This document shows, piece after piece, positions 1 to 64,000 of a DNA stretch of 64,000 bases. Numbering within the stretch: the stretch's first letter is position 1; each line of letters begins with the position of its first letter. The notes under the pieces are model-generated. The model did no database searches, was not told the origin of the DNA, and saw nothing but the letters and a program-made list of their open reading frames with translations. The stretch comes from Bacillota bacterium (GTDB lineage: Bacteria; Sysuimicrobiota; Sysuimicrobiia; Sysuimicrobiales; Segetimicrobiaceae), in assembly GCA_021324975.1 (NCBI GenBank), contig JAJPIA010000066.1:1-64000 (forward strand), read 5' to 3'. The translations under genes and the position numbers were made by a program.

Positions 1-1128
1 CATCGCGATCGAGAGCGTCGGCAGCTTGCCCGACACCCCGGCTTCGTCGAGCAGCTTCCGGGCCCCGGCGGGATCGTACGGCAGACCCTTGTACCCCGTG
101 TAGAAGCCGGGGATTCCGGGCGGCACGATCGAGTTGGCCGGGGTGAAAAAGCCGAAGAACACGGTCTTGGAGATCTTGACCTTGTCGATCGCCATCGCGA
201 ACGCGCGGCGGACCCGGGCGTCCTTGAACGCCGTGTACACGCGCGGGTTCAGCCCCAGAAACAGCACTTGCGCCCGCGGATACGTCAAGAGCTGCTTACC
301 GAGCGTGGGGTCTGCGCTGATGCGCTGATAGTCCCCCAGCGGCACCTGAATGAAATCGAGCTGGTTGGCCAGATATTCGGAAAGCTGCGTCTGGCTCTCG
401 GTGACGATCGGCACGCTCACACCGGCGATCCGGGGCGCGCCGGCATAGTACCTGGGGAAGCTCGCGAGCGTCAGGTGGTCGTTGTGCGCCCACTCCTTGA
501 ACACGAACGGTCCCGAGCCGGCGTCCTGCGTCGCGAACCACCCGTTGCCGCCCCGCTGCACGGCGTCCTTGTCCACCACGACGGCCGCGTAGTACGCGAG
601 GCGGTTGAGAAAGCCGCCGCGGCGGGCCGGGTTGAGCGTGATCTGCAGCGTGGTCGGGTTTGGCGCGGTGATGCCGGCGATGCCCGAGGCACCGTTCTGG
701 TACGCGTCGTACCCCTGAATGCCGGCGACCACGACCGACCCGACCGTGGACCGGAGCGCCGGGCTCCCCATCCGCTCGAACGACCACTTCCAATCCGCGG
801 CCGTGACCTTTCGCCCGCTGTGGAAGTACATGTCGTCCCGGAGATGGAACGTGTAGATGAGCCCGTTGGGCGATACGTCCCAGCTCTTGGCGCCCTGAGG
901 CAGCAGCCGGCCGGTGCTGTCGAGCGAGACGAGCGTGTTGTACATGAGGAAGACGATCGGGGCGGACGCCGAGTCTACCGCGAAGTACGGGTCGAGCGTG
1001 GGCGGCTCCCCGTTGAGCGGCGTCCGGAACATCGCAGGCGCCTGACCGTTGGCCGGCCCCGGCGCCGGCCCCGCCGCGACCGCGGCGACAAGCAGCATCG
1101 CTCCCACTGCCACTACGCGCAGAAACAT
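1..1128 (-). CDS. Family-5 (DppA/OppA-type) ABC substrate-binding protein, 3' end cut by window edge
   Basis: The reading frame runs from ATG at 1128 off the left edge, giving 376 codons without a stop. A hydrophobic signal segment covers residues 1-25 (MFLRVVAVGAMLLVAAVAAG). The mature part has SBP_bac_5 hallmarks: GEPPTLDPYF near residue 42, a PNGLIYTFHLRDDMYFHSG block around residue 87, and GSGPFVFKEWAHNDHLTL around residue 200. Such lipid-anchored or secreted receptors bind peptides or other small solutes for a Dpp/Opp-type importer. The missing C-terminal part should be roughly a quarter to a third of the protein, judged by the 500-540 residue homologues in this window. Its permeases, if any, lie outside the window. 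It starts 76 bp beyond the end of the 1205-8055 operon and may be its last member. Confidence 0.9.
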   Translation of the reverse strand, partial: MFLRVVAVGAMLLVAAVAAGPAPGPANGQAPAMFRTPLNGEPPTLDPYFAVDSASAPIVFLMYNTLVSLDSTGRLLPQGAKSWDVSPNGLIYTFHLRDDMYFHSGRKVTAADWKWSFERMGSPALRSTVGSVVVAGIQGYDAYQNGASGIAGITAPNPTTLQITLNPARRGGFLNRLAYYAAVVVDKDAVQRGGNGWFATQDAGSGPFVFKEWAHNDHLTLASFPRYYAGAPRIAGVSVPIVTESQTQLSEYLANQLDFIQVPLGDYQRISADPTLGKQLLTYPRAQVLFLGLNPRVYTAFKDARVRRAFAMAIDKVKISKTVFFGFFTPANSIVPPGIPGFYTGYKGLPYDPAGARKLLDEAGVSGKLPTLSIAM

Positions 1129-1204
1129 CCGATCCCCCCTCCCGTGATCACAGCGCCTTCGGACCGCCGTGGCGCGCTTCCTGCTCGACTCGCAACAACG
1201 AAGT

Positions 1205-1888
1205 CTACGCCCGCTCCGCGCCGGCCCTCGCGCATTCCCCGTCGCGGCATGCCCCCAGATACGCGACCACCTCCGACGACGGCACGACGTCGCCGTACTT
1301 CATGTGGATGTCAAAGAGCGCCACCTTATGCGACGTACGGCCCCGGTCGCACACCGCGTCGTGGGGGACGATAACACGGAAGTTCAGGCTGAACGCGTCC
1401 AGCACCGTGTCGCGGACGCAGCCGCTCGTGACCGTGCCGGTAACGATCAGCGTGTCGACGGCGTGATAGATCAAATACCCGGCCAGGTCGGTGCCGTGAA
1501 AGACGCTCGGGGCGGCCTTGACCAGAACCGACTCCGTCGGCAGCGGCCGGAGCTCGGGCACAATCTCGTACGCCTCCGGGTTGCGCATCACGGGACGGTC
1601 CGCGGACACCTTCCAGCGACCCCGTTCCGCCGGGATCGTTCGCAGACGGGCCTTGGAAAAGAACACGGGGCACCCCGCGGTGCGCGCGGCCTCGAGCAGC
1701 AGCCGGATGGTACGGACGCTTGCCGGCGCGTCAGGACTGCTGAACGGGTACGCCGGGTCCACGAAGGCGGTGTACATGTCCACCACGATGAGCGCCGGCC
1801 GGCGGCCGAAGCCGACCCTGCCACCCCATCCGCCCCGCTCGTACAGCTCCTGCTCGGCCTTCGGCACCACGTCGTCCCAGATCGCCAC
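1205..1888 (-). CDS. Isochorismatase-family hydrolase, N-carbamoylsarcosine amidase-like
   Basis: A 227-residue cysteine hydrolase. The catalytic triad is visible: Asp in ALIVVDMYTAF (about residue 34), Lys in VKAAPSVFHGTDL (about 123), and the nucleophile in GTVTSGCVRDTVLDAF (about 155). The SGCVR-T-DA signature and the later HKVALFDIHMKYGDVV block are typical of the N-carbamoylsarcosine amidase/maleamate amidase branch, whose members release ammonia from carbamoyl or amide groups. GTG at 1888 is chosen because GGAGGT (1894-1899) sits 5 bases upstream; longer frames are shadows of the M24 gene. It is the last clearly operonic gene after two M24 hydrolases. Hydrolysis of an N-carbamoyl amino acid made by HyuA/HyuB is a reasonable inference, but the substrate is not proven. 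Confidence 0.85.
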   Translation of the reverse strand: MAIWDDVVPKAEQELYERGGWGGRVGFGRRPALIVVDMYTAFVDPAYPFSSPDAPASVRTIRLLLEAARTAGCPVFFSKARLRTIPAERGRWKVSADRPVMRNPEAYEIVPELRPLPTESVLVKAAPSVFHGTDLAGYLIYHAVDTLIVTGTVTSGCVRDTVLDAFSLNFRVIVPHDAVCDRGRTSHKVALFDIHMKYGDVVPSSEVVAYLGACRDGECARAGAERA

Positions 1889-1934
1889 GGCCCACCTCCA
1901 TCGCGCACGAGCCGGCACGGGCCGGCCGCGCGGA

Positions 1935-3173
1935 CTACCACCAACGCACGGGACACGAGTTGAGCCGCTCCACGCCGTCCGCGGTGACGCGCCACACGTC
2001 CTCCCAGCAGGCTGTACCGAACCCGCGACGGACGAGCATCGGCTCGAAGGCGAACACCATGTTCTCCTGGAGCGTCGCAGGATTGCCCGGGGCGAACGCC
2101 GGCAGGTCCTGCACCGCGCAGCCGACCCCGTGGCCGCGAAAGTAGAGGTACTCGCCGAACCCGGCGTCGCCCGCGAGACGCTCCGCGAGGGTCGCGAGGG
2201 CGGCGATCGCGACGCCCGGGCGGGCCGCGGCCATGACGTCCTCGACGATGCGGATCTGCGTCTCGAGGAAGCGGCGCTGCTCGGGGGACGGGTCGCCGCA
2301 CACCCGCGCCCGCGAGACATCGCTGTAGTACCCCATGTAGCGGCCCCCCACGTCGATGTACACCATGTCGCCCGGCTGCAACCGGTACGCCGTGGGGGCC
2401 ATATGCTTGAATCCGGCCCGGGCGCCCGCGCACAGCGAGATCGCAAACGCCGGATGCTCCGCCCCTGCCCTGAACATCGCGTGGTACGCTTCCGCGGCGA
2501 GCTCGAACTCCGTCACCCCGGGCCGCACGGCATCCATCGCGGCGCGTGCGGCTTCATCGGCGAGCCGGCAGGCGGCTCGCATGGCCTCGATCTCCCGCGG
2601 GCTTTTGATCGCACGCAACGGGCGCAACATCGCAGGCGCCGCCGTCACGCGCGATTCGGGGAACGTCTCACGCAGGAACGCCGCCACGCGGTCCGCGCCC
2701 GCATCGCCGACGACGCCGATCGAGCCGCGGTCGCAGCCGCGTTCGCGAATGAAGTCCTCGACGTGATCGTACACCGTGGCGGGATCCGCGGCTCCGGTCA
2801 CGGTGCGCGGAGCCGCGGCGCACCGTACGTCCTCGATCCAGCAGTCCTGGATACCCGAGTGCATCGGCTCGCCGTGCATCACCGCGTTGGTGGTGAATCC
2901 CGGGGAGCCGTCCAGGAACACGGCGAGCATCGTGTCGCCGCCGTAGAAGTCCTCAAAGTTGGTGAGGTACCGGATGTTCGTGCTGTCGGCGCGGTTGCCC
3001 GTGACCACGACGCAGTCGAACCCGTCGCGGCGCATCACCCCGGCGACACGTTGGAGCCGCTCGTGGTATTCCTCGACGGGAAACGGCAGGTTCATCCACG
3101 GCGCGCGGTCCCCCGCGCCGTAGGGCACGCGGCCCCAGCCGTACGGCATCGCGGGCCGGCCTTTTGCACTCAT
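1935..3173 (-). CDS. M24-family metallohydrolase (aminopeptidase P / ectoine-hydrolase-like fold)
   Basis: 412 residues with the pita-bread M24 fold. The N-terminal creatinase-type domain spans about residues 30-180 and the catalytic domain about 190-410. All five metal ligands are visible: Asp in MVYIDVGG, Asp in YYSDVSR, His in RGHGVGCAV, Glu in FAFEPML and Glu in TACWEDV. This argues for a metal-dependent peptidase or amidase and against true creatinase, which lacks the metal site. The N-domain carries an MHGEPMH motif shared with the neighbouring paralogue. ATG at 3173. It lies between the paralogue and the isochorismatase-like gene in one operon with an amino-acid importer, suggesting cleavage of an imported small amide or dipeptide. 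Confidence 0.88.
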   Translation of the reverse strand: MSAKGRPAMPYGWGRVPYGAGDRAPWMNLPFPVEEYHERLQRVAGVMRRDGFDCVVVTGNRADSTNIRYLTNFEDFYGGDTMLAVFLDGSPGFTTNAVMHGEPMHSGIQDCWIEDVRCAAAPRTVTGAADPATVYDHVEDFIRERGCDRGSIGVVGDAGADRVAAFLRETFPESRVTAAPAMLRPLRAIKSPREIEAMRAACRLADEAARAAMDAVRPGVTEFELAAEAYHAMFRAGAEHPAFAISLCAGARAGFKHMAPTAYRLQPGDMVYIDVGGRYMGYYSDVSRARVCGDPSPEQRRFLETQIRIVEDVMAAARPGVAIAALATLAERLAGDAGFGEYLYFRGHGVGCAVQDLPAFAPGNPATLQENMVFAFEPMLVRRGFGTACWEDVWRVTADGVERLNSCPVRWW

Positions 3174-3276
3174 GATGTGCGGATCCCACGGACGGCGCGG
3201 CCGCCCCAGGCCGTGGGGACGCGCGCACCGTGACCGGCGAACGGCGGGACTGCGGCCCTCGCGGCCGCGCCGCGCG

Positions 3277-4491
3277 TCACCACGCGCGGTAGCGGCAGCC
3301 CGACAGGGCCTCCGCGCCGTCCGGGGTGATCAGCACGGTCTCTTCGACGCACGCGGTCCCGAAGTACAGGCGGATGAGCATGGGCTCGAGGGCGAACGTG
3401 TGCCCCGGTTCCAGCACCGCGGCGCTGATGGGCCTGAGCGACGGCTGCTCGAACAGCGAGCATCCGAGGCCGTGCCCAAACCCCTTCGGCATGTAGTCCT
3501 CCGCAAATCCCGTGCGCTCGGCGACGTCGCGGGCGGCGGCGATCAGCTCGACGACCGCCACACGCGGCCGGGCGGCGGCGAGGACCGTCTCGAACATCGC
3601 AAGCCCCGCGTCCAGAAACCGGCGCGCTTCGGGACCGGCGCGGCCGACGGCGGCGCTGCGGGAGACGTCCGCGCAGTAGCCCCGATACACCGCTCCCATG
3701 TCCAGGAATACGAGGTCGCCTTCCCGCATGACGCGGTCCGTGGGCGCGCAGTGCTTCAGCCCCGCGCGGGGACCGCTCGCCACCGCGGTGTCGAACGCCA
3801 GCGCGTCCGCGCCTGCGGCAAATCCGGCGGCGTGCGCCGCGGCCATGACGGCCTGCTCGGTGACGCCGGGTGCCAGGGCGTTGAGCGCCGCTTCGTGCAT
3901 GCGCCCCGAGATCCGGGCGGCGACGCGCATCATCTCGATCTCCGCGGGCGATTTGATCGCCCGGACCGCGAGCACGGTGTCGTCCGCCGGGACGAACGTC
4001 GCCTCGGGCAGGCGCGCTCGAAGCTCGTCCATCAGATAATATGGGAGCGTCGCGCCGCCGGCCACGCCGACGCGCTCCCCTTGGACGCCCGCCTCCCGCA
4101 GCCGGTCCGCCACGTGCTCGGCCACCGTCGTGTCGGGCGTCCGTGCAAAGCCGGCCCGGTCGGCCGGGCGGACGTCGTGCAGCCACGTCGTCCAGATCAT
4201 GGTGTGCATCGGCTCGCCGTGCATGAGCCAGTTCGTCGTGAGCATCGGCTCGCCGCTTGCGGGAACGACCACGCACGTCTCGCCGGGCCCGGCCTCGAAG
4301 TTCGCGAGGTAGCGCGCGTGGCCGGGGTCGCCGCGGTTCGAACACGTCACGACGGCCGCCAGCCCGCCGGCGGCCATCCGTGACTGTATCGCGGCCACCC
4401 GGCGTCGATATTCCGCGACGGGAAAGGCCGGAGCCGACCAGGGACGCCGGTCCTCCGGCCCATAGGGGACGATCGCACGGTACGTCGCCAC
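3277..4491 (-). CDS. M24-family metallohydrolase, paralogue of the downstream gene
   Basis: 404 residues, same two-domain architecture as the protein at 1935-3173. Metal ligands are intact: LVFLDMGA, GYCADVSR, KGFGHGLGCS, FALEPML and ACVEETV. It shares the N-domain motif MHGEPMH followed by W..W/DVR with its neighbour, so the two arose by duplication but have diverged strongly. The frame opens at GTG (4491) with a GAGGAG about 9 bases upstream. Length fits aminopeptidase P-like, creatinase and ectoine-hydrolase (DoeA/EutD) proteins, which share this fold. The neighbouring M14 deacylase and amino-acid ABC importer parallel the ectoine-degradation gene set, but exact function is unproven. Confidence 0.87.
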   Translation of the reverse strand: MATYRAIVPYGPEDRRPWSAPAFPVAEYRRRVAAIQSRMAAGGLAAVVTCSNRGDPGHARYLANFEAGPGETCVVVPASGEPMLTTNWLMHGEPMHTMIWTTWLHDVRPADRAGFARTPDTTVAEHVADRLREAGVQGERVGVAGGATLPYYLMDELRARLPEATFVPADDTVLAVRAIKSPAEIEMMRVAARISGRMHEAALNALAPGVTEQAVMAAAHAAGFAAGADALAFDTAVASGPRAGLKHCAPTDRVMREGDLVFLDMGAVYRGYCADVSRSAAVGRAGPEARRFLDAGLAMFETVLAAARPRVAVVELIAAARDVAERTGFAEDYMPKGFGHGLGCSLFEQPSLRPISAAVLEPGHTFALEPMLIRLYFGTACVEETVLITPDGAEALSGCRYRAW

Positions 4492-4614
4492 GCCGTCACG
4501 CTCCTCGATCAGTGTCGGCTCAAACTACCTCCGCCCGCCGCTCAAGTCCTCCCGCGCAAACCCGCGGCGGCGCGGTGGGGATCGCGGCGGCCGTTAGGGC
4601 CTCCCGACACCGCG

Positions 4615-5619
4615 TCACGCCGTGACCTCACGGAGAATCTCGGCGAAGTAGACGCAGTACTCCCCGGGCAGGCCGACGTAGGGGTTCGTGCGCATCCCGA
4701 TCGTCTCGCCGTCGCGCGGCGCCTTGATCTCGTCGACCACGTCGCCATAGACGTCATGGATCCGCGCGAGCACGGTGCCGGCCGCCACCGCCTTGCGGAA
4801 GCCAAAGCCGGGATCGGGAAGCCAGAACCCGCCGGCATCGTTCTGCACGAGCCACTCGCGTCCGAGCTTCCACCGCCCGTGTCGCTCGGCCGCACCCCCG
4901 AGCATCTTGAGGTGGCGCATCAGGTTGAGGCAGCCGTCGGCGAGATGGCGGGCGTTCTCGCGAAGCCGTGGCGGCGCGCTGTCGGACAGGCCCCCGAGCT
5001 CGACGACCAGCGCCGGCTTGCCGCGCGCGCCCGCGACCGCCTCGATCGTTCCCGTTGCGGGGCGCCGGTCCGGGGAGTAGGCCGGCTCGACGATCAGGTC
5101 CCAGCCGGGGCCGAACGCCTTTGCCAGCTCCAGGGACGCCGGGATGTCATTGTGATAGATGACCCGCGACATGTACCCCACGGTCCCCCCGGAGTGGAGG
5201 CTGACGATGATGTCGGCGTTCTCCGAGAGCTGTTCGTGGTAGGCCCAGGCCAGCCGCTCCGTGCCGCGGCCGTTCGGCTTTCCGGGGTAAATTCGGTTCA
5301 AATCGTAGTTGACGCGGTCCAGCGGGTTCCCGCGCGCCGCATGCTCCGCGGCCGCCACGTTCAGGAGCGGCGCCAGCACCAACGATCCCGAGAGGCGCTC
5401 CGCGTCGACCTCCTTCGCGAGCGTCCAACAGGCCACCGTGCCTTCGGGCTCGTCGCCGTGCGTCGCGCCGTCGATCCAGAGCGTCGGGCCCTCCTGGGCG
5501 CCGCGCACCACGACCAACGGGACTTCCACGGGTCCGTTGAAGCCGCGGCCGGCGGCGATGACGCCGCGCGCCTTGGTTCCTGGGGATGCCTCCGCGCTTC
5601 CGATTGTGAGGGATCGCAT
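4615..5619 (-). CDS. Succinylglutamate desuccinylase/aspartoacylase-family (M14) deacylase
   Basis: 334 residues. Zinc-binding and catalytic elements are visible: GATHGDEPEG (His and Glu, about residue 55), YDLNRIYPGKPNG (about 110), SLHSGG (His) and VELGG (catalytic Glu, about 195). A C-terminal beta domain (about 240-334, with a GTVLARIHDVYGDVV segment) is typical of the AstE/AspA-like group that includes N-acetyl-diaminobutyrate deacetylase DoeB. Such enzymes remove an acyl group from an N-acyl amino acid. ATG at 5619 is preferred over GTG at 5628 because GAGGTG sits about 6 bases upstream of it. It is followed by the two M24 genes and preceded by the permease, suggesting deacylation of an imported N-acyl compound. 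Confidence 0.86.
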   Translation of the reverse strand: MRSLTIGSAEASPGTKARGVIAAGRGFNGPVEVPLVVVRGAQEGPTLWIDGATHGDEPEGTVACWTLAKEVDAERLSGSLVLAPLLNVAAAEHAARGNPLDRVNYDLNRIYPGKPNGRGTERLAWAYHEQLSENADIIVSLHSGGTVGYMSRVIYHNDIPASLELAKAFGPGWDLIVEPAYSPDRRPATGTIEAVAGARGKPALVVELGGLSDSAPPRLRENARHLADGCLNLMRHLKMLGGAAERHGRWKLGREWLVQNDAGGFWLPDPGFGFRKAVAAGTVLARIHDVYGDVVDEIKAPRDGETIGMRTNPYVGLPGEYCVYFAEILREVTA

Positions 5620-5662
5620 GTGTGTCACCTCGCTCCGCGTAGTGTCGCCGGCGCCGACCTCG

Positions 5663-6352
5663 CTACTTGTGCGCCGGCGAGAGCCGGCCCTCGATCCAGG
5701 TGACCGCGCTCTGCAGCATGATCACGAGCGCCACATAATAGACGCCCGCCAGGCTGTACGCCATCAAGTTCTGAAACGTCGCCGCCGCCACCAGCTGCGC
5801 GTCCCGCATGAGCTCCGTCACGCCGATCACGGAGGCGAGCGACGTGCCCTTGAGCACGGCGATGAATTCGTTGCCGAGCGGGGGAAACGCGACCCTGGCC
5901 GCCTGCGGCACGATGATGCGCCGCATGGCCAGCCAGTACGACATGCCGAGCGATTGCGCCGCTTCCATCTGCTCGTGCGGGATCGCCGCGATCGCGGACC
6001 GGATGATCTCGGTGGAGTAGGCGCCGCTGTTGACGCCGAACGCGACGACCGCGGAGAACACGCGGTTGTTGAGCGGCGCCAGGAACGCGGCCAGCGGCTG
6101 GATTCCCATCTGCTCGGCCCAGCTCGGCAGGCCGAAATACACGACGTAGAGCAGCACCAGCGGCGGGATGCCCCGAAACAGCGCCACGTACGCGCTGACA
6201 ATCGAGCGCGCCGCGTGGCTGCCGGACAGCCGGCCCAGGGCGGCGAGGAGGCCGATCGCGACGGAGAGCATCATCGACAGGAGCGTCACGCCGATCGCAA
6301 CCAGCGTTCCCTGGAAGTACAGCGGGAGATAATCCCTGGCAAATTGCAGCAT
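5663..6352 (-). CDS. Polar amino-acid ABC transporter permease (HisM/GlnP type)
   Basis: 229 residues with about five membrane segments. The EAA loop that contacts the ATPase reads EAAQSLGMSYWLAMRRIIVPQA (split here: EAAQSLGMS then RRIIVPQA) around residue 140. The N-terminus (LPLYFQGTLVAIGVTL) is typical of HisM/GlnP proteins. Only one permease gene is present in the cassette, so the channel is probably a homodimer. It sits 12 bases downstream of the ATPase gene stop and upstream of the M14 deacylase. It works with the ATPase (6365-7243) and binding protein (7261-8055). Confidence 0.93.
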   Translation of the reverse strand: MLQFARDYLPLYFQGTLVAIGVTLLSMMLSVAIGLLAALGRLSGSHAARSIVSAYVALFRGIPPLVLLYVVYFGLPSWAEQMGIQPLAAFLAPLNNRVFSAVVAFGVNSGAYSTEIIRSAIAAIPHEQMEAAQSLGMSYWLAMRRIIVPQAARVAFPPLGNEFIAVLKGTSLASVIGVTELMRDAQLVAAATFQNLMAYSLAGVYYVALVIMLQSAVTWIEGRLSPAHK

Positions 6353-6364
6353 ATCGGCGGCCGG

Positions 6365-7243
6365 CTAGCCGGCGCCGCCCGGCACGGCGAACCGGCTCAG
6401 GAACGCCTCGATGCGGGGCGTCGCGGGCCGGGCGAAGAACTCCGCGGTTCGGTGGTCGACCACGACCCTGCCGGCCTCCATGAACACCACCCGGTCGGCC
6501 ACGTCGCGGGCGAACGCCATCTCGTGCGTGACGATCACCATGGTCATCCCCTGTTGCGCCAGCCGGCGGATGACTGCGAGCACCTCCCCGACCAGCTCGG
6601 GATCGAGCGCGGAGGTGACTTCATCGAACAGCATCAGCTCCGGTTCCATGCAGAGGGCGCGGGCGATCGCCACCCGCTGCTGCTGCCCGCCCGACAGCTG
6701 CGCGGGATACGCGTCGATCTTGTCCGTGAGGCCCACCCGCTCGAGCGCCGCCTTGGCCCGCTCGACAGCCTGCGGGCGCGGCACCTTGAGCACATAGAGC
6801 GGGCCCTCGAGCAGATTGCCCAGGACGGTCCGGTGAGGGAACAGGTTGAACCGCTGAAAGACCATCCCAATGCGCTTGCGGATGTCGTTGACACGTTGCT
6901 CGGTGTCCGGCACCAGGCGGCCGCGGTGCTCGCGATAGCCGATGAGCCGCCCGTTGACCAGGATCCGGCCGGTGTCGTACGGCACCAGGAAATTGATGCA
7001 GCGCAGCAGCGTCGTTTTCCCCGAGCCGCTCGGGCCCACGATCGCCACCGACTCGCCCCGGCTCACCCGGAGGCTCACATCCGCCAACGCGGCGAGCGGT
7101 GTGGTCTTTCCAAACGTCTTGCCGACGCCGATAAGCTCCAGCACGGGCGGTTCCGGGCCCGGGCTCGCGTGCCGGCGCTCCCCGGCCGGGAGCGCGGCGC
7201 CCGCGGCGCGCGCGTTCTCCCGGCGCAGGTAGGTGAACGGCAT
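6365..7243 (-). CDS. Polar amino-acid ABC transporter ATPase (GlnQ/HisP type)
   Basis: 292 residues. Walker A is GPSGSGKTT (about residue 70), Q-loop VFQRFNLFPH, signature LSGGQQQRVAIARAL, Walker B MLFDEVTSALDPE and H-loop VTHEMAFA. The FNLFPH motif and overall length mark the amino-acid transporter ATPase class. About 35 residues precede the usual start of the domain, so the ATG at 7243 may include a non-conserved extension. It lies between the binding protein and the permease and energises this importer. It is the only complete ABC ATPase in the window. Confidence 0.93.
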   Translation of the reverse strand: MPFTYLRRENARAAGAALPAGERRHASPGPEPPVLELIGVGKTFGKTTPLAALADVSLRVSRGESVAIVGPSGSGKTTLLRCINFLVPYDTGRILVNGRLIGYREHRGRLVPDTEQRVNDIRKRIGMVFQRFNLFPHRTVLGNLLEGPLYVLKVPRPQAVERAKAALERVGLTDKIDAYPAQLSGGQQQRVAIARALCMEPELMLFDEVTSALDPELVGEVLAVIRRLAQQGMTMVIVTHEMAFARDVADRVVFMEAGRVVVDHRTAEFFARPATPRIEAFLSRFAVPGGAG

Positions 7244-7260
7244 CCGACGGTGCGCCCCCG

Positions 7261-8055
7261 CTACTGCGCAGGGATCATCTTCACGTTGCCGTACCACTTG
7301 TGGTTGATCTGCGCGAGCGATCCGTCCTTCATCATCCGGCCGATCGCGGCGTCGATCGCCCCGCGGAGCTGCGCGTCGTCCTTGCGCAGGGCCACCGCCG
7401 TGTATGACGGCTGCCCGGTGAGGTCCTGGTTCGTGACCCGAAGCTTGCCGGGGAACACCGTCTTCGTCGTGTAGCCCGCGTTGACGCTCTCGATCGCGAC
7501 CACATCCAGGCGACCCAAAATGAGGTCGTTGTACTCGTCGGCGACGGTGTTGTAGCTCACCGGCCGGACCCCGGGCATCGTCGCGAGCGCCTGCGCGGCC
7601 GCGGTACTCACCATCACACCGACTTTGAGCTTGGAGAGCTCTGCTTTTCCGGGGTCGAACCCGGCCGGGCTGTTGGCGCGCACGACGGTGGTGATCGTTT
7701 GGAAGGCGTACGGGCGCGAAAAGGCGACCACGTCCTTGCGCTTGTCGGTGATCACCATGGCCGTGATCGCGTCGATCTTGTGCGAGAGCAGCGCCGGGAT
7801 GATGCCGTCCCACGCCACGCCCTCGTAGTGCAGCCGCACACCAAGATGGGACGCGAGGGATGTCGCAAAGTCAACGTCGGACCCGACCATCTTTCCGGAC
7901 TTCTCGGTCCACGATGTCGGCCGGTAGTCCGGATCCGCGCCGACCCGCAGCACGGAGAGCGGCGCCGTCGCCGCACCCGACAGCGTCGCCCCGGCCAGGA
8001 GCAGGACGCCGAGACACACCGCAAGACCCGCGGTAAGCCATCGCATACTCTTCAC
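7261..8055 (-). CDS. Family-3 ABC substrate-binding protein for polar amino acids or related solutes
   Basis: 264 residues. A signal peptide covers about residues 1-30 (hydrophobic LTAGLAVCLGVLLLAGATLSG). The mature protein has the SBP_bac_3 pattern: LRVGADPDYRPTSW, GSDVDFATSLASHLG, then FSRPYAFQTITTVVR. Start is uncertain: GTG at 8055 has GGGGGT upstream, while ATG at 8046 or 8073 are alternatives. It heads the operon with ATPase, permease, M14, two M24 and an isochorismatase-like gene, comparable in type to EhuB-headed ectoine uptake loci. Ligand is unknown. Confidence 0.9.
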   Translation of the reverse strand: MKSMRWLTAGLAVCLGVLLLAGATLSGAATAPLSVLRVGADPDYRPTSWTEKSGKMVGSDVDFATSLASHLGVRLHYEGVAWDGIIPALLSHKIDAITAMVITDKRKDVVAFSRPYAFQTITTVVRANSPAGFDPGKAELSKLKVGVMVSTAAAQALATMPGVRPVSYNTVADEYNDLILGRLDVVAIESVNAGYTTKTVFPGKLRVTNQDLTGQPSYTAVALRKDDAQLRGAIDAAIGRMMKDGSLAQINHKWYGNVKMIPAQ

Positions 8056-8147
8056 TTCTGCACCCCCGTTCATCGTTGTTGCGCGGCCGCCACGATCCAC
8101 CCCGGCCGATCCCGTGCCATACACGGACGGTACCTGCTGTTCCGTCG

Positions 8148-8185
8148 AAGAATCAAAATGGAGCCACCCGCATGGCGGTGGCTCC
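8148..8185 (-). terminator. Rho-independent-type terminator after the hyuA-hyuB operon
   Basis: A perfect 9-bp stem, GGAGCCACC at 8160-8168 and GGTGGCTCC at 8177-8185, closes an 8-base loop. Read on the minus strand, the stem is followed by ATTTTGATTCTT. It lies 126 bases past the hyuB stop (8311) and upstream of the next minus-strand gene (8055). It therefore most likely ends the long upstream operon, separating it from the amino-acid transporter operon. An attenuator for the downstream operon is the alternative. Confidence 0.7.
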
Positions 8186-8310
8186 CTGGCCGCTCCTGTC
8201 TCTAAGCCACAACTCCTCCGCTGCTTCGATGGCGCACCGGGACGCTCCTGCGCCCGGCGGCGTCGCCGCACCGCGGCTCGACGGACTTCGGCGCCGGCCT
8301 GTCCTTGGAC

Positions 8311-10347
8311 TCACCGCGTCCCCGGCGCCGCCGCGGTCTGCGGGACGTGCCCGACCGCGCTCAGGACACGATCGAGCAACCCCGCGAGGTCGACGCCGCC
8401 CGCCGCGCGGCCCGACGCGGCTTCTCCGTCGATCAACTCGCAGACGCGCTCCCGCAGCAACGTGCGCATCCGCGGAGGGTGCGACTCGAGCGCGCGATTG
8501 AGCGCGGTGACCAGCGCGTCGGACCAGAGGCGCTCGTAGGCCTCCCGCTCCGGTCCGAAGTCGAAGTCGGCGACCGGGTGCCCCGCTGCCCTGAGCGCCG
8601 TGCGCCTCGCCTCGGTCGCCGCGGCGTCGACGTGCAGATCGCCGGTGACCACGACGCCGTAATCGCGCGCGGCACGCGCCCGGCTGAGGATGCCGCGCCG
8701 GACGTCCGCGAGGACGGCAGCCGCGGCGCGTTCGAGTGGATCCCCGTACCCACCGCCGCCCGGGGTGCCGATGCGCAGCACGTCGCCGTAGCCGAGATGC
8801 AGGACGTCGATCTTGCCGATGTCGCGCTCGCCCGGGGTGCCGGGGTTGAGGACCGTGTACCCGCGGGCCCCGGCCCGTCCGCCCAGCCGCCCCCACGGCC
8901 GGAAGCGATACCGGTCCATCGCGCGCGACGTCACGGTCGCCTCCGGCGCGAGGACCTGCATCTCGATCTCGAGGCCCGCGCCGCCGCGATACCGTCCGGC
9001 GCCGCTGGAATCCGCCCGCAGCCGGTACCGCCGGATGCGCACCGGCATGTCGGCTTCGATGGCTTCCACCGGAATGTTGCGGAGAAACCCGATGGCAAAA
9101 TCGATGCCGTCGATGCCGTCCTTCATCGGACGGCCGCCGGACCCGCCGCAGAGCGGCTGGATCACGCTCACCTTGCTCTGCCCCGTCTCAAAATCCGGCA
9201 CCCGCAGCAGGAAGATGGAACCCTGCCCGGCGCCCGCAGCGGGTACGATGCCGGGACAGGCCTGCGCGAGCGCGCCCATGATGACATCCACAAGGCGAAT
9301 CTGCGTTGCCGACCGGTTGCCGACCGCGACGCCCGGCTCCGGATTCAGTACGGTGCCGCGGGGCACCTCGACCGCAACGGGGCGCGCCAGCCCGGAGTTG
9401 TAGGCGATGCCGCCGCGGACCGACCGCAGGAACCCCACGAGCGAGAAGACGAACTGCCAGTGCCCGCGGCGTGAATGGGACGGCAGGTTGTAGGACTGGC
9501 GCGTCTGCGGATCGGTGTCCGCGAAGTCGAGCGTCACGCTGCCTTGCTCGACGGTCATCCGCACCTTGAGGCGGATCGCGCGGCCGCCGCCTGAGTCCCC
9601 CTCCAGGTAGTCCCAAAACACGTACGTGCCGTCGGGAATCCTGGCAAACTCTTCGCGCGCCTGCCGCTCGGCGTAGTCCAGCACGTCGGCGATGCCCGAC
9701 CGGACCGTCTCGATCCCGTACCGCGCGATGAGCTCGCCGACCCGCCGCTCGGCGCGGGCCAGGCCCGAGATCATCGCCTTGATGTCGCCCCAGTTTTGGT
9801 CGGGGATGCGGCAGTTGGCCCGGATGAGCGCGAGCAGCTCCTCGTTGAGCACGCCGCGGCGGAAGAGCTTGGCGACCGGGATCCGCAGGCCTTCCTGGTA
9901 GATCTCGGCGCTCGACGGCGCGATGCTGCCGGGAACGATCCCCCCAACGTCCGACGAGTGCACAAACGCCCATGCGTAGCACACGACGCGGCCCCCGTGG
10001 AAAATGGGCCGCCACACGTAGATATCGGGCAGGTGCGTGGCCATCCCGCCCGTGTCCCACACGTCGTTGGAGATGAAGACGTCGCCGGGACCCACGCCGA
10101 GCGCGAGCGACCGCCGGATCGCCACGTCGCAGGGCACGCCGACCATGAGCGCCACCCCGGTGTTCATCGGCGCGCACACGACCTCGCCATCCACGGACAC
10201 GAGCACGGCCCCGAAGTCGGACGTCTCCTTGACAAACACCGTGTGCCCGGCGCGCAGCACGAGCGACGCCATCTCGTCCGCGATCGCCTGGAAGCGGTTG
10301 CGAAGGACTTCGAGCATTACGGGGCCCGTCGCCCGGGACGCGCTCAT
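8311..10347 (-). CDS. hyuB: Hydantoinase B / N-methylhydantoinase beta-subunit family
   Basis: 678 residues, slightly longer than usual for HyuB-family proteins (mostly 550-650). Family blocks are clear: VFVKETSDFGAVLVS near residue 40, FISNDVWDTGGMATHLPD near 110, FVHSSDVGG near 145, and the C-terminal PGGGGYGDPLERA. Paired with HyuA it forms an ATP-dependent hydantoinase / 5-oxoprolinase-type amidohydrolase or related carboxylase. The ATG overlaps the hyuA stop in an ATGA (10344-10347), indicating translational coupling. Substrate is uncertain because family members act on hydantoins, N-methylhydantoin or oxoproline. Confidence 0.9.
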   Translation of the reverse strand: MSASRATGPVMLEVLRNRFQAIADEMASLVLRAGHTVFVKETSDFGAVLVSVDGEVVCAPMNTGVALMVGVPCDVAIRRSLALGVGPGDVFISNDVWDTGGMATHLPDIYVWRPIFHGGRVVCYAWAFVHSSDVGGIVPGSIAPSSAEIYQEGLRIPVAKLFRRGVLNEELLALIRANCRIPDQNWGDIKAMISGLARAERRVGELIARYGIETVRSGIADVLDYAERQAREEFARIPDGTYVFWDYLEGDSGGGRAIRLKVRMTVEQGSVTLDFADTDPQTRQSYNLPSHSRRGHWQFVFSLVGFLRSVRGGIAYNSGLARPVAVEVPRGTVLNPEPGVAVGNRSATQIRLVDVIMGALAQACPGIVPAAGAGQGSIFLLRVPDFETGQSKVSVIQPLCGGSGGRPMKDGIDGIDFAIGFLRNIPVEAIEADMPVRIRRYRLRADSSGAGRYRGGAGLEIEMQVLAPEATVTSRAMDRYRFRPWGRLGGRAGARGYTVLNPGTPGERDIGKIDVLHLGYGDVLRIGTPGGGGYGDPLERAAAAVLADVRRGILSRARAARDYGVVVTGDLHVDAAATEARRTALRAAGHPVADFDFGPEREAYERLWSDALVTALNRALESHPPRMRTLLRERVCELIDGEAASGRAAGGVDLAGLLDRVLSAVGHVPQTAAAPGTR

Positions 10348-12389
10348 TGCCGCTGCACCTCCACGATCACATTCATCTGCGGGTCGACGTGCGCCCGGAA
10401 CCCCGCGGGAACGATCGTCGTGGTGTCGTCCTGTTCGATGACCGCGGGCCCCGAGAGGCGATCCCGGGCCCGCAGCGCGGGCCGTTGGTACACTGCCGCG
10501 TCGATCATGGCGCCGTCCCAGTACAGGCGGCGGGGCGTGCCCGGACCGGCGGGCCGGCCGCGCCCCGGGACCGCAGGGTGGGCCCGCGGCTTTGGCGTCA
10601 CGCCGACCACCTGCACGCGAAGGTCGACGATCTCCACGGGGGCGTCGCGGTCGACGTAACCGTACACGTCCCCGTACACGCGGTAAAATGCCTCCAGCAC
10701 CGGCGCGAGCGTTTCGCCGACGCGATCGGGCAGCGGCGTCGTTACCTCGAACGACTGGCCCGTATAGCGCATCTCCGCGGATCGCTCAAACCGGTGGGCC
10801 GCGACCGCGAGCCCCTCGCGGCGGAGCCAGACGCCGGCCTCCGCTTCCAGGTCGAGAAACGCGCGCTCGAGAGCCTCCGGCGCCAGCCGGTCGCAGCGCG
10901 CGTCGAACACGCGCACGAAGTCGGCGCGGAGATCCGCGACGAGACAGCCGAGCGCGCACAAGGCGCCGGGCACGCGGGGCACCAGTACGCGGGCCAGGCC
11001 GAGCTCGCGCGCCAGCAGGCACGCATGCGTGGGGCCGGCGCCGCCGTAGGCCACGATCGCGTATTCCTCGGCGTTGACGCCGCGGCTCGTGAGAAACGGC
11101 GTGAATCGCGCGTACATGTTCGCCGTCGCCACCTCGGTGATGGCCCACGCCGTCTCCTCGACGTCCATGCCGACCCGGTCCCCGAGCCGGGCGAGCGCGC
11201 CGCGGGCCAGCTCCGGGTCGATCGGCACGCCGCCGCCCGCGAACCGTTGCGGGTTGAGCCACCCCAGCGCGACGTACGCGTCCGTCACGGTCGGCTCGGC
11301 GCCCCCGCGCGCATAGCACGCCGGTCCCGGCTCGGACCCGGCGCTGCGCGGGCCCACCTTGACCACGCCCTCGCGGTCGACCCACGCCACCGAGCCGCCC
11401 CCTGCGCCCACCGACTTGATGTCGATCGAGGGCATGAGGATGGGGAAATCTCCCGCCTGCGCCTCGGTCGAGTACACGGGCCGGTCCGTGATGACCGAGA
11501 CATCGGCGCTGGTGCCGCCCATGTCGAAGGTGATGACGTTGGGATAGCCGGCCTGCGCGGCCACCCAATGCGCCCCGATGACCCCGGACGACGGCCCGGA
11601 AAACAGGGTCTCCACCGGCCGCTCGCCGGCGGTGCGGGCCGTCATGATCCCGCCGTTCGACTTGGTCGAGAGGACCGCCGACGCGACGCCGAGGCCGCGG
11701 AGGTCGCGCTCCAGGGCGTGAAAGTACTCCCGCATGCGCTCCCCCACGTGGGCGTTGATCACCGTCAACAGCGCGCGCTCGTACTCTCGGCGCTGCGGCC
11801 ACACCTCGCCGGACGTGCACACGAACACGCCGGGGAACCGCTCGGCGAGCCGCCGCTTGGCGGCCGCCTCGTGCTCCGCGTTGGCGTACGCGTGGAGAAA
11901 ACAGACGGCGAGCGCGCGGCAGCCCCCGGCGCACAGTTCAGCCGCCCGCGCTTCGACCTGGTCGGCGTCGAGCGGCCGTTCCACCGCGCCGGTCGGTCCG
12001 AGCCGTTCGTCGATGCCGCGGACGGCCTCGCGTGGCACGAGCGGAACGGGCGCATCGGTGAAGAAGTTTTGCGGCTCGGGCAGCCGCAGGCGCCGGATCT
12101 CCAGGATGTCTTCCATGCCGCTCGTCACGAGCAGGCCGACAGCGCTCCCGGAGCGTTCGATGAGCGTGTTGACGGCGAGGGTGGTCCCGTGGACGAAGGA
12201 TCGGATCGCGGCCGGGTCGATCGCGAGGCGCGCCGCCAGTATCCGGAGCCCCTCGGTGACGGCCGAGGCCGGCGCGCGCGGCGTTGTCGGGACCTTCAGC
12301 ACCTCGACGTCGCCCGAACCTTCATCGAGCAGGACAAAGTCCGTGAACGTGCCGCCGATGTCGACCCCGAGACGAAACCCCGGCCCCAT
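10344..12389 (-). CDS. hyuA: Hydantoinase A / N-methylhydantoinase alpha-subunit family
   Basis: 681 residues with the actin-like ATPase fold of the HyuA family. The phosphate-binding motif GVDIGGTFTDFVLLD is at residues 8-22, VHGTTLAVNTLIER at about 65-78, FDMGGTSADVSVI near 290, and GGAGPTHACLLAREL near 460. It activates the ring amide with ATP for the partner HyuB. The start ATG at 12389 follows the stop of the BNR gene by 7 bases. Co-transcription with a peptide-type transporter and the BNR protein suggests that the imported substrate is a cyclic amide or derivative (inference). Confidence 0.92.
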   Translation of the reverse strand: MGPGFRLGVDIGGTFTDFVLLDEGSGDVEVLKVPTTPRAPASAVTEGLRILAARLAIDPAAIRSFVHGTTLAVNTLIERSGSAVGLLVTSGMEDILEIRRLRLPEPQNFFTDAPVPLVPREAVRGIDERLGPTGAVERPLDADQVEARAAELCAGGCRALAVCFLHAYANAEHEAAAKRRLAERFPGVFVCTSGEVWPQRREYERALLTVINAHVGERMREYFHALERDLRGLGVASAVLSTKSNGGIMTARTAGERPVETLFSGPSSGVIGAHWVAAQAGYPNVITFDMGGTSADVSVITDRPVYSTEAQAGDFPILMPSIDIKSVGAGGGSVAWVDREGVVKVGPRSAGSEPGPACYARGGAEPTVTDAYVALGWLNPQRFAGGGVPIDPELARGALARLGDRVGMDVEETAWAITEVATANMYARFTPFLTSRGVNAEEYAIVAYGGAGPTHACLLARELGLARVLVPRVPGALCALGCLVADLRADFVRVFDARCDRLAPEALERAFLDLEAEAGVWLRREGLAVAAHRFERSAEMRYTGQSFEVTTPLPDRVGETLAPVLEAFYRVYGDVYGYVDRDAPVEIVDLRVQVVGVTPKPRAHPAVPGRGRPAGPGTPRRLYWDGAMIDAAVYQRPALRARDRLSGPAVIEQDDTTTIVPAGFRAHVDPQMNVIVEVQRQ

Positions 12390-12396
12390 GGTCGCG

Positions 12397-15300
12397 CTAC
12401 GCCTTCTCAGGCCGGCTCCTGAGGCGGATGGGCGGCACCCCGAGTTCTCGGAGCCCGTCGCTGAACGTCGCGCAGTCGCGGCGCTTCACCTCCGCCAGGC
12501 GTCCGATTTGGGCGTCGGCTCTCGCCGCCAACTCGGCGAACAGCTCGCGCGCTTGCCGGGTGGGCGCCGCGTCCGCCATGTTGCCCAGGTCGGCGAGAGT
12601 GGCGAGCTCGTTGTTCAGGCGAACGGCGAAGTGAAAAGTGTCTTCGTACGCTTCCGCCCGCCACTGAATGAGTTCCTCCTCGATGCTGTCGAGCTGCGTG
12701 TAGAGCTCTCTCGCCGCTCCGGTGAGCGCTCCGCCGGCCGGGAGCCCCTCGGCGCGCGACACCCAGGCCTGGACCTGCGCTCGAATATCGCGCACCTCCA
12801 GCACGGCGTCGTGCACCTCGCTCAATTTGTCGCGGACGTCGAGCAGGAAGTCGAACTGCTCCCTCAGATGCGCATCCGGTGCGGTCAGGCGCGGGTCCTT
12901 GTGGATCTCGAACGGCCGGCTCAGCACCGTGGCTCCCACGGTGAGGCGCACGCTGTAGGATCCGGGCAGCACGCGCGGGCCGCCGAGGAACCCAAACCAC
13001 ATCGCCGCCCCGGGCACCTCCGTCGCGCCGGGGAGCCGCATGTTCCAGACGAATCGGTTGGCGCCGCGGTCCGCGGGGACGGTCCGCATCTGATCGCTCG
13101 ACGTGAGCGCGTAGCTGCGCCCGGCATGCTCCGCCGGCTCCCCGCCCGCGCTCGAGAATTCCGCGAGGACGCGCCCGCGGGCGTCCAGAAACACGAGCTT
13201 CACCTCTTCGCGGGGCCGTTCCTGAAAGTAGTAGTGCACCACGACGCCGTCCGGCGGGTTCTCCCCCGCGTCCCGCAGCGCCGCGTGCCCGTCCGCCGTC
13301 ACGTCCGCGACGAAGCCGAACCCCCCGGCCCGGACATAGGTGCGCCCCCCGCGCCCCCGGAACGACAGCGTGTGCGCATTGAGCCGCACGGTGGCGCGCG
13401 GCGTGAACAGGTGCACCCTCGCCCGCGCGGTGTCCTCGGTGAGCTGGCGCACCGGTGACAGGTCGTCGAGCACCCAGAACGACCGTCCGTGGGTCGCGGC
13501 GACGAGCTCGGTTTCCTTGACCACCAGGTCGTGGACGGCCACGGTGGGCAGACCGCTCTGGAGCGGCTGCCACCGGGCGCCGTCGTCCAGGCTGAAATAG
13601 ACGCCGGTCTCCGTCCCGGCGTAGAGCAGGCCGCGCCGCGCCGGGTCCTCCCGGATCGCGCGGGTGATCAGGCGGTCCGGGAGGCCGCCGGCGATGCGGC
13701 TCCACGTGTGGCCGTAGTCGTTGGTCTTGAACAGGTACGGGCGCACGTCCCCGAGCTTGTACCGGGTCGCGGCGACATAGGCGACCGCGGGATCGTGAGG
13801 CGACGCCTCGAGGATGCTGATGAGCGCCCACTCCGGCAGGTCCGCCGGCGTCACGTTGCTCCACGTTTTGCCGTGATCCCGCGACACGTGCACCAGCCCG
13901 TCGTCGGACCCGGCCCAGAGGACACCCGCGGTAACGGGGGATTCGCAGAACGCGAAGATCGTGCAGTGGTACTCGGTGCCGACGTTGTCGCGCGTGATGG
14001 GCCCGCCGGACGGTCCGAGCTTGGTGCGGTCATTGCGGGTCAGGTCCGGGCTGACGATCTCCCAGCTCGCTCCCTCGTTCATCGAGCGAAAGACGTGGTT
14101 GCCGGTGACGTACAGCACGGTCGGGTCGTGCGGCGAGATCACGATCGGGAACGTCCACTGGAAGCGGTATTTCAGGCGGTCGGCGCCCCAGCCGGCCAGA
14201 TTTTGCGGCCAGACCGTGATGTCCCGCACCTCCCCGGTGCGGTGGTCGTAGCGCGTCAGCATGCCCTGGAAAATCCCGGCAAAGATCACGTTCGGGTCGT
14301 CGGGGCGGACGGCGATGTAGCCCGACTCGCTGCCGCCCACCGCGTAGTATGTATTGGGCAGAATCGCGCCGAGCGGGGACCAGCTCGGCAGCGACAGGGT
14401 CGAATTGTCCTGCTGCGCGCCGTAGATGCGATACGGCACCTGATTGTCTGTCGTCACGTGGTACATCTCGGCCGTCGGCTGATTGTACTGGGTCGACCAC
14501 GACTCGCCCCCGTTCAAGGAGACGGTCGCGCCGCCGTCGTTGCCGCTGATCATCCGCTGCGGGTTGCGCGGGTCGATCCAGAGATCGTGATGGTCGGGGT
14601 GCGGCAGCGATTTCTTGGCAAACGTGCGCCCCCCGTCGACGGACTTCCATAGGTCGATGTTCGCCACATAGAGGGTGTCGGGGTCAACGGGATCGGCGAA
14701 GATGTGCATGTAGTAGAACGGTCGCTGCCTGGGCTCCCGGTCGCTGTTGAGGCGTTCCCAGGTTGCGCCGCCGTCGTCCGAGCGGAAGATCCCGCCCGCT
14801 TCCGCCTCGACGATGGCCCAGACGCGGTCGGGCCGCGCGGGGCACACGGCGACCCCGATGCGGCCTTTGATCCCGCCCGGCAGCCCCGGACGGTCCGTCA
14901 GCTCCACCCAGGTGTCCCCGCCGTCGGCCGTCTTGAACAGCCCGCTTCCGGGTCCGCCGCTGGACAGCGCCCACGGCGTCCGATGGGCCTCCCACATCGC
15001 CGCGTACAGGATGCGCGGATTGGTCGCATCCATGCTGAGGTCGCAGGCGCCCGTGCGTTCGTTCCCGAACAGCACGCGCAGCCACGTGCGCCCGCCGTCC
15101 CTGGACCGGAACACGCCCCGCTCGGCGTGGGCATCGTAGACATGGCCGAACGCGGCCACGTACAGGACGTCGGGGTCCCGCGGGTGCACGCGGACGCGGG
15201 CAATGTGGCGGGTGTCGGCCAGGCCGGCGTGCGCCCACGTCCGCCCGCGGTCGGTGGACCGGTAAACGCCATCGCCGTCGGCCACGTTGCCGCGGATGCA

Positions 15301-15576
15301 CGATTCGCCCATGCCCGCGTAGAGCACGTTCGGGTCCGCCTCCGCGACGGCGAGGGCGCCGACCGACGAGGTCCGGAAGAACCCGTCGGAGATGTTCCGC
15401 CAGGTCCAACCGGCGTCGTCGGTCGTCCACACACCGCCGCCCGTCGATCCGAAGTAGAACCGCTGGGACTGTTCCGGATCGCCCGCCACCGCCACCACGC
15501 GTCCGCCGCGAAACGGACCGACCAATCGCCACCGGAGCGAACTGAGCACGCCGGCTTCGCGGTTCCCGTCATCCAC
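12397..15576 (-). CDS. Large BNR/VPS10-type beta-propeller protein
   Basis: About 1,059 residues from GTG 15576 (GAGGGGG about 9 bases upstream; a TTG at 15645 is possible but has no ribosome site). The first two thirds consist of BNR/sortilin-like propeller blades, seen as repeated Asp-box motifs such as STDRGRTW, SRDGGRTW, TADGGDTW, SDDGGATW, SVDGGRTF, SRDHGKTW and TNDYGHTW. The last third is helical with a DKLSEVHDAVLEVRDIRAQV segment. It belongs to the large VPS10-domain group often annotated as glycosyl hydrolase, but I see no sialidase catalytic residues. No signal peptide is evident despite a fold typical of exported proteins. It sits inside the dpp-hyuAB operon. Confidence 0.85.
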   Translation of the reverse strand: MDDGNREAGVLSSLRWRLVGPFRGGRVVAVAGDPEQSQRFYFGSTGGGVWTTDDAGWTWRNISDGFFRTSSVGALAVAEADPNVLYAGMGESCIRGNVADGDGVYRSTDRGRTWAHAGLADTRHIARVRVHPRDPDVLYVAAFGHVYDAHAERGVFRSRDGGRTWLRVLFGNERTGACDLSMDATNPRILYAAMWEAHRTPWALSSGGPGSGLFKTADGGDTWVELTDRPGLPGGIKGRIGVAVCPARPDRVWAIVEAEAGGIFRSDDGGATWERLNSDREPRQRPFYYMHIFADPVDPDTLYVANIDLWKSVDGGRTFAKKSLPHPDHHDLWIDPRNPQRMISGNDGGATVSLNGGESWSTQYNQPTAEMYHVTTDNQVPYRIYGAQQDNSTLSLPSWSPLGAILPNTYYAVGGSESGYIAVRPDDPNVIFAGIFQGMLTRYDHRTGEVRDITVWPQNLAGWGADRLKYRFQWTFPIVISPHDPTVLYVTGNHVFRSMNEGASWEIVSPDLTRNDRTKLGPSGGPITRDNVGTEYHCTIFAFCESPVTAGVLWAGSDDGLVHVSRDHGKTWSNVTPADLPEWALISILEASPHDPAVAYVAATRYKLGDVRPYLFKTNDYGHTWSRIAGGLPDRLITRAIREDPARRGLLYAGTETGVYFSLDDGARWQPLQSGLPTVAVHDLVVKETELVAATHGRSFWVLDDLSPVRQLTEDTARARVHLFTPRATVRLNAHTLSFRGRGGRTYVRAGGFGFVADVTADGHAALRDAGENPPDGVVVHYYFQERPREEVKLVFLDARGRVLAEFSSAGGEPAEHAGRSYALTSSDQMRTVPADRGANRFVWNMRLPGATEVPGAAMWFGFLGGPRVLPGSYSVRLTVGATVLSRPFEIHKDPRLTAPDAHLREQFDFLLDVRDKLSEVHDAVLEVRDIRAQVQAWVSRAEGLPAGGALTGAARELYTQLDSIEEELIQWRAEAYEDTFHFAVRLNNELATLADLGNMADAAPTRQARELFAELAARADAQIGRLAEVKRRDCATFSDGLRELGVPPIRLRSRPEKA

Positions 15577-15653
15577 GCCAACCGTCCCCCTCTCCGCCGT
15601 TCCGCGCCGGGCCGCAGGCTCGGACGCCGCGCGGCGCTTGTTCAATGTCCGGC

Positions 15654-16499
15654 CTACCGGAGCCGCGGGTCAAGGTAGTCGCGGAGCCAGTCGCCGAGCA
15701 AGTTGACGCCCAGCACCGTGACGAGAATGCCGAGACCCGGGAACGTCGTCAACCACCACGCATCGGTCATATATTCGCGGGCGTCGGCCAGCATGGAGCC
15801 CCACGTCGGCGTCGCCGTGCCGACCCCGAGACCGAGAAAACTCAAACCGGCCTCCGCCAGAATCGTGCTGGCCACCGAGAACGTCGCCACGACGATGGCC
15901 GTGCCGATCACGTTCGGCAGAGCGTGGACGAACAAGATACGCGCCACCGATGCACCCGCGGCTCGGGCCGACTGCACATATTCCCGCTCGCGGACGGACA
16001 GCACCTCCGAACGCACGACGCGCGCATAGGTGACCCAGCTCGTGAGGCCGAGGACCCCGATGATGTTGCCGAGCCCCGGACCGAGCACCGCCATCACCGC
16101 CAAGGCCAACAGGATAAACGGGAACGCAAGCTGCATGTCCCCGAAGCGCATCATCACGCGGTCGACGGCACCCCCGTAGTAGCCGCTGACGAGCCCGATG
16201 GCGGTTCCCACGGTGCCCCCGATCGCGACGGCGGTGAGCCCGACAAACAACGAGATGCGCGCGCCCACAAGCAACCGGCTCAAGACATCCCGCCCCAGGG
16301 CGTCCGTCCCGAGCCAATGCCGCGTCCCATCCTGCACGGCCAGTGGAACCAGCAACCGGTCCTGCACACGGACGAGGGCCGGCGGCTGCGGCGCGAGCCA
16401 CGGTGATGCGACCGATGCGCCCCCGACGGCGCCGAGCAGGCACGCGCCCACGATGGCCCCCGGGGAGCGGCGAAGGTTGCGCAGCGCTGGAGCGTCCAC
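15654..16499 (-). CDS. Dpp/Opp-type ABC transporter permease (DppC family)
   Basis: 281 residues. DppC hallmarks: HWLGTDALGRDVLSRLL near residue 60, DMQLAFPFILLALAV, the EAA-type loop SARAAGASVARILFVHALPN near 180, and the C-terminus LGVNLLGDWLRDYLDPRLR. About six membrane segments. GTG at 16499 follows the dppB stop by 4 bases, so the two are coupled. It forms the heterodimeric channel with the 16504-17421 product and takes substrate from the binding protein at 17547-19082. No cognate ATPase gene is nearby. Confidence 0.94.
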   Translation of the reverse strand: MDAPALRNLRRSPGAIVGACLLGAVGGASVASPWLAPQPPALVRVQDRLLVPLAVQDGTRHWLGTDALGRDVLSRLLVGARISLFVGLTAVAIGGTVGTAIGLVSGYYGGAVDRVMMRFGDMQLAFPFILLALAVMAVLGPGLGNIIGVLGLTSWVTYARVVRSEVLSVREREYVQSARAAGASVARILFVHALPNVIGTAIVVATFSVASTILAEAGLSFLGLGVGTATPTWGSMLADAREYMTDAWWLTTFPGLGILVTVLGVNLLGDWLRDYLDPRLR

Positions 16500-16503
16500 G
16501 GGA

Positions 16504-17421
16504 TCAGTCGTACCGCACGCGGGGATCGAGATACCCGTACGCGATATCCACGCACAGGTTCAGGAACACGAATACGGTCGCGATCAGGATCACCGCGGTC
16601 TCGACGATCGGAAAGTCCTTCTCGTAGATCGCGTTGACGACCAACCGGCCGATGCCGGGCCAACCGAACACGGTTTCCGTGATCACCGCGCCCCCGAGCA
16701 GCACGCCGAAATCGAGCCCGATGAGCGTCACGATCGGCATCAGGGCGTTGCGCAGCGCGTGGCGGTAGACGACCGCGGCGCCCGAGAGGCCCTTTGCGTG
16801 CGCGGTCCGGATGAAATCGTGGCCGAGGGCATCGAGCATCGACGCCCGGACGACGCGCGCCGTGCGCCCCATCGAGTACGTCGCGAGCGTAACGCCCGGC
16901 AGCACCAAGTGCGCGATGCCGCCGCGGCCGGACACCGGCAGCCACCGCAGGTCGACGCCGAAGAACAGGATGAGCAGCAGGCCCAGCCAGAACCCCGGCG
17001 TCGACTGTCCGACCAGTCCCCCGACCATGCTCGCGGCGTCGATCAGCGTCCCCCGGCGCGTTGCGGCGACCACGCCGAGCGGCAACGCCACCGCCAGCGA
17101 CAGGGCCATGGCGGCGAGCGCGAGCTCCAGCGTCGCCGGCATCCGCTCCAGCACAAGCGGCAACGCCGGGATGCGGTTGCGCAGCGAGACCCCAAAATCG
17201 CCCCGCACGGCATGGCCGAGAAAATCCCCGTACTGGACGTACCAGGGGCGGTCGAAGCCCATCTGATGCCGAAAGTCCGTGATCTGCGCGCGCGTGTAGT
17301 TCTCCGGGATCATGAGGTACGTCGGGTCACCCGATAGGAACAGGATCGCGAAGGCGATAAAGCTGACGCCGACGAGCACCGTCAGCGAATCGAGGAATCG
17401 ACGGACGACAAACGGCGCCAC
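16504..17421 (-). CDS. Dpp/Opp-type ABC transporter permease (DppB family)
   Basis: 305 residues, six membrane segments. It opens with FVVRRFLDSLTVLVGVSFIAF and the LSGDPTYLMIP motif. It contains GQSTPGFWLGLLLILFFG (about 130), the EAA loop TAHAKGLSGAAVVYRHALRNALMP (given in part), and ends ALLDPRVRYD-like (GYLDPRVRYD). GTG at 17421. It pairs with DppC just downstream and follows the binding-protein gene by 125 bases. Confidence 0.94.
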   Translation of the reverse strand: MAPFVVRRFLDSLTVLVGVSFIAFAILFLSGDPTYLMIPENYTRAQITDFRHQMGFDRPWYVQYGDFLGHAVRGDFGVSLRNRIPALPLVLERMPATLELALAAMALSLAVALPLGVVAATRRGTLIDAASMVGGLVGQSTPGFWLGLLLILFFGVDLRWLPVSGRGGIAHLVLPGVTLATYSMGRTARVVRASMLDALGHDFIRTAHAKGLSGAAVVYRHALRNALMPIVTLIGLDFGVLLGGAVITETVFGWPGIGRLVVNAIYEKDFPIVETAVILIATVFVFLNLCVDIAYGYLDPRVRYD

Positions 17422-17546
17422 GGACCGTCCCGGACGTCATCGCGCGGCCCCGCCGGCGCGCCTGCTTCCCACCCCACGTACGGCGCGGCCGGAGCCCCAT
17501 CGGACGGCCGGGCGGCGGTCACCGACGCGCGCTCCGATGTGGAGCC

Positions 17547-19082
17547 CTACCGCGTGACGGACGCGTTTTCGAGGATGATGAGCTCGTCGGCGCGCGGCGT
17601 CCAAACGAGCCGCTTGTTCACGCCGTAGTAGTCGGTCTGCTTGTAGAGAAAGATGAGCGGCGCGTCGTCGTGCACGATCTCCTGCAGTCGATACAGGATG
17701 CGGGTCCGCTGGCCCGCGTCGACCGTGTGATTGAGCGCGTCGTACTGCTTCTCAAACTCCGCGTTGTTCCAAAAGGTCGGATTATAGCCGAAATCCTTCT
17801 CCACGTAGCGGATTTCGTCCTGACCGTCGAACGACGACCCGAGGCCCAACAGGTACATGTCGGCGGGGTTGACGTCCTCGAACATCTTCTTGGAATACAC
17901 CGGCCACGCCAGCGGGTTCACCTTGACCTGGACACCGACCGCCTGGAGGTACGACGCCGTCGCCTCGGCGATCTCCTTGTCGCTGATGTACCGCCCCACC
18001 GGCGTGTCGAGCGTCACGCTGAACGGCTGTCCGTCTTTCACGAGCGCGCCGTTCTGAGGCTTCCACCCCGCCTCAGCCAGGAGCGCCTTGGCCTTGGTTG
18101 GATCGTAGGGGTATGCCTTGACCGCCGGATCGGCATACGCGTTGACCAGCGTCGCCATCCGGCGGCCCTTCCCGCTGAGGATCGACTTCAAGATGGCGTC
18201 GACATCCACGGCGTAGTTCATGGCCTGGCGCACGCGAACGTCGTTGAACGGCGGACGGTCCGTGCGCATCCCGATGAAGATGTCGCGGCCCCCTTCGACC
18301 GTCTTCACGCCGGCAATGGGGCTCGCGTTGATGCGGTTGATCTGATCCGGGGGCACGTTTGCGATGATATCGGCTGCCCCGGACAGGAGATCCGCAACAC
18401 GCGTCCCGGCCTCCGGCACGGGGCGGAACACGATGGTCCGGATCGCCGGCTTCGGTCCCCAGTAGTTGGGGTTCGCCGACACCGTGACGTGGTCGTCGTG
18501 CACCCACTCCTTGAAGACATACGGCCCGGTGCCCACCGGGTGGAGCGCAGCCTGCGCCTCGGTCGTACTGCTGTAATACTTCGGCGCCATCATGTAGAAG
18601 TAGACGAGCCACTCCAGCATCAGCGGCGACGGCTCTTTCGTCACGATGTTCACCGTATAGTCGTCGACGATGTCGACGCGATCGTACTTGACAAACCCCT
18701 TGAGAAAGCTCGGTGCCTTGAGCGCGGGATCATACAGCCGGTTGATGGTGTAGCGCACGGCTTCGGCCGTGAACGGCTCCCCGTCATGAAACCGGACGCC
18801 CTTTCGCAGCTTGAACTGCCACACGGTGGGGCTCACGGCGCGCCAGCTCACGGCCAGCCGCGGCTCGTAGTGCATCCGGCTGTCGCGTGTGACCAGCGTT
18901 TCGAACATCGTGAGCATCACGTTGTCGCTGAACCGCGCCTGCGTGAACATCGGGTCCAGGCTCTCCACGTCGGTCCCCTGGTCGACGACAACCTGCGGCC
19001 GCGCCTGAGCCCGCGCCGACGGTGCGCCCGCGACACCGAAGCAGAGTGTCACCGCCAGCCAGAGTGCCAGCCCATGCCGCAT
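17547..19082 (-). CDS. Family-5 ABC substrate-binding protein
   Basis: 511 residues with a Sec signal peptide (residues 1-26, LALWLAVTLCFGVAGAPSARAQA). SBP_bac_5 pattern: VDQGTDVESLDPMFTQ, FKLRKGVRFHDGEPFTAEAV, HPVGTGPYVFKEWVHDDHVT, DVRVRQAMNYAVDVDAIL and the C-terminal GVNKRLVWTPRADE. ATG at 19082 with AAGGGGG upstream. It is the receptor of the DppB/DppC pair that follows it. It lies 84 bases after the GntR gene and is probably in the same transcript. Confidence 0.93.
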   Translation of the reverse strand: MRHGLALWLAVTLCFGVAGAPSARAQARPQVVVDQGTDVESLDPMFTQARFSDNVMLTMFETLVTRDSRMHYEPRLAVSWRAVSPTVWQFKLRKGVRFHDGEPFTAEAVRYTINRLYDPALKAPSFLKGFVKYDRVDIVDDYTVNIVTKEPSPLMLEWLVYFYMMAPKYYSSTTEAQAALHPVGTGPYVFKEWVHDDHVTVSANPNYWGPKPAIRTIVFRPVPEAGTRVADLLSGAADIIANVPPDQINRINASPIAGVKTVEGGRDIFIGMRTDRPPFNDVRVRQAMNYAVDVDAILKSILSGKGRRMATLVNAYADPAVKAYPYDPTKAKALLAEAGWKPQNGALVKDGQPFSVTLDTPVGRYISDKEIAEATASYLQAVGVQVKVNPLAWPVYSKKMFEDVNPADMYLLGLGSSFDGQDEIRYVEKDFGYNPTFWNNAEFEKQYDALNHTVDAGQRTRILYRLQEIVHDDAPLIFLYKQTDYYGVNKRLVWTPRADELIILENASVTR

Positions 19083-19166
19083 GCGTCGCTTCCCCCTTTT
19101 TCGCCGTCCCCGTCGGCCGCTCCCGAGGGGACGGCGACCGTGACCGCTGTTCTCGCAAACGGCGGG

Positions 19167-19871
19167 CTACGCTTCCCGCCGCGCGGCGTCGCCCGCGCCG
19201 AGGAGCTCCAGCAACCGCGTATCGACCCGTTCGGCGTTGGCTTCGAGGTACCGGCGCAGCTCTTCCCAGCCCGCGTGCTCGACCAGGTCCACGATGGTCG
19301 CGTGGTGTTCGACGACGGCGGGCAGGGACGCGTAGGTGCGTTGCGCATACTCGCGGACGAGGAGATAGCACTGTGCCTTCAACCCCTGCCAGAGCCGGCT
19401 GAGGCGCCGGTGACCCGCAAACGCGTACAGCGTATCGTTGAACGCCAGATCCGCGTGCGCCACTCCGGAGGCGTCCCCGCGCTCGGCCGCGGCGCGCATC
19501 TCGCGCACGGCTTCCTTGAACCTGGCCAGGAGGGGGTCAGAGACATGCTCCTTGACGAGCCGGAGGGCCAGCCGCTCAGTGAAGGCGAGAATGCTGTAGA
19601 TCTCGTAGGCGTCCCGCTCCGTGAGGAGCGGTACGGTCGCGCCGCGGTGGGGGGCCAGCACGAGGAGGCCTTGTTCCGCCAACTCGCGGAACGCTTCCCG
19701 CACGGGGCCCCTGCTCACGCCCAGCTCGCGCGACAGGTTGGCCTCGATCACCCTGTCCCCCGGCGCCAATCGGCCGGTCACGACCGCTTCGATAATGGCT
19801 TCGCGCACTCCGTCGACCAGGGAGCGTCTGGATAGTTTGCGTCCCGATTGGGTGGCGATCGATGTGCTCAT
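19167..19871 (-). CDS. GntR-family regulator with FCD domain
   Basis: 234 residues. The winged helix occupies about residues 12-78, with GRLAPGDRVIEANLSRELGVSRGPVREAFRELAEQG split over the recognition region (LSRELGVSRGPVREAF). The FCD effector domain is about 85-220. In most FCD proteins the first metal-ligand region reads D...FH....AGN; here it is DLAFNDTLYAFAGH, so the usual His is Asn and the usual Asn is His. It lies at the head of the 19871-8311 operon and beside a divergent transporter operon, with a perfect inverted repeat in the gap. It is likely an autoregulator sensing the imported substrate. Confidence 0.92.
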   Translation of the reverse strand: MSTSIATQSGRKLSRRSLVDGVREAIIEAVVTGRLAPGDRVIEANLSRELGVSRGPVREAFRELAEQGLLVLAPHRGATVPLLTERDAYEIYSILAFTERLALRLVKEHVSDPLLARFKEAVREMRAAAERGDASGVAHADLAFNDTLYAFAGHRRLSRLWQGLKAQCYLLVREYAQRTYASLPAVVEHHATIVDLVEHAGWEELRRYLEANAERVDTRLLELLGAGDAARREA

Positions 19872-19906
19872 ATCATTAAATGAAGCCCGCTTGGAGATTA
19901 TTTCTT

Positions 19907-19935
19907 TTCATAACACCGCATTGTATGATTGTCAA
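19907..19935 (-). promoter_or_regulatory. Predicted sigma-70-type promoter of the gntR operon
   Basis: On the minus strand, a perfect TTGACA (19935-19930) is followed after 17 bases by TATGAA (19912-19907). Transcription would begin near 19900, leaving about 29 bases before the gntR ATG (19871). The -35 box lies inside the loop of the 19921-19953 inverted repeat, so a bound repressor would block it. Confidence 0.55.
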
Positions 19936-19953
19936 CAATTGGCAATCATACAA
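19921..19953. promoter_or_regulatory. Perfect inverted repeat, candidate GntR operator
   Basis: TTGTATGATTG (19921-19931) and CAATCATACAA (19943-19953) are exact reverse complements, 11 bases each, separated by 11 bases. The site is AT-rich against a GC-rich background. It lies midway between gntR (start 19871) and the divergent binding-protein gene (start 20008). FCD-type GntR regulators commonly bind GTAT..ATAC-containing palindromes, which fits. It probably controls both transcription units. Confidence 0.75.
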
Positions 19954-20007
19954 AATGCGGGGTCGTCCTCGCGGGCAGCTTCAGACGCCCGCAAATGGAG
20001 GTGCGCC

Positions 20008-21507
20008 ATGTGGGTGCGTCGGCTCACGTTCGTTCTCATTGCCGTCATCGCGATGCCGGCTGCGGCGAGGATTCCGTCGCTTGCGGCCGCGGCTCCCGCC
20101 GTGACCGTGGCGCAAGGAACCGAACCGGCGAGCCTGGACGCGTTTCAGGAGATCTCGCGCTCAGGGTACAACGTGACGCTTCACGTGTACGACCCCCTGT
20201 TCATGCGGAGCGAGAACGGCGCGATCGTCCCCATGCTGGCCACGGGCTACAAGATCGTCAGCCCCACGACGTGGCAGTTCTCGCTGCGCCGGGGCGTCCG
20301 CTTTCACAACGGTGAGCCGTTCGATGCCAACGCCGTCAAGTTCACGTTCGACCACGATCTGCTCAAAGAGTCTGCGCAGAACTACCTCCTGAACGGCGTC
20401 AAGGAGGTCCGCGTCATCGATCCGTACACGGTCCAGGTCATCACGGCGGACCCCATGCCGCTGCTCCTCTTCAACCTCACGCTCGTCGGGATCATGCCGC
20501 CGCGCTACTATCAGGCCCAGGGTGCGAGCTTCGTCGCCACCCACCCGGTCGGAACCGGGCCCTATCGGTTCCAGTCGTGGGTCAAGGACGATCGGTTGAC
20601 GTTGACCGCCAACCCCGCGTACTGGGGAGGCGCGCCCCGCATTCGCACGCTGGTATTTCGCCTCATCCCCGACGCCTCGGCGCGCGTGGCCGCGCTGCGA
20701 ACCGGTGAAGCCGACATCATCACGGACTTCCCGCCGGACCTCGCGAGCAGCGTGCAAGGCAGCCCGCAGATCCAGGTCGAGACGACCAAGGGCACCCGGT
20801 CCATCAATATCATGCTCGACACCGGGGCGGGCCCGCTCCGCGACAAGCGCGTGCGGCAGGCGCTGAACTACGCCGTCGACAAGGAGACGATCGTCAAGAA
20901 GCTGCTCGGCGGATTCGGCACGGTCGAAGCGACGCTCGTGCCCGCGACCTATCTTGGGGTCAACCCGCTTCTCAAGCCGTACCCCTACGACCCCGCGAAA
21001 GCCAAGAGCCTCTTGGCGGAGGCCGGCTATCCCAACGGCTTCTCGACCGTCTTCCAGTCGCCCCGGGGGCGGTACCTTGCCGATGCCGAAGTGTCGCAGG
21101 CCGCCGTCGGCTATCTCAAGGCCGTTGGCGTCAACGCCGAGCTCCGGTACTTCGAGTGGGGCAACTACGTGAACATGTACTTCAAGCACCAGCTCGGCCC
21201 GATCTTCCTGATCGGTTCGGCGTCCGCCGCCTTGGACGCCGGCGACGCGCTCGAAAACGTGTCGTGCGGGGTGTGGGACTCGTGGTATTGCAACCCGGGG
21301 ATTCAGGCGCGGTACCTCAAGGCTCGGTCGACGCTGGACCCCGCCCGCCGCGCCGGGTTGTACCGTGAGATTCAGCCGCTGATCTTCGACGAGGCTCCCA
21401 CGATCTTCATGTATACGCAACAGGGCATCTACGGCGTCAACAAGCGGCTGGACTGGACGCCGAGGGCGGACGAGACATTGTGGCTGGCGAAAGCCGCGGT
21501 GAAGTAG
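20008..21507 (+). CDS. Family-5 ABC substrate-binding protein
   Basis: 499 residues. Signal peptide residues 1-30 (VRRLTFVLIAVIAMPAAAR). Mature part: VAQGTEPASLDAFQEIS, FSLRRGVRFHNGEPFDANAV, HPVGTGPYRFQSWVKDDRLT, KRVRQALNYAVDKETIV and GVNKRLDWTPRADETLW. ATG at 20008 is chosen because GGAGGT lies 6-7 bases upstream and a signal peptide follows. It shares its C-terminal signature with the divergent receptor at 17547-19082, so the two are probably related duplicates. It heads the plus-strand transporter operon. Confidence 0.93.
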   Translation: MWVRRLTFVLIAVIAMPAAARIPSLAAAAPAVTVAQGTEPASLDAFQEISRSGYNVTLHVYDPLFMRSENGAIVPMLATGYKIVSPTTWQFSLRRGVRFHNGEPFDANAVKFTFDHDLLKESAQNYLLNGVKEVRVIDPYTVQVITADPMPLLLFNLTLVGIMPPRYYQAQGASFVATHPVGTGPYRFQSWVKDDRLTLTANPAYWGGAPRIRTLVFRLIPDASARVAALRTGEADIITDFPPDLASSVQGSPQIQVETTKGTRSINIMLDTGAGPLRDKRVRQALNYAVDKETIVKKLLGGFGTVEATLVPATYLGVNPLLKPYPYDPAKAKSLLAEAGYPNGFSTVFQSPRGRYLADAEVSQAAVGYLKAVGVNAELRYFEWGNYVNMYFKHQLGPIFLIGSASAALDAGDALENVSCGVWDSWYCNPGIQARYLKARSTLDPARRAGLYREIQPLIFDEAPTIFMYTQQGIYGVNKRLDWTPRADETLWLAKAAVK

Positions 21508-21535
21508 CGGGCGCGACGGCGGGACCGGAAGGCAC

Positions 21536-22453
21536 GTGCAGCGCTACATCGCCCGCCGGCTCGTCCAGGCGGCCGTGGTGCTCGCCGGCACCTCGGTGCT
21601 GGTGTTCGTGTTGACTCACGTCATCGGCGACCCGGTCGCGCTGCTGCTCCCGTTTCAGGCGAGTCAGGAACAGCTCGCCGCCGTCCGGCACGCGCTGGGC
21701 CTAGACCGGCCCCTCTGGTTTCAATATGTCGCGTTCGTGCGGGGAGCGCTCCACGGAGATCTGGGGCTCTCGGTACGGCAGCACGTGCCCGCGCTCGCCC
21801 TGGTGCTGGAGCGCGTCCCGGCAACCGCGGAATTGGCTCTGACCGCGCTCAGCCTGGCGGTCGGCCTGTCCGTCCCGCTCGGGATCCTCGCCGCGCTGCG
21901 CCGGCGCACGTTCATCGACCGGGCGGCGCTGCTATTCACGATCATCGGGCAGTCGATGCCGACCTTTTGGCTGGGGCTGCTCGCGATTCTGGTGTTTGGC
22001 GTGACCCTGCGGTGGTTGCCCACGGGCGGGATGGGCGGATGGGCGCACCTGCTCCTGCCGGCGACCGTCCTGGGCGTGTTTTCCGCCGCCGGCATCACGC
22101 GGCTTACGCGCGCGTCCGTGCTCGACGTCGTCGCGGAAGACTACCTGCGCACCGCCCGATCGAAAGGATTGCGGGAGACGGCCGTCATCGGGCGGCACAT
22201 GCTCCGGAACGCCGCGCTTCCCGTGGTCACCTGGATCGGATTGGAACTCGGAACGCTCCTGGGCGGGGCGGCGGTTGCGGAGACCGTGTTCTCGTGGCCC
22301 GGGATGGGCCGCCTCGCCGTGCAGGCGATCTTCGCGCGAGACTTCCCGGTGGTGCAGGCGACCGTGCTGTTCGCCGCCGCGGTTTTTGTCCTGGCGACAC
22401 TGTTGACCGACTTGCTGTACGCATGGCTGGATCCTCGAATCCGTTACGGTTGA
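21536..22453 (+). CDS. Dpp/Opp-type ABC transporter permease (DppB family)
   Basis: 305 residues, six membrane segments. It opens RYIARRLVQAAVVLAGTSVLV and has VIGDPVALLLP, GQSMPTFWLGLLAILVFG, the EAA loop with SKGLRETAVIGRHMLRNAALP (partly quoted), and ends AWLDPRIRYG. GTG at 21536 has GGAAGG 3 bases upstream. It overlaps the following dppC by 31 bases, indicating tight coupling. Confidence 0.94.
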   Translation: MQRYIARRLVQAAVVLAGTSVLVFVLTHVIGDPVALLLPFQASQEQLAAVRHALGLDRPLWFQYVAFVRGALHGDLGLSVRQHVPALALVLERVPATAELALTALSLAVGLSVPLGILAALRRRTFIDRAALLFTIIGQSMPTFWLGLLAILVFGVTLRWLPTGGMGGWAHLLLPATVLGVFSAAGITRLTRASVLDVVAEDYLRTARSKGLRETAVIGRHMLRNAALPVVTWIGLELGTLLGGAAVAETVFSWPGMGRLAVQAIFARDFPVVQATVLFAAAVFVLATLLTDLLYAWLDPRIRYG

Positions 22454-23346
22454 CAGAGGTCCGTCGCCCCGGTGGGTCACCCACGCTCGTGGTGTCCGGG
22501 AGGCGCGCCGTGTCGTGGCTGCGGCGCGATCCCGGCGCCGCCGCGGGAGCATTGGTGCTCGCGCTCGCCTGCGCGTCCGCGCTCCTCGCCCCGCATGTGG
22601 CTCCGGCGGACCCCGGCATCCAGGACATCGTGAATCGCCTCGCGCCGCCGCTGTCCAGGAGCGCCGGGGGCGTGTATTGGCTCGGGACGGATCAGCTTGG
22701 ACGGGACATCCTCAGCCGCGTCGTGTACGGAGCCCGCGTGTCGCTCACGGTGGGGCTGACCGCGGTGGCGCTGTCCGCGGCCGTCGGCACGTTGATCGGC
22801 GTTCTCAGCGGCTACTGCGGTCGCCTCTGGGACGATCTGTTGATGCGCATCACGGATGTTCAGTTGGCCTTCCCTTCCATTCTGCTGAGCCTGGCCATTG
22901 TCGCCGTGCTCGGGGCCGGCGTGCGGAACCTGATCGCGGTCCTCGCCTTCTCGGGATGGGTAGGGTACGCGCGGGTAGCCAGAAGCAGTGTCCTGGGCAT
23001 GCGCCGGCGCGAATTCGTCGAGGCGGCGCGGGCGCTGGGAGCCTCGCACCCCCGCATCCTGCGACGTCACATTTTGCCGGGCGTGCTGCCGTCCATGCTG
23101 ACGATCGCGAGCTTTTCCCTGGGCGGGATGATTACCGCCGAAGCGGCCCTGACCTTTCTCGGCCTCGGCGTGCCCGCGTCGCTCCCGAGCTGGGGCGGGA
23201 TGCTCACCGACGGCGCTCAGTACATGGCCGTCGCCTGGTGGCTCGCAACCTTCCCCGGTGCGGCCATCATGCTGACGGTCCTGGCGACCAATCTCATCGG
23301 CGATTGGCTGCGCGACGCCCTCGATCCGCGCGCCGCCGGGACATGA
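22423..23346 (+). CDS. Dpp/Opp-type ABC transporter permease (DppC family)
   Basis: 307 residues from ATG 22423, inside the end of dppB. It contains YWLGTDQLGRDILSRVVYG, DVQLAFPSILLSLAI, the EAA-type segment AARALGASHPRILRRHILPG, FLGLGVPASLPSWGGML and the C-terminal NLIGDWLRDALDPRAAG. The long upstream open frame is a shadow of dppB. Its stop overlaps the next gene region. It partners the preceding DppB; no ATPase gene accompanies the set. Confidence 0.93.
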   Translation: MAGSSNPLRLTEVRRPGGSPTLVVSGRRAVSWLRRDPGAAAGALVLALACASALLAPHVAPADPGIQDIVNRLAPPLSRSAGGVYWLGTDQLGRDILSRVVYGARVSLTVGLTAVALSAAVGTLIGVLSGYCGRLWDDLLMRITDVQLAFPSILLSLAIVAVLGAGVRNLIAVLAFSGWVGYARVARSSVLGMRRREFVEAARALGASHPRILRRHILPGVLPSMLTIASFSLGGMITAEAALTFLGLGVPASLPSWGGMLTDGAQYMAVAWWLATFPGAAIMLTVLATNLIGDWLRDALDPRAAGT

Positions 23347-23366
23347 CGAGCTTGAGGAGGACCACG

Positions 23367-24566
23367 GTGCTCACGATCAACGGCTGCCGCATCATTTCAT
23401 TGGACGGCCCGGTGATCGAACAGGGGTCCATCGAGGTCGACGGCACACGGATCCGCGCCGTCCGGGGCCGTGCTGCCGCCCATCCAGAGGGCGAGGTGCT
23501 GGACGCCAGCGGGCTGACGGCGATCCCCGGGATGGGGCAGATGCACGGGCACATCACCGCATACATGCATACGATGGATACCGCCCCCGTGAACGCGCAA
23601 CCCGCTACGCTGAAGGCGATTCAGGCCACCGCGTTCGCGCGGAACGCCCTTGGGGCCGGGATCACCATGTGGCGCGACATCGGGGGCCACGCGCACGTCG
23701 ACATCCAGTTGAAGAGAGCCATCAACCACGGACTCGTTCCCGGCCCTCGCATGCTCGTGTGCGGCCGCTGGCTCGGCCGGAGCGGTGGGCACGGGAGCGG
23801 CTTGAGCGAGCCGGCGGACGGCACCCGGGCGCTCCGTCGCGCCGTGCGGGAGCAAATCGTCGCCGGGGCGGATGGGATCAAGCTCATCGCCAGCGGCGGC
23901 GTGATGGAAGCGTCCGAGGATCCATTCGCGATGGAATACACGGAAGAGGAGCTCTCCGCGGCGGTCGATGAAGCCCGGCGCGCGGGGCGGTGGGTCACCG
24001 TCCACTCTCACCCGGCACCCGCCACGCGCGCGGCAATCCGGGCGGGAGCGCGTTCGATCGAGCACGCGACGGAACTGCCGGATGACGTCGTCGACCTCCT
24101 GATCAGCCGCGGCGTGTACATCGTGCCGACCTTTGCGGCGTACTGGAAGCTGTCGCGCGAAGGAGCGGAAATCGGGCTCGATCCCGCGCTGGTAAAGATC
24201 GCCTCGCGCGTTTGGGACCGGAAGATCGAGTACTTCATGAGGGCCGCGCGCGCCGGCGTGAAGTACGCCGCCGGTACGGACACCGGGGCCCCGCGGGTCT
24301 GGCATCACGAGATCGCGCTCGAGCTCGAGCTCATGGTGCGGGTTGGCGTGGCGCCCGAGCAGGCGCTGCGGGCGGCCACGGTCAACTGCGCGGAGCTGAT
24401 GGGTTGGGCGGATAGGCTCGGCACCCTCAGCCCGGGCAAGGACGCGGACATCGTGCTGGTGGACGGCCATCCGCTCGAGGACATCTCCGCGACGCGAAAG
24501 GTGCGCCATGTCTTCAAGGCCGGCCGGCATTACGCGCCGGAGCCCCCGGTGCCGCCGCTGCCGTGA
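23367..24566 (+). CDS. Metal-dependent amidohydrolase (imidazolonepropionase/prolidase-like)
   Basis: About 399 residues. The metal site is visible: HGH in GMGQMHGHITAYMH (about residue 62), the KLIASGGVMEASED segment supplying a Lys (about 172), His in VTVHSHPAPATRA, His in ARSIEHATEL, and Asp in AAGTDTGAP (about 305). The C-terminal domain has LSPGKDADIVLVDGHPLED. GTG at 23367 is preferred because AGGAGG (23355-23360) lies 6 bases upstream; ATG at 23343, overlapping the dppC stop as ATGA, is the alternative. It probably hydrolyses the compound imported by the transporter encoded just upstream. Confidence 0.88.
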   Translation: MLTINGCRIISLDGPVIEQGSIEVDGTRIRAVRGRAAAHPEGEVLDASGLTAIPGMGQMHGHITAYMHTMDTAPVNAQPATLKAIQATAFARNALGAGITMWRDIGGHAHVDIQLKRAINHGLVPGPRMLVCGRWLGRSGGHGSGLSEPADGTRALRRAVREQIVAGADGIKLIASGGVMEASEDPFAMEYTEEELSAAVDEARRAGRWVTVHSHPAPATRAAIRAGARSIEHATELPDDVVDLLISRGVYIVPTFAAYWKLSREGAEIGLDPALVKIASRVWDRKIEYFMRAARAGVKYAAGTDTGAPRVWHHEIALELELMVRVGVAPEQALRAATVNCAELMGWADRLGTLSPGKDADIVLVDGHPLEDISATRKVRHVFKAGRHYAPEPPVPPLP

Positions 24567-24630
24567 CCGCAGCGCACGAAGGGTTCGGCGGCCGCCGGCG
24601 AATTCTTACACCAGCCCTGAATCTTGCGAG

Positions 24631-24644
24631 CGGACCCCGGTCCG
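24631..24644. repeat. Short inverted repeat upstream of the small membrane-protein gene
   Basis: CGGACC (24631-24636) and GGTCCG (24639-24644) are perfect complements with a 2-base centre. The site is 25 bases upstream of the ATG at 24669. It could be a weak operator or chance in GC-rich DNA. Confidence 0.3.
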
Positions 24645-24668
24645 GTCAAACATGGGAGGGATGACGGC

Positions 24669-24908
24669 ATGAGGGAGTGGTGGGCGGCAAAACGCTACAA
24701 GATGGCCGCGGCGATTGCGTCGGCGACGGCGATTTTGTTCGCGATCCTGCCCCAGGATTGGATCGAGCAGCGGTTCGGCATCGATCCGGACGCCGGGAAT
24801 GGCTCACTCGAACGCTTCCTCGTGGCCCTTTGCCTGGCGGTCGCTGTGACCTTTGCCGGGGCCGCGATCATGCGCGTCTGGCAGCGCGTCCCGGCGCGCC
24901 GGCGCTAG
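24669..24908 (+). CDS. Small two-helix membrane protein of unknown function
   Basis: 79 residues. ATG at 24669 has GGGAGGG about 8 bases upstream. Two hydrophobic segments are predicted at about residues 10-25 (MAAAIASATAILFAIL) and 46-68 (FLVALCLAVAVTFAGAAIMRV), joined by an acidic loop with DWIEQRFGIDPDAG. The basic C-terminus (RRR) suggests the end faces the cytoplasm. No family recognised. It follows the amidohydrolase by about 100 bases on the same strand and may be a separate unit. Confidence 0.75.
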   Translation: MREWWAAKRYKMAAAIASATAILFAILPQDWIEQRFGIDPDAGNGSLERFLVALCLAVAVTFAGAAIMRVWQRVPARRR

Positions 24909-24963
24909 GACGGGGGCGGGGCGCGGCGAAACCGACGGAGGCGTTTCGCCGCGTCCCCGCGCT

Positions 24964-25797
24964 TCAGAGGGGAATTTCGAAGGGGCGCATCGTCACCGCA
25001 ACGCGACGGCTGGTCGCAATCAGCTCGCAGAGGTTGTTCACCTGCGCCTCGAGGATCAGCCGGCCCTTCTCCCGGGTCGCCAGCGTGGGGTCGCCGCTCG
25101 CGCCGGTCGGTCTCGACCGCGCCAGGAACTCCTGCGGCGTTGCCGGCGCCCAGGCGAAGTTGACGCCGGCGACCGCCGGGTCGACCGTGGCAAACCCGGC
25201 GAGGCTGAAGCGCCCGTCCACCGGGTGCACGGCCCGCTGCGCCTCGCGCATATTCACAAGATGACCATAGCTGTGCAGCATCTGCGACGTCTCGTCCTCG
25301 CAGGCGTGGCCGACGGCGCCCTCCTGCCCGGACGTGATCGCGCCGATCTCCACCCGGGCGCTCAGCGCGAGGTCGAACAGCATGACGTACCCGCCGGTGC
25401 GGTTGCGTACCTTGACCGCCGCGATCTCGATCGGCGGCAGGTTTGCCAGCCGGTGCCCGTTGACGATGAAGATCCGCCGAAACCCGTGATAGAAGAGGCT
25501 CTGGCACACGTCTTCGATGACGGCGGTGAGGGTCTCGGCCCGGAGCGTGATCGTGCCGGGATAGGCCATGTGGTGTGGCGTCCAACCGTACCATACGGGC
25601 GGCGCGACGAGGACGCCGGCCCTGAGGCCCGCCCCGAGCGCGACGGCGATCGCCTCCGCCGCATCCGTCATGACCGGCAGGTGGCGGGCATGCTGCTCCG
25701 TCGAGCCGACGGGCAGGAGTGCCACGTCGTCGCGCGCGAGGTACGCCTGGATCTCCGGCCACGAGCGCTCGTGCAGCCACGGAGTTTGGTCAGCCAT
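24964..25797 (-). CDS. Creatininase-family amidohydrolase
   Basis: 277 residues. The family core VALLPVGSTEQHARHLPVMTD is near residues 25-45, carrying the Glu, His and Asp metal ligands, although the usual EQHG reads EQHA. The second motif, usually NGHGGN, reads NGHRLAN; its His is kept. Other blocks: PPVWYGWTPHHMAYPGTI and a GHACEDETSQML segment. The family opens cyclic amides (creatinine, formamides, lactams). ATG at 25797 has GGGAGG 6 bases upstream. It diverges from hyuA/hyuB at 25941, so the two probably act on related ring amides. Confidence 0.87.
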   Translation of the reverse strand: MADQTPWLHERSWPEIQAYLARDDVALLPVGSTEQHARHLPVMTDAAEAIAVALGAGLRAGVLVAPPVWYGWTPHHMAYPGTITLRAETLTAVIEDVCQSLFYHGFRRIFIVNGHRLANLPPIEIAAVKVRNRTGGYVMLFDLALSARVEIGAITSGQEGAVGHACEDETSQMLHSYGHLVNMREAQRAVHPVDGRFSLAGFATVDPAVAGVNFAWAPATPQEFLARSRPTGASGDPTLATREKGRLILEAQVNNLCELIATSRRVAVTMRPFEIPL

Positions 25798-25940
25798 ACC
25801 GACGCCTCCCTCGCATGTGTGCCGTCTGCTCGGCGCGCGCGCCCGGTTGGCGACGCGGGCATCGCGCGCGTCACGCCAGCGCCCGGGTTCAGACGCCGCC
25901 GGTCCCGTGTGGCTTCGGCGGTCCATTACCTGGTCCCTAG

Positions 25941-28076
25941 GTGAGCGCAGTGCGAATGGGTGTAGACATCGGCGGTACCTTCACCGATCTGCTGCTCGTC
26001 GACGACCGCGCCAAGCGCATTGTGATCGAGAAGGGCCTCACCACCTATCCGGACCCGACCGAAGGCGTCATGGCGGTCGTGCTCCAGGCCACCAAGCGCG
26101 CCGAGATGCCGCTCGGGGACATCGAGGTGCTGGTACACGGCACCACGCTCGCGATCAACACCTTGATCGAGCGCACCGGCTCGTCCACCGCCTTGTTCGC
26201 CACACGCGGGCACCGGGACGCGATCGAGATCCGCCGCGAACAGCGCTACGACATGTACGATGTCCTGCTGGAGGCTCCGGATCCGCTTGCCCCGCGGTAT
26301 CTCCGCTTCGACATCGAGGAGCGGATGACGGCGGACGGCGAGGTGGCGGTGCCGCTCGATCGGGAGCAGGTCGCGGGGTTGCTCCGGCGCCTCGAGCAGC
26401 GGGGCGTTCAGGCGCTCGCGGTGTGCCTGCTGCACAGCTATCGCAACCCGGCGCACGAGCTGGCCATCGCGGACATCGCGCGGGATGCCGCTCCGGCCCT
26501 CCGGATCTCCCTGTCGTCGCGCGTCGCGCCCGAGATCAAGGAGTACGAACGCGCTTCCACCACGCTGTGCAACGCCTACGTCCAGGCCAAAGTCGACGAC
26601 TACCTGACCCGGCTGGAACGCGAGCTGGTACGCTCGGGCTTCCGCGGCGCCTTCTACCTGATGCAGTCGAGCGGCGGGTTGGTCACCACCGCGACGGCGC
26701 GCCAATTCCCCGTGCGCATCCTGGAATCGGGCCCCGCGGGCGGCGCATTGGCGGCGGCCAACGCCGGCCGCCTCACCGGGCGGAATCGGCTGCTTTCCTT
26801 CGACATGGGCGGCACGACGGCGAAACTGGCGGCCATCAACGACGGAGAGCCGCTCGTGGCCCCGGGCTTCGAGGTCGCGCGCGTGTATCGCTTTGCCCGC
26901 GGCAGCGGCCTGCCGGTGCGGATCCCGGTGATCGAGATGATCGAGATCGGAGCCGGCGGAGGCAGTATCGCCCGCGTCGACCAACTCGGCCTGATCCGGG
27001 TGGGCCCGGAGAGCGCGGGTGCGCAGCCGGGGCCGGCGTGCTACGGACGCGGGGGCACCTCTCCCACCGTCACCGACGCGGACCTGCTCCTCGGATACCT
27101 CGATCCGGCGTACTTTCTCGGCGGGCACATGCCGCTCGCCACGGAGCCGGCGCGCCGCGCCGTCGCGGAACACATTGCACGTCCCTTGGGCATGGACGTG
27201 GTCCACGCCGCCTGGGGTATCCACCGCATTGTGAACGAAAACATGGCGAACGCGGCGCGCGTCCACCTGGTCGAACGCGGCACCGATCCTCGGGAGTACG
27301 CGGTGTTCGCGTTCGGCGGTGCCGGTCCGGTGCACGCGTACGGCGTCGCGGCGCTCCTCGGGGCTCCGGCGATCGTCGTGCCGCCGGGCGCCGGTGTCGC
27401 CTCCGCGGTCGGCTTTCTGACGGCGGCGCCGGCCTTCGAGTTCGTGCATGGGTGGTACACGCGCCTCCACGCCGTCGACTGGACGCGCGTCAACGGGTTC
27501 CTCGGCGAGATGGAGATGCAGGGCCGGGACCTGCTCGCGGGCGCCGGCGTTGCGGGCGCGGCGATCGACGTGCGGCGCGCCTGCGACATCCGGTACGAGG
27601 GGCAGGGATCCGACGTCACGGTCCCGATCCCTCCGGGGATGTTGTCGGCGGGGCACGTCGCGGACATCCAGCACGCATTCGAGCAGCGGTACCGCGAGCT
27701 CTACGGCCGCACCGTTCCGGCGTCGGGGCTGGAGGTCGTGAACTGGCGGGTCACCGTCCGCGGCCCCCAGCCGGCGTTCCGGGTGTCCCCGGCGGCGCCA
27801 CGCCGCGGACCGGCCTCTGCCGCGCAAAAGGGCTCTCGCCCGGCGTATTTCGGCGACGCGCATGGACTCATCGACACCGCGGTATTCGACCGATATCAGC
27901 TGGCCGCGGGCACGGCGGTGGAGGGCCCGGCGATCATCGAGGAGCGGGAATCCACGATCGTCGTAGGACCGGGCGGACGGGCGTGGGTCGACGAGTCTCT
28001 CAACGTGGTCGTCGACCTGCCGCCGCGCCTGACGGAGGCGCCCGCGGGAGGGGAGCACGATGGCCGACCTACGTGA
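25941..28076 (+). CDS. hyuA: Hydantoinase A / N-methylhydantoinase alpha-subunit family (second copy)
   Basis: 711 residues. MGVDIGGTFTDLLLVDD is at residues 6-22, LVHGTTLAINTLIERTG near 70, SFDMGGTTAKLAAI near 290, MIEIGAGGGSIARVD near 333 and FAFGGAGPVHAYGVAALLG near 460. It is the ATPase partner of HyuB. Start is uncertain among GTG 25941, GTG 25950 and ATG 25956. It is divergent from the creatininase gene. It differs clearly from the first HyuA (10344-12389), so this is not a recent duplication. Confidence 0.9.
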   Translation: MSAVRMGVDIGGTFTDLLLVDDRAKRIVIEKGLTTYPDPTEGVMAVVLQATKRAEMPLGDIEVLVHGTTLAINTLIERTGSSTALFATRGHRDAIEIRREQRYDMYDVLLEAPDPLAPRYLRFDIEERMTADGEVAVPLDREQVAGLLRRLEQRGVQALAVCLLHSYRNPAHELAIADIARDAAPALRISLSSRVAPEIKEYERASTTLCNAYVQAKVDDYLTRLERELVRSGFRGAFYLMQSSGGLVTTATARQFPVRILESGPAGGALAAANAGRLTGRNRLLSFDMGGTTAKLAAINDGEPLVAPGFEVARVYRFARGSGLPVRIPVIEMIEIGAGGGSIARVDQLGLIRVGPESAGAQPGPACYGRGGTSPTVTDADLLLGYLDPAYFLGGHMPLATEPARRAVAEHIARPLGMDVVHAAWGIHRIVNENMANAARVHLVERGTDPREYAVFAFGGAGPVHAYGVAALLGAPAIVVPPGAGVASAVGFLTAAPAFEFVHGWYTRLHAVDWTRVNGFLGEMEMQGRDLLAGAGVAGAAIDVRRACDIRYEGQGSDVTVPIPPGMLSAGHVADIQHAFEQRYRELYGRTVPASGLEVVNWRVTVRGPQPAFRVSPAAPRRGPASAAQKGSRPAYFGDAHGLIDTAVFDRYQLAAGTAVEGPAIIEERESTIVVGPGGRAWVDESLNVVVDLPPRLTEAPAGGEHDGRPT

Positions 28077-29841
28077 TCCCGTGGTCGTGCAGGTCCTCTG
28101 GCAGCGGCTCATCTCGGTGACCAACGAGCAGGCCGCCGCGCTGATCCGGACCGCGTTCACTCCCATCGTCCGGGACGCGGAGGATCTCTCCGCGGCGGTG
28201 TTCGACCGCGGCGGCCGCATGATCGCGCAGTCCGTGACGGGCACGCCCGGGCACATCAACTCCATGGCCACGGGCATGAAGCACTTCCTCGCGGCCTATC
28301 CCCCCGACACGCTCCGTCCAGGGGACGTGCTCATGACGAACGACCCCTGGCAGACGTCCGGCCACCTCCTCGATCTGACCATCGCAACCCCGGTGTTCGC
28401 GCGCGGCGCCCTGGTCGGCTTCTTTGCCAATACGTGCCACGCCCTCGACATCGGAGGCCGGCCGATGTCCGCGGACGCCGACGACGTCCACGAGGAAGGC
28501 CTCTACATCCCCATCATGAAGTTGTACGAGGACGGGCGGCCCAACGACTCGCTGTTTCGCATCATCGAGGCCAACACGCGCGCGCCGGCGCCGGTCCTCG
28601 GCGACATCCACGCCCAGGTGGCCTGCAACGAGGTCGGCGCGCGTAGCCTGCTCGCGCTGATGGGCGAGTTTGGCCTCGATTCGCTGGACGCGCTCTCGGC
28701 GACGATCGTGCGCCGGTCGGAACAGGCGCTGCGGCGCGCGATCGCGGCGCTCCCCGACGGCGAGTACGCGGCCGAGACGACCGCCGACGGGCTGGACGCG
28801 CCGATCCGCATTCGCACCAGGGTCGCCATCGCGGGCGACACCGTGACGGTGGATTACACGGGCAGCTCCGATCAGGATCGCCGCGGCATCAACGTGCCGC
28901 TCAACTACACGGAGGCCTACACCACGTTCGCCATCAAGGCGGCGATCAGCCCGGAAGTGCCCAACAACGACGGCAGCTTCCGGCCCGTGCGCGTGATCGC
29001 CCCGGCCGGCTGCATCCTCAACGCGCAACCTCCGGCTCCGGTGGCCGCCCGCGCGATCGTGGGGCATTTCCTGCCGGGCACGATCTTCCGCGCGCTGGGA
29101 GCTGCGGCCGGCCCGCGGGCCATGGCGGCCGGCGCTGATTCCGTGTGCCTGATCAGCGTCCATGGCGGAGCCGCGGCGGGGCCGTTCACCTATACCTTCT
29201 TTTGCCTCGGCGGCATGGGCGCCCGAGCGGGCAAGGACGGTCTTTCCACGACCGGGTTCCCGAGCGGCGTCGCGGGCACGCCCGCTGAGGTCACGGAAAC
29301 GCTCGCGCCCATCGTGATCCACCGGCGTGAACTCCGGGCAGACTCGGGCGGGCCGGGCCGGCATCGCGGCGGGTCGGGCCAGACGATCGAGCTTTCCGTT
29401 CGCACCGGCCGCGGCTACGGTATTGCCGCGACCGCGGACCGCACACACAGCCCGGCCGAGGGGGTCGACGGCGGGCAGCCGGGCGCACCTGCCCGGACTG
29501 TCCTGGACTCCGGCGAGGCGCTCAACTTCAAGCAGACCCAGCAGGTCCCGCCCGGGCAGCGCGTCATCTTGGAGCTCGCGGGCGGCGGCGGCTTTGGAGA
29601 TCCCCGCACTCGGGACCCCGAGGCCGTCCGGCGGGACGTGCTGAATGGGCTTGTCAGCCTGGAAGCGGCGCGGTCAGACTACGGTGTCGTGATCCGACGT
29701 TCGGCGTCCGACCGTGAGATGGTCGTGCTGCCGGACGATTTCGTGGTCGACCAGGCGGCGACATCCGCACTGCGTGCGACCGGGCGCGGGTCCCGCGACC
29801 CGGCGGGAGCGCCGAGGAGCGGTCCGTCAGGCGGTTCCTGA
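28060..29841 (+). CDS. hyuB: Hydantoinase B / N-methylhydantoinase beta-subunit family (second copy)
   Basis: 593 residues, normal for the family. Blocks: FTPIVRDAEDLSAAVFD near residue 30, MTNDPWQTSGHLLDLTIATP near 90, FFANTCHALDIGGRP near 120, and the C-terminal ELAGGGGFGDPRTRD. ATG at 28060 has GGGAGGGGAG just upstream and overlaps hyuA by 17 bases. It completes the second HyuA/HyuB pair. The C-terminal end overlaps the convergent gene at 29827 by 15 bases. Confidence 0.92.
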   Translation: MADLRDPVVVQVLWQRLISVTNEQAAALIRTAFTPIVRDAEDLSAAVFDRGGRMIAQSVTGTPGHINSMATGMKHFLAAYPPDTLRPGDVLMTNDPWQTSGHLLDLTIATPVFARGALVGFFANTCHALDIGGRPMSADADDVHEEGLYIPIMKLYEDGRPNDSLFRIIEANTRAPAPVLGDIHAQVACNEVGARSLLALMGEFGLDSLDALSATIVRRSEQALRRAIAALPDGEYAAETTADGLDAPIRIRTRVAIAGDTVTVDYTGSSDQDRRGINVPLNYTEAYTTFAIKAAISPEVPNNDGSFRPVRVIAPAGCILNAQPPAPVAARAIVGHFLPGTIFRALGAAAGPRAMAAGADSVCLISVHGGAAAGPFTYTFFCLGGMGARAGKDGLSTTGFPSGVAGTPAEVTETLAPIVIHRRELRADSGGPGRHRGGSGQTIELSVRTGRGYGIAATADRTHSPAEGVDGGQPGAPARTVLDSGEALNFKQTQQVPPGQRVILELAGGGGFGDPRTRDPEAVRRDVLNGLVSLEAARSDYGVVIRRSASDREMVVLPDDFVVDQAATSALRATGRGSRDPAGAPRSGPSGGS

Positions 29842-30384
29842 GGTCTCCAAGGGCGGGCCCGGAGGTGGCCCCCCAAGCCAAGCCTGCACCCGCTCGACGT
29901 ACGCCCGATCGAGCGCGATGAGGCGATCCTGGATGAACGAGGTCGCGAGCCGCTTGAGGATCGCGTCGGCGTCGTGGCGCATCGGCCAGATGGCTCTGGA
30001 CCGGTACGCGTTCACCGCTTCCTCCAGGCGGTCCGCGCCGAGCGCGTGCCGGCTGGCGAAATTCAGCGCCAGTCCCTGCCGGCCCGCGCGGAGCTTCCAT
30101 AAAATGGCGCGATCACAGAACCAACCGTCGGTCGCCCAGATCGCGTAGCGCTGCCGGCGGTCCCGCGGCGCGGCCTGGATCCGGACACAAAAATCCAGCG
30201 TGCACGCATCCCAAAACGGGAGCTCGAGGCGCTGCCGGATGTGGAACGCCGCCCCGGCCGGCTGCACACGCTCGACGCCGGGCCACAATCTCAAGAGCTC
30301 CGCCGGCGCGTCAAAGAGCTTGCGTGCCGCGCGGAGATCGCAGGCCAACGGCGATTCGATGGCGATGACCGGTAGCTCGTGCAC
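29827..30384 (-). CDS. Unknown protein, possibly SRPBCC-like
   Basis: About 185 residues if GTG 30384 is used; no good ribosome site is visible there, so the start is uncertain. The first 110 residues alternate strands and loops with a LFDAPAELLRLWPGVERVQ segment followed by aromatic-rich stretches (ELPFWDACTLDFCVRI, YAIWATDGWF), which resembles a SRPBCC ligand-binding fold. The C-terminal 70 residues are helical. It follows the Tat-exported binding-protein gene by 66 bases and is probably the last gene of that operon. Function is not assigned. Confidence 0.6.
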   Translation of the reverse strand: MHELPVIAIESPLACDLRAARKLFDAPAELLRLWPGVERVQPAGAAFHIRQRLELPFWDACTLDFCVRIQAAPRDRRQRYAIWATDGWFCDRAILWKLRAGRQGLALNFASRHALGADRLEEAVNAYRSRAIWPMRHDADAILKRLATSFIQDRLIALDRAYVERVQAWLGGPPPGPPLETSGTA

Positions 30385-30449
30385 GCCGTGGGGGCGCGAG
30401 GCGCGTGCCGGCCCGATGATGCCCGGGCCGGCTCGATGACGCCGCGCGT

Positions 30450-32180
30450 TCAGCCCGCGATCCAGGGCGTGGACAGTTGAAACCACTCCTCCGGCGGATT
30501 GACGAAGCTCCGGACCTTCTTGTTGAGGACGACGATGTTCAGGTCGTTGCAAATCGGCCAAAATGCAGCATCGTCCCCCATGACGATCCGGTCGACCTTG
30601 CGGTAGAGCGCGGCCCGCGCGGCGTCGTTGAACTCCGACCGCGCCTGGTCGAGCAGCTTGTCGACCTCCGGGTTCCCGTAGTATCCGTAGTTGACGCCGT
30701 TGGGGGGCTGCCGCGTCGAACGGAGCACGATGTCGTTCCAGTAGTTCGAGGTCATGCCCCACGACAGCTGGGCCGCGCCCGTGCCGGCCGGGCGCCCCTT
30801 GAACAGCATGCCGATGTATGTGACCCACTCATAGGTCTTGATGTGCGCCGTGACGCCGATGTTCTTGAGGTCCCGCTGAATCCACTCGATCATCGACACC
30901 GGGATCATCTGGCCGGAACCCGACGTCGACGTCTCCAGCGTCGTTTCGAATCCGTTGGGATACCCGGCTTCCGCGAGCAGCTTCTTCGCCGCGGCCGGAT
31001 TGTACGCATACGGTTTGTAGCTCGGGTCGTAGGCCAGCGTCGCCGGCGAGAGCATCGAGTAGGCCGGCGCGGCCGTATTTTTCAGCAGCTCGCGGCACAT
31101 CCGCTCGCGGTCCAATCCCATGATGAGCGCCTGCCGGATGCGCTTGTCCTTGCCGACGATCGGGTCCTTGAGGTTGAACGCAAAGTACCAGATGTGGGGC
31201 GCGTGGCTGGCGAGGATGACGTAGCCTTCGTTCTGCAGCGAGGCGACGCTGTCGGGCGGCGGCGCCAGGATGAAGTCGACCTCGCCCTTGCGCAGCGTGG
31301 CGACGCGCGTGCTCGGATCGTCGAGCTGGCGGAAGACGATGCGATCGACGTTCGGCTTCGGCCCCCAGTAGGCGTCGAAGCGCTGCAGGGTGATGTGGTC
31401 GTTCGGCACGTTCTCCACGGCCTTGAAGGGCCCCGTTCCCGCCGGTTGCTGGTTGAAGTTCTGGTTGCCCAGCTTGCGCGCCTGGGCCGGGCTGATCATC
31501 AGCGGCTCGCCGAAGCTCTGCACCGTCATGCGCTCCCATTCCGCGAACGGCGTCGTGAACGTCATCCGGAGCGTGTAGTCGTCCACGACCTGGACGTCCT
31601 TGATGACGTCGACCACGTAGGAGCAGTAGCTGTTCGCCCGCGCGTAGTACTGGGGCGCCTTCTTGTCCCACATGCGCTGCCAGTTCCAGAGCGCCGCCTT
31701 GGCGTCGAAGTCGGTGCCGTCGTGGAATCGGACACCGCGGCGCAGCTTGAACGTGCGGGTCAGCTTGTCGTCGCTCAGCTGCCAGCTCTCGGCCAGCCGC
31801 CCGACGAGGGGCGGCTCCGGGCGGTCGATCTTCGTCAGGTCCTCCGTGATCACGCCTTCGAACATCTGATACGTGACACGATAGGTGAGCCAGCATCCGG
31901 TGGCCTGGGGATCGAGGATGTCGGACGGTCCCTCCATCCCATAGACCAGCGTGCCGCCTTTGCGGGGGCTGCCGCCGGCCGTCTGCGATCCGTAGCGTCC
32001 GGCCGGGAGCAGCGCGGCCGGATTCAGAGGTGCCGCGGAGGACGATTGAGCATCCGCCGGGCGCCCGCGGGCGGCGATCGCCGCGCCCGCCGCGGTCGTG
32101 GCGGCCGCCTTGAGGAACGCGCGGCGATTGATGTGCACCGATCTGAGTTTCGCCGACAGGTCGGAGCCTGAGTCGCTCAT
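30450..32180 (-). CDS. Family-5 ABC substrate-binding protein with Tat-type signal
   Basis: 576 residues. The N-terminus has a twin-arginine motif, NRRAFLKAAATTAAGAAIAA (residues about 18-37), so export in folded form via Tat is likely, unlike the Sec signals on the other receptors here. SBP_bac_5 blocks follow: YGMEGPSDILDPQATG, FKLRRGVRFHDGTDFDAKAA, QPAGTGPFKAVENVPNDHIT and a DKRIRQALIMGLDRERM segment. ATG at 32180 has GGGAGGTGGGGG upstream. It serves the split dppB/dppC pair of the same operon. Confidence 0.92.
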   Translation of the reverse strand: MSDSGSDLSAKLRSVHINRRAFLKAAATTAAGAAIAARGRPADAQSSSAAPLNPAALLPAGRYGSQTAGGSPRKGGTLVYGMEGPSDILDPQATGCWLTYRVTYQMFEGVITEDLTKIDRPEPPLVGRLAESWQLSDDKLTRTFKLRRGVRFHDGTDFDAKAALWNWQRMWDKKAPQYYARANSYCSYVVDVIKDVQVVDDYTLRMTFTTPFAEWERMTVQSFGEPLMISPAQARKLGNQNFNQQPAGTGPFKAVENVPNDHITLQRFDAYWGPKPNVDRIVFRQLDDPSTRVATLRKGEVDFILAPPPDSVASLQNEGYVILASHAPHIWYFAFNLKDPIVGKDKRIRQALIMGLDRERMCRELLKNTAAPAYSMLSPATLAYDPSYKPYAYNPAAAKKLLAEAGYPNGFETTLETSTSGSGQMIPVSMIEWIQRDLKNIGVTAHIKTYEWVTYIGMLFKGRPAGTGAAQLSWGMTSNYWNDIVLRSTRQPPNGVNYGYYGNPEVDKLLDQARSEFNDAARAALYRKVDRIVMGDDAAFWPICNDLNIVVLNKKVRSFVNPPEEWFQLSTPWIAG

Positions 32181-32273
32181 CCCCCACCTCCCACCCTTAG
32201 TGGTTGCGCGTCACTTCTCGCCGCTTGGTGAAAAGTCCCGCCCGCGGCGCGCCGAACGATCGCCCCATCGACG

Positions 32274-33269
32274 TTACACGTGGCCGGCGTGCGCCGCGCC
32301 GGGCTGCTCCACGACTCCCCATCGATCGGCCCCGATGGTGCCCGCCGCCTTGAGACGGCGGCGGCGCGGGTCCAGGGCGTCCGACAGACCGTCGCCCAGG
32401 TAGTTGAAGGCGAGCGCGGCGAGGAGGATGAGCAGACCCGGGAACGTCGACAGCCACGGGGCGACGCTCAGCACGTCCTTGGCGTCGCGCACCATCGCGC
32501 CCCAATCCGCCGTCGGCGGCTGCACGCCCAGACCGAGAAAGCTGAGCCCGGACGATAATACCATCATCATCCCGACCAGCGTGGTGCTGTAGGCCAGCAC
32601 CGGCGGAAACGCGTTCGGCAGCACGTGCCGCACGAGGATGCTCGCGGTCGACGCTCCCAGCGACCGGCTGGCTTCGATGTAGGGCAGGACCGACACGCCG
32701 CGCACCGAGTCGTGGACCACGCGCGTGATATACGGGATCAACACGATGCCGATCGCCAGCATCTGATTTCGCTCGTTCGGGCCGAGGGCGCCCGCAATCG
32801 CGATCGCCAGCAAGGCGCTCGGAAACGCGAAGAGGATGTCCATGGCGCGCATCACCACGGTCTCCGTGGAACCGCCGGCATACGCGGCGGCCGCACCGAG
32901 CGCCAGGCTCACCAGCGTCGCCGCCGCCGTCGGCACGACGCCGGCCACGAGCGAGATCCGCCCGCCCCACAGGAGGCGCGCGAGCACGTCCCGCTGCTGC
33001 GAGTCGATGCCGAGAGGATGTCCCGGCGTCAGCGGTGGCGCCAGCCGGAGGCCGTCGACCGGGACCGTGGGGTCATAGGGCGACAACACGGGCGCGGCGG
33101 CGCTCATGAGCACGATCGCTCCGATGAACGCCAGCCCCGCGAGCGCCGGGCGGTCGGCGGCGATCGCCCGCCAGATGAGCGCCCACCCGGAGCGCGCGGG
33201 GGCCCGGCCCGCCGGGCGCGAAGCCGCCCCGAGCGCCGGGGCTGCTCGACGCGCCGAGTTGCGCCCCAC
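32274..33269 (-). CDS. Dpp/Opp-type ABC transporter permease (DppC family)
   Basis: 331 residues from GTG 33269, 2 bases after the amidase stop. Blocks: HPLGIDSQQRDVLARLLWGG, DILFAFPSALLAIAIAG, the EAA-type segment ASRSLGASTASILVRHVLPN, FLGLGVQPPTADWGAMV and NYLGDGLSDALDPRRRR. A basic N-terminal tail of about 40 residues precedes the first membrane helix. The channel partner (DppB) is encoded on the other side of the amidase gene. Confidence 0.92.
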   Translation of the reverse strand: MGRNSARRAAPALGAASRPAGRAPARSGWALIWRAIAADRPALAGLAFIGAIVLMSAAAPVLSPYDPTVPVDGLRLAPPLTPGHPLGIDSQQRDVLARLLWGGRISLVAGVVPTAAATLVSLALGAAAAYAGGSTETVVMRAMDILFAFPSALLAIAIAGALGPNERNQMLAIGIVLIPYITRVVHDSVRGVSVLPYIEASRSLGASTASILVRHVLPNAFPPVLAYSTTLVGMMMVLSSGLSFLGLGVQPPTADWGAMVRDAKDVLSVAPWLSTFPGLLILLAALAFNYLGDGLSDALDPRRRRLKAAGTIGADRWGVVEQPGAAHAGHV

Positions 33270-33271
33270 CG

Positions 33272-34801
33272 CTAGGAGACCCGCGAGACCGTGTACGCGC
33301 CGGTCCGTTCGAAGGCGTGGCCGGCCCGGAGCAAGGCCGCCTCGCTCCACGCGGGCCCGACGAGGGTCATCCCGACGGGCAACCCCTCGGATGTCGCGCA
33401 CGGCAGCGTCAACGCCGGGTGCCCTGTCACATTGAAGGGACAGGTGTTGTGGTTGATGCCGAGACCGCTCTCAAGACACTCCTCCGGCGTGAGCTCGTCG
33501 GTCGTGGGCAGCGGGATCGCCTTCATCGGGAGCGTGGGGAACACCAGGATATCGACCTCGCGGAACGCTTCCTCGTACGCCTGGGTCAACATGCGGCCGA
33601 GGTTCTGCGCCTTGGCGTAGTATCGCCCGTGATACTGCTCGCGCATATGGCGCGCCATCAGCATGACGAACTTGACCGTGTCCGGCAGGCTGTCCGCCTC
33701 GCAGAGCCGACCCCGAGCAAACGCCTCCAGCATCGACACGCTGTACTGTCCCTTCCAGTTCGTGCCCATCGAGTTGCCGTCCACCATCAGCGCGGCCGCC
33801 CCTTCCACCGCGATGCAGTTCCAGATGTCGTAGCCGCATCGGTGCAGCGGGACGGACATGCTCCGTACCGTGGCGCCCAAATCGGCGAACGCTTCGGCCG
33901 CAGCCCGCACGGCCGCGTCCACGTCGGCCTCCGAGCGGTCCGGCCAGTTGAAACCCTCCTCCAACATGCCGATGCGCAATGTCCTGACCCCTTCTGCGAG
34001 CCGCGCGTGGTACCGGTCCGTTTGCACGTCGCGCTGCCGCGGGTCGAGGCCGTCCGGGCCGGCCAGCACCTCGAGCAGCACCGCGACATCCTCAACCGTC
34101 CTCGCCATGGGACCGATGTGGTCCAGCGTGTGCTCAATTGGAAAGATCCCCGTGTACGGGACGAGCCCGTACGTCGGCTTCAATCCGTACACGCCTGTCC
34201 ACGCGCAGGGATGTGCGATCGATCCTCCCTGATCACCGCCGATGGCCATGTCGCATGCGCCCAACAGCAGCAGGACCGCGCTCCCCGTGGACGAGCCGCC
34301 GACGGATCGCGCCGGATCGTGCGGATTCCGTACCGGGCCCGTGTCGGACGTAAAACTGCTGCCGGAGAAGCACAGGTTCTCGCACGTCGACTTGCCGATG
34401 ATCTCGCCGCCGGCGTCCAGAATCCGGGTGACGATCGTCGCATCGAACTCGGGCACGTAGCCTTCGAGGATCGATGATCCGTTCATCATCGGGATCCCGG
34501 CCACGCACACGTTATCCTTGATCGCCACGCGCTTCCCGCTCAGGGCTCCGTCCGCGGCCCCGCGGATCGAGCAACGCCAGTACCAGGCGTTATAGGGATT
34601 GTCCTCCGGGCGAGGGCGGTACCCGGGTCCGCGCGGGTAGGCAACGGCCGGAGCCGGCGCCGCAAGCCGGTCCACCCGGCGGTACGACTCGAGTGCGCGG
34701 CCGATCAGGCGCCGGAACGATTCCAGTTCCGCGTCGCTGAGATGCAACCGGTGCTCGGCTGCGATGCGGCGCAGCTCGTCGGCTGTCGGCGTCCGCAACA
34801 T
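33272..34801 (-). CDS. Amidase-signature family amidase
   Basis: 509 residues. The catalytic Lys is in GKRVAIKDNVCVAG (about 107), followed by the serine-rich segment VGGSSTGSAVLLL and GGDQGGSIAHPCAWTGVYG, which carry the Ser-cisSer-Lys triad. The usual GGSSGGS reads GGSSTGS. Such enzymes hydrolyse linear or aryl amides to acids and ammonia. ATG at 34801 has GGAGGG 6 bases upstream; the longer frame lacks one. It is placed between dppB and dppC, so it is presumably made together with the importer and acts on the imported amide in the cytoplasm. Confidence 0.9.
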   Translation of the reverse strand: MLRTPTADELRRIAAEHRLHLSDAELESFRRLIGRALESYRRVDRLAAPAPAVAYPRGPGYRPRPEDNPYNAWYWRCSIRGAADGALSGKRVAIKDNVCVAGIPMMNGSSILEGYVPEFDATIVTRILDAGGEIIGKSTCENLCFSGSSFTSDTGPVRNPHDPARSVGGSSTGSAVLLLLGACDMAIGGDQGGSIAHPCAWTGVYGLKPTYGLVPYTGIFPIEHTLDHIGPMARTVEDVAVLLEVLAGPDGLDPRQRDVQTDRYHARLAEGVRTLRIGMLEEGFNWPDRSEADVDAAVRAAAEAFADLGATVRSMSVPLHRCGYDIWNCIAVEGAAALMVDGNSMGTNWKGQYSVSMLEAFARGRLCEADSLPDTVKFVMLMARHMREQYHGRYYAKAQNLGRMLTQAYEEAFREVDILVFPTLPMKAIPLPTTDELTPEECLESGLGINHNTCPFNVTGHPALTLPCATSEGLPVGMTLVGPAWSEAALLRAGHAFERTGAYTVSRVS

Positions 34802-34886
34802 GACACGCCCTCCAGGCGGTGCGTCGTTTGGCGCGACGCTCGCGGGACCTCGGGCGCGCGGCGGCACGGCCCGGCGTGCCGCTCCC

Positions 34887-35837
34887 TCAGGTCGCGCGCA
34901 GCCGCGGGTTCGCGAGCATCACGAGAATATCCACGATCATGTTGATCATCACGAACGCAATGGCGATGAACAGCACTGCGCCCTGCACCACGGCCAAGTC
35001 TCGGGCCGTCACGGCAAGGTAGAGCTGCAGTCCCAGGCCGGGCCACGCAAACACGACCTCGCTGAAGATCGCGCCGCCCATGAGATAGCCGAGTTGGAGC
35101 CCGGCGATGGTGATGATGGGCGGCAGCGCCACCCGGAAGATGTGGCGCCAGAACACGGCCCGGCCCAGCAGGCCCTTCGCATACGCGACTTTGACGAAGT
35201 CCTGGTGGCGCGTATCGATGATGCTCGCGCGAACCTGCCGGAGAATAATGGCCCCGGGAGCGGCGGCCGTGGTCAGCGCCGGGAGCGCGAGGTGGCGCAG
35301 GAGATCGGCCAGCCCGCCCGGATTGCGCAGGTCATGGATTCCCTCCGAGGGAAAGATGCCCAGCACCACGGCAAAGACAAACACCAGCACGAGACCCAGC
35401 CAGAACGGCGGTGCATTGCCGACGAGCACGCCGAGACCGACGCTGGCGCGATCGACCCAGGAGTAGGACCGGCCGGCCGCGGCCACGCCGCCCGTAACGC
35501 CGAGCGCCACCGCAAGGACGAAGCTGGCGACGCCCAGGATGACGGTATTGACGATCTTGGGCAGCAGGACCTCGATCGCGGGCCGGCCCAGATTCCATGA
35601 GTAGCCAAAGTCTCCGTGCATCGCCCGCCAGGCCCAGCGCGCGTATTGCACATACAGCGGCTGGTCGAGTCCGAGCGTGCGGCGGATCTGCGCGACGCCC
35701 TCGGGCGTGGCCTGAGGTCCGAGAAGTGCTTCGGCCTGGTCGCCCGGCACCAACTTCATGGTCAGGAACACGACCACGGAGACGCCGACCAGCACCGGCA
35801 CAACCTGCAGGAGGCGGCGAGCTACGTACGCGATCAC
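34887..35837 (-). CDS. Dpp/Opp-type ABC transporter permease (DppB family)
   Basis: 316 residues, six membrane segments. It opens AYVARRLLQVVPVLVGVSVVVF and has LVPGDQAEALLG, GNAPPFWLGLVLVFVFA, the EAA loop AKGLLGRAVFWRHIFRVALP and ends ANPRLRAT in place of the usual LDPR. GTG at 35837. It begins the transport part of the operon, followed by amidase and dppC. Confidence 0.93.
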   Translation of the reverse strand: MIAYVARRLLQVVPVLVGVSVVVFLTMKLVPGDQAEALLGPQATPEGVAQIRRTLGLDQPLYVQYARWAWRAMHGDFGYSWNLGRPAIEVLLPKIVNTVILGVASFVLAVALGVTGGVAAAGRSYSWVDRASVGLGVLVGNAPPFWLGLVLVFVFAVVLGIFPSEGIHDLRNPGGLADLLRHLALPALTTAAAPGAIILRQVRASIIDTRHQDFVKVAYAKGLLGRAVFWRHIFRVALPPIITIAGLQLGYLMGGAIFSEVVFAWPGLGLQLYLAVTARDLAVVQGAVLFIAIAFVMINMIVDILVMLANPRLRAT

Positions 35838-35975
35838 GTTGCGCCCCCAGACCGATCATGATGCGCGTAGGGTGCCATTCGGGGAACGCGGAAGCCGGCC
35901 CTGCCGCAGGCGCGGCGCGTCGCGGCCGCCGCAGTGCATCCGCGCCGCGCCGGTTCGCATCGGCCGCCGGCGGCC

Positions 35976-36695
35976 TCACCGCGGCGAGGATGCTCCCGCC
36001 GTGAGCAGGGCGAGCACCTCGCGGGTACAGGCCACCCTGCCAAACCACTTCGCGAAGGCGAGCAGCGCGGCGTCGTGCGATTCCTCATCCAGCGTGGCGC
36101 ACGCGTCCTCGACGATGATGCAGTTGTAGCCTCGGTCTACGGCATCCCGCGCGGTCGTCTCGACGCAAACGTCGGTGCCCACCCCGGCGATGATGAGGGT
36201 TTCGAGGGCGAGATTCCTGAGGAGGCGGTCGATATCGGAGGCGTTGAAGGCGCTGTTGGCCGTCTTGTTGACCACGAGCTCGCCCGCTTGCGGCGCGATC
36301 TCGTCCAGGATGCCGTGCTCCCGCGTCCCCTGAGGATACGTCACCCGAACGCCCAGGGTCTCTTCCTCGAGACGATAGCGCCGGCGAAAGCTGGGTGAGA
36401 GATCGCTCCCGTCCGGGAGCACCGGCCCTAGCGTCAGGTAGATGACCCGAAGGCCGCGAGCACGAAAGGCCTCGAGCAGACGCCGGATATTTGGAATCAC
36501 GATGTCGCGTAGGCGTTGGAAATAATATGCGGCCCTCGCCGGATCGGCGGCGCAAAAGACCCGCCCCAAGCCATAGTCCGGATGCGCGTCCATGTACTGC
36601 ATGTCGACGATGAGGAGCGCGGTATGGTCGGGCGGCACAGGAACATCGGGCACGGGCAGCCGCCACGTGGCGAGCTTGTCCCGCCACCCGTTCAT
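35976..36695 (-). CDS. Isochorismatase-family cysteine hydrolase (RutB-like branch)
   Basis: 239 residues. Triad: Asp in ALLIVDMQYMD (about 31), Lys in VVNKTANSAFNAS (about 143) and Cys in GVGTDVCVETTARDA (about 178). The TDVCVE-T-RDA context and EDACATLDEESH resemble ureidoacrylate amidohydrolase-like members rather than the carbamoylsarcosine type at 1205-1888. ATG at 36695 is 19 bases after the dehydratase stop. It is inferred to deaminate or decarbamoylate an intermediate of the same operon. Confidence 0.87.
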   Translation of the reverse strand: MNGWRDKLATWRLPVPDVPVPPDHTALLIVDMQYMDAHPDYGLGRVFCAADPARAAYYFQRLRDIVIPNIRRLLEAFRARGLRVIYLTLGPVLPDGSDLSPSFRRRYRLEEETLGVRVTYPQGTREHGILDEIAPQAGELVVNKTANSAFNASDIDRLLRNLALETLIIAGVGTDVCVETTARDAVDRGYNCIIVEDACATLDEESHDAALLAFAKWFGRVACTREVLALLTAGASSPR

Positions 36696-36714
36696 CGCGC
36701 GCGTTCCGGATGTG

Positions 36715-37686
36715 TCAGGGAATGCCTCCCTGAAGGATCGTGATGAGCTTGCTCGTGTCAATGTTGCCGCCCGACGCGACACAAACGATCGTCCCCGAGC
36801 CCGCCCGGCCCGTCAGCGCGGCCGCGACCGACGCGGCACCCGCGCCCTCAGCCACCACATGGTTGCGCTCGACGAGCAAACGCGTGGCCGCCGCGACGCC
36901 GGCGAGGGGAACGGCGATCGATCCGTCGAGCAAACGGCGTGCCAGCTCCCACATCTCGGGAAACACGGACGGCGTCCCAATACCGTCGACAAAGCTCGGG
37001 GCATAGTCCACCGTGGCGGGCCCGCCGGCCGCGAACGACGCGGCCAGCGGCGCGGCCGTCTCGACCTCCGCGGCGTAGATCTTGACCCCCGGTTTCAGGG
37101 CGCGCAGCGCGGCGGCGATGCCGCAGGCCAGCCCGCCTCCGCCGTACGGAATCACGACGGCGTCGACCTCCGGCAGATCGTCGGCAATCTCGAGGCCGAT
37201 CGTGCCGTTGCCGGCCATCACGCCGGCGTCGCTGAACGGGTGGATGAACACGCCGGTCATCCCTTCAAAGCGGCGCGTCCGGAAGACCTCGAGCCATCGG
37301 GCAACGGGGACCTTCACCACGGCCCCACCGAGCCGCTCGATCGCATCGACCTTGATCGCCGGAACGTGCTCCGGCACAACGACGGTGCAGGGCACGCCGC
37401 GCCGGCGCGCATGCCACGCGACCGCCTGCGCCATGTTGCCGGCGCTGGCGGTCCAAATGCCCCGTTGGACGAGCCGCTCGTCCGCGATCGCCAGCGCGTT
37501 TCCGGCGCCGCGAGCCTTGAACGAGCCGACCGGCTGCAGGGTCTCCAGCTTCAGATAGATCGTTGCCGGAGTGTCGTGGGCATTAAGCGGCACGAGCGGG
37601 GAGCGGATGGCGACCCCGGCGATGCGCCGCTGCGCGGCCCGAATGTCATCGAGGGACGGCATCAGATCGGACGAACCGGGCGCCAA
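36715..37686 (-). CDS. PLP-dependent threonine/serine dehydratase-family enzyme (fold type II)
   Basis: About 323 residues. The PLP lysine lies in QPVGSFKARGAGNAL (about residue 55), with the substrate loop TASAGNMAQAVAW and the phosphate-binding IPYGGGGLACGIAAAL; SGGNID is near the C-terminus. The family includes threonine dehydratase and the hydroxyectoine-catabolism dehydratase EutB. The start is uncertain: TTG at 37686 has GGGAGG 7 bases upstream, whereas ATG at 37662 has no ribosome site. It heads a seven-gene minus-strand operon and is divergent from the MFS gene. Confidence 0.88.
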   Translation of the reverse strand: MAPGSSDLMPSLDDIRAAQRRIAGVAIRSPLVPLNAHDTPATIYLKLETLQPVGSFKARGAGNALAIADERLVQRGIWTASAGNMAQAVAWHARRRGVPCTVVVPEHVPAIKVDAIERLGGAVVKVPVARWLEVFRTRRFEGMTGVFIHPFSDAGVMAGNGTIGLEIADDLPEVDAVVIPYGGGGLACGIAAALRALKPGVKIYAAEVETAAPLAASFAAGGPATVDYAPSFVDGIGTPSVFPEMWELARRLLDGSIAVPLAGVAAATRLLVERNHVVAEGAGAASVAAALTGRAGSGTIVCVASGGNIDTSKLITILQGGIP

Positions 37687-37811
37687 GATCAGGCCTCCCA
37701 TCTTCATCAACCCGGCCGAACCTTCAGTGGTGTCGTGACCCTGTCCTGCCGCGGCCAAGACCTATTCGACGAAAAGAGCAACATGGCGCAAACTCGTGGT
37801 AGGCTGCGGCC

Positions 37812-38990
37812 ATGACGGGGACGGAGCGTACGCCGCGGCGGATGGACCACGGATCCGCTGAGCGGCCAGTCGCCCTCGCGGCGGGGGGTCTTCTCGCCCT
37901 TGCGGCTGCCATCGGCGTCGGCCGCTTCATCTACACGCCGATCCTTCCCCTCATGGTGGACGGCCTTCGAATGACGAAGGCGACGGCGGGACTGCTGGCG
38001 TCGGCAAATTTCGCGGGCTATCTTGTGGGCGCGCTTGCCGCTGCCGCACCGATCCGGCACGGCACGCGGCGCTCGTGGCTCATCATCGGGTTGACAGCGA
38101 GCGCCATCACGACGGGCGCCATGGCGCTGGGGTCGTCCACCGCAATGTTCCTCATCGTGCGTTTCATCGGTGGTGTCGCCAGCGCGCTTGTGCTCGTCTT
38201 CGCGTCCACGCTCGTGCTCGACCGGCTCCATGAGATGCGCCGACCCGGTCTGGCCGCCGTTCACTTCGCCGGCGTCGGCGCCGGCATCGCGTGCGCGGCG
38301 ATGCTTGTCACCGCGATTGTCGCGCGCGGCGGGGATTGGAGGGTGCTCTGGCTGGCCGGCGGCGGCCTGTCCCTCCTCGCCTGCTACGGTGTGGCCCGCT
38401 TGGTCCCAAGCCGCGCCGAGCGGCCTCCCGCCATAACACCACGCCCCGCCCAGAATAGCCGCACGCTGCCATGGTTCGTCGCAGCGTACGGCTTGTTCGG
38501 ATTTGGCTATGTGATCACGGCGACCTTTCTCGTCGCGATCGTCCGGCAGTTGAGCGAGTTGCGCGCGCTGGAGCCGTATGTGTGGCTCGTGACCGGTCTC
38601 GCTGCGGCCCCTTCCGTCGCGGTGTGGACCTCGATCGGAGATCGGATCGGGGTGATCCCAGCTTTCGCGCTGGCATGCGCTGTGGAAGCGTGCGGTGTGG
38701 CCGCGAGCGTGCTCTGGCTTGCGCCCGCCGGCGTCCTGCTGGCGGCCGTGTTCCTCGGCGGTACGTTCATGGGGATCACCGCACTCGGGTTGATCGGAGC
38801 CCGGCAGCTTTCTCGGGGAGATGCGAGGGGGACGCTCGCCGTCATGACGGCCGCATTTGGGCTCGGCCAGATCGTCGGGCCGGCCTTCGCCGGCATGATC
38901 TACGATGCCACGGCCAGCCTCGTCGTGCCTTCGCTTGTGGCGACGGGTGCGCTGTTGCTCGGCGCATTGCTCGTCATCCTCGTCCGCTGA
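37812..38990 (+). CDS. MFS transporter, YbfB/YjiJ family
   Basis: 392 residues with about 12 hydrophobic helices. The first helix reads AIGVGRFIYTPILPLMVDGL, the hallmark of the YbfB/YjiJ group. The first-half MFS loop appears as APIRHGTRRSWL. ATG at 37812; no strong ribosome site. Transports an unknown small molecule, likely by proton coupling. It stands alone on the plus strand between divergent and downstream regulatory genes. Confidence 0.9.
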   Translation: MTGTERTPRRMDHGSAERPVALAAGGLLALAAAIGVGRFIYTPILPLMVDGLRMTKATAGLLASANFAGYLVGALAAAAPIRHGTRRSWLIIGLTASAITTGAMALGSSTAMFLIVRFIGGVASALVLVFASTLVLDRLHEMRRPGLAAVHFAGVGAGIACAAMLVTAIVARGGDWRVLWLAGGGLSLLACYGVARLVPSRAERPPAITPRPAQNSRTLPWFVAAYGLFGFGYVITATFLVAIVRQLSELRALEPYVWLVTGLAAAPSVAVWTSIGDRIGVIPAFALACAVEACGVAASVLWLAPAGVLLAAVFLGGTFMGITALGLIGARQLSRGDARGTLAVMTAAFGLGQIVGPAFAGMIYDATASLVVPSLVATGALLLGALLVILVR

Positions 38991-39077
38991 GCCTCGCCCG
39001 CGAACTCCAGTCCGACGCAGTTCGAGACAGGGTGTGCGCCGGGCGTCACCGGTCCGAGAATTGCTTCGCTCCAGTTA

Positions 39078-39106
39078 TTGACATGTCGTAACCGCTCGGT
39101 TACTAT
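39078..39106 (+). promoter_or_regulatory. Predicted arsR-AHSA1 promoter
   Basis: Perfect TTGACA (39078-39083), 17-base spacer, TACTAT (39101-39106). Transcription should start near 39112-39114, only 5-7 bases before the ATG at 39119, so the message is nearly leaderless. No ribosome site is present. The first operator palindrome fills the spacer. Confidence 0.65.
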
Positions 39107-39126
39107 ATTAATAACCAAATGGTTAC
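39088..39126. promoter_or_regulatory. Tandem palindromic operators for the ArsR regulator
   Basis: Two copies of the same pattern: GTAACC-gctc-GGTTAC (39088-39103, perfect) and ATAACC-aaat-GGTTAC (39111-39126, one end mismatch). Their centres are 23 bases apart, about two helical turns. The first lies between the -35 and -10 boxes and the second covers the start codon. Autorepression by the encoded ArsR protein is the natural reading. Confidence 0.75.
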
Positions 39127-39448
39127 CATCGAGAAAACTCACCGTGATGCGATCTTCCGGGCGGTGGCCGACCCGACCCGGCGTCGGATCCTGGCGCTGC
39201 TGCGCGGCGGCCCGTACTCCGTCGGACAGATCGCCGCCAACTTTCGAACCAGCCGGCCGGCGATTTCAAAGCACCTCCGGGTCCTGCGCTCGGCCGGCCT
39301 GGTCGGGACTCGCCGGCATGGCGCCGCTCGGATTTGCCGCCTGAACGCCAAACCGCTCCGGGTGATCGACCGGTGGCTCCAGGACTACGAAATCTTCTGG
39401 GGTGAGACAATGCGCAGCCTCAAGACATACGTCGAGGGGAAGCGATGA
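39119..39448 (+). CDS. ArsR-family winged-helix regulator
   Basis: 109 residues. FRAVADPTRRRILALL (residues 13-28) and the recognition region FRTSRPAISKHLRVLRSAGLV (about 42-62) are typical of the SdpR/YdfF-like ArsR group without a metal-binding cysteine motif. The HTH covers nearly the whole protein. It overlaps the next gene by 4 bases (ATGA). This group is usually paired with an AHSA1-domain protein and represses its own operon. Confidence 0.93.
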   Translation: MVTIEKTHRDAIFRAVADPTRRRILALLRGGPYSVGQIAANFRTSRPAISKHLRVLRSAGLVGTRRHGAARICRLNAKPLRVIDRWLQDYEIFWGETMRSLKTYVEGKR

Positions 39449-39915
39449 CGCGAACAAATGCGAGCGATACCATCGTTCAGGAAATCATCATCCGTGCGCC
39501 CGCCGAGCGGATATTCCGGGCGCTGACCGACCCCGCTGAACGCGTGCAGTGGTGGGGCGCGGAAGGGCGATTTCACACAACCCAGATGGAATCGGATCTG
39601 CGCCCCGGCGGCAGGTGGGTGATGCGCGGCATTGGCATGGGCGGGAAGCCGTTCACCGTGAGCGGCGTCTACCGCGAAATCGATCGTCCTCGCCTGCTGG
39701 TGTTCACCTGGCTACCCGACTGGCAGGGCAACGCAACGGAAACGGTCGTGCGCGTCGACCTGGAAGAAAAGGAAGGCGCCACAACGGTCCGCCTCACGCA
39801 CTCGGGGCTCACAACGGAAGATTCGCGCAGGAGCCACCGCGGCTGGCCGGACGTCCTTTCCTGGCTGCGATCGCACGTCGAGCGGAAAGCGGAACCGCCG
39901 GACAAGTGTGAGTGA
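39445..39915 (+). CDS. SRPBCC / AHSA1-domain protein
   Basis: 156 residues with a full AHSA1 fold: IVQEIIIRAPAERIFRALTD at the N-terminus, VQWWGAEG near 37, DLRPGGRWVMRG near 52, and TTVRLTHSGL near 115. Proteins of this type bind small hydrophobic ligands; the ArsR partner suggests a ligand-responsive two-gene unit. The ATG overlaps the arsR stop, so translation is coupled. Ligand is unknown. Confidence 0.92.
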   Translation: MTRTNASDTIVQEIIIRAPAERIFRALTDPAERVQWWGAEGRFHTTQMESDLRPGGRWVMRGIGMGGKPFTVSGVYREIDRPRLLVFTWLPDWQGNATETVVRVDLEEKEGATTVRLTHSGLTTEDSRRSHRGWPDVLSWLRSHVERKAEPPDKCE

Positions 39916-39974
39916 TGTGATCATTGCCTGCACGACTTCTTGACGCCCGGTGTGGCGAAGCGATTCCGTGGCGC

Positions 39975-40889
39975 CTAGGACATTCGCAGCGTAGGATCCA
40001 GCGTGTCCCGCAGGGCGTTCCCAAAGAGATTGAATCCCAATACCACGAGAAAGATCGCCAGCCCGGGGAAGTTGACGAGCCAGGGCGCCGTGAACATGAA
40101 GTCGCGTGCGCCCACCAGCAACGCTCCCCACTCCGGAGAGGGCGGCTGCGCGCCCAGACCCACGAAGCTGAGGGCGGCCGCCGCAAGGATCGCGGTGGCA
40201 AACTGCAGCGTCGCAAGCACGACAATGGACGAAACAGTGTTCGGAAGAATGTGGACAAACATCACGCGCGCGTCGCGCGCGCCGAGCGCGTTGGCCGCGA
40301 GCACGAAGTCGTGACGCCGGATCGTCAGGACGTTGCCCCGCACGAGCCGCACCCAGCCCGGGACGTTGCTGATGCCGATGGCAATCATCGTGTTGCCGAG
40401 CCCGGGGCCGAGGATCGCGACGATTGCGAGCGCAAGGAGGATGTAGGGCAGCGCCAGCATGATATCGATCAAGCGCATCAGCAGCAGGTCCACCCAACGG
40501 CCGTAGTAGCCGGCAACGATTCCGCAGGTTACGCCGAGGACCATCGCGATGCCTACCGAGATGGCCCCGATTACCAGCGTGATGCGCGTGCCGTAGATGA
40601 TCCGACTCAGCTCGTCGCGCCCCAGGGCGTCGGTGCCGAGCCAGTGTAACGATGACGGAGGCCCGAGCTGGCTGAGCGGGTCGAGGCGATACGGATCGTA
40701 CGGGGCGAGGAATCCGGCAAGGGCGGCCGTTGCCAGGAGAAGCATGATGATCGCCCCGCCGATCTGCGCCGACCGTTTGCGAAATAGGGCCGCAAGGATT
40801 GCGGCGGTCCCGGAGCGGCGTGCGCGAATCCCAGGGCGCTCGGCTTCCTGGAGGGTAACCGCGGTGGAGCGCGAGAGCGGCGCCGGCAT
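39975..40889 (-). CDS. Dpp/Opp-type ABC transporter permease (DppC family)
   Basis: 304 residues. Blocks: HWLGTDALGRDELSRIIYG, DIMLALPYILLALAI, AANALGARDARVMFVHILPN, FVGLGAQPPSPEWGALLV and NLFGNALRDTLDPTLRMS (the usual GD is GN). ATG at 40889, 14 bases after the dppB stop. It is last in the operon binding protein-dppB-dppC. Confidence 0.94.
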   Translation of the reverse strand: MPAPLSRSTAVTLQEAERPGIRARRSGTAAILAALFRKRSAQIGGAIIMLLLATAALAGFLAPYDPYRLDPLSQLGPPSSLHWLGTDALGRDELSRIIYGTRITLVIGAISVGIAMVLGVTCGIVAGYYGRWVDLLLMRLIDIMLALPYILLALAIVAILGPGLGNTMIAIGISNVPGWVRLVRGNVLTIRRHDFVLAANALGARDARVMFVHILPNTVSSIVVLATLQFATAILAAAALSFVGLGAQPPSPEWGALLVGARDFMFTAPWLVNFPGLAIFLVVLGFNLFGNALRDTLDPTLRMS

Positions 40890-40903
40890 CTCAGCGCGCC
40901 GTC

Positions 40904-41830
40904 CTATTCATACACGATGCGCGGGTCGAGCAAACCGTAGAGGACGTCGACGAATAGGTTCACGAGCACGTACGTCACCGCGACGACAAGGGTGATTCCC
41001 TGGATGACCGGGAAGTCGCGCTGGGAGATGGCCTGGATGGCGCGTTCCCCCACCCCGTGCCAGGCGAAGACGACCTCGATGATAAACGCTCCCCCGAGGA
41101 GACCGCCGAGCTGAAGCCCCAGGATTGTCACGACCGGGATCAACGCATTGCGCAGGGCGTGGCGCAAGATTACGATCCGTTCCCGCAGCCCTTTCGCCCG
41201 AGCCGTGCGCACGTACGGGGCGCTCAACACGTCGAGCATGCTGGAGCGCGTGATGCGGGCGATGACCGTGGACGCGATCAAGCCGAGTGTGAGCGCCGGC
41301 AGAACCAAATACGCCGGGCCGCCGCTCCCCATCACCGGCAGCCAGCGCAGATCCACGGCGAAGAGCATGATCATGATCAAGCCGAACCAAAACCCCGGCA
41401 TCGACAGCCCGAACATCGCCAACATCATCGTGGTCACGTCGATCAGCGTGTCCCGATACACGGCGGCGGCGATCCCCATGCTGAGCCCCACCGCAAGCGC
41501 GACAAAGAGGCTCGCGAATGTCAGGATCAGAGTATTCCCATACCGGTACGAGAGCTCAGCGGCCACCGGCTGGCGTGTCCTGACCGACTGGCCCAAATCG
41601 CCGTGGGCAATGGACCACAGGTAGTCCACGAACTGCACGGGAACCGGTTTGTCGAGCCCCATCTCGTGGCGCAACTTCGTCAAAGTCGCCTGATCGGGCG
41701 GCATCTGGCCGAGGAACATGATCTCCAGAGGGTCCCCGGGCACCAGGGCCCGCATGAGAAACACAAACGCCAGGACCCCGATCAACACCGGGATCAGGAA
41801 CAAGATCCGACGAACAATGTACCCGATCAC
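40904..41830 (-). CDS. Dpp/Opp-type ABC transporter permease (DppB family)
   Basis: 308 residues. It begins YIVRRILFLIPVLIGVLAFVF, with LVPGDPLEIMF, MPGFWFGLIMIMLFAVDLRWLP (partly quoted), the EAA loop AKGLRERIVILRHALRNALIP (partly quoted) and GLLDPRIVYE at the end. GTG at 41830. It follows the binding-protein stop by about 54 bases. Confidence 0.94.
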   Translation of the reverse strand: MIGYIVRRILFLIPVLIGVLAFVFLMRALVPGDPLEIMFLGQMPPDQATLTKLRHEMGLDKPVPVQFVDYLWSIAHGDLGQSVRTRQPVAAELSYRYGNTLILTFASLFVALAVGLSMGIAAAVYRDTLIDVTTMMLAMFGLSMPGFWFGLIMIMLFAVDLRWLPVMGSGGPAYLVLPALTLGLIASTVIARITRSSMLDVLSAPYVRTARAKGLRERIVILRHALRNALIPVVTILGLQLGGLLGGAFIIEVVFAWHGVGERAIQAISQRDFPVIQGITLVVAVTYVLVNLFVDVLYGLLDPRIVYE

Positions 41831-41884
41831 GATGCGGATCCCCGCGGCCGGGCCGCGCGGATTTGACTCCGCGCCCGGTCGCCC

Positions 41885-43498
41885 CTACGGTTTCAGCCAG
41901 ATGTCCTGATAGAGAATGCCTCCGAAGTGATCCAGGTGCAGTCCTTGAACCTGGGCGCGCGCGCCGTTGATGAGCCAGTCCGTGAGGATGGGAATGATCA
42001 CGGCTTTCTGGAGGATCATGACCTCCGCGGCCTTGACGTATTGCACCCGCTTCACGGGTTCGAGAGTCGCATCCGCCCGGTTCAGCGCCACGTCCAGCGT
42101 CGGGTCGGAGTAGAGCTTCTCCCAGCCGGGCGTCTTGAACAACAGCGACAGGATCGTCGGGTCCGGGTAGGTCCAGCGCATGAGGTCGAAATCGAACTGT
42201 GCCTTCGGCATCTGCCCGCTCATGGTGCCGAAATCCGTCAAGGTGACCGCCACGTCGATCCCGACATCCTTCAGGTTGGCTTGAATCACTTCGCAGCCGC
42301 GCTTCACGGTTTCGAAACCCGAATACGTCCAGCACGTAAACTTGGCCGCGTGGCCGTCCTTCTCGCGAATTTTCGTCTGCGGGTTGAGCTTCCACCCCAG
42401 CTCGTCGAGCAGCTGGGCGGCTCTTTTCGGATCGTAGCCTATCCCGTGCTGCTCTCCGATCTTTGGATCGTACCCCGAGTCCCCGACGGGCATGGGTGTG
42501 AGATTCGGCGTGGCATACCCGCCCCAGGCGCTGCGCACGATCGCCTGCTTGTCGACCGCCCACCCCAGCGCGGTCCGAAACTTTGGGTCGCTGAACGGCG
42601 GGCGCTTGTAGTCAAACTCGATGAACACGAGGTCGTTCGCGTCCTTTTTCGTGATCACTTGGAACCGCGGGTTGTTGAGAAACCGCGGCACGGCCTCGAG
42701 GGTGAGGGCGCTGATGTCCAGCGCGCCGGTTTCCAGCGCGGCGATGCGCGTCCCCACCTCGGGCACAACCTTGAAGTCGAGCTCGTCGATATACGGCAGT
42801 CCCTTGTTCTGGGTATCGTTCCGGTACGGGCCGAGCTGGTAATTTGGGTTTCGGGCCAGGACGATCTCCGACCCGGGAGTCCAGGATTTGAACACGAACG
42901 GCCCCGCGCCCACACCGACCGGGTTGTGCCCGAGGCCCTTGCCCAATTTGCGTGCGGCGCTGGGGGACATGATGCTCAGGTATGAGCCGGCGAGATTCGT
43001 GAAGAACGGTGCGTACGGTTCCTTGAACGTGAACCGCACCGTAAGGGCGTTGAGCGCCTTGACCGACTGGAGCGGCCCCAACTGGTTCGTGCTCGGCGAC
43101 GCGGTCGCGGGGTCCATATGGCGATGGAACGTAAACGCAACGGCCTGGGCGTCGAAGGGGGTCCCATCCGAGAACTTGAGGCCCGGCCTGAGCTGAAACG
43201 TGACGGCCTTGCCGTCGGGGCTGATGGTCCACGATTGTGCCGCAAGCGGCCCGGGCAGTCCGTTGGACTGGATATAGACGAGTGGAGCGTAGATGAGCGA
43301 CTGTACCTGGCTCGACGTCAAGGACACGGTCGCGTGGGGGTCGAGCGTGTCGGGATCTTCGCCGAGCGCGAGATGCAGCGTTCCCCCCCGCTGCGCCGGC
43401 ATCGACGCGGACTGAGCCAGCGGCAGCGGTATTGTGATCCCGAGCCCCACCACAAGGCAACCGAGCAGGAGCATCCGCAGATTCCGCGCACTGGTCAT
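41885..43498 (-). CDS. Family-5 ABC substrate-binding protein
   Basis: 537 residues. Signal peptide about 1-32 (LRMLLLGCLVVGLGITIPLPL). Mature part: LALGEDPDTLDPHATVSLT, FQLRPGLKFSDGTPFDAQAV, NPVGVGAGPFVFKSWTPGSE, KFRTALGWAVDKQAIV. ATG at 43498. It is the receptor of the DppB/DppC set below it. It lies 74 bases after the serine hydrolase gene and could be the start of a new unit or an extension of the long catabolic operon. Confidence 0.93.
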   Translation of the reverse strand: MTSARNLRMLLLGCLVVGLGITIPLPLAQSASMPAQRGGTLHLALGEDPDTLDPHATVSLTSSQVQSLIYAPLVYIQSNGLPGPLAAQSWTISPDGKAVTFQLRPGLKFSDGTPFDAQAVAFTFHRHMDPATASPSTNQLGPLQSVKALNALTVRFTFKEPYAPFFTNLAGSYLSIMSPSAARKLGKGLGHNPVGVGAGPFVFKSWTPGSEIVLARNPNYQLGPYRNDTQNKGLPYIDELDFKVVPEVGTRIAALETGALDISALTLEAVPRFLNNPRFQVITKKDANDLVFIEFDYKRPPFSDPKFRTALGWAVDKQAIVRSAWGGYATPNLTPMPVGDSGYDPKIGEQHGIGYDPKRAAQLLDELGWKLNPQTKIREKDGHAAKFTCWTYSGFETVKRGCEVIQANLKDVGIDVAVTLTDFGTMSGQMPKAQFDFDLMRWTYPDPTILSLLFKTPGWEKLYSDPTLDVALNRADATLEPVKRVQYVKAAEVMILQKAVIIPILTDWLINGARAQVQGLHLDHFGGILYQDIWLKP

Positions 43499-43572
43499 CG
43501 AGGCCCCCCCATGGTGTGCCTGGCCGAGCTTAAGCCGAAACCTGGATCGCCTCGCGGTGATCTCAACGGACG

Positions 43573-45057
43573 CTAATCCGTCGAGCTCCGGTTCACACGG
43601 CGCATGGGGTTCGGCCCCCAGCGGAGCCCTGCCGGGACGCCCCGCGTGTTCACATCGAATGTAACCATCTCGCCGACGTGACCGCCGCCCGGGCCCCGCA
43701 CAATCTGGAACCGGCCGGGCCCTCGCGCCTCGAGTTCGCTCGCAAGCTGCAATGGACGATCAGCGCGCGGATCGTAACCGACGAGCCGGCCGCCGACGGT
43801 CACGAGTTCAAGATCGCCCCATCGCCCGAGGTACCGGCCCTCGAATCGCCGCAAGGTGACACCCACACGGGACGAGGGCAGCGGACTGCCGTTGCGCGCC
43901 AGGCAGTCGTGGATCGTCTTGAAGACGCCGGTCATCAGCGGCACTGCCGGACCGTCGATCGCGTTGGTGAGAACCGCGACGCCGATGCGGCGCTCGGTGT
44001 CCATGCCGATCGCGGTCGCGAACCCCGGGAACCCCCCGCCGTGCCCGACAATCTCCCGACCGTCCACGCGCCAGAGGTTATAGCCGAGCCCGTACTGACC
44101 GTCGTCGTTCCGAGACCACTGGGCCCGCTGCATCTCACGCTTGCTCAGGTCGGTCAGGAGCCTGCCGCTTCCTGGAAATTGCGCCGCCATGAACGCGCAC
44201 AAATCCCCCGCGTTCGAGACCAGCCCGGCGGCCGCGCGCAGCACATTTGTATCCGGATGCCGGAACGACGGTCTCGCCCGGCCAGGGGACTCTCTCCCAT
44301 ATCCGACCGCCAGCGCTCCGAGGACGTCTCGCGTGAGCGCGAAACCCGTGTGCCGCAGCTGCAGGGGGTCTATGATCGCGGTGCGCACGCAGTCCTCGTA
44401 GGGTTGACCGCTCGCGGCCGCGACCACCTGGCCGAGGATCGCATATCCGATATTGGAATACTTCCAACGCTCGAGAGGGGCGAACACGGCGAGCCCGTTT
44501 CGGGCTCGCACCTTGAGATCCTCAATGGTCGGGAAGCGGTCGGAGGCCCAGTGGTCGCTGCCGTCCCGCTCGACCCCGGCCGTGTGGGAGAGGAGCTGGC
44601 GGATCGTGATCGGTTCGGGCGCGGCGCTCGTGCGGGGCTGGATCCACGGCAGGTAGTGCCGCGCATATTCGTCGAGGCGCACCAACCCGCGCTCGACCAA
44701 CTGCATCACCGCGGTCGCCGTGAAGACTTTTGAGATCGACGCGATACGGTAGCGTGTCGCCGCCGCGACCCTGCGCTTGCGGCGGCCGTCCGCGATCGCG
44801 TGGCCGTACCCTCGCTCGAAGATGACCCGGTCCCCATGAACCATGGCCGCAGACAGCCCCGGGACTCGGTGGAATTGCCGTTGGTAGTCCAACCAGCCGT
44901 CGACGACGCGAAGCGCATCGCGCAGCGCCCGATCGAGGCGGTCCGACGCGGTGACTTGCGAGGCCCGGTGAAAGGAGGGCACGTTCGGTACTTCTGGCGT
45001 CCGAGAAGCTTCTCCTTCGCTACCTGCGCGTGCGCCCGTCCCGCAAGTTCGCATCAT
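43573..45057 (-). CDS. Serine hydrolase, beta-lactamase class C / penicillin-binding family
   Basis: About 494 residues. The nucleophile motif SISK (SxxK) is near residue 108 in YRIASISKVFTATAV, and YSN (YxN) is in ERWKYSNIGYAILG near 220; GHGGGFPG later supplies the third motif. No Sec signal is obvious, and the first 40 residues are non-conserved, so the start is uncertain (ATG 45057 or 45054; TTG 45066 also opens the frame). The gene overlaps the upstream hydrolase by about 38 bases. This family includes esterases and D-aminopeptidases, so beta-lactam resistance should not be assumed. Confidence 0.85.
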   Translation of the reverse strand: MMRTCGTGARAGSEGEASRTPEVPNVPSFHRASQVTASDRLDRALRDALRVVDGWLDYQRQFHRVPGLSAAMVHGDRVIFERGYGHAIADGRRKRRVAAATRYRIASISKVFTATAVMQLVERGLVRLDEYARHYLPWIQPRTSAAPEPITIRQLLSHTAGVERDGSDHWASDRFPTIEDLKVRARNGLAVFAPLERWKYSNIGYAILGQVVAAASGQPYEDCVRTAIIDPLQLRHTGFALTRDVLGALAVGYGRESPGRARPSFRHPDTNVLRAAAGLVSNAGDLCAFMAAQFPGSGRLLTDLSKREMQRAQWSRNDDGQYGLGYNLWRVDGREIVGHGGGFPGFATAIGMDTERRIGVAVLTNAIDGPAVPLMTGVFKTIHDCLARNGSPLPSSRVGVTLRRFEGRYLGRWGDLELVTVGGRLVGYDPRADRPLQLASELEARGPGRFQIVRGPGGGHVGEMVTFDVNTRGVPAGLRWGPNPMRRVNRSSTD

Positions 45058-45931
45058 ACCATTCAATGCTGGTCGACATGATCTCTTGGAAAACCTCGGG
45101 ATTCGTAAACTTGAACGCGTCGTAGTGCGTGCGTCCTTCCAGGATCACCAGCTTCTTGGGCTCTCCGGCCTTGTCGTACAGGCTGCGGGACTCTTCCGGT
45201 GGCACCGTCACATCCTCTCCCATGTGGATGAACAAGACGGCCCCAGGCGCGATCCGGTGGACAAGCGCTTCCGGCTTGAATTCGATGACGGCCTCCGCGG
45301 TCTCCAACGGATATCCTTCATAACCCGATTTCCTAATGAACTCATTCCACTGTCGATCCCGGGCCTCCGAGGCAGCACGATCGGGAATGTGAATCTCGTT
45401 GGGGTGGACAACCGTCGACTTGCCCGTTAACACCCTGGTCTTCCGATCCTCCTCGAGCCGCCTCAGGAACTTCTTCCACTCCCATCTCGGTCTCTCGCTC
45501 TTGAGCCAGCGCTCGCAGTCACCGGTCCCAACCGTTCCCACGAGGCACGTAATCCTGGTGTCGACGGCGGCCGCCGCCACACCGGTGCTGCACCCCCACG
45601 CGCTCCCAAAGACGCCGACCCGCTCCGGATCGACTTCGTCTCGTGTCTCGAGGTAAGTGACCGCGTTGCGAATGTCCTCGACTTGCTCCCACGGGATCAC
45701 GCGGCCCCGTGGCCCCTCGCTTTCCCCGATGCCACGGCAGTAGAATGTGAGGACGCCGTACGCGGCATCACTGAGCGCTTCGGGAATGCCTGCCATCTGC
45801 ACCTCGATCATTCCCGAGAAGCCATGGCAGCACACGATGCCCGGAACCCTGCCGGTGGATGCATTTGGCGCGTACCAGTACCCGGTCAGCCTATGACCGG
45901 CGCTGTAAAAGTGGACTTTAGTCTTTTCCAT
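45020..45931 (-). CDS. Alpha/beta-hydrolase with Ala at the nucleophile position
   Basis: 303 residues. The oxyanion region PGIVCCHGFSG (about 30-40) and YCRGIGESEGPRG (about 64) are clear. The nucleophile elbow, normally G-x-Ser-x-G, reads GVFGSAWGCS (about 110), so the central position is Ala (codon GCG). The acid (GEDVTVPPEES, about 245) and His (GRTHYDAF, about 270) are kept. It may be a non-catalytic homologue or use a neighbouring Ser. ATG at 45931. It lies between the CMD-like gene and the serine hydrolase in the long catabolic run. Confidence 0.87.
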   Translation of the reverse strand: MEKTKVHFYSAGHRLTGYWYAPNASTGRVPGIVCCHGFSGMIEVQMAGIPEALSDAAYGVLTFYCRGIGESEGPRGRVIPWEQVEDIRNAVTYLETRDEVDPERVGVFGSAWGCSTGVAAAAVDTRITCLVGTVGTGDCERWLKSERPRWEWKKFLRRLEEDRKTRVLTGKSTVVHPNEIHIPDRAASEARDRQWNEFIRKSGYEGYPLETAEAVIEFKPEALVHRIAPGAVLFIHMGEDVTVPPEESRSLYDKAGEPKKLVILEGRTHYDAFKFTNPEVFQEIMSTSIEWYDANLRDGRTRR

Positions 45932-46027
45932 CCCGCGTCTCCGGTTCCACCTTAGACGTCAGGCGCACGAGCGCTTCGGCATCGCGATACCGGCACCACT
46001 CGCCACACGAGGGAATCGCCGGGGCGA

Positions 46028-46405
46028 TCAGAGCAGGCCCTTTTCGCGAAACACTTCCTTCGCGACCCGCATGGCATTGTGGGCTCCGGCCAGGCCGCCG
46101 TAGATCAGCATCTGCGAGACGACGGAGACGATCTGCTCCTTCGTGACGCCGACGTTGAGCGCCCATCCCATGTGATTTTTCAACTGTTCTTCTTTGCCGA
46201 GCACGGTGAGAGCACTGATGGTGCAAAGACTTCGGGTACGGATATCGACCGACGGGTCGCTCCAGAGCATCCCCCAGAGGAACTCATCTTTCATGCGGTC
46301 GACTTCCGGGGCCAGTTCGGCCATCGGCCCTTGGCCCAGGGTCGCGGACGCACCGCGGTATTCTTTCACCTTCGCAAGCGCTGCCGCATAGCGCGTGTCG
46401 CTCAT
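46028..46405 (-). CDS. Carboxymuconolactone decarboxylase-family protein
   Basis: 125 residues, the usual length for single-domain CMD proteins. The core reads RSLCTISALTVLGKEEQLKNH then ALNVGVTKEQIVSVVSQMLIYGG (partly quoted), matching the family helix pair. It has one Cys and no AhpD-type CxxC, so it is nearer to the decarboxylase branch than to the peroxidase branch. ATG at 46405. Its neighbours (FAH protein, SDR, cyclase) suggest a role in ring-derived acid breakdown. Confidence 0.9.
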   Translation of the reverse strand: MSDTRYAAALAKVKEYRGASATLGQGPMAELAPEVDRMKDEFLWGMLWSDPSVDIRTRSLCTISALTVLGKEEQLKNHMGWALNVGVTKEQIVSVVSQMLIYGGLAGAHNAMRVAKEVFREKGLL

Positions 46406-46486
46406 CGCATGTGCCTCCCGTCTAGGTTCCTGCTCGCTCCCGATGTGGCTGCACGTCTGGGATCCTATCGGCTCCCGGTACGTGCC

Positions 46487-47488
46487 TCACGGCCGCGAGG
46501 CGCTGTTTGTCCGCCGAATCCATTCGCCCCACTCGCGGATCCCTGCGTCAAGCGCATAGTTCGGCGTCCACCCGAGCTCCTCTCGGGCCGCCGTCGTATC
46601 GGCAAAATCATCGCGGGGTGCGTGTCCGGGACTCATCGACGCGTCCGACACCGTCCGAATCTCAACCGGAACATCCGGGAAAATGCGCCTGACGATCTCA
46701 GCGACCTCAAGATATGTGTACGTGGTCCCCATGCGGATGTTATACACGCGCTTCTTGAGCCCGTCCCGGAAACACGCCAGCGCAATCGCCTCCGCATCGT
46801 CCTTGAAATAAATGAACTCGTGGCGGCCGGCGTAGGTAAGAGCAGGGTCGTCAATGACAACGGGCTTGCCCAACGCCGCGTCGTACACAAGCGCGCGCAG
46901 CACCGTCCCGGTGAGCCCGCTCGGGGGCCCGGGCGTGGGCCCGAAGCCACCCGCCAGGCGGATGGCGACGAAATCGAGTCCGTAGGCATCATGATACAGC
47001 AGGCCCAGATGTTCACCGGTCAGCTTGCTGAGCTCGTACATCGTCTTCGGCCGGTTGCTCAGCACCCGCATGGCGAAATCTTCGTCGAGCGGGGTGTTTG
47101 CGTCGGGGCGCATCGCCAGCTGGTTGACGCCGCGCGTGCTCGCAAAGATCACCCGCCTGATGCCGGCGAGACGAGCCGTCTCCAGCACCGAGGCCGTTCC
47201 GAGGATGTTCAACTGAACGCCCGCGTACGGCTTGTCCCGCAGCTGCTTGGTCAGAAATCCTGCCAGATGCACGATCCGTTCGACCCGTTCTGCTTCGATC
47301 GTCGCCCGCAAGAGCGCCATATCATTGACATCACCGACCACGACCCGCGCGCGATCGACATCGAAAATCGTCCGCAAGAACTCGAGCCGGGGGTTGATAT
47401 CGTACAGGACGAGTTTCTCTCCCATCGCCTGCAGCTTTTGCGCAACATGGGACCCGACGGCGCCCACTCCCGTGATCAGCGTCGCCAT
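46487..47488 (-). CDS. NAD-dependent epimerase/dehydratase (extended SDR)
   Basis: 333 residues. The Rossmann motif is TLITGVGAVGSHVAQKL (residues 3-19; G-x-G-x-x-G spacing is a slight variant of GGxGxxG). Asp at YDINP binds NAD ribose. The catalytic Tyr and Lys are in YELSKLTGEHL (about 150-160). Substrates of the family are nucleotide sugars or sugar acids, but none is identified here. ATG at 47488. It has a paralogue at 49288-50283 in the same operon. Confidence 0.9.
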   Translation of the reverse strand: MATLITGVGAVGSHVAQKLQAMGEKLVLYDINPRLEFLRTIFDVDRARVVVGDVNDMALLRATIEAERVERIVHLAGFLTKQLRDKPYAGVQLNILGTASVLETARLAGIRRVIFASTRGVNQLAMRPDANTPLDEDFAMRVLSNRPKTMYELSKLTGEHLGLLYHDAYGLDFVAIRLAGGFGPTPGPPSGLTGTVLRALVYDAALGKPVVIDDPALTYAGRHEFIYFKDDAEAIALACFRDGLKKRVYNIRMGTTYTYLEVAEIVRRIFPDVPVEIRTVSDASMSPGHAPRDDFADTTAAREELGWTPNYALDAGIREWGEWIRRTNSASRP

Positions 47489-47539
47489 CCCTCGGCCCCC
47501 GCCTTGCCCGCCGTGTTCGATACCGTCTTCATCGCCGGG

Positions 47540-48523
47540 CTATACTGCCTCCGGCACGACGCGGTTACTTAGTGTTCCGACTTTCTCCACGACGCACTCC
47601 ATGAGATCCCCCGCCCGCAGGTACGGGTATTTCCCCCCGAGCGCGACGCCGGCGGGCGTGCCCGTCGCGATCACGTCGCCCGGTTCCAGTGTCCCCCACG
47701 ACCACCGCTCGATCATCGTCGGAATGTCATGGATCAGGCTCGCTGTGCTCGCATGCTGGCGCAGTTCACCGTTGATGAACATCCGAACGTCCAGCTGCAT
47801 CGGGTCGGGAATCTCGTCCTTCAACACGATCCATGGGCCCATCGGCGAGAGGGTGTCCATATTCTTGGCGATCATGTGGTTGCCGTACTTCGATTCCGCT
47901 GCCTGGATGTCGCGTGCGCTGATATCGTTCAAAATGGTATACCCGGCGACGTAGTCGTAGGCGCGCGTTTTGCTGATGTAGCGTCCGGGCTTACCGATCA
48001 CCACGGCAAGCTCGACCTCGTAGTCGAGCTGCCCGGTGACATGCGGTAGGATCACGGGATCGTCAGGTCCGATGACGGCCGAGGATACCTTCACAAACCC
48101 GCGCGGAAACGGCTGGATCTCGACGTCACCCGGTCCGGCTGCACCCTCCCGCGCATGGTCCAGGTAGTTCTTTCCGGCGCCCAGGATCTTTCCCGGTCGA
48201 GGGATCGGAGCAAGCAGCCGCACGTCCTCGAGGTCGTACACGAGCCGCTCACCGGAGATGCCCGTGGCGTCGGTGGCTGACGCCTGGACATGCTGAATCG
48301 CGCGGTTGGCGGCGTCAACCGCGCGCTGCCCGCCTTGGAGAAAGCCGACCATGTCGCGCGGAATCCGCGCGGCTGCGAGTTCATAGGCCCGCAGTTCCGC
48401 TTCCACGGTTCGCAAGTACCGGGCGTAGGCGTAGGTGAGATCGATGACCGTATCGTCGAGGATCGCGCCAATGCCGGCCTTGGGTGACTGCGCAGCACGG
48501 GGCACGTATGTAGCCACTTTCAT
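47540..48523 (-). CDS. Fumarylacetoacetate hydrolase-family protein
   Basis: 327 residues. Family blocks are complete: GKILGAGKNYLDHAREGA (about 112), the metal site DYEVELAVVIGKPGRYIS (Glu and Glu, about 165-170), ILNDISARDIQ, DTLSPMGPWIV and the C-terminal IATGTPAGVALGGK. Such proteins cleave C-C bonds in beta-keto acids or hydrate oxo-acids (for example fumarylpyruvate or 2-keto-3-deoxy acids). ATG at 48523. It sits between a cyclase and an SDR gene in the long catabolic operon. Confidence 0.92.
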   Translation of the reverse strand: MKVATYVPRAAQSPKAGIGAILDDTVIDLTYAYARYLRTVEAELRAYELAAARIPRDMVGFLQGGQRAVDAANRAIQHVQASATDATGISGERLVYDLEDVRLLAPIPRPGKILGAGKNYLDHAREGAAGPGDVEIQPFPRGFVKVSSAVIGPDDPVILPHVTGQLDYEVELAVVIGKPGRYISKTRAYDYVAGYTILNDISARDIQAAESKYGNHMIAKNMDTLSPMGPWIVLKDEIPDPMQLDVRMFINGELRQHASTASLIHDIPTMIERWSWGTLEPGDVIATGTPAGVALGGKYPYLRAGDLMECVVEKVGTLSNRVVPEAV

Positions 48524-48580
48524 GGTGCCACCCCCCCCAGATCATCTCGTCGCGTGCATCGACGGCTGTAGGCGACCTCG

Positions 48581-49255
48581 CTATTCCTCCCAGACGACCG
48601 CGCGGCTCGGGGCTGCTTCCGAGGGCGAGATGCGGAGCGGGAAGCCGTAGAGCGTGACCTCCGCCTTGGTGATTTGGTCCAGGCGGTCGGCGTTCGTCAT
48701 AACCAGGATACCGGCCGCCAACACGGTTCGCTTGAAGGCGTCGACGCCGCCGATCTGCCGTTCTTTCTCGAGAGGATCACACAGGCAGTCCACGACGATC
48801 ATTTTCAATCGCTTGTCGATACTCCACTGGGCCGCGTCCGGATGGAAATACGGTGAGTCGCTGAAGAAATTGGGCTTGGTGTATTGACTGGTCCAACCGG
48901 TCCGCACGATCAGGATGTCTCCCTCCCGCACCGTGTGTCCCACCGCCGCGTCGAGATCCGCCGCCGCAATTATGCCGCGGGGCGCCTTGTGACGCATGTC
49001 GGCTACGACCGCGCGCCCGACGAATGTCTCGATGGGAAAGTCATCGACGCGCTTCCCGCCGACCACCAGATGCTCCGGAGAGTCGATGTGCGTGCCCGCA
49101 TGGAGCCGTGTACTGATGCGGCGAACCGTCTTCCGCTTCTCCGGATCATCGGCTGGCGTAATATCGTAGGTGATCCGAAACTCCTCGCCGGGTCGGGAAT
49201 GATTTGACCGCAGCCCGTCCGTGAGAGGCATGCTAATGTCGATCCATCGACCCAC
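48581..49255 (-). CDS. Cyclase-family (kynurenine formamidase-like) hydrolase
   Basis: 224 residues. The metal motif HAGTHIDSPEH (about 52-62) is complete. Further blocks are VREGDILIVRTGWT (about 107) and GVDAFKRTVLAAGI (about 172). GTG at 49255 has GGGGAGGG about 7 bases upstream. Members open or close lactams, amides or aryl-formamides. A related copy, also with HAGTHID, lies at 53300-53992 in the same run. Confidence 0.9.
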   Translation of the reverse strand: MGRWIDISMPLTDGLRSNHSRPGEEFRITYDITPADDPEKRKTVRRISTRLHAGTHIDSPEHLVVGGKRVDDFPIETFVGRAVVADMRHKAPRGIIAAADLDAAVGHTVREGDILIVRTGWTSQYTKPNFFSDSPYFHPDAAQWSIDKRLKMIVVDCLCDPLEKERQIGGVDAFKRTVLAAGILVMTNADRLDQITKAEVTLYGFPLRISPSEAAPSRAVVWEE

Positions 49256-49287
49256 AACTCACCCTCCCCTCGTCAAGGCATCGCCAC

Positions 49288-50283
49288 TTAGTACTCGCCG
49301 TACTCGCCGGTCCGCAGCCATCGGACCCAGTCGGCGACGCCCCGCTCGATCCCCCACTGGGGTTCGAAGCCGAAGTCTTCCCGAGCCCTCGAGATGTCCT
49401 GGAGCGGCATCACCGCGGGGTATACGGTGAGGTCCAACTCTCGACCGCCCTCAACCACACCCTCCCAGGGCCCCGGGCCCACCCGAATGCGCAACTGCGG
49501 GAAGATCTTTTGAACGACCTCAAACACCTGGGCCATGGTCACACCCTGGCCTCGCGCCAGGTTGTAGACGTGACGCGGCGGTCGCGACTTCAGCTCATAG
49601 AGTTGGACGATCCCGGTCGCAAGGTCTTTGACGTAGGTGTAATCGAAGAGTGCGTCCCCGCCGGCTTTCCGCACCACATCCTTACCCGCGACCGCGTCGT
49701 ACACCACATCGTACAGCGGCTGAACCCTATACGACGTGCCGGGCCCGTAGCCGTTCCTCGGCCGCACGGCCGTGGTGTTCAGCTGGTAGAGCTGCCGGTA
49801 CGTATACACGAGCTGTTCGCCCGTCAGTTTGCTGATGGGATAAATCCCCACGAGCGGCAAGGTGACGTCTTCCTCCGCACGCGGGGTCGTCACGTCTTTC
49901 GCCCGCCCCATCACCCCCGCCGCGCTGGCGACAATGACGGGGCCGAGCTCCTGCACCCGCGCGATTTCCAGCACCGTGGCGGTTCCGATGACATTCACGC
50001 CGAGCGCTTCGATGGGCCGGAGGTTGTTCATGTGCGGCGGCAGCATGCCGGCCAGGTGGATGATCCCGGTCACATGGTGCGTCTTGACGACGTCGATCAG
50101 CCGCCCCATCTCTGTCACGCTGCCGACCTCGTCGATCAAGCGCTTCCCGAACCCCGCCAGCACCTTGTTGTCTGGTCGCAGGGGACTCACGTCATAGACG
50201 ACGACGTCATAGCCTTTGCTGAGGAGCAACCTGGCGACGCCGCTGCCGATGCCGCCGGTTCCCCCCGTCACGAGCACGCTCAT
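49288..50283 (-). CDS. NAD-dependent epimerase/dehydratase (extended SDR), second copy
   Basis: 331 residues. The Rossmann motif is VTGGTGGIGSGVARLL (residues 5-20), the Asp NAD anchor is YDVSP, and the catalytic pair is YPISKLTGEQLV (about 148-158). It shares layout and the SKLTGE motif with the SDR at 46487-47488. ATG at 50283. The two SDRs enclose a cyclase and an FAH gene, suggesting successive steps of one pathway. Confidence 0.9.
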   Translation of the reverse strand: MSVLVTGGTGGIGSGVARLLLSKGYDVVVYDVSPLRPDNKVLAGFGKRLIDEVGSVTEMGRLIDVVKTHHVTGIIHLAGMLPPHMNNLRPIEALGVNVIGTATVLEIARVQELGPVIVASAAGVMGRAKDVTTPRAEEDVTLPLVGIYPISKLTGEQLVYTYRQLYQLNTTAVRPRNGYGPGTSYRVQPLYDVVYDAVAGKDVVRKAGGDALFDYTYVKDLATGIVQLYELKSRPPRHVYNLARGQGVTMAQVFEVVQKIFPQLRIRVGPGPWEGVVEGGRELDLTVYPAVMPLQDISRAREDFGFEPQWGIERGVADWVRWLRTGEYGEY

Positions 50284-50338
50284 GCCGATCCTCCCTCCTC
50301 GCTTGCCGTTCCGTCCGCTGGCCGCCGGAACCGGCGTG

Positions 50339-52243
50339 CTATCGCGCCCTCAGGCCGGCCACTGAGGGAAGAAAGAGCGAGAGCTGCGGGACCAGCAGGA
50401 CCGCGAGCAGCCCCACGCACAGCAGCAGCAGATAGGGCAGAACCGCTCTGCCCACAGCCTCAACGGACGTGTCGCCGACCACGCACGCGGTGTACAAGCC
50501 GATGCCGACGGGCGGTGTGTGCGCCCCGATGCCCATGGCGATGATTGCCGCGATCCCGTATTGAAGCGGGTTGATGCCGAGCGTTGCCGCCATGGGCATC
50601 AAGATCGGCATGAGCAGCAGGAGCGCGGGCAGCCCTTCCAGCACGGCTCCCGCCGCGATCAGCAGCATCATGGTGATGGGAAAGAAGAGCCAGGCCGGTC
50701 CAAGACGGGTCGCGCCGGCGCTATTCAGCACGCCCGAAAATCCAACGACGTTGGAAAGGGCGCTGGCTGCGGCCACGACCAGCAGGATCGCTCCGCACAG
50801 GGAGCTTGTCGTGATCAGCGCGCGCATTGCGGCGCGCCAGTCCAAACTGCGATAGGCGGCCGCCGCAAGGATCACCATGAACAGCACGACGAGCGCCGAC
50901 GCCTCCGTGGGGGTGCTGATGCCGGAAACGATGCTTCCAACGAGGAACACGATCCCCGCCAGGATAGGGAGTGCTCCGGCCAAGCCGTGCCACCAGGCGA
51001 GGGGCGTCCGGTCCGTGATCACGGCGGGTTTGCCCAAGGGAGCCGGTGTGAGCGACACGACGAGCGCCAACGCCGCCGCCATGACCGCAGCCGGCAGCAA
51101 CCCGCCCAGGAACAGCGCGCCAACCGAGAGGGTCGTGATCGATCCGAGGACAAGCAGGGCGATGCTCGGAGGAATCGTCTCGCCCATCGCCGCCGAGGCT
51201 GCCAGCACAGCTGCGCTGTCCGGCCGGCGATATCCCCGCTCGTCGCAAATCGCCAGCAGTGCGCGACCGACGGCCGCGATATCCGCGCTCTTCGATCCCG
51301 ACAGGCCGGAGAACACGTACATCGTGGCGATGATGGCGTACAGGGCACTGTGCCGAACCCTGCCCAGAAGCGCGCTGACCACGCTCGCCAGCCGTGCGGC
51401 CAGGTGCGCTTCATCCATGAGATACGCGAGGAGAAAGAAGCACGGCAACGCGATGAGCACAAAATTCCCGACCCCGCTGTGCATCGCCAGCGGTGCCGCC
51501 ACAAGCGGCGCTGTGCCGGAAAGGTAGAAGTAGACCAGGGCGGTGACCGCGAAAACGAAAGCGACGGGGACTCCCAGGCCGAGCGCGGCCGCGCCCAATA
51601 CCACCGTGATCGGGCCGCTGATGCCGAATGCCCGCCACAGGGTTGGGACGAGCTCGGTGCCAAGCACGATGGCGGCGGCGACGCCGAGCACCGGCGCTCC
51701 CGACAGAGCGCCAACTCGCCGCGGCAACCGCCAAATCCGAGCGAACGCGATGCACGCCACGATAAGCATGCCGAGCGGAAGCGGCAGCACAGCCCAGGCT
51801 TCCGAAATCGGAAGGACCGGCATCGTCTGAATCCAGTCGACGCGGAGCAGTCGTAGGGAGCTTGCCGCGATGCCCACCGCGGCGCACAGCACGATCCACT
51901 CGGCGGCGCCGTCCACCAGCATCTGCGCTCCTTCGGGAAGCCGCTGGATATGCGCCGAAAGCCGCAGATGCTGCCGCCGTTCGTACGCCAAAGCGCCGCC
52001 CATGAACGTCACGACGTACACGCAGAGCGCGATCGCGTCTTGATACCACGTCGCGGATAATGCGAAGACGTCGCGGGCGGCGACCTCGAGCAGAACAATC
52101 ACCGGGATGGCGGCGACGGCGGTCGCCACCACCCCTGTCAGCGCAGCGTAGGCCCACGTCCGTGGGGCGAGACCCACGGCAGGGCGCGCGCAAGAGAAAG
52201 CAGCACCGCCCGGCACCCGCGCCGCAGCCGGCCTGGAGCTCAC
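50339..52243 (-). CDS. TRAP transporter fused DctQ-DctM membrane protein
   Basis: 634 residues. Residues about 30-175 are the four-helix DctQ part (ALTGVVATAVAAIPVIVLLEVAARD, then WYQDAIALCVYVVTFMGGAL, partly quoted). Residues about 185-630 are the DctM part with FSGLSGSKSADIAAVGRALL and MGETIPPSIALLVLG. GTG at 52243 overlaps the dctP stop in GTGA (52240-52243), indicating coupling. It uses ion gradients to import organic acids captured by DctP. Confidence 0.93.
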   Translation of the reverse strand: MSSRPAAARVPGGAAFSCARPAVGLAPRTWAYAALTGVVATAVAAIPVIVLLEVAARDVFALSATWYQDAIALCVYVVTFMGGALAYERRQHLRLSAHIQRLPEGAQMLVDGAAEWIVLCAAVGIAASSLRLLRVDWIQTMPVLPISEAWAVLPLPLGMLIVACIAFARIWRLPRRVGALSGAPVLGVAAAIVLGTELVPTLWRAFGISGPITVVLGAAALGLGVPVAFVFAVTALVYFYLSGTAPLVAAPLAMHSGVGNFVLIALPCFFLLAYLMDEAHLAARLASVVSALLGRVRHSALYAIIATMYVFSGLSGSKSADIAAVGRALLAICDERGYRRPDSAAVLAASAAMGETIPPSIALLVLGSITTLSVGALFLGGLLPAAVMAAALALVVSLTPAPLGKPAVITDRTPLAWWHGLAGALPILAGIVFLVGSIVSGISTPTEASALVVLFMVILAAAAYRSLDWRAAMRALITTSSLCGAILLVVAAASALSNVVGFSGVLNSAGATRLGPAWLFFPITMMLLIAAGAVLEGLPALLLLMPILMPMAATLGINPLQYGIAAIIAMGIGAHTPPVGIGLYTACVVGDTSVEAVGRAVLPYLLLLCVGLLAVLLVPQLSLFLPSVAGLRAR

Positions 52244-53244
52244 TTTGGAGCGTTCAGCTTCGCCGCCAGGGTCAACAGACGATGCGCCACCGGGTACTCG
52301 GCCTCTTTCTTAACCATTTCCGGGGTCACCACTTTTTTCCACGGGGCAAAATCGCGAATGGCAATGATGTGGACCCCGTTGTTCGAGAGCAACTGCTGCT
52401 GGTCCATCTCCGTCTTCACCGCCGTGGCGACCTGGTCGCGAATCATCTCCCGGCCAGCCCGCATCATGCCGTCCTGCTGCTGTTTGGTCAGCTTCTGCCA
52501 CTGACCCTGGGAGATGAAGATCGGCAGCCAGATCATGGATTGCTGGTAGAGAGTGAAGTATTTTGCCACCTCGTAAAACTTCAGCGAGATCGTCTGGCTG
52601 ATCGACAGATTCGCCCCATCGACGGTATGGGTCAGCAACGCCTGGTACAGCTCCGTGTTGTTGAGCAGCACCACGTTCGCGCCGTAGGTCTTTAAGAAAT
52701 CAGTGGACGCGCCCCCGGCGTTTCGAATCTTCAACCCCCGAAGATCGCTTGGGGCGCTCACCGGCTTTGTGCTCAGCAGCTGTTTCCACGTATACGGGAA
52801 GGCCGCAATGAAGACTACGCCATACTGAGCGAAGATTTGGCGGTAGGCATCGTTGATCGCATCGTTCGTGGCAATCGCCCCCGCCTGCGGCCAACTCGTG
52901 ACGACGTACGGCCACTCCAAGGCGTCGGCCCCGGGAATGAGCTGCGTCCAAAACTCCACGGACGCGAGTCCCATGTCGACGGTTCCGGCGCGGAGCGCGG
53001 GGACGATCGTGGTCTCGTTCGCCAATTGGGAGTTGGGGTACACCGTGACCTGGACCTCTCCGTTGGTGTCCATGGCCACTAACCGCGCGAAGTTGTTGAG
53101 CGTCGCGGTCCCGGCGTCGGTACTCGACAGCACGTCGGCCAGCTTGAGGCTGACCGCGGGAGCGGCCCCATAGGCCCCGCCCGCCAACACCAGCACTCCC
53201 GTGAGCGCCAAGGCGACGAGCCGTTGCACCGAGCGAAGCAGCAT
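52240..53244 (-). CDS. TRAP transporter solute receptor (DctP family)
   Basis: 334 residues. Signal peptide about 1-28 (VQRLVALALTGVLVLAGGAYG). Typical DctP blocks: VTVYPNSQLANETTIVPALR (partly quoted), SDLRGLKIRNAGGASTDFL with the Arg that binds the ligand carboxylate, and TVDGANLSISQTI. ATG at 53244 has GGGAGG about 9 bases upstream. It passes carboxylate substrates to the fused DctQM. The first gene of the transport part of the operon after the cyclase. Confidence 0.93.
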   Translation of the reverse strand: MLLRSVQRLVALALTGVLVLAGGAYGAAPAVSLKLADVLSSTDAGTATLNNFARLVAMDTNGEVQVTVYPNSQLANETTIVPALRAGTVDMGLASVEFWTQLIPGADALEWPYVVTSWPQAGAIATNDAINDAYRQIFAQYGVVFIAAFPYTWKQLLSTKPVSAPSDLRGLKIRNAGGASTDFLKTYGANVVLLNNTELYQALLTHTVDGANLSISQTISLKFYEVAKYFTLYQQSMIWLPIFISQGQWQKLTKQQQDGMMRAGREMIRDQVATAVKTEMDQQQLLSNNGVHIIAIRDFAPWKKVVTPEMVKKEAEYPVAHRLLTLAAKLNAPK

Positions 53245-53299
53245 GAGATCTCGCCTCCCTCTGCCTCGAGCCGTGATCCGTGCCTTCACGCGGTCGTGC

Positions 53300-53992
53300 C
53301 TATCTCGTCCGTTCGCCCGTCGGTTCCGAACTCTCGAGTATGGCAACGACGCGGGCCGGGCCCGCGTCCGATCCTTCGAAGATGACGGGGAACGCCGCTG
53401 CGGTGCAGCGATGGCCCCGGATCGCGGCCAGATTTGTCAGCCCATGAATGGCTGGAATTCCGGCCCCAAGAATGATCCGCAGCGTGTCATGGCGGAAGCC
53501 CGCCGGCCGAATGGCGCGTGGCATATCGAGGCTCGACGCGTCGATGCCAACCGCACGAACGTGCCGCCGCACGAGCCATCGTGCGGCTTCCTGATCCACA
53601 TAGGGATGATGGTCTCTGTATCTCGGCGAGCCGGCGTATGCGGACCACCCAGTCTCGAGGAAGACCATATCCCCGGCCCGTATGGCGCCGTGTCGCTCCA
53701 GATCGTTCACCGTGATCGGCGCGTCGTCGCCCTTCCGCACGTCGAGGCCCACGGCCGGCCCGAAGAAGAGATCGAGGTCGAGGTGGCCGATCGTGCCGCC
53801 GCCGGGAATCACATGCAGCGGCGCATCGATGTGGGTTCCGGCATGGTTACCGAGCACGATTTCCATCCCGTTAATCCCGTCGCGACTCGCCGAGCGCACT
53901 TCACGGATGCGCACGGCCACCTCCGGGGCTTCGTCCGCGGTGCCGCTCATCATGCCGGACCGAAACACCTGGGACAGGTCGACCAATCTCAT
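53300..53992 (-). CDS. Cyclase-family (kynurenine formamidase-like) hydrolase, second copy
   Basis: 230 residues. HAGTHIDAPLHV (about 50-60) is the metal motif, followed by RAGDMVFLETGWSAY (about 108) and HGLTNLAAI near the C-terminus. ATG at 53992 overlaps the iclR stop as ATGA (53989-53992). It is the first structural gene after the regulator and directly precedes dctP, so it may act on the imported acid. Confidence 0.91.
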   Translation of the reverse strand: MRLVDLSQVFRSGMMSGTADEAPEVAVRIREVRSASRDGINGMEIVLGNHAGTHIDAPLHVIPGGGTIGHLDLDLFFGPAVGLDVRKGDDAPITVNDLERHGAIRAGDMVFLETGWSAYAGSPRYRDHHPYVDQEAARWLVRRHVRAVGIDASSLDMPRAIRPAGFRHDTLRIILGAGIPAIHGLTNLAAIRGHRCTAAAFPVIFEGSDAGPARVVAILESSEPTGERTR

Positions 53993-54882
53993 TCGCTCAC
54001 CGTAGGCATGCCCGCCTGAACGTCGTGGCCGTGCGGACCACTGTCCGACGACATCGACGCCAAGCCGGCCGTTGCAGATCCGAACCCTTCGGGCAGCAGG
54101 AGGAGGCGGGCGGCCGCGGCCGCCGTCGTCACGGATGAGGCCACGCGGGCGAGCTCGTCGCCCTTGTGCTGGTTGATGGCGAAGGCAACGCTCAGGGTTG
54201 TGTGGATGCCGGCGACGTTCCCAACGTACGCGCCGATCCCGATCATGCCCGCGCTCGACTCCTCATTTGACATGGAGTAGCCGCGCTTTACGGTTCGACC
54301 GAGATCCGCCCGCAACGCGACCGGATCGCGAAACGTGCGAGGACCAGCCGCGGGCAGACGTCCCTCGGCATCGAGCAGACCCTTGATTAGCTGCGCTGCA
54401 TCCGCCGGAGGGAGCGCCGCGAGCATGGCCTTGCCCATGGCCGAGGCGTGGACGTATTGCGTGTCGCCGGGCTTCATCACGACACGCAGGCGCGGCGAGC
54501 CTTGATTGACGATGAGGAACACGACTCGATTTCCCTGCAGCATCCCAAATTGAGCGGTGCTCGATGTCCGGTCGGAGAGATCCCGGATCACGTGCTGGAC
54601 GGCGCGCGCAAGAGCGGCGCCCGAGAACCGGCTTCCCAGTGCATACGCGGTGGGCCCGACGTAATAGGACCCGTTGTCGGCGTCGACGATGATGAAGCCG
54701 GTGTCTCGCAACGTCGCCAGGAGGCGCGAGGCGGTCGACTTGTTGACTCCGAGTTTGCGGGCGACGTCGCCCACTCGCAGCCCGCCGTCGGACTCGAGGA
54801 AAAGACATAACGTCCTCGCGGCTCTGTGGACGGATTCGATTCGCCGCGGTCGTTGCTCAATGGGCAACGCTGTTGCCCCCAT
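53989..54882 (-). CDS. IclR-family regulator
   Basis: 297 residues. HTH about 15-75: GGLRVGDVARKLGVNKSTASRLLATLRDTG (partly quoted: VARKLGVNKSTASRLL). The effector domain follows, with YVHASAMGKAMLAALP (about 145) and MIGIGAYV near 215. It heads the operon that runs to at least 45.0 kb and is divergent from the orphan receptor at 55075. It likely senses a pathway acid. It overlaps the cyclase gene by 4 bases. Confidence 0.94.
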   Translation of the reverse strand: MGATALPIEQRPRRIESVHRAARTLCLFLESDGGLRVGDVARKLGVNKSTASRLLATLRDTGFIIVDADNGSYYVGPTAYALGSRFSGAALARAVQHVIRDLSDRTSSTAQFGMLQGNRVVFLIVNQGSPRLRVVMKPGDTQYVHASAMGKAMLAALPPADAAQLIKGLLDAEGRLPAAGPRTFRDPVALRADLGRTVKRGYSMSNEESSAGMIGIGAYVGNVAGIHTTLSVAFAINQHKGDELARVASSVTTAAAAARLLLLPEGFGSATAGLASMSSDSGPHGHDVQAGMPTVSE

Positions 54883-54888
54883 GGCACC

Positions 54889-54917
54889 ATGCTAAGCACC
54901 GTGGGATATTCTGTCAA
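54889..54917 (-). promoter_or_regulatory. Predicted iclR promoter giving a leaderless message
   Basis: On the minus strand, perfect TTGACA (54917-54912), 17-base spacer, TAGCAT (54894-54889). The expected start point falls at about 54882, the A of the iclR ATG. No ribosome site precedes that ATG. A leaderless transcript is therefore likely. Confidence 0.6.
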
Positions 54918-55074
54918 TCGAACGTGTGCATGAAGGTGGCTTGAAAACCGGCGCAAGCGAAGCTGCGGCAATCTGAAGCGCTCCGATATGCGTCAGGCCG
55001 CGTGCCCGAAGGAATTTGCCGGCTCGGCCCGTAGTTCCGCAGTAACTCCATACGCTCCGTCTCGGAGGGAAACC

Positions 55075-56670
55075 ATGGGCAGTCCGCGCAACGCCACGCG
55101 CCGGCCCGTCGCCCTGGTGGGCATCGCCGCGTTGCTCGTTGCGAGCGTCCTTGCCCCGACTTCCGTCGCAAGCTGGGCTCAGGGGCCGACCACGTTTACG
55201 TGGGGCAAGTCCGGCGATGCGGATTCGCTGGACAACAATGTGAGCTCCAACGGCGAGACGTCCGAGGTCACAACCCAACTGTTCAACCTGCTCGTCCGAG
55301 CCAAACCGGGGATGACCGACGTCGAGCCCGACCTGGCGACGAGCTGGTCGGTATCGCCCGACGGGCTGGTGTGGACATTTCAGCTGCGCAGGGGAGTGAC
55401 GTTCCACGACGGAACGCCCTGGAACGCCGCCGCCGCGAAGGTCAACTTCGACCGTTGGTCTGATCCCAACAGCCCATACCACAACGTCAAAGGGGCCGAT
55501 TACTACTACTGGAACGACTTCATGGCCGGCACGTTCAAGGAGGCCAAGGTTGCCGGCCCGTACACATTTCAGGTCGTCCTGACACGGCCTAACGCGCCCC
55601 TCCTCTACAATCTGTCGATCATCGCCTTCGAGTTCAACAGTCCCGCGTCACTTCAGACGTACGGCGGGGCGGGCGTGGGCCTGCACCCGGTGGGGACCGG
55701 CCCTTACAAGTTCGTCGAATGGGTACGGGACGACCACGTGACGATGGTGGCGAACCCATCGTTCTTCCGCAAGGGCCTGCCGAAGACACAGCGCCTGATC
55801 ATGCGCGTGATCAAGGACAACGCGGCGCGGTTCTTGGCCCTCAAGTCCGGTGAAATCCAGGCGATGGAGGCACCCGATCCCGACGACGTTAAGGTCGCCC
55901 TGCGCGATCCGACCCTGAAGCTCGGGTTCCGGCCGGCGTTCAATACCGGCTGGCTCCGGTTCAACATGAACAACGACCTCTTCAAGGACAAGCGAATTCG
56001 CGAAGCCGTGGCGTATGCGATCAACCGAAAAGCGATTGTCGATGCGCTGTACGGCGGCTACGGTCGAGTTGCAGACCAGCATATGCCGCCGCTCTTGTGG
56101 GGGCGTGCCAGCGTGCCCGGTTACGCCTACGACCCTGACAAAGCGAAGCAGTTACTGGCGGAGGCACGGTACCCGAATGGATTTTCGTTCGACTTCTGGT
56201 ACATTCCGGTCAGCCGGCCATACTTTCCCAATGGAAAGGACATCGCCACCGCCGTCGCAAGCGACCTGGCCAGGGTCGGGATCCGCGCCCATCTCCAGAC
56301 CGAGGATTGGGCGGCCTATTTGAAGGATGAACTGACGAACAGGTTCCCGATGTTCATGGGCGGCTGGATCGGCGATAATGGCGATCCCGACGATTGGATC
56401 GGTCACTTCTTCCGGAAGTACGATCCTCAGCAGGCCGTCCTCTCGTACAATAACCCGGCCGTGTTCGATTTGCTCAACAAGGCGCGGATGCTCACCGACC
56501 AGAGCGAGCGGGCGCGGATGTACGCGCAGGCCGAGAGGATGGTGCTCAACGACTACCGCGACGTTCCGCTTGCGCACGCGAGCGTGCCGCTCTTGATGCG
56601 GAAGAATGTGGAGGGCCTCGTCGGCCAGCCCGACGCCAACGAGTATATGGAGCTGGTCTGGTTACGATAG
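55075..56670 (+). CDS. Family-5 ABC substrate-binding protein (orphan)
   Basis: 531 residues. Signal peptide about 1-36 (PVALVGIAALLVASVLAPTSV). Mature blocks: WGKSGDADSLDNNVSSNGE, FQLRRGVTFHDGTPWNAAAA, HPVGTGPYKFVEWVRDDHVT, DKRIREAVAYAINRKAIVDA, YPNGFSFDFWYIPVSRPYFP. ATG at 55075 has GGAGGG 5 bases upstream. No permease genes are on its strand. It shares YIP/SRPY-like C-domain features with the receptor at 60580 (YSIPRSYNP), so it may serve the same lost transporter or a distant one. Its end overlaps the convergent creatininase by 9 bases. Confidence 0.92.
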   Translation: MGSPRNATRRPVALVGIAALLVASVLAPTSVASWAQGPTTFTWGKSGDADSLDNNVSSNGETSEVTTQLFNLLVRAKPGMTDVEPDLATSWSVSPDGLVWTFQLRRGVTFHDGTPWNAAAAKVNFDRWSDPNSPYHNVKGADYYYWNDFMAGTFKEAKVAGPYTFQVVLTRPNAPLLYNLSIIAFEFNSPASLQTYGGAGVGLHPVGTGPYKFVEWVRDDHVTMVANPSFFRKGLPKTQRLIMRVIKDNAARFLALKSGEIQAMEAPDPDDVKVALRDPTLKLGFRPAFNTGWLRFNMNNDLFKDKRIREAVAYAINRKAIVDALYGGYGRVADQHMPPLLWGRASVPGYAYDPDKAKQLLAEARYPNGFSFDFWYIPVSRPYFPNGKDIATAVASDLARVGIRAHLQTEDWAAYLKDELTNRFPMFMGGWIGDNGDPDDWIGHFFRKYDPQQAVLSYNNPAVFDLLNKARMLTDQSERARMYAQAERMVLNDYRDVPLAHASVPLLMRKNVEGLVGQPDANEYMELVWLR

Positions 56671-57534
56671 TCCAGAGCCGTCTGTAGCGGGGTTCGCGCC
56701 GCCTTGCTGCGGCGTCTCGAGGGCAACCGCTGGGTCGATCTTTTGAAATTCTCTCGCAAAAGACGCGATGTAGTCGATGACCGGCGCGAGGGACTCCTCG
56801 CCTCTCAACCGGAGCGTTTCCAGGGACGTCTCGTCGACCTCGGGTGCGCTCTCTAAGTCCACGTCCCAACAGTCCACCGGGATGACGACCGCGGCTCCCC
56901 GGTATTCGAACGTGCTGAAACCGCGCGGCGTGATCTTGTCTCCGAAGAGGTGTCGCATTGGCGGCGCCAGCCCCCATTCGCCCTTGAACACGCCGGGTCG
57001 GATGTCCACGGTGTCGCGTCCCCCAACAGCGAGCGCAACGGCGAGGTCCCAGATGTGGGGACCCTCGGGAAACGCATCGGAGGCAACGTCGTGGCGGACC
57101 TTCCACCACTCCACGATTGCCACGAGCATGCCGAGCTCTCGGACATTACGCCCCGTCCGGATCAACGGTTCCCGGTTGCCGCCGTGCCCGTTGAGGAAGA
57201 TGACCTTGCGGACAGCGTTGTGGTGAAGGCTCCTGCAGATGTCGGTGTAGATCGCCTCGACCAGGTCGCGATGGATGGTAATGGTGCCCGGATAATGAGC
57301 CATCTTATCGTTCTCTCCGTACGGGACCGCGGGCAAGGTAACCAACCCCGTGCGCTTCCCGACCTCGTCCGCGATCCATGCCGTGGAGGTCGTGTCGAAC
57401 CCGAGGGGCGTTGGACCGTGCGAGTGCAAGGTCCCGACCGCGACAATTGCCGTATCCGAACGCTTGAAGGCCTCCTCGGCTTCTTTCCAGGACATCTCCT
57501 CCAAGCGGTACTTGTCCACCGGGACACCTCTCAT
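56662..57534 (-). CDS. Creatininase-family amidohydrolase, second copy
   Basis: 290 residues. The first metal motif reads AVGTLHSHGPTPLGFDT (about 25-40): the usual Glu of EQHG is His here, while His and Asp are kept. The second, FLNGHGGNREPLIRTG (about 115), is standard. PYGENDKMAHYPGTITIH and a WWKVRHDVASDAFP segment follow. Start uncertain; ATG at 57534 is used, with weak ribosome sites for all candidates. It is last in the minus-strand group that once contained a transporter and MetX-like enzyme. Confidence 0.85.
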   Translation of the reverse strand: MRGVPVDKYRLEEMSWKEAEEAFKRSDTAIVAVGTLHSHGPTPLGFDTTSTAWIADEVGKRTGLVTLPAVPYGENDKMAHYPGTITIHRDLVEAIYTDICRSLHHNAVRKVIFLNGHGGNREPLIRTGRNVRELGMLVAIVEWWKVRHDVASDAFPEGPHIWDLAVALAVGGRDTVDIRPGVFKGEWGLAPPMRHLFGDKITPRGFSTFEYRGAAVVIPVDCWDVDLESAPEVDETSLETLRLRGEESLAPVIDYIASFAREFQKIDPAVALETPQQGGANPATDGSGLS

Positions 57535-57660
57535 GCCTCGTCTCGAGCAGTCCCACCCCGCGCTGCGCCAACCGGGGACAGATTTTCGATCACCTGATGC
57601 GGCGGTCCTGGGCGCCCTGTCGGGGGTCCGCAACATCCCTATCTGGCGGGCGAACCGCGT

Positions 57661-58488
57661 TCAATCCTTGAGAAAGTCCCGCAACACCGGGAGCCATCGC
57701 GCCCGCAGCGCCGGTGTGCTGAGGGCCAAGTGGCCGAGCGGGTGATCGTACTCGTAGAACTCAGTCGTAACCCCGGCCGCGCGAAGCACGCCGTGGGCTT
57801 CACGGGCGCCCGCGACCGGAACGAGCAGATCCGAACGGCAGTGAAAAAAGAGAACTCGGGCGCGCACGCGCCCGGCCGCCGCTTCCAAGGATCCGCAGCC
57901 GTGCGAGACGTCGTGCAGCGCGATCGCCCGGATGTTGTACAAGTATGCGTTTGGATCGATACCGCTGGCCGCAAAGGCCTCTCCGGCCTCACGCAGCGCG
58001 GCGGCGCTGGCGAAGCGGCCCCCCAGACTCTCATAGGGACTGGGCCCGGCCTCGGTGATGCGCCGGCCGAACGTGGACGTGAAGGCCTCCTGACTTGTCG
58101 CGTACAGGTGAAGGATCATCCCGGCGATTGTCATGCCGGCGCGTGGGAAGACACCCTCGTCCGCGTACCGGCCCTCTCTCCAGTACGGGTCGGACCGGAT
58201 GGCGAGCGTGCGCGCCTCTGTCGTGGCGACCAACAAGTCGGGCGCCCGGAAAGTTCCACGATCGATCACGATGCGGTCCGCGAAATCGGGGAAGGCCACC
58301 GCCCACTCCGCTGCTTGAAAACCGCCCATCGACACTCCATACGTTTCAAACGCCACCCGCAGCGACGGCAGACGCCTTCCGTTCTCGAACGCGAAGCCGG
58401 CTTCTGCCACCCTGGCAATTTGCGTCCGCACCGTTCCGACGCTGGCGGCATCGGGGGGATCGAAGCTCCGGGGCATCCATGAAGCCAT
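57661..58488 (-). CDS. MetX-like acyltransferase/alpha-beta hydrolase with a large in-frame internal deletion
   Basis: 275 residues. FAFENGRRLPSLRVAFETYG (about 28-47) is the MetX N-terminal block. It is joined directly to VSMGGFQAAEWAVAFPDF, the nucleophile elbow block, which in intact relatives lies roughly 100 residues later. The catalytic Ser, Asp (CRSDLLVPV) and His (PLGHLALS) remain. The missing piece contains the oxyanion-hole strand, so activity is doubtful. ATG at 58488 has GAGGAG 6 bases upstream. It starts 19 bases after the dppC remnant. Confidence 0.75.
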   Translation of the reverse strand: MASWMPRSFDPPDAASVGTVRTQIARVAEAGFAFENGRRLPSLRVAFETYGVSMGGFQAAEWAVAFPDFADRIVIDRGTFRAPDLLVATTEARTLAIRSDPYWREGRYADEGVFPRAGMTIAGMILHLYATSQEAFTSTFGRRITEAGPSPYESLGGRFASAAALREAGEAFAASGIDPNAYLYNIRAIALHDVSHGCGSLEAAAGRVRARVLFFHCRSDLLVPVAGAREAHGVLRAAGVTTEFYEYDHPLGHLALSTPALRARWLPVLRDFLKD

Positions 58489-58507
58489 CGGCATCTCCTC
58501 TTCGACG

Positions 58508-58653
58508 CTATGTCGGCATCTTCGGGTCGAACGCGTCGCGAATCCCGTCACCGACGAGATTGAATGCGAGAACGGACAGGAAGACGAAGAGCCCGGGCAC
58601 CAACGAGATCCACCATGCCGTCAGCGCGCGCTCACGGCTCGGTGCCCCGCGAC
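58508..58653 (-). pseudogene. 3' remnant of a DppC permease gene
   Basis: The frame ending at TAG (58508-58510) encodes a DppC C-terminus: [15 protein letters not shown], then [20 protein letters not shown] and PT. Homology reaches back to APSRERAL near 58645 and stops at the dppB stop codon (58654). No start codon fits. About 250 upstream residues of a normal DppC are missing. This leaves the permease pair non-functional. Confidence 0.8.
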
Positions 58654-59301
58654 TCAGTCGAACCGGACACGCGGATCCAGAAACGCATACGACACGTCGG
58701 CAAGCAGGTTGCTCACGATCACCAGTGCCGCACCGATCACCGTCGTCGCCATTACGACCGGGTAATCACGGGCGAGGGCGCCGTCGACCGTGAGGCGGCC
58801 GAGGCCGGGGATGGCGAAGATCGACTCCACAACGAGCACCCCGCTCAACAGGCTCGGTATGAGGAGCGCGAACACCGTGACCACCGGCATGAGCGAGTTG
58901 CGCAGCACGTGATGGCGCAACACGCGGGCGCCCGTCAGGCCCTTTGCCCGCGCCACGAGCACATACTCCTCATGGAGGGTTTCGAGCAGCGCGGAGCGCG
59001 CATACCGCACGACGAGCGGGAGAATCGAAAGCGCCAGCACGGTCGTAGGCATGACGAGATAGGGCCAGATGAGAGACGGCGGATACCCGACCACTCCCTC
59101 AGGACGGAGACCGCTCGCCGGCAACCACGTTAGGCGGTCTGTGAAGACGAACACGAGCAGGAGCGCGAACCAGAAACTCGGCAGCGCGATGCCGAGCAGA
59201 TCGCTTCTCGGAGAGAAAATTGTAGCGCACCCGGAAGGGACGGCCGTCCCGTTGCCGCCGACTCTTCGTTGACCGCCCTGCATTCGCCGGCTGGCGCACA
59301 T
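58654..59301 (-). CDS. DppB permease, 5'-truncated
   Basis: The open frame has 215 residues, but DppB similarity starts only near residue 34 ([20 protein letters not shown], about 59202). It continues through [20 protein letters not shown] and [13 protein letters not shown] to the normal end [10 protein letters not shown]. The first 33 residues are unrelated and Cys/Arg-rich. About 125 residues (two membrane helices and the large periplasmic loop of an intact DppB) are absent, and no other frame upstream supplies them. It is probably a pseudogene. Confidence 0.75.
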
Positions 59302-59566
59302 TCACATTGATGTCGATGTGTCAGCGAAATTGGACAAGCGACGCGGAAGCCCAAAGGGCCTCCGCTACAGACAGATGCAGCAGAAGGTTCCGCAGAGTGA
59401 GCGCGAGCAGAAACGAATGCCTGTAAGTACCTACCTACGGGTGAATTGCGCGGCGACCATGGCAATCTTGTAGCATCCCGCCCAAGCCCCGTCAATCGGA
59501 GCCGCGTGCCGGCAATCCTGCGATCGTTACCCCCTGCGCCGAAAAGTCCTGGAGGTACCGCCGACC
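59203..59566. other. Non-coding stretch with a palindrome and a hairpin
   Basis: No supported gene. It holds a perfect 14-base palindrome, GGGACGGCCGTCCC (59237-59250), close to the dppB truncation point. It also holds a hairpin CGGAAGCCC-aaa-GGGCCTCCG (59344-59364, one mismatch). Neither is followed by a T-run. Base composition is less GC-rich than the neighbours between 59300 and 59500. The DppB N-terminus cannot be found here in any minus-strand frame. Confidence 0.6.
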
Positions 59567-60541
59567 TTACGGCATGAGGCCGTGATACAAACGGCTCCCG
59601 GGGTGCACCACTCGGGCCGACTGAAACGAGGTAATCACGCCCGGATGAGGCGACTTGACCTCCTCAACCGTGTCCCCGGCAATGTTTTTGATGACGCCCA
59701 GCAGATCGCCGGCACGCACGCGCGTACCTATAGGCGCCAGTGCGCTGAATACGCCGGCGCGACGCGCAACGACGCGAAAATCGTTTCGGAACACCTCGGG
59801 CGGAGCCGGCAGCGTCCGCTCGGGAGCGCCTTCGATGGATCCCAGGTACTTCAAGATGTTTGTGATTCCTCGCAGGTGAAGCCGAACATCTTCCTCCCGA
59901 CATGTACCTAGATCACCCGCCTCGCCAATGGCAGCGGGAATGCCACACTTACTCAACTCACTGATCATCATGCCGCTGTGCCCGCGTTGCGGCCCCATCG
60001 CCCATATGAAGGGCATGTCGAAGAGTTCCGCCATTTCCATGGAACGCCGATCGACGTTCGCCTCACCGGTTTCATAGCACACCCCGAACGGGTGAAGTGC
60101 CTGGGCAGAATCTCCGCCGTGAAGGTCAATCACCGCGTCCGCCACTCGACGGATCGAGTCAAAGAGAAAGTGCGCCAGCGCAAAGCTGGGCGAACCATTT
60201 GCGTCCCCGGGGAAGACGCGATTGATGTTTTGCCCATCGGTCGGAACGGCGAGAACATCGGCTGCCTCAAATCCCAGCACGTTCACCACGGGGAACACGA
60301 CGAGTGTGCCCCGGATGTCCGCCGGCTTCGTCTCCCGGGCGATTCTGGTGGCGGCCTCGATGCCCACATACTCGGTCCCGTGCATCCCCGCCGTCATCGC
60401 AACGCGCGGCCCAGGCGTTCCACTATTGATGATCCACACGGGCAATCTCATGACCGACACGGGCAGTTCGAACATCTCGACATATCCGAATACCTTCTCG
60501 CCTGGGCCTGCTGAGACCGGCCCAATGCTTACCGTCGCCAT
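59567..60541 (-). CDS. Succinylglutamate desuccinylase/aspartoacylase-family (M14) deacylase, second copy
   Basis: 324 residues. GMHGTEYVGIEAATR (His, Glu; about 54), GQNINRVFPGDANG (about 115), VIDLHGGDS (His, about 147) and IGEAGDLG (catalytic Glu, about 210) are all present. The C-terminal beta domain has IGTRVRAGDLLGVIKNIAGD. ATG at 60541 has GGAGG 6 bases upstream. It lies between the binding-protein gene and the truncated dppB and is itself intact. It is only distantly similar to the copy at 4615-5619. Confidence 0.88.
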   Translation of the reverse strand: MATVSIGPVSAGPGEKVFGYVEMFELPVSVMRLPVWIINSGTPGPRVAMTAGMHGTEYVGIEAATRIARETKPADIRGTLVVFPVVNVLGFEAADVLAVPTDGQNINRVFPGDANGSPSFALAHFLFDSIRRVADAVIDLHGGDSAQALHPFGVCYETGEANVDRRSMEMAELFDMPFIWAMGPQRGHSGMMISELSKCGIPAAIGEAGDLGTCREEDVRLHLRGITNILKYLGSIEGAPERTLPAPPEVFRNDFRVVARRAGVFSALAPIGTRVRAGDLLGVIKNIAGDTVEEVKSPHPGVITSFQSARVVHPGSRLYHGLMP

Positions 60542-60579
60542 CGCTCCCTCCTCAAACATGGCGTGTATGGTGCCAACGG

Positions 60580-62196
60580 TTATTGGAGCGATACGCGCTC
60601 CATGTAGAAGTACATCTGCACCGGGTTCAAAAGGAGACCCTTGACGCTTGCTCTCGCCGCACGGGCCTGGTTCATGTGATTGATGAACAGCCACGGCGCA
60701 TCGTCATGAATGAGTCGATTCGCTTGGATGTACGCTTGGGCACGCTTGGCTTGGTCGGTACTGGTGCGTCCCTGCTGAATCAGCGTGTTGACCTGCGGAT
60801 TATAGTAGTGCGCCACGTTGTTGGTAACCGGCTTGTTCGCGCTGGAGTCCCACGCGAACATCGCGCCAAGAAAGTTGTCGGGATCCCCGCTGTCGCCGAT
60901 CCAACCCCAGATGCCCAATCCCGTCCATGGGCTGAATCGCAGTTTGTTCAGATATGCTCCCCATTCATACTGCGTGACCTTTACGTTGACGCCGACCTTC
61001 GTGAGATACGCTTGTACGGCCTCGCCGAGCTTGGCGCCGCCGATCGGATTGTAGGAGCGAGGGATTGAATACACCATCATGTCCGTGGAAAACCCATTTG
61101 GGAATCCGGCCTCCTTGAGGAGCGCCTTCGCCTTGTCGGGGTCGTACGGATAGGGCTGAACCGCCTTGTCGTATCCCCATAACACCGGAGGCATGCCTTG
61201 ACTGGCCGTCGTCGCGCCGCCGTACAGTCCTTTATTGATCGCGTCTTTGTCCACCGCGTAGTTGAGGGCTTGGCGCACGCGCTTATCGTTGAAGGGCGGA
61301 GCATCATTGGACATGACGACCGCCAGGATCGTGAGTCCGGGCTGCTTATAGAGCCGCAGGTCCCGGTTGCTCGTGATCTGATCATAATCGCTTGGGGGAA
61401 CATCACTCAGGATCTGCACCTCGTTCTGGCGGAGCTTGAGCAGCCGCGTCGTACTCTCCGGGATGATCTGGAAGATGATCCGGTCGACCTTGGGCCGGCC
61501 TCTCCAGTAGCCGGCATTGGCCTCGAGCGTTACATGATCGTCCGCCACATGTTCCACAAACTTGAAGGGCCCGGTACCGGACGGGTGCCCGCCGGCATCG
61601 CAGTTGTACTGCTTGGTCGCCGTTGGGCTCATGATGCCCGTTTGAACCATGGCGAGGTTGGTGAGAAAGGGCGCGTTGGGCTGCGGTAAGGTGAACTGCA
61701 GCGTGTAATCGTCCACGACCTTCATCGCGACCACGTTGCCGGCCTTTGTAGACCCGAACGTGAAGTCGTCATAGGTGCTGACGCCCTTGCGCCCGAGCAC
61801 GTAACACGGATTGTTCGGATTGATGGCGCGGTCGAGATCGTCCGCCACCGTGTGCGCGTTCATGGGAGTGCCATCGTGAAACGTGACGCCGTGGCGCAAG
61901 GCGAACGTATAGGTCTTGCCGTCCGGAGAGATCGTCCACTTCTGGGCGAGCCCAGGGCCGACGAGGCTCGACCCAGGCTGCGAGTCGACGATTCCATCGA
62001 AGATGGTGGAGACCACATAATCGGTGTCGGCACTTTGCCCCTGTTGCGGATCCAGCCCGGCGGGGTCAGCGTCAATCGCGATCACGAGCGTCTTGGGCTG
62101 CTGGCTCCACGCCGGAGCCCAAAAGCCAAGGGACAGTAGCCCTATGAGAACGGCCGTGATTGCGCTCCGGATCAACGTTCGGGTCCACCAACTCAT
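60580..62196 (-). CDS. Family-5 ABC substrate-binding protein
   Basis: 538 residues. Signal peptide about 1-30 (LIRSAITAVLIGLLSLGFWAP). Mature blocks: DADPAGLDPQQGQSADT, FALRHGVTFHDGTPMNAHTV, HPSGTGPFKFVEHVADDHVT, DKRVRQALNYAVDKDAINKG. ATG at 62196 has GGAGG 8 bases upstream. It is intact although its downstream permease genes are truncated, so it has lost its channel or uses another. Confidence 0.92.
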   Translation of the reverse strand: MSWWTRTLIRSAITAVLIGLLSLGFWAPAWSQQPKTLVIAIDADPAGLDPQQGQSADTDYVVSTIFDGIVDSQPGSSLVGPGLAQKWTISPDGKTYTFALRHGVTFHDGTPMNAHTVADDLDRAINPNNPCYVLGRKGVSTYDDFTFGSTKAGNVVAMKVVDDYTLQFTLPQPNAPFLTNLAMVQTGIMSPTATKQYNCDAGGHPSGTGPFKFVEHVADDHVTLEANAGYWRGRPKVDRIIFQIIPESTTRLLKLRQNEVQILSDVPPSDYDQITSNRDLRLYKQPGLTILAVVMSNDAPPFNDKRVRQALNYAVDKDAINKGLYGGATTASQGMPPVLWGYDKAVQPYPYDPDKAKALLKEAGFPNGFSTDMMVYSIPRSYNPIGGAKLGEAVQAYLTKVGVNVKVTQYEWGAYLNKLRFSPWTGLGIWGWIGDSGDPDNFLGAMFAWDSSANKPVTNNVAHYYNPQVNTLIQQGRTSTDQAKRAQAYIQANRLIHDDAPWLFINHMNQARAARASVKGLLLNPVQMYFYMERVSLQ

Positions 62197-62448
62197 GGAA
62201 TCGCCTCCGACAGTCCGTCGTCTGAGCACGCCCGCACGGCGGGAAAGTTCGTGCAGACGATGCTGATTGCCTGTACCTGTACCTCGGTGCCGCCGCCATC
62301 GCCGCCGACGTCTCAGTGGTGAAAGGGGCTGTGGCCGCTGCCCTCAAACAAGCGAATCGAATCGCTCCGGTGCGGCGAGCGCTCTTGGTGTCATGGAGCC
62401 CCGCCGGTGCGGGTGCTCGCATCGCGGAGAGGATGAGGATCTGTCACG
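62197..62448. other. Non-coding stretch with a coding-like fragment
   Basis: No complete gene. On the plus strand, one frame from about 62226 to 62430 is open and reads like protein: LYLYLGAAAIAADVSVVK, then AALKQANRIAPVRRALLVSW. It has no convincing start and its family is not recognised. It could be the tail of a lost gene or chance in GC-rich DNA. Confidence 0.35.
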
Positions 62449-62604
62449 ATGGGACAGGTGCGCGACGAAGCCGCGCTGCGGCGTCCACTCGACGAGCTCG
62501 CGGAGTTCGGACGGGAGAACGATGGCCGGGAGACTGAGCGGTCACGCCGTATGCTGAACATCACTCCCGGCGTCGGGCGGTTGCTGTCGATGCTCGTCCG
62601 ACGC
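62449..62604 (+). pseudogene. 5' fragment of a class I SAM-dependent O-methyltransferase gene
   Basis: From ATG 62449 the first 52 residues, including LDELAEFGRENDGRETERSR and RMLNITPGVGRLLSMLVRR, match the N-terminal region of small O-methyltransferases just before their SAM-binding VLEIG loop. The match ends there, and the remaining open frame to 62724 is unrelated. The SAM-binding domain is absent. It faces the convergent oxidoreductase gene. Confidence 0.55.
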
Positions 62605-62706
62605 GAACATACCTCGACAACGGCCCGACCGCGCACCCGGGTCGACAGTACCCTCCGCCCTGACCCGTCCGAGAGCGCTCGGGTAGCCAAGCCCATCTGG
62701 AGATGG

Positions 62707-63894
62707 TCAGCCGAGTGTACGTAGCGGGCGACTGCTCGTCTCTGCTCTGAACGCGCGCACGTGCGCCGCGTCAAGATCCGCCAATCGCGACGGTTGCAGC
62801 GGTACGAGCACATCGTCCCCCTTGCCGACGAGGGCAGCGGCCACCGCCCGCCCCACGGCCGGCGACAGTTGAAACCCGTGGCCCGAAAACCCCGTCGCGA
62901 GGTAGAGCCCCTCGACACCGACCGCGGGGCCAATGAGCGGGACTCCGTCGATGGCCTGGCCTTCCAGACCGCACCACGACCGGACGACGCGACGCATCGC
63001 GAGCGGAGGGAACACCGTGGATGCAACCTCCCAGCTGCCCTCCACGTTCCGCGGCAGGACGCGGCAGTTCATCGTCGCGGTGCCGAGCCCGTCGATCAGG
63101 GACGGCCAGCCCCCGCCAATGAGGAACTCGCCTGTGGGAAGCTGCTTCAGCGAGAGCGGCCGCCCCGTCACGGTGATCGTCGGCGCAAGCACTGCGGGTC
63201 CAGGATCGGTCAACAGCATCTGGGGCGCGCGCGCCGCCACGGGAAGCTCGATCCCGACCTCGCCGGCGACCCCGCCACTCCATGCACCCGCGGCGAGCAC
63301 GATCCACTGCCCAGTGAACGGCTCGCCATCGACGATAACCGTCCGGACCGCATGGCCAGACCGCCGCAGGCGGACGGTTCTCGCGCTGGTGCAGTACTGC
63401 GCGCCGCGCGTCATGGCCGCCGCGGCAAACGCGCGCGTTGCCTTCGCAGGATTCGCCTGGCCATCACTCTGACTGTAGACCCCGAGCCTCGCCTCCGGCG
63501 TGATGCCGGGTGCAAGGGTGCGGATCTCCGCCTTGTCGACCAGGCGGACGTCCAATCCGGCCGCGCGTTCCCGCGCAACCCGCGCCTCCAGCGCGGGAAC
63601 GTCGTCGTCACGCTCGACCACGTGCAGATGGCCGCCCTGGCGAAAGTCGAACGTCGCGCCGAGCTCGCGTTCGAGTGCCGGCCAGCGGTGCGAGGCTTCG
63701 AGGGTCAGCAGCCACTCGCGAGAATCACGAGCCTGCTGTCGCACACCGCCCGCGCTCGCCCACGACGCGCTCGGCGGCGCCGCGGGCTCACCGATATCCA
63801 CGACAACGACGGCCGCCGCGCGCAGCGCGAGATGGTATGCAATGGATGATCCGATGATCCCGCCACCGACGACCACGACATCGGGCTGTTTCAC
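62707..63894 (-). CDS. FAD-dependent oxidoreductase, DAO / sarcosine oxidase-like family
   Basis: 395 residues. The FAD motif DVVVVGGGIIGSSIAYHLAL is at residues 5-24. Further blocks are SASWASAGGVRQQARDS (about 47), the C-terminal substrate/FAD segment PLIGPAVGVEGLYLATGFSGHG (partly quoted; about 335) and QLSPAVGRAVAAAL. GTG at 63894 has AGAGGG about 8 bases upstream; GTG at 63921 is less likely. The family oxidises glycine, sarcosine, D-amino acids or proline. The final step of N-methylhydantoin breakdown would need such an enzyme, but substrate is not shown. Confidence 0.88.
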   Translation of the reverse strand: MKQPDVVVVGGGIIGSSIAYHLALRAAAVVVVDIGEPAAPPSASWASAGGVRQQARDSREWLLTLEASHRWPALERELGATFDFRQGGHLHVVERDDDVPALEARVARERAAGLDVRLVDKAEIRTLAPGITPEARLGVYSQSDGQANPAKATRAFAAAAMTRGAQYCTSARTVRLRRSGHAVRTVIVDGEPFTGQWIVLAAGAWSGGVAGEVGIELPVAARAPQMLLTDPGPAVLAPTITVTGRPLSLKQLPTGEFLIGGGWPSLIDGLGTATMNCRVLPRNVEGSWEVASTVFPPLAMRRVVRSWCGLEGQAIDGVPLIGPAVGVEGLYLATGFSGHGFQLSPAVGRAVAAALVGKGDDVLVPLQPSRLADLDAAHVRAFRAETSSRPLRTLG

Positions 63895-64000
63895 ATCCGT
63901 TCCCTCTCCCGGGCCGGCCACGCCGACATCATGCTCGCGCGTCCCGGCGTGCTCGCATCATCGCGGCGGCACGATCACGCCGACGCAACATCGGGGCGCC

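Follow-up and report, generated by a model that had tools for sequence, protein, structure and literature searches.

Among the studied ArsR-type regulators, the closest case to the locus described here is Rv2034 of Mycobacterium tuberculosis, encoded in the Rv2034-Rv2036 operon, an autorepressor that was footprinted on a palindrome with a 4-base spacer, from -30 to +3 of its own coding strand (PMC3338718). According to the same study, Rv2034 did not respond to the metals tested, it also regulates phoP, groEL2, and dosR, and its gene overlaps the next one, encoding a Polyketide_cyc2 (SRPBCC-type) protein (PMC3338718). In the 64,000-nucleotide stretch of DNA analysed here (the window), the gene for a likewise ArsR-type regulator of 109 amino acids (39119-39448, forward strand) is directly followed by an overlapping gene for an AHSA1/SRPBCC protein of 156 amino acids (39445-39915, forward strand; Pfam AHSA1, 99.2 bits), and palindromes with a 4-base spacer lie at its own promoter and start codon, the latter a region that the Rv2034 footprint also reaches. 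While Rv2034 has one palindrome, CCGTAAGT-N4-ACTTACGG, with another half-site (PMC3338718), the window carries two, and in contrast to the several targets of Rv2034, the genome of the window shows no other strong site. Among the matches listed for the open-licence literature, judged by title and opening lines of the abstract, we found no description of an ArsR gene with one operator across its start codon and another in its promoter. Altogether, this locus is most likely, judging from its sequence, a variant of the autoregulated ArsR-SRPBCC pairs, a familiar kind, with a twin placement of the operators that is conserved in relatives.

Profile comparisons place the regulator in the ArsR/SmtB winged-helix family, with scores above the curated cut-offs for both Pfam HTH_5 (PF01022; 60.3 bits, cut-off 22) and NCBIfam HTH_metalloreg (NF033788; 83.3 bits, cut-off 55). 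The SdpR profile (NF033789), whose family name denotes an autorepressor of its own operon, aligned to residues 12 to 87 with 73.5 bits, under its curated cut-off of 100, leaving the protein SdpR-like and outside the SdpR family proper. The partner differs as well, since SdpR goes with an SdpI-type immunity protein, whereas the partner in the window is an AHSA1 protein. The best PDB sequence matches (3f6o, SrnR 7p6f, and 3f6v; E values of 1e-16 to 5e-14) all belong to the ArsR family, a likeness drawn from sequence comparison. Metal sensors of this family carry a cysteine-based metal site, such as the CxC of ArsR. No CxC occurs in the 109 residues of the regulator, which include one cysteine (C73), and the name arsR is therefore not to be taken as arsenic sensing: as used by the sequence-only reading, it holds as a family name by the profiles, but the cysteine content gives no evidence for arsenic sensing or for a metal site. 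The sole cysteine, C73, is invariant in the six orthologs and occupies the same position in the PDB relative 3f6o; it could be a possible redox sensing point.

The promoter comprises a -35 box TTGACA (39078-39083), whose TTGA is invariant across the six-way alignment, and a -10 box TACTAT (39101-39106), both on the forward strand with a 17-base spacer, and represents the sole sigma-70-type match within 38500-40500 (10/12; 0.3 expected from shuffles). Candidate operator site 1, GTAACC-GCTC-GGTTAC (39088-39103, forward strand, by pattern match), covers most of this spacer and extends into the -10 box by 3 bases. Candidate operator site 2, ATAACC-AAAT-GGTTAC (39111-39126, forward strand), covers both the predicted start point of transcription and the ATG at 39119, whose A and T close the site 2 spacer and whose G opens the right half-site; from this ATG on, the right half of the site encodes Met-Val-Thr. 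The sequence-only reading had announced GTAACC-N4-GGTTAC twice, 23 bases apart, once in the promoter spacer and once over the ATG. Both placements and the distance proved right (23 bases start to start and centre to centre, with a 7-base gap between the sites), while the repeat itself holds for the core TAACC-N4-GGTTA but not for the full hexamers, which are exact in site 1 and have one mismatch in site 2. Upstream on the same strand lies a gene for an MFS transporter (37812-38990; Pfam MFS_4, YbfB type), with no evidence of operon membership; the predicted regulated unit is arsR plus the AHSA1/SRPBCC gene.

We regard it as probable that this region controls a two-gene arsR-AHSA1 operon whose first product is a non-metal ArsR-type autorepressor, the two operators serving to block RNA polymerase. 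A distance of 10 bp between half-sites fits a single dimer of the ArsR type. We infer binding of one such dimer to each of the two operator copies (AACC-N4-GGTT core, half-sites 10 bp apart), where the site 1 dimer would occlude the promoter core and the site 2 dimer would cover the start point and first codons, the two together blocking both the binding and the escape of RNA polymerase. When free of its signal, the protein would shut off transcription of both genes, its own and AHSA1. Since the spacing of 23 to 24 bp is slightly more than two helical turns, the two dimers would sit near the same face of the DNA and may cooperate; as read from the sequence, this spacing allows a contact between dimers and does not prove it.

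A protein search across 61 genomes, including that of the window, yielded five genes taken as orthologs, with identities of 68 to 72% in genomes G006, G036, G007, and G009 and of 45% in G001. Site 2 lies over the ATG in 5/5 orthologs, exact in G006, G007, and G009 and with one mismatch in G001; its degradation in G036 (two mismatches) counts against our preferred explanation. Four of the five also keep site 1, without a mismatch in G036 and G009 and with a single one in G006 and G001, G007 being the ortholog that lacks it, and the centres of the two sites are 23 bases apart in the window, G006, and G001 and 24 in G036 and G009. The pair of sites is not indispensable, since G007 still has the gene and site 2 without site 1, which likewise counts against our preferred explanation. 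This genome would suit the idea that one palindrome alone matters for repression, site 2 being the essential one and the other weak or a relic, as would five loci outside the ortholog group with a palindrome across their start codon (L014, L022, L048, L060, and L061), in each of which our scan found one AACY-N4-RGTT site. We nevertheless consider this idea unlikely, given that site 1 is present in five of the six members, window included, at 23 to 24 bp from site 2 and below a sequence of background identity.

Mean ungapped pairwise identity among the six members, anchored on the ATG, was 86% from -8 to +9, 50% from +9 to +36, and 76% from +36 to +100, the DNA over the start codon thus being more conserved than the adjoining coding sequence. 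Blocks from -200 to -41 gave 26 to 29%, identity beyond the -35 box staying at background level in these six members. For the site 1 region (-32 to -14), this ungapped measure gave 41%, a value depressed by the shifts of one base in spacing and by the loss of the site in G007. The second codon reads GTT in the window, G006, G007, and G009, GTG in G036, and GCT in G001, i.e., valine in five of the six members and GTT in four of those five, GTT accounting for 6.9% of the valine codons in a sample of 211 genes from the genome of the window. In the same-genus genome G001, the ortholog (L013; G001:C68:8676-8990, minus strand) has its recognition-helix region in another frame, with the normal frame on both flanks, which would reflect either two frameshifts or assembly errors. 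Both operators persist there with one mismatch each, next to a -35 box TTGATT, and on this sequence their persistence despite an out-of-frame recognition helix counts against the autorepressor reading.

The palindrome over the ATG could also act in the RNA instead of as a DNA operator, by folding into a hairpin that masks the start codon, and in a message folded from 39100 a hairpin of 5 pairs can indeed arise, its loop and stem including the AUG. When folding begins at 39111 or 39113, close to the predicted start, this hairpin is absent from the minimum-energy structure; moreover, site 1, of the same sequence, is not transcribed, and the substitutions in G036 and G001 each break one pair without compensation. 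Such a hairpin is thus extremely improbable, and we set it aside on the folds from near the predicted start.

Returning to the autorepressor reading, no in-frame start precedes the ATG at 39119 in the reading frame of 109 amino acids, and 5/5 orthologs begin at the same place. Transcription usually starts 6 to 8 bases below the -10 box. Here, 12 bases separate the end of this box from the ATG, which gives an expected leader of 5 to 7 bases and a predicted start at 39112-39114 on the forward strand, and the position of the box agrees with the start proposed earlier. No GGAG/AGGA-type ribosome site precedes arsR in the window, as the sequence-only reading had noted, and none was seen by eye directly before arsR in 6/6 members. 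For the second gene, a ribosome site GAGGGG lies at 39434-39439 (forward strand), a GAGG/GGAG site is present at 6/6 junctions, and the 4-base ATGA overlap of the arsR stop with the next frame recurs in 6/6 members, with second frames similar in sequence, the Pfam assignment to AHSA1 applying to the protein of the window. The transcript, with about 5 to 7 bases before the AUG, would be translated without a ribosome site, and AHSA1 from its own ribosome site with coupling across the ATGA overlap. Genome-wide, a strict promoter at leaderless distance was found for 3 of 151 sampled first genes of this genome, by a crude test, and the leaderless signal sought in 353 kb was at best weak. This weak signal, which gives no sign that such promoters are common here, counts against our preferred explanation.

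Both occurrences of the strict core TAACC-N4-GGTTA in the 4.43-Mb genome are at the arsR promoter. The core count itself is no excess, since a backwards control pattern also gave 2 places; the unexpected feature is the 23-bp pairing on one promoter. Likewise, two matches with up to 2 mismatches in the 64-kb window alone are not unusual (21/100 shuffles). As for the pairing, a Markov-1 simulation of 8 Mb contained 49 AACC-N4-GGTT sites and no pair 15 to 40 bases apart. Sites with 0 to 2 mismatches occurred at 53 places genome-wide versus 52 for the backwards control, so that we claim no regulon, and with a core unique to this promoter and no excess of weaker sites, the arsR operon is the only evident target. 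The link between the sites and the protein is made by position and conservation, which would also accommodate a regulator encoded elsewhere binding the twin sites, or a true promoter further upstream with a longer leader. Both are very unlikely: the core is found nowhere else in the genome, 38500-40500 offers no second sigma-70-type match, and identity beyond the -35 box does not exceed background. The compact autoregulation proposed from the sequence alone is supported by the ortholog palindromes, their fixed placement, the ribosome-site contrast between the two genes, and a genome otherwise free of strong sites, but the arrangement is shared with relatives and is not unique.

Operators across the start codon recur beyond this ortholog group. 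We aligned 51 distinct ArsR loci (duplicates merged) by homology frame and scored a start codon as embedded when at least 5/6 arm bases were complementary in the same register; L110 was skipped (score below 80) and L033 was not included. The start codon is inside the palindrome in 12/50 loci, window included, or in 13/51 with L105, left out of the former count as it had been fetched because of its embedded site. The remaining loci have 0 to 3 complementary arm bases, except G036 (L003) and the Ensifer plasmid (L120) with 4; L003 is outside the 12 by these 4/6 arms though its ATG sits at the same place. The embedded set includes the clade of the window, a TCAACC-N4-GGTTGA subfamily (L022, L048, and L060, plus L061 with one mismatch), a TTAACC-N4-GGTTAA locus (L014), and named Arthrobacter and Caballeronia plasmids. 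At the promoters of other ArsR subfamilies the palindromes differ, as would be expected if every palindrome served the protein encoded after it. In the genome of the window itself, the paralog L061 (also L107; G000:C109:43011-43334) has its ATG inside TCAACC-GAAT-GGTTCA, directly after a -10 box.

ArsR genes on Burkholderia, Ensifer, Nostoc, Arthrobacter, and Caballeronia plasmids have AACC-N4-GGTT-like palindromes upstream, as in the window, forming twins in the first three and enclosing the ATG in the last two. Unlike in the window, our scan detected a spacer site and a start-codon site together in none of the 12 plasmid loci (about 40 to 47% protein identity; hand-picked among the 40 matches listed of 273 records). 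Four of these 12 have an annotated SRPBCC neighbour (Tsukamurella, Natrinema, Nostoc, and Streptomyces LRE541), the other 8 stretches being unannotated. Twin AACY-N4-RGTT sites occur in 7/51 loci, namely the window, G006, G009, L055, and the Burkholderia, Ensifer, and Nostoc plasmids. The tandem AACC-N4-GGTT-like palindromes of these three plasmids (L112, L120, and L121, respectively) are 16 to 19 bases apart, tighter than in the window.

For a broader reading, we see the case as evenly balanced: an operator across the start codon may be a recurrent design in several ArsR-AHSA1 subfamilies and phyla, with different half-sites, which the clade of the window would have doubled through the promoter-spacer site. 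In such a design, the central AT and the right half-site GGTT would spell ATG-GTT (Met-Val), the first codons being shared by operator and reading frame. The locus offers a compact, testable candidate for an autoregulatory unit and, for a group of ArsR-type regulators, a clear candidate for the operator. The recurrence of start-codon operators suggests that where messages are nearly leaderless, the same bases can answer to both DNA-binding and coding constraints. Such operators could also help to place the starts of ArsR-SRPBCC pairs, and to identify their targets, during annotation.

Across 386 genomes, a strict promoter followed by an embedded operator (3 to 9 bases from the -10 box to AACC, a pattern that misses subfamilies with a gap of 1 to 2 bases) was found in four, all in the family of the window, and the twin pattern in three, all orthologs of the window; the backwards control gave 1 match for each of the two patterns. 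With a gap of 1 to 2 bases, 6 places were found in 5 of 43 genomes of the class, and none with the backwards control. Five of these 6 places open an ArsR-like frame of 92 to 136 amino acids, followed in four by an AHSA1-like frame, as judged by eye. The sixth (L110; G006:C12:21222-21264) has a promoter and an embedded operator ahead of a 25-amino-acid frame starting MVEY and then an AHSA1-like frame, apparently a broken or decayed arsR with its control region kept.
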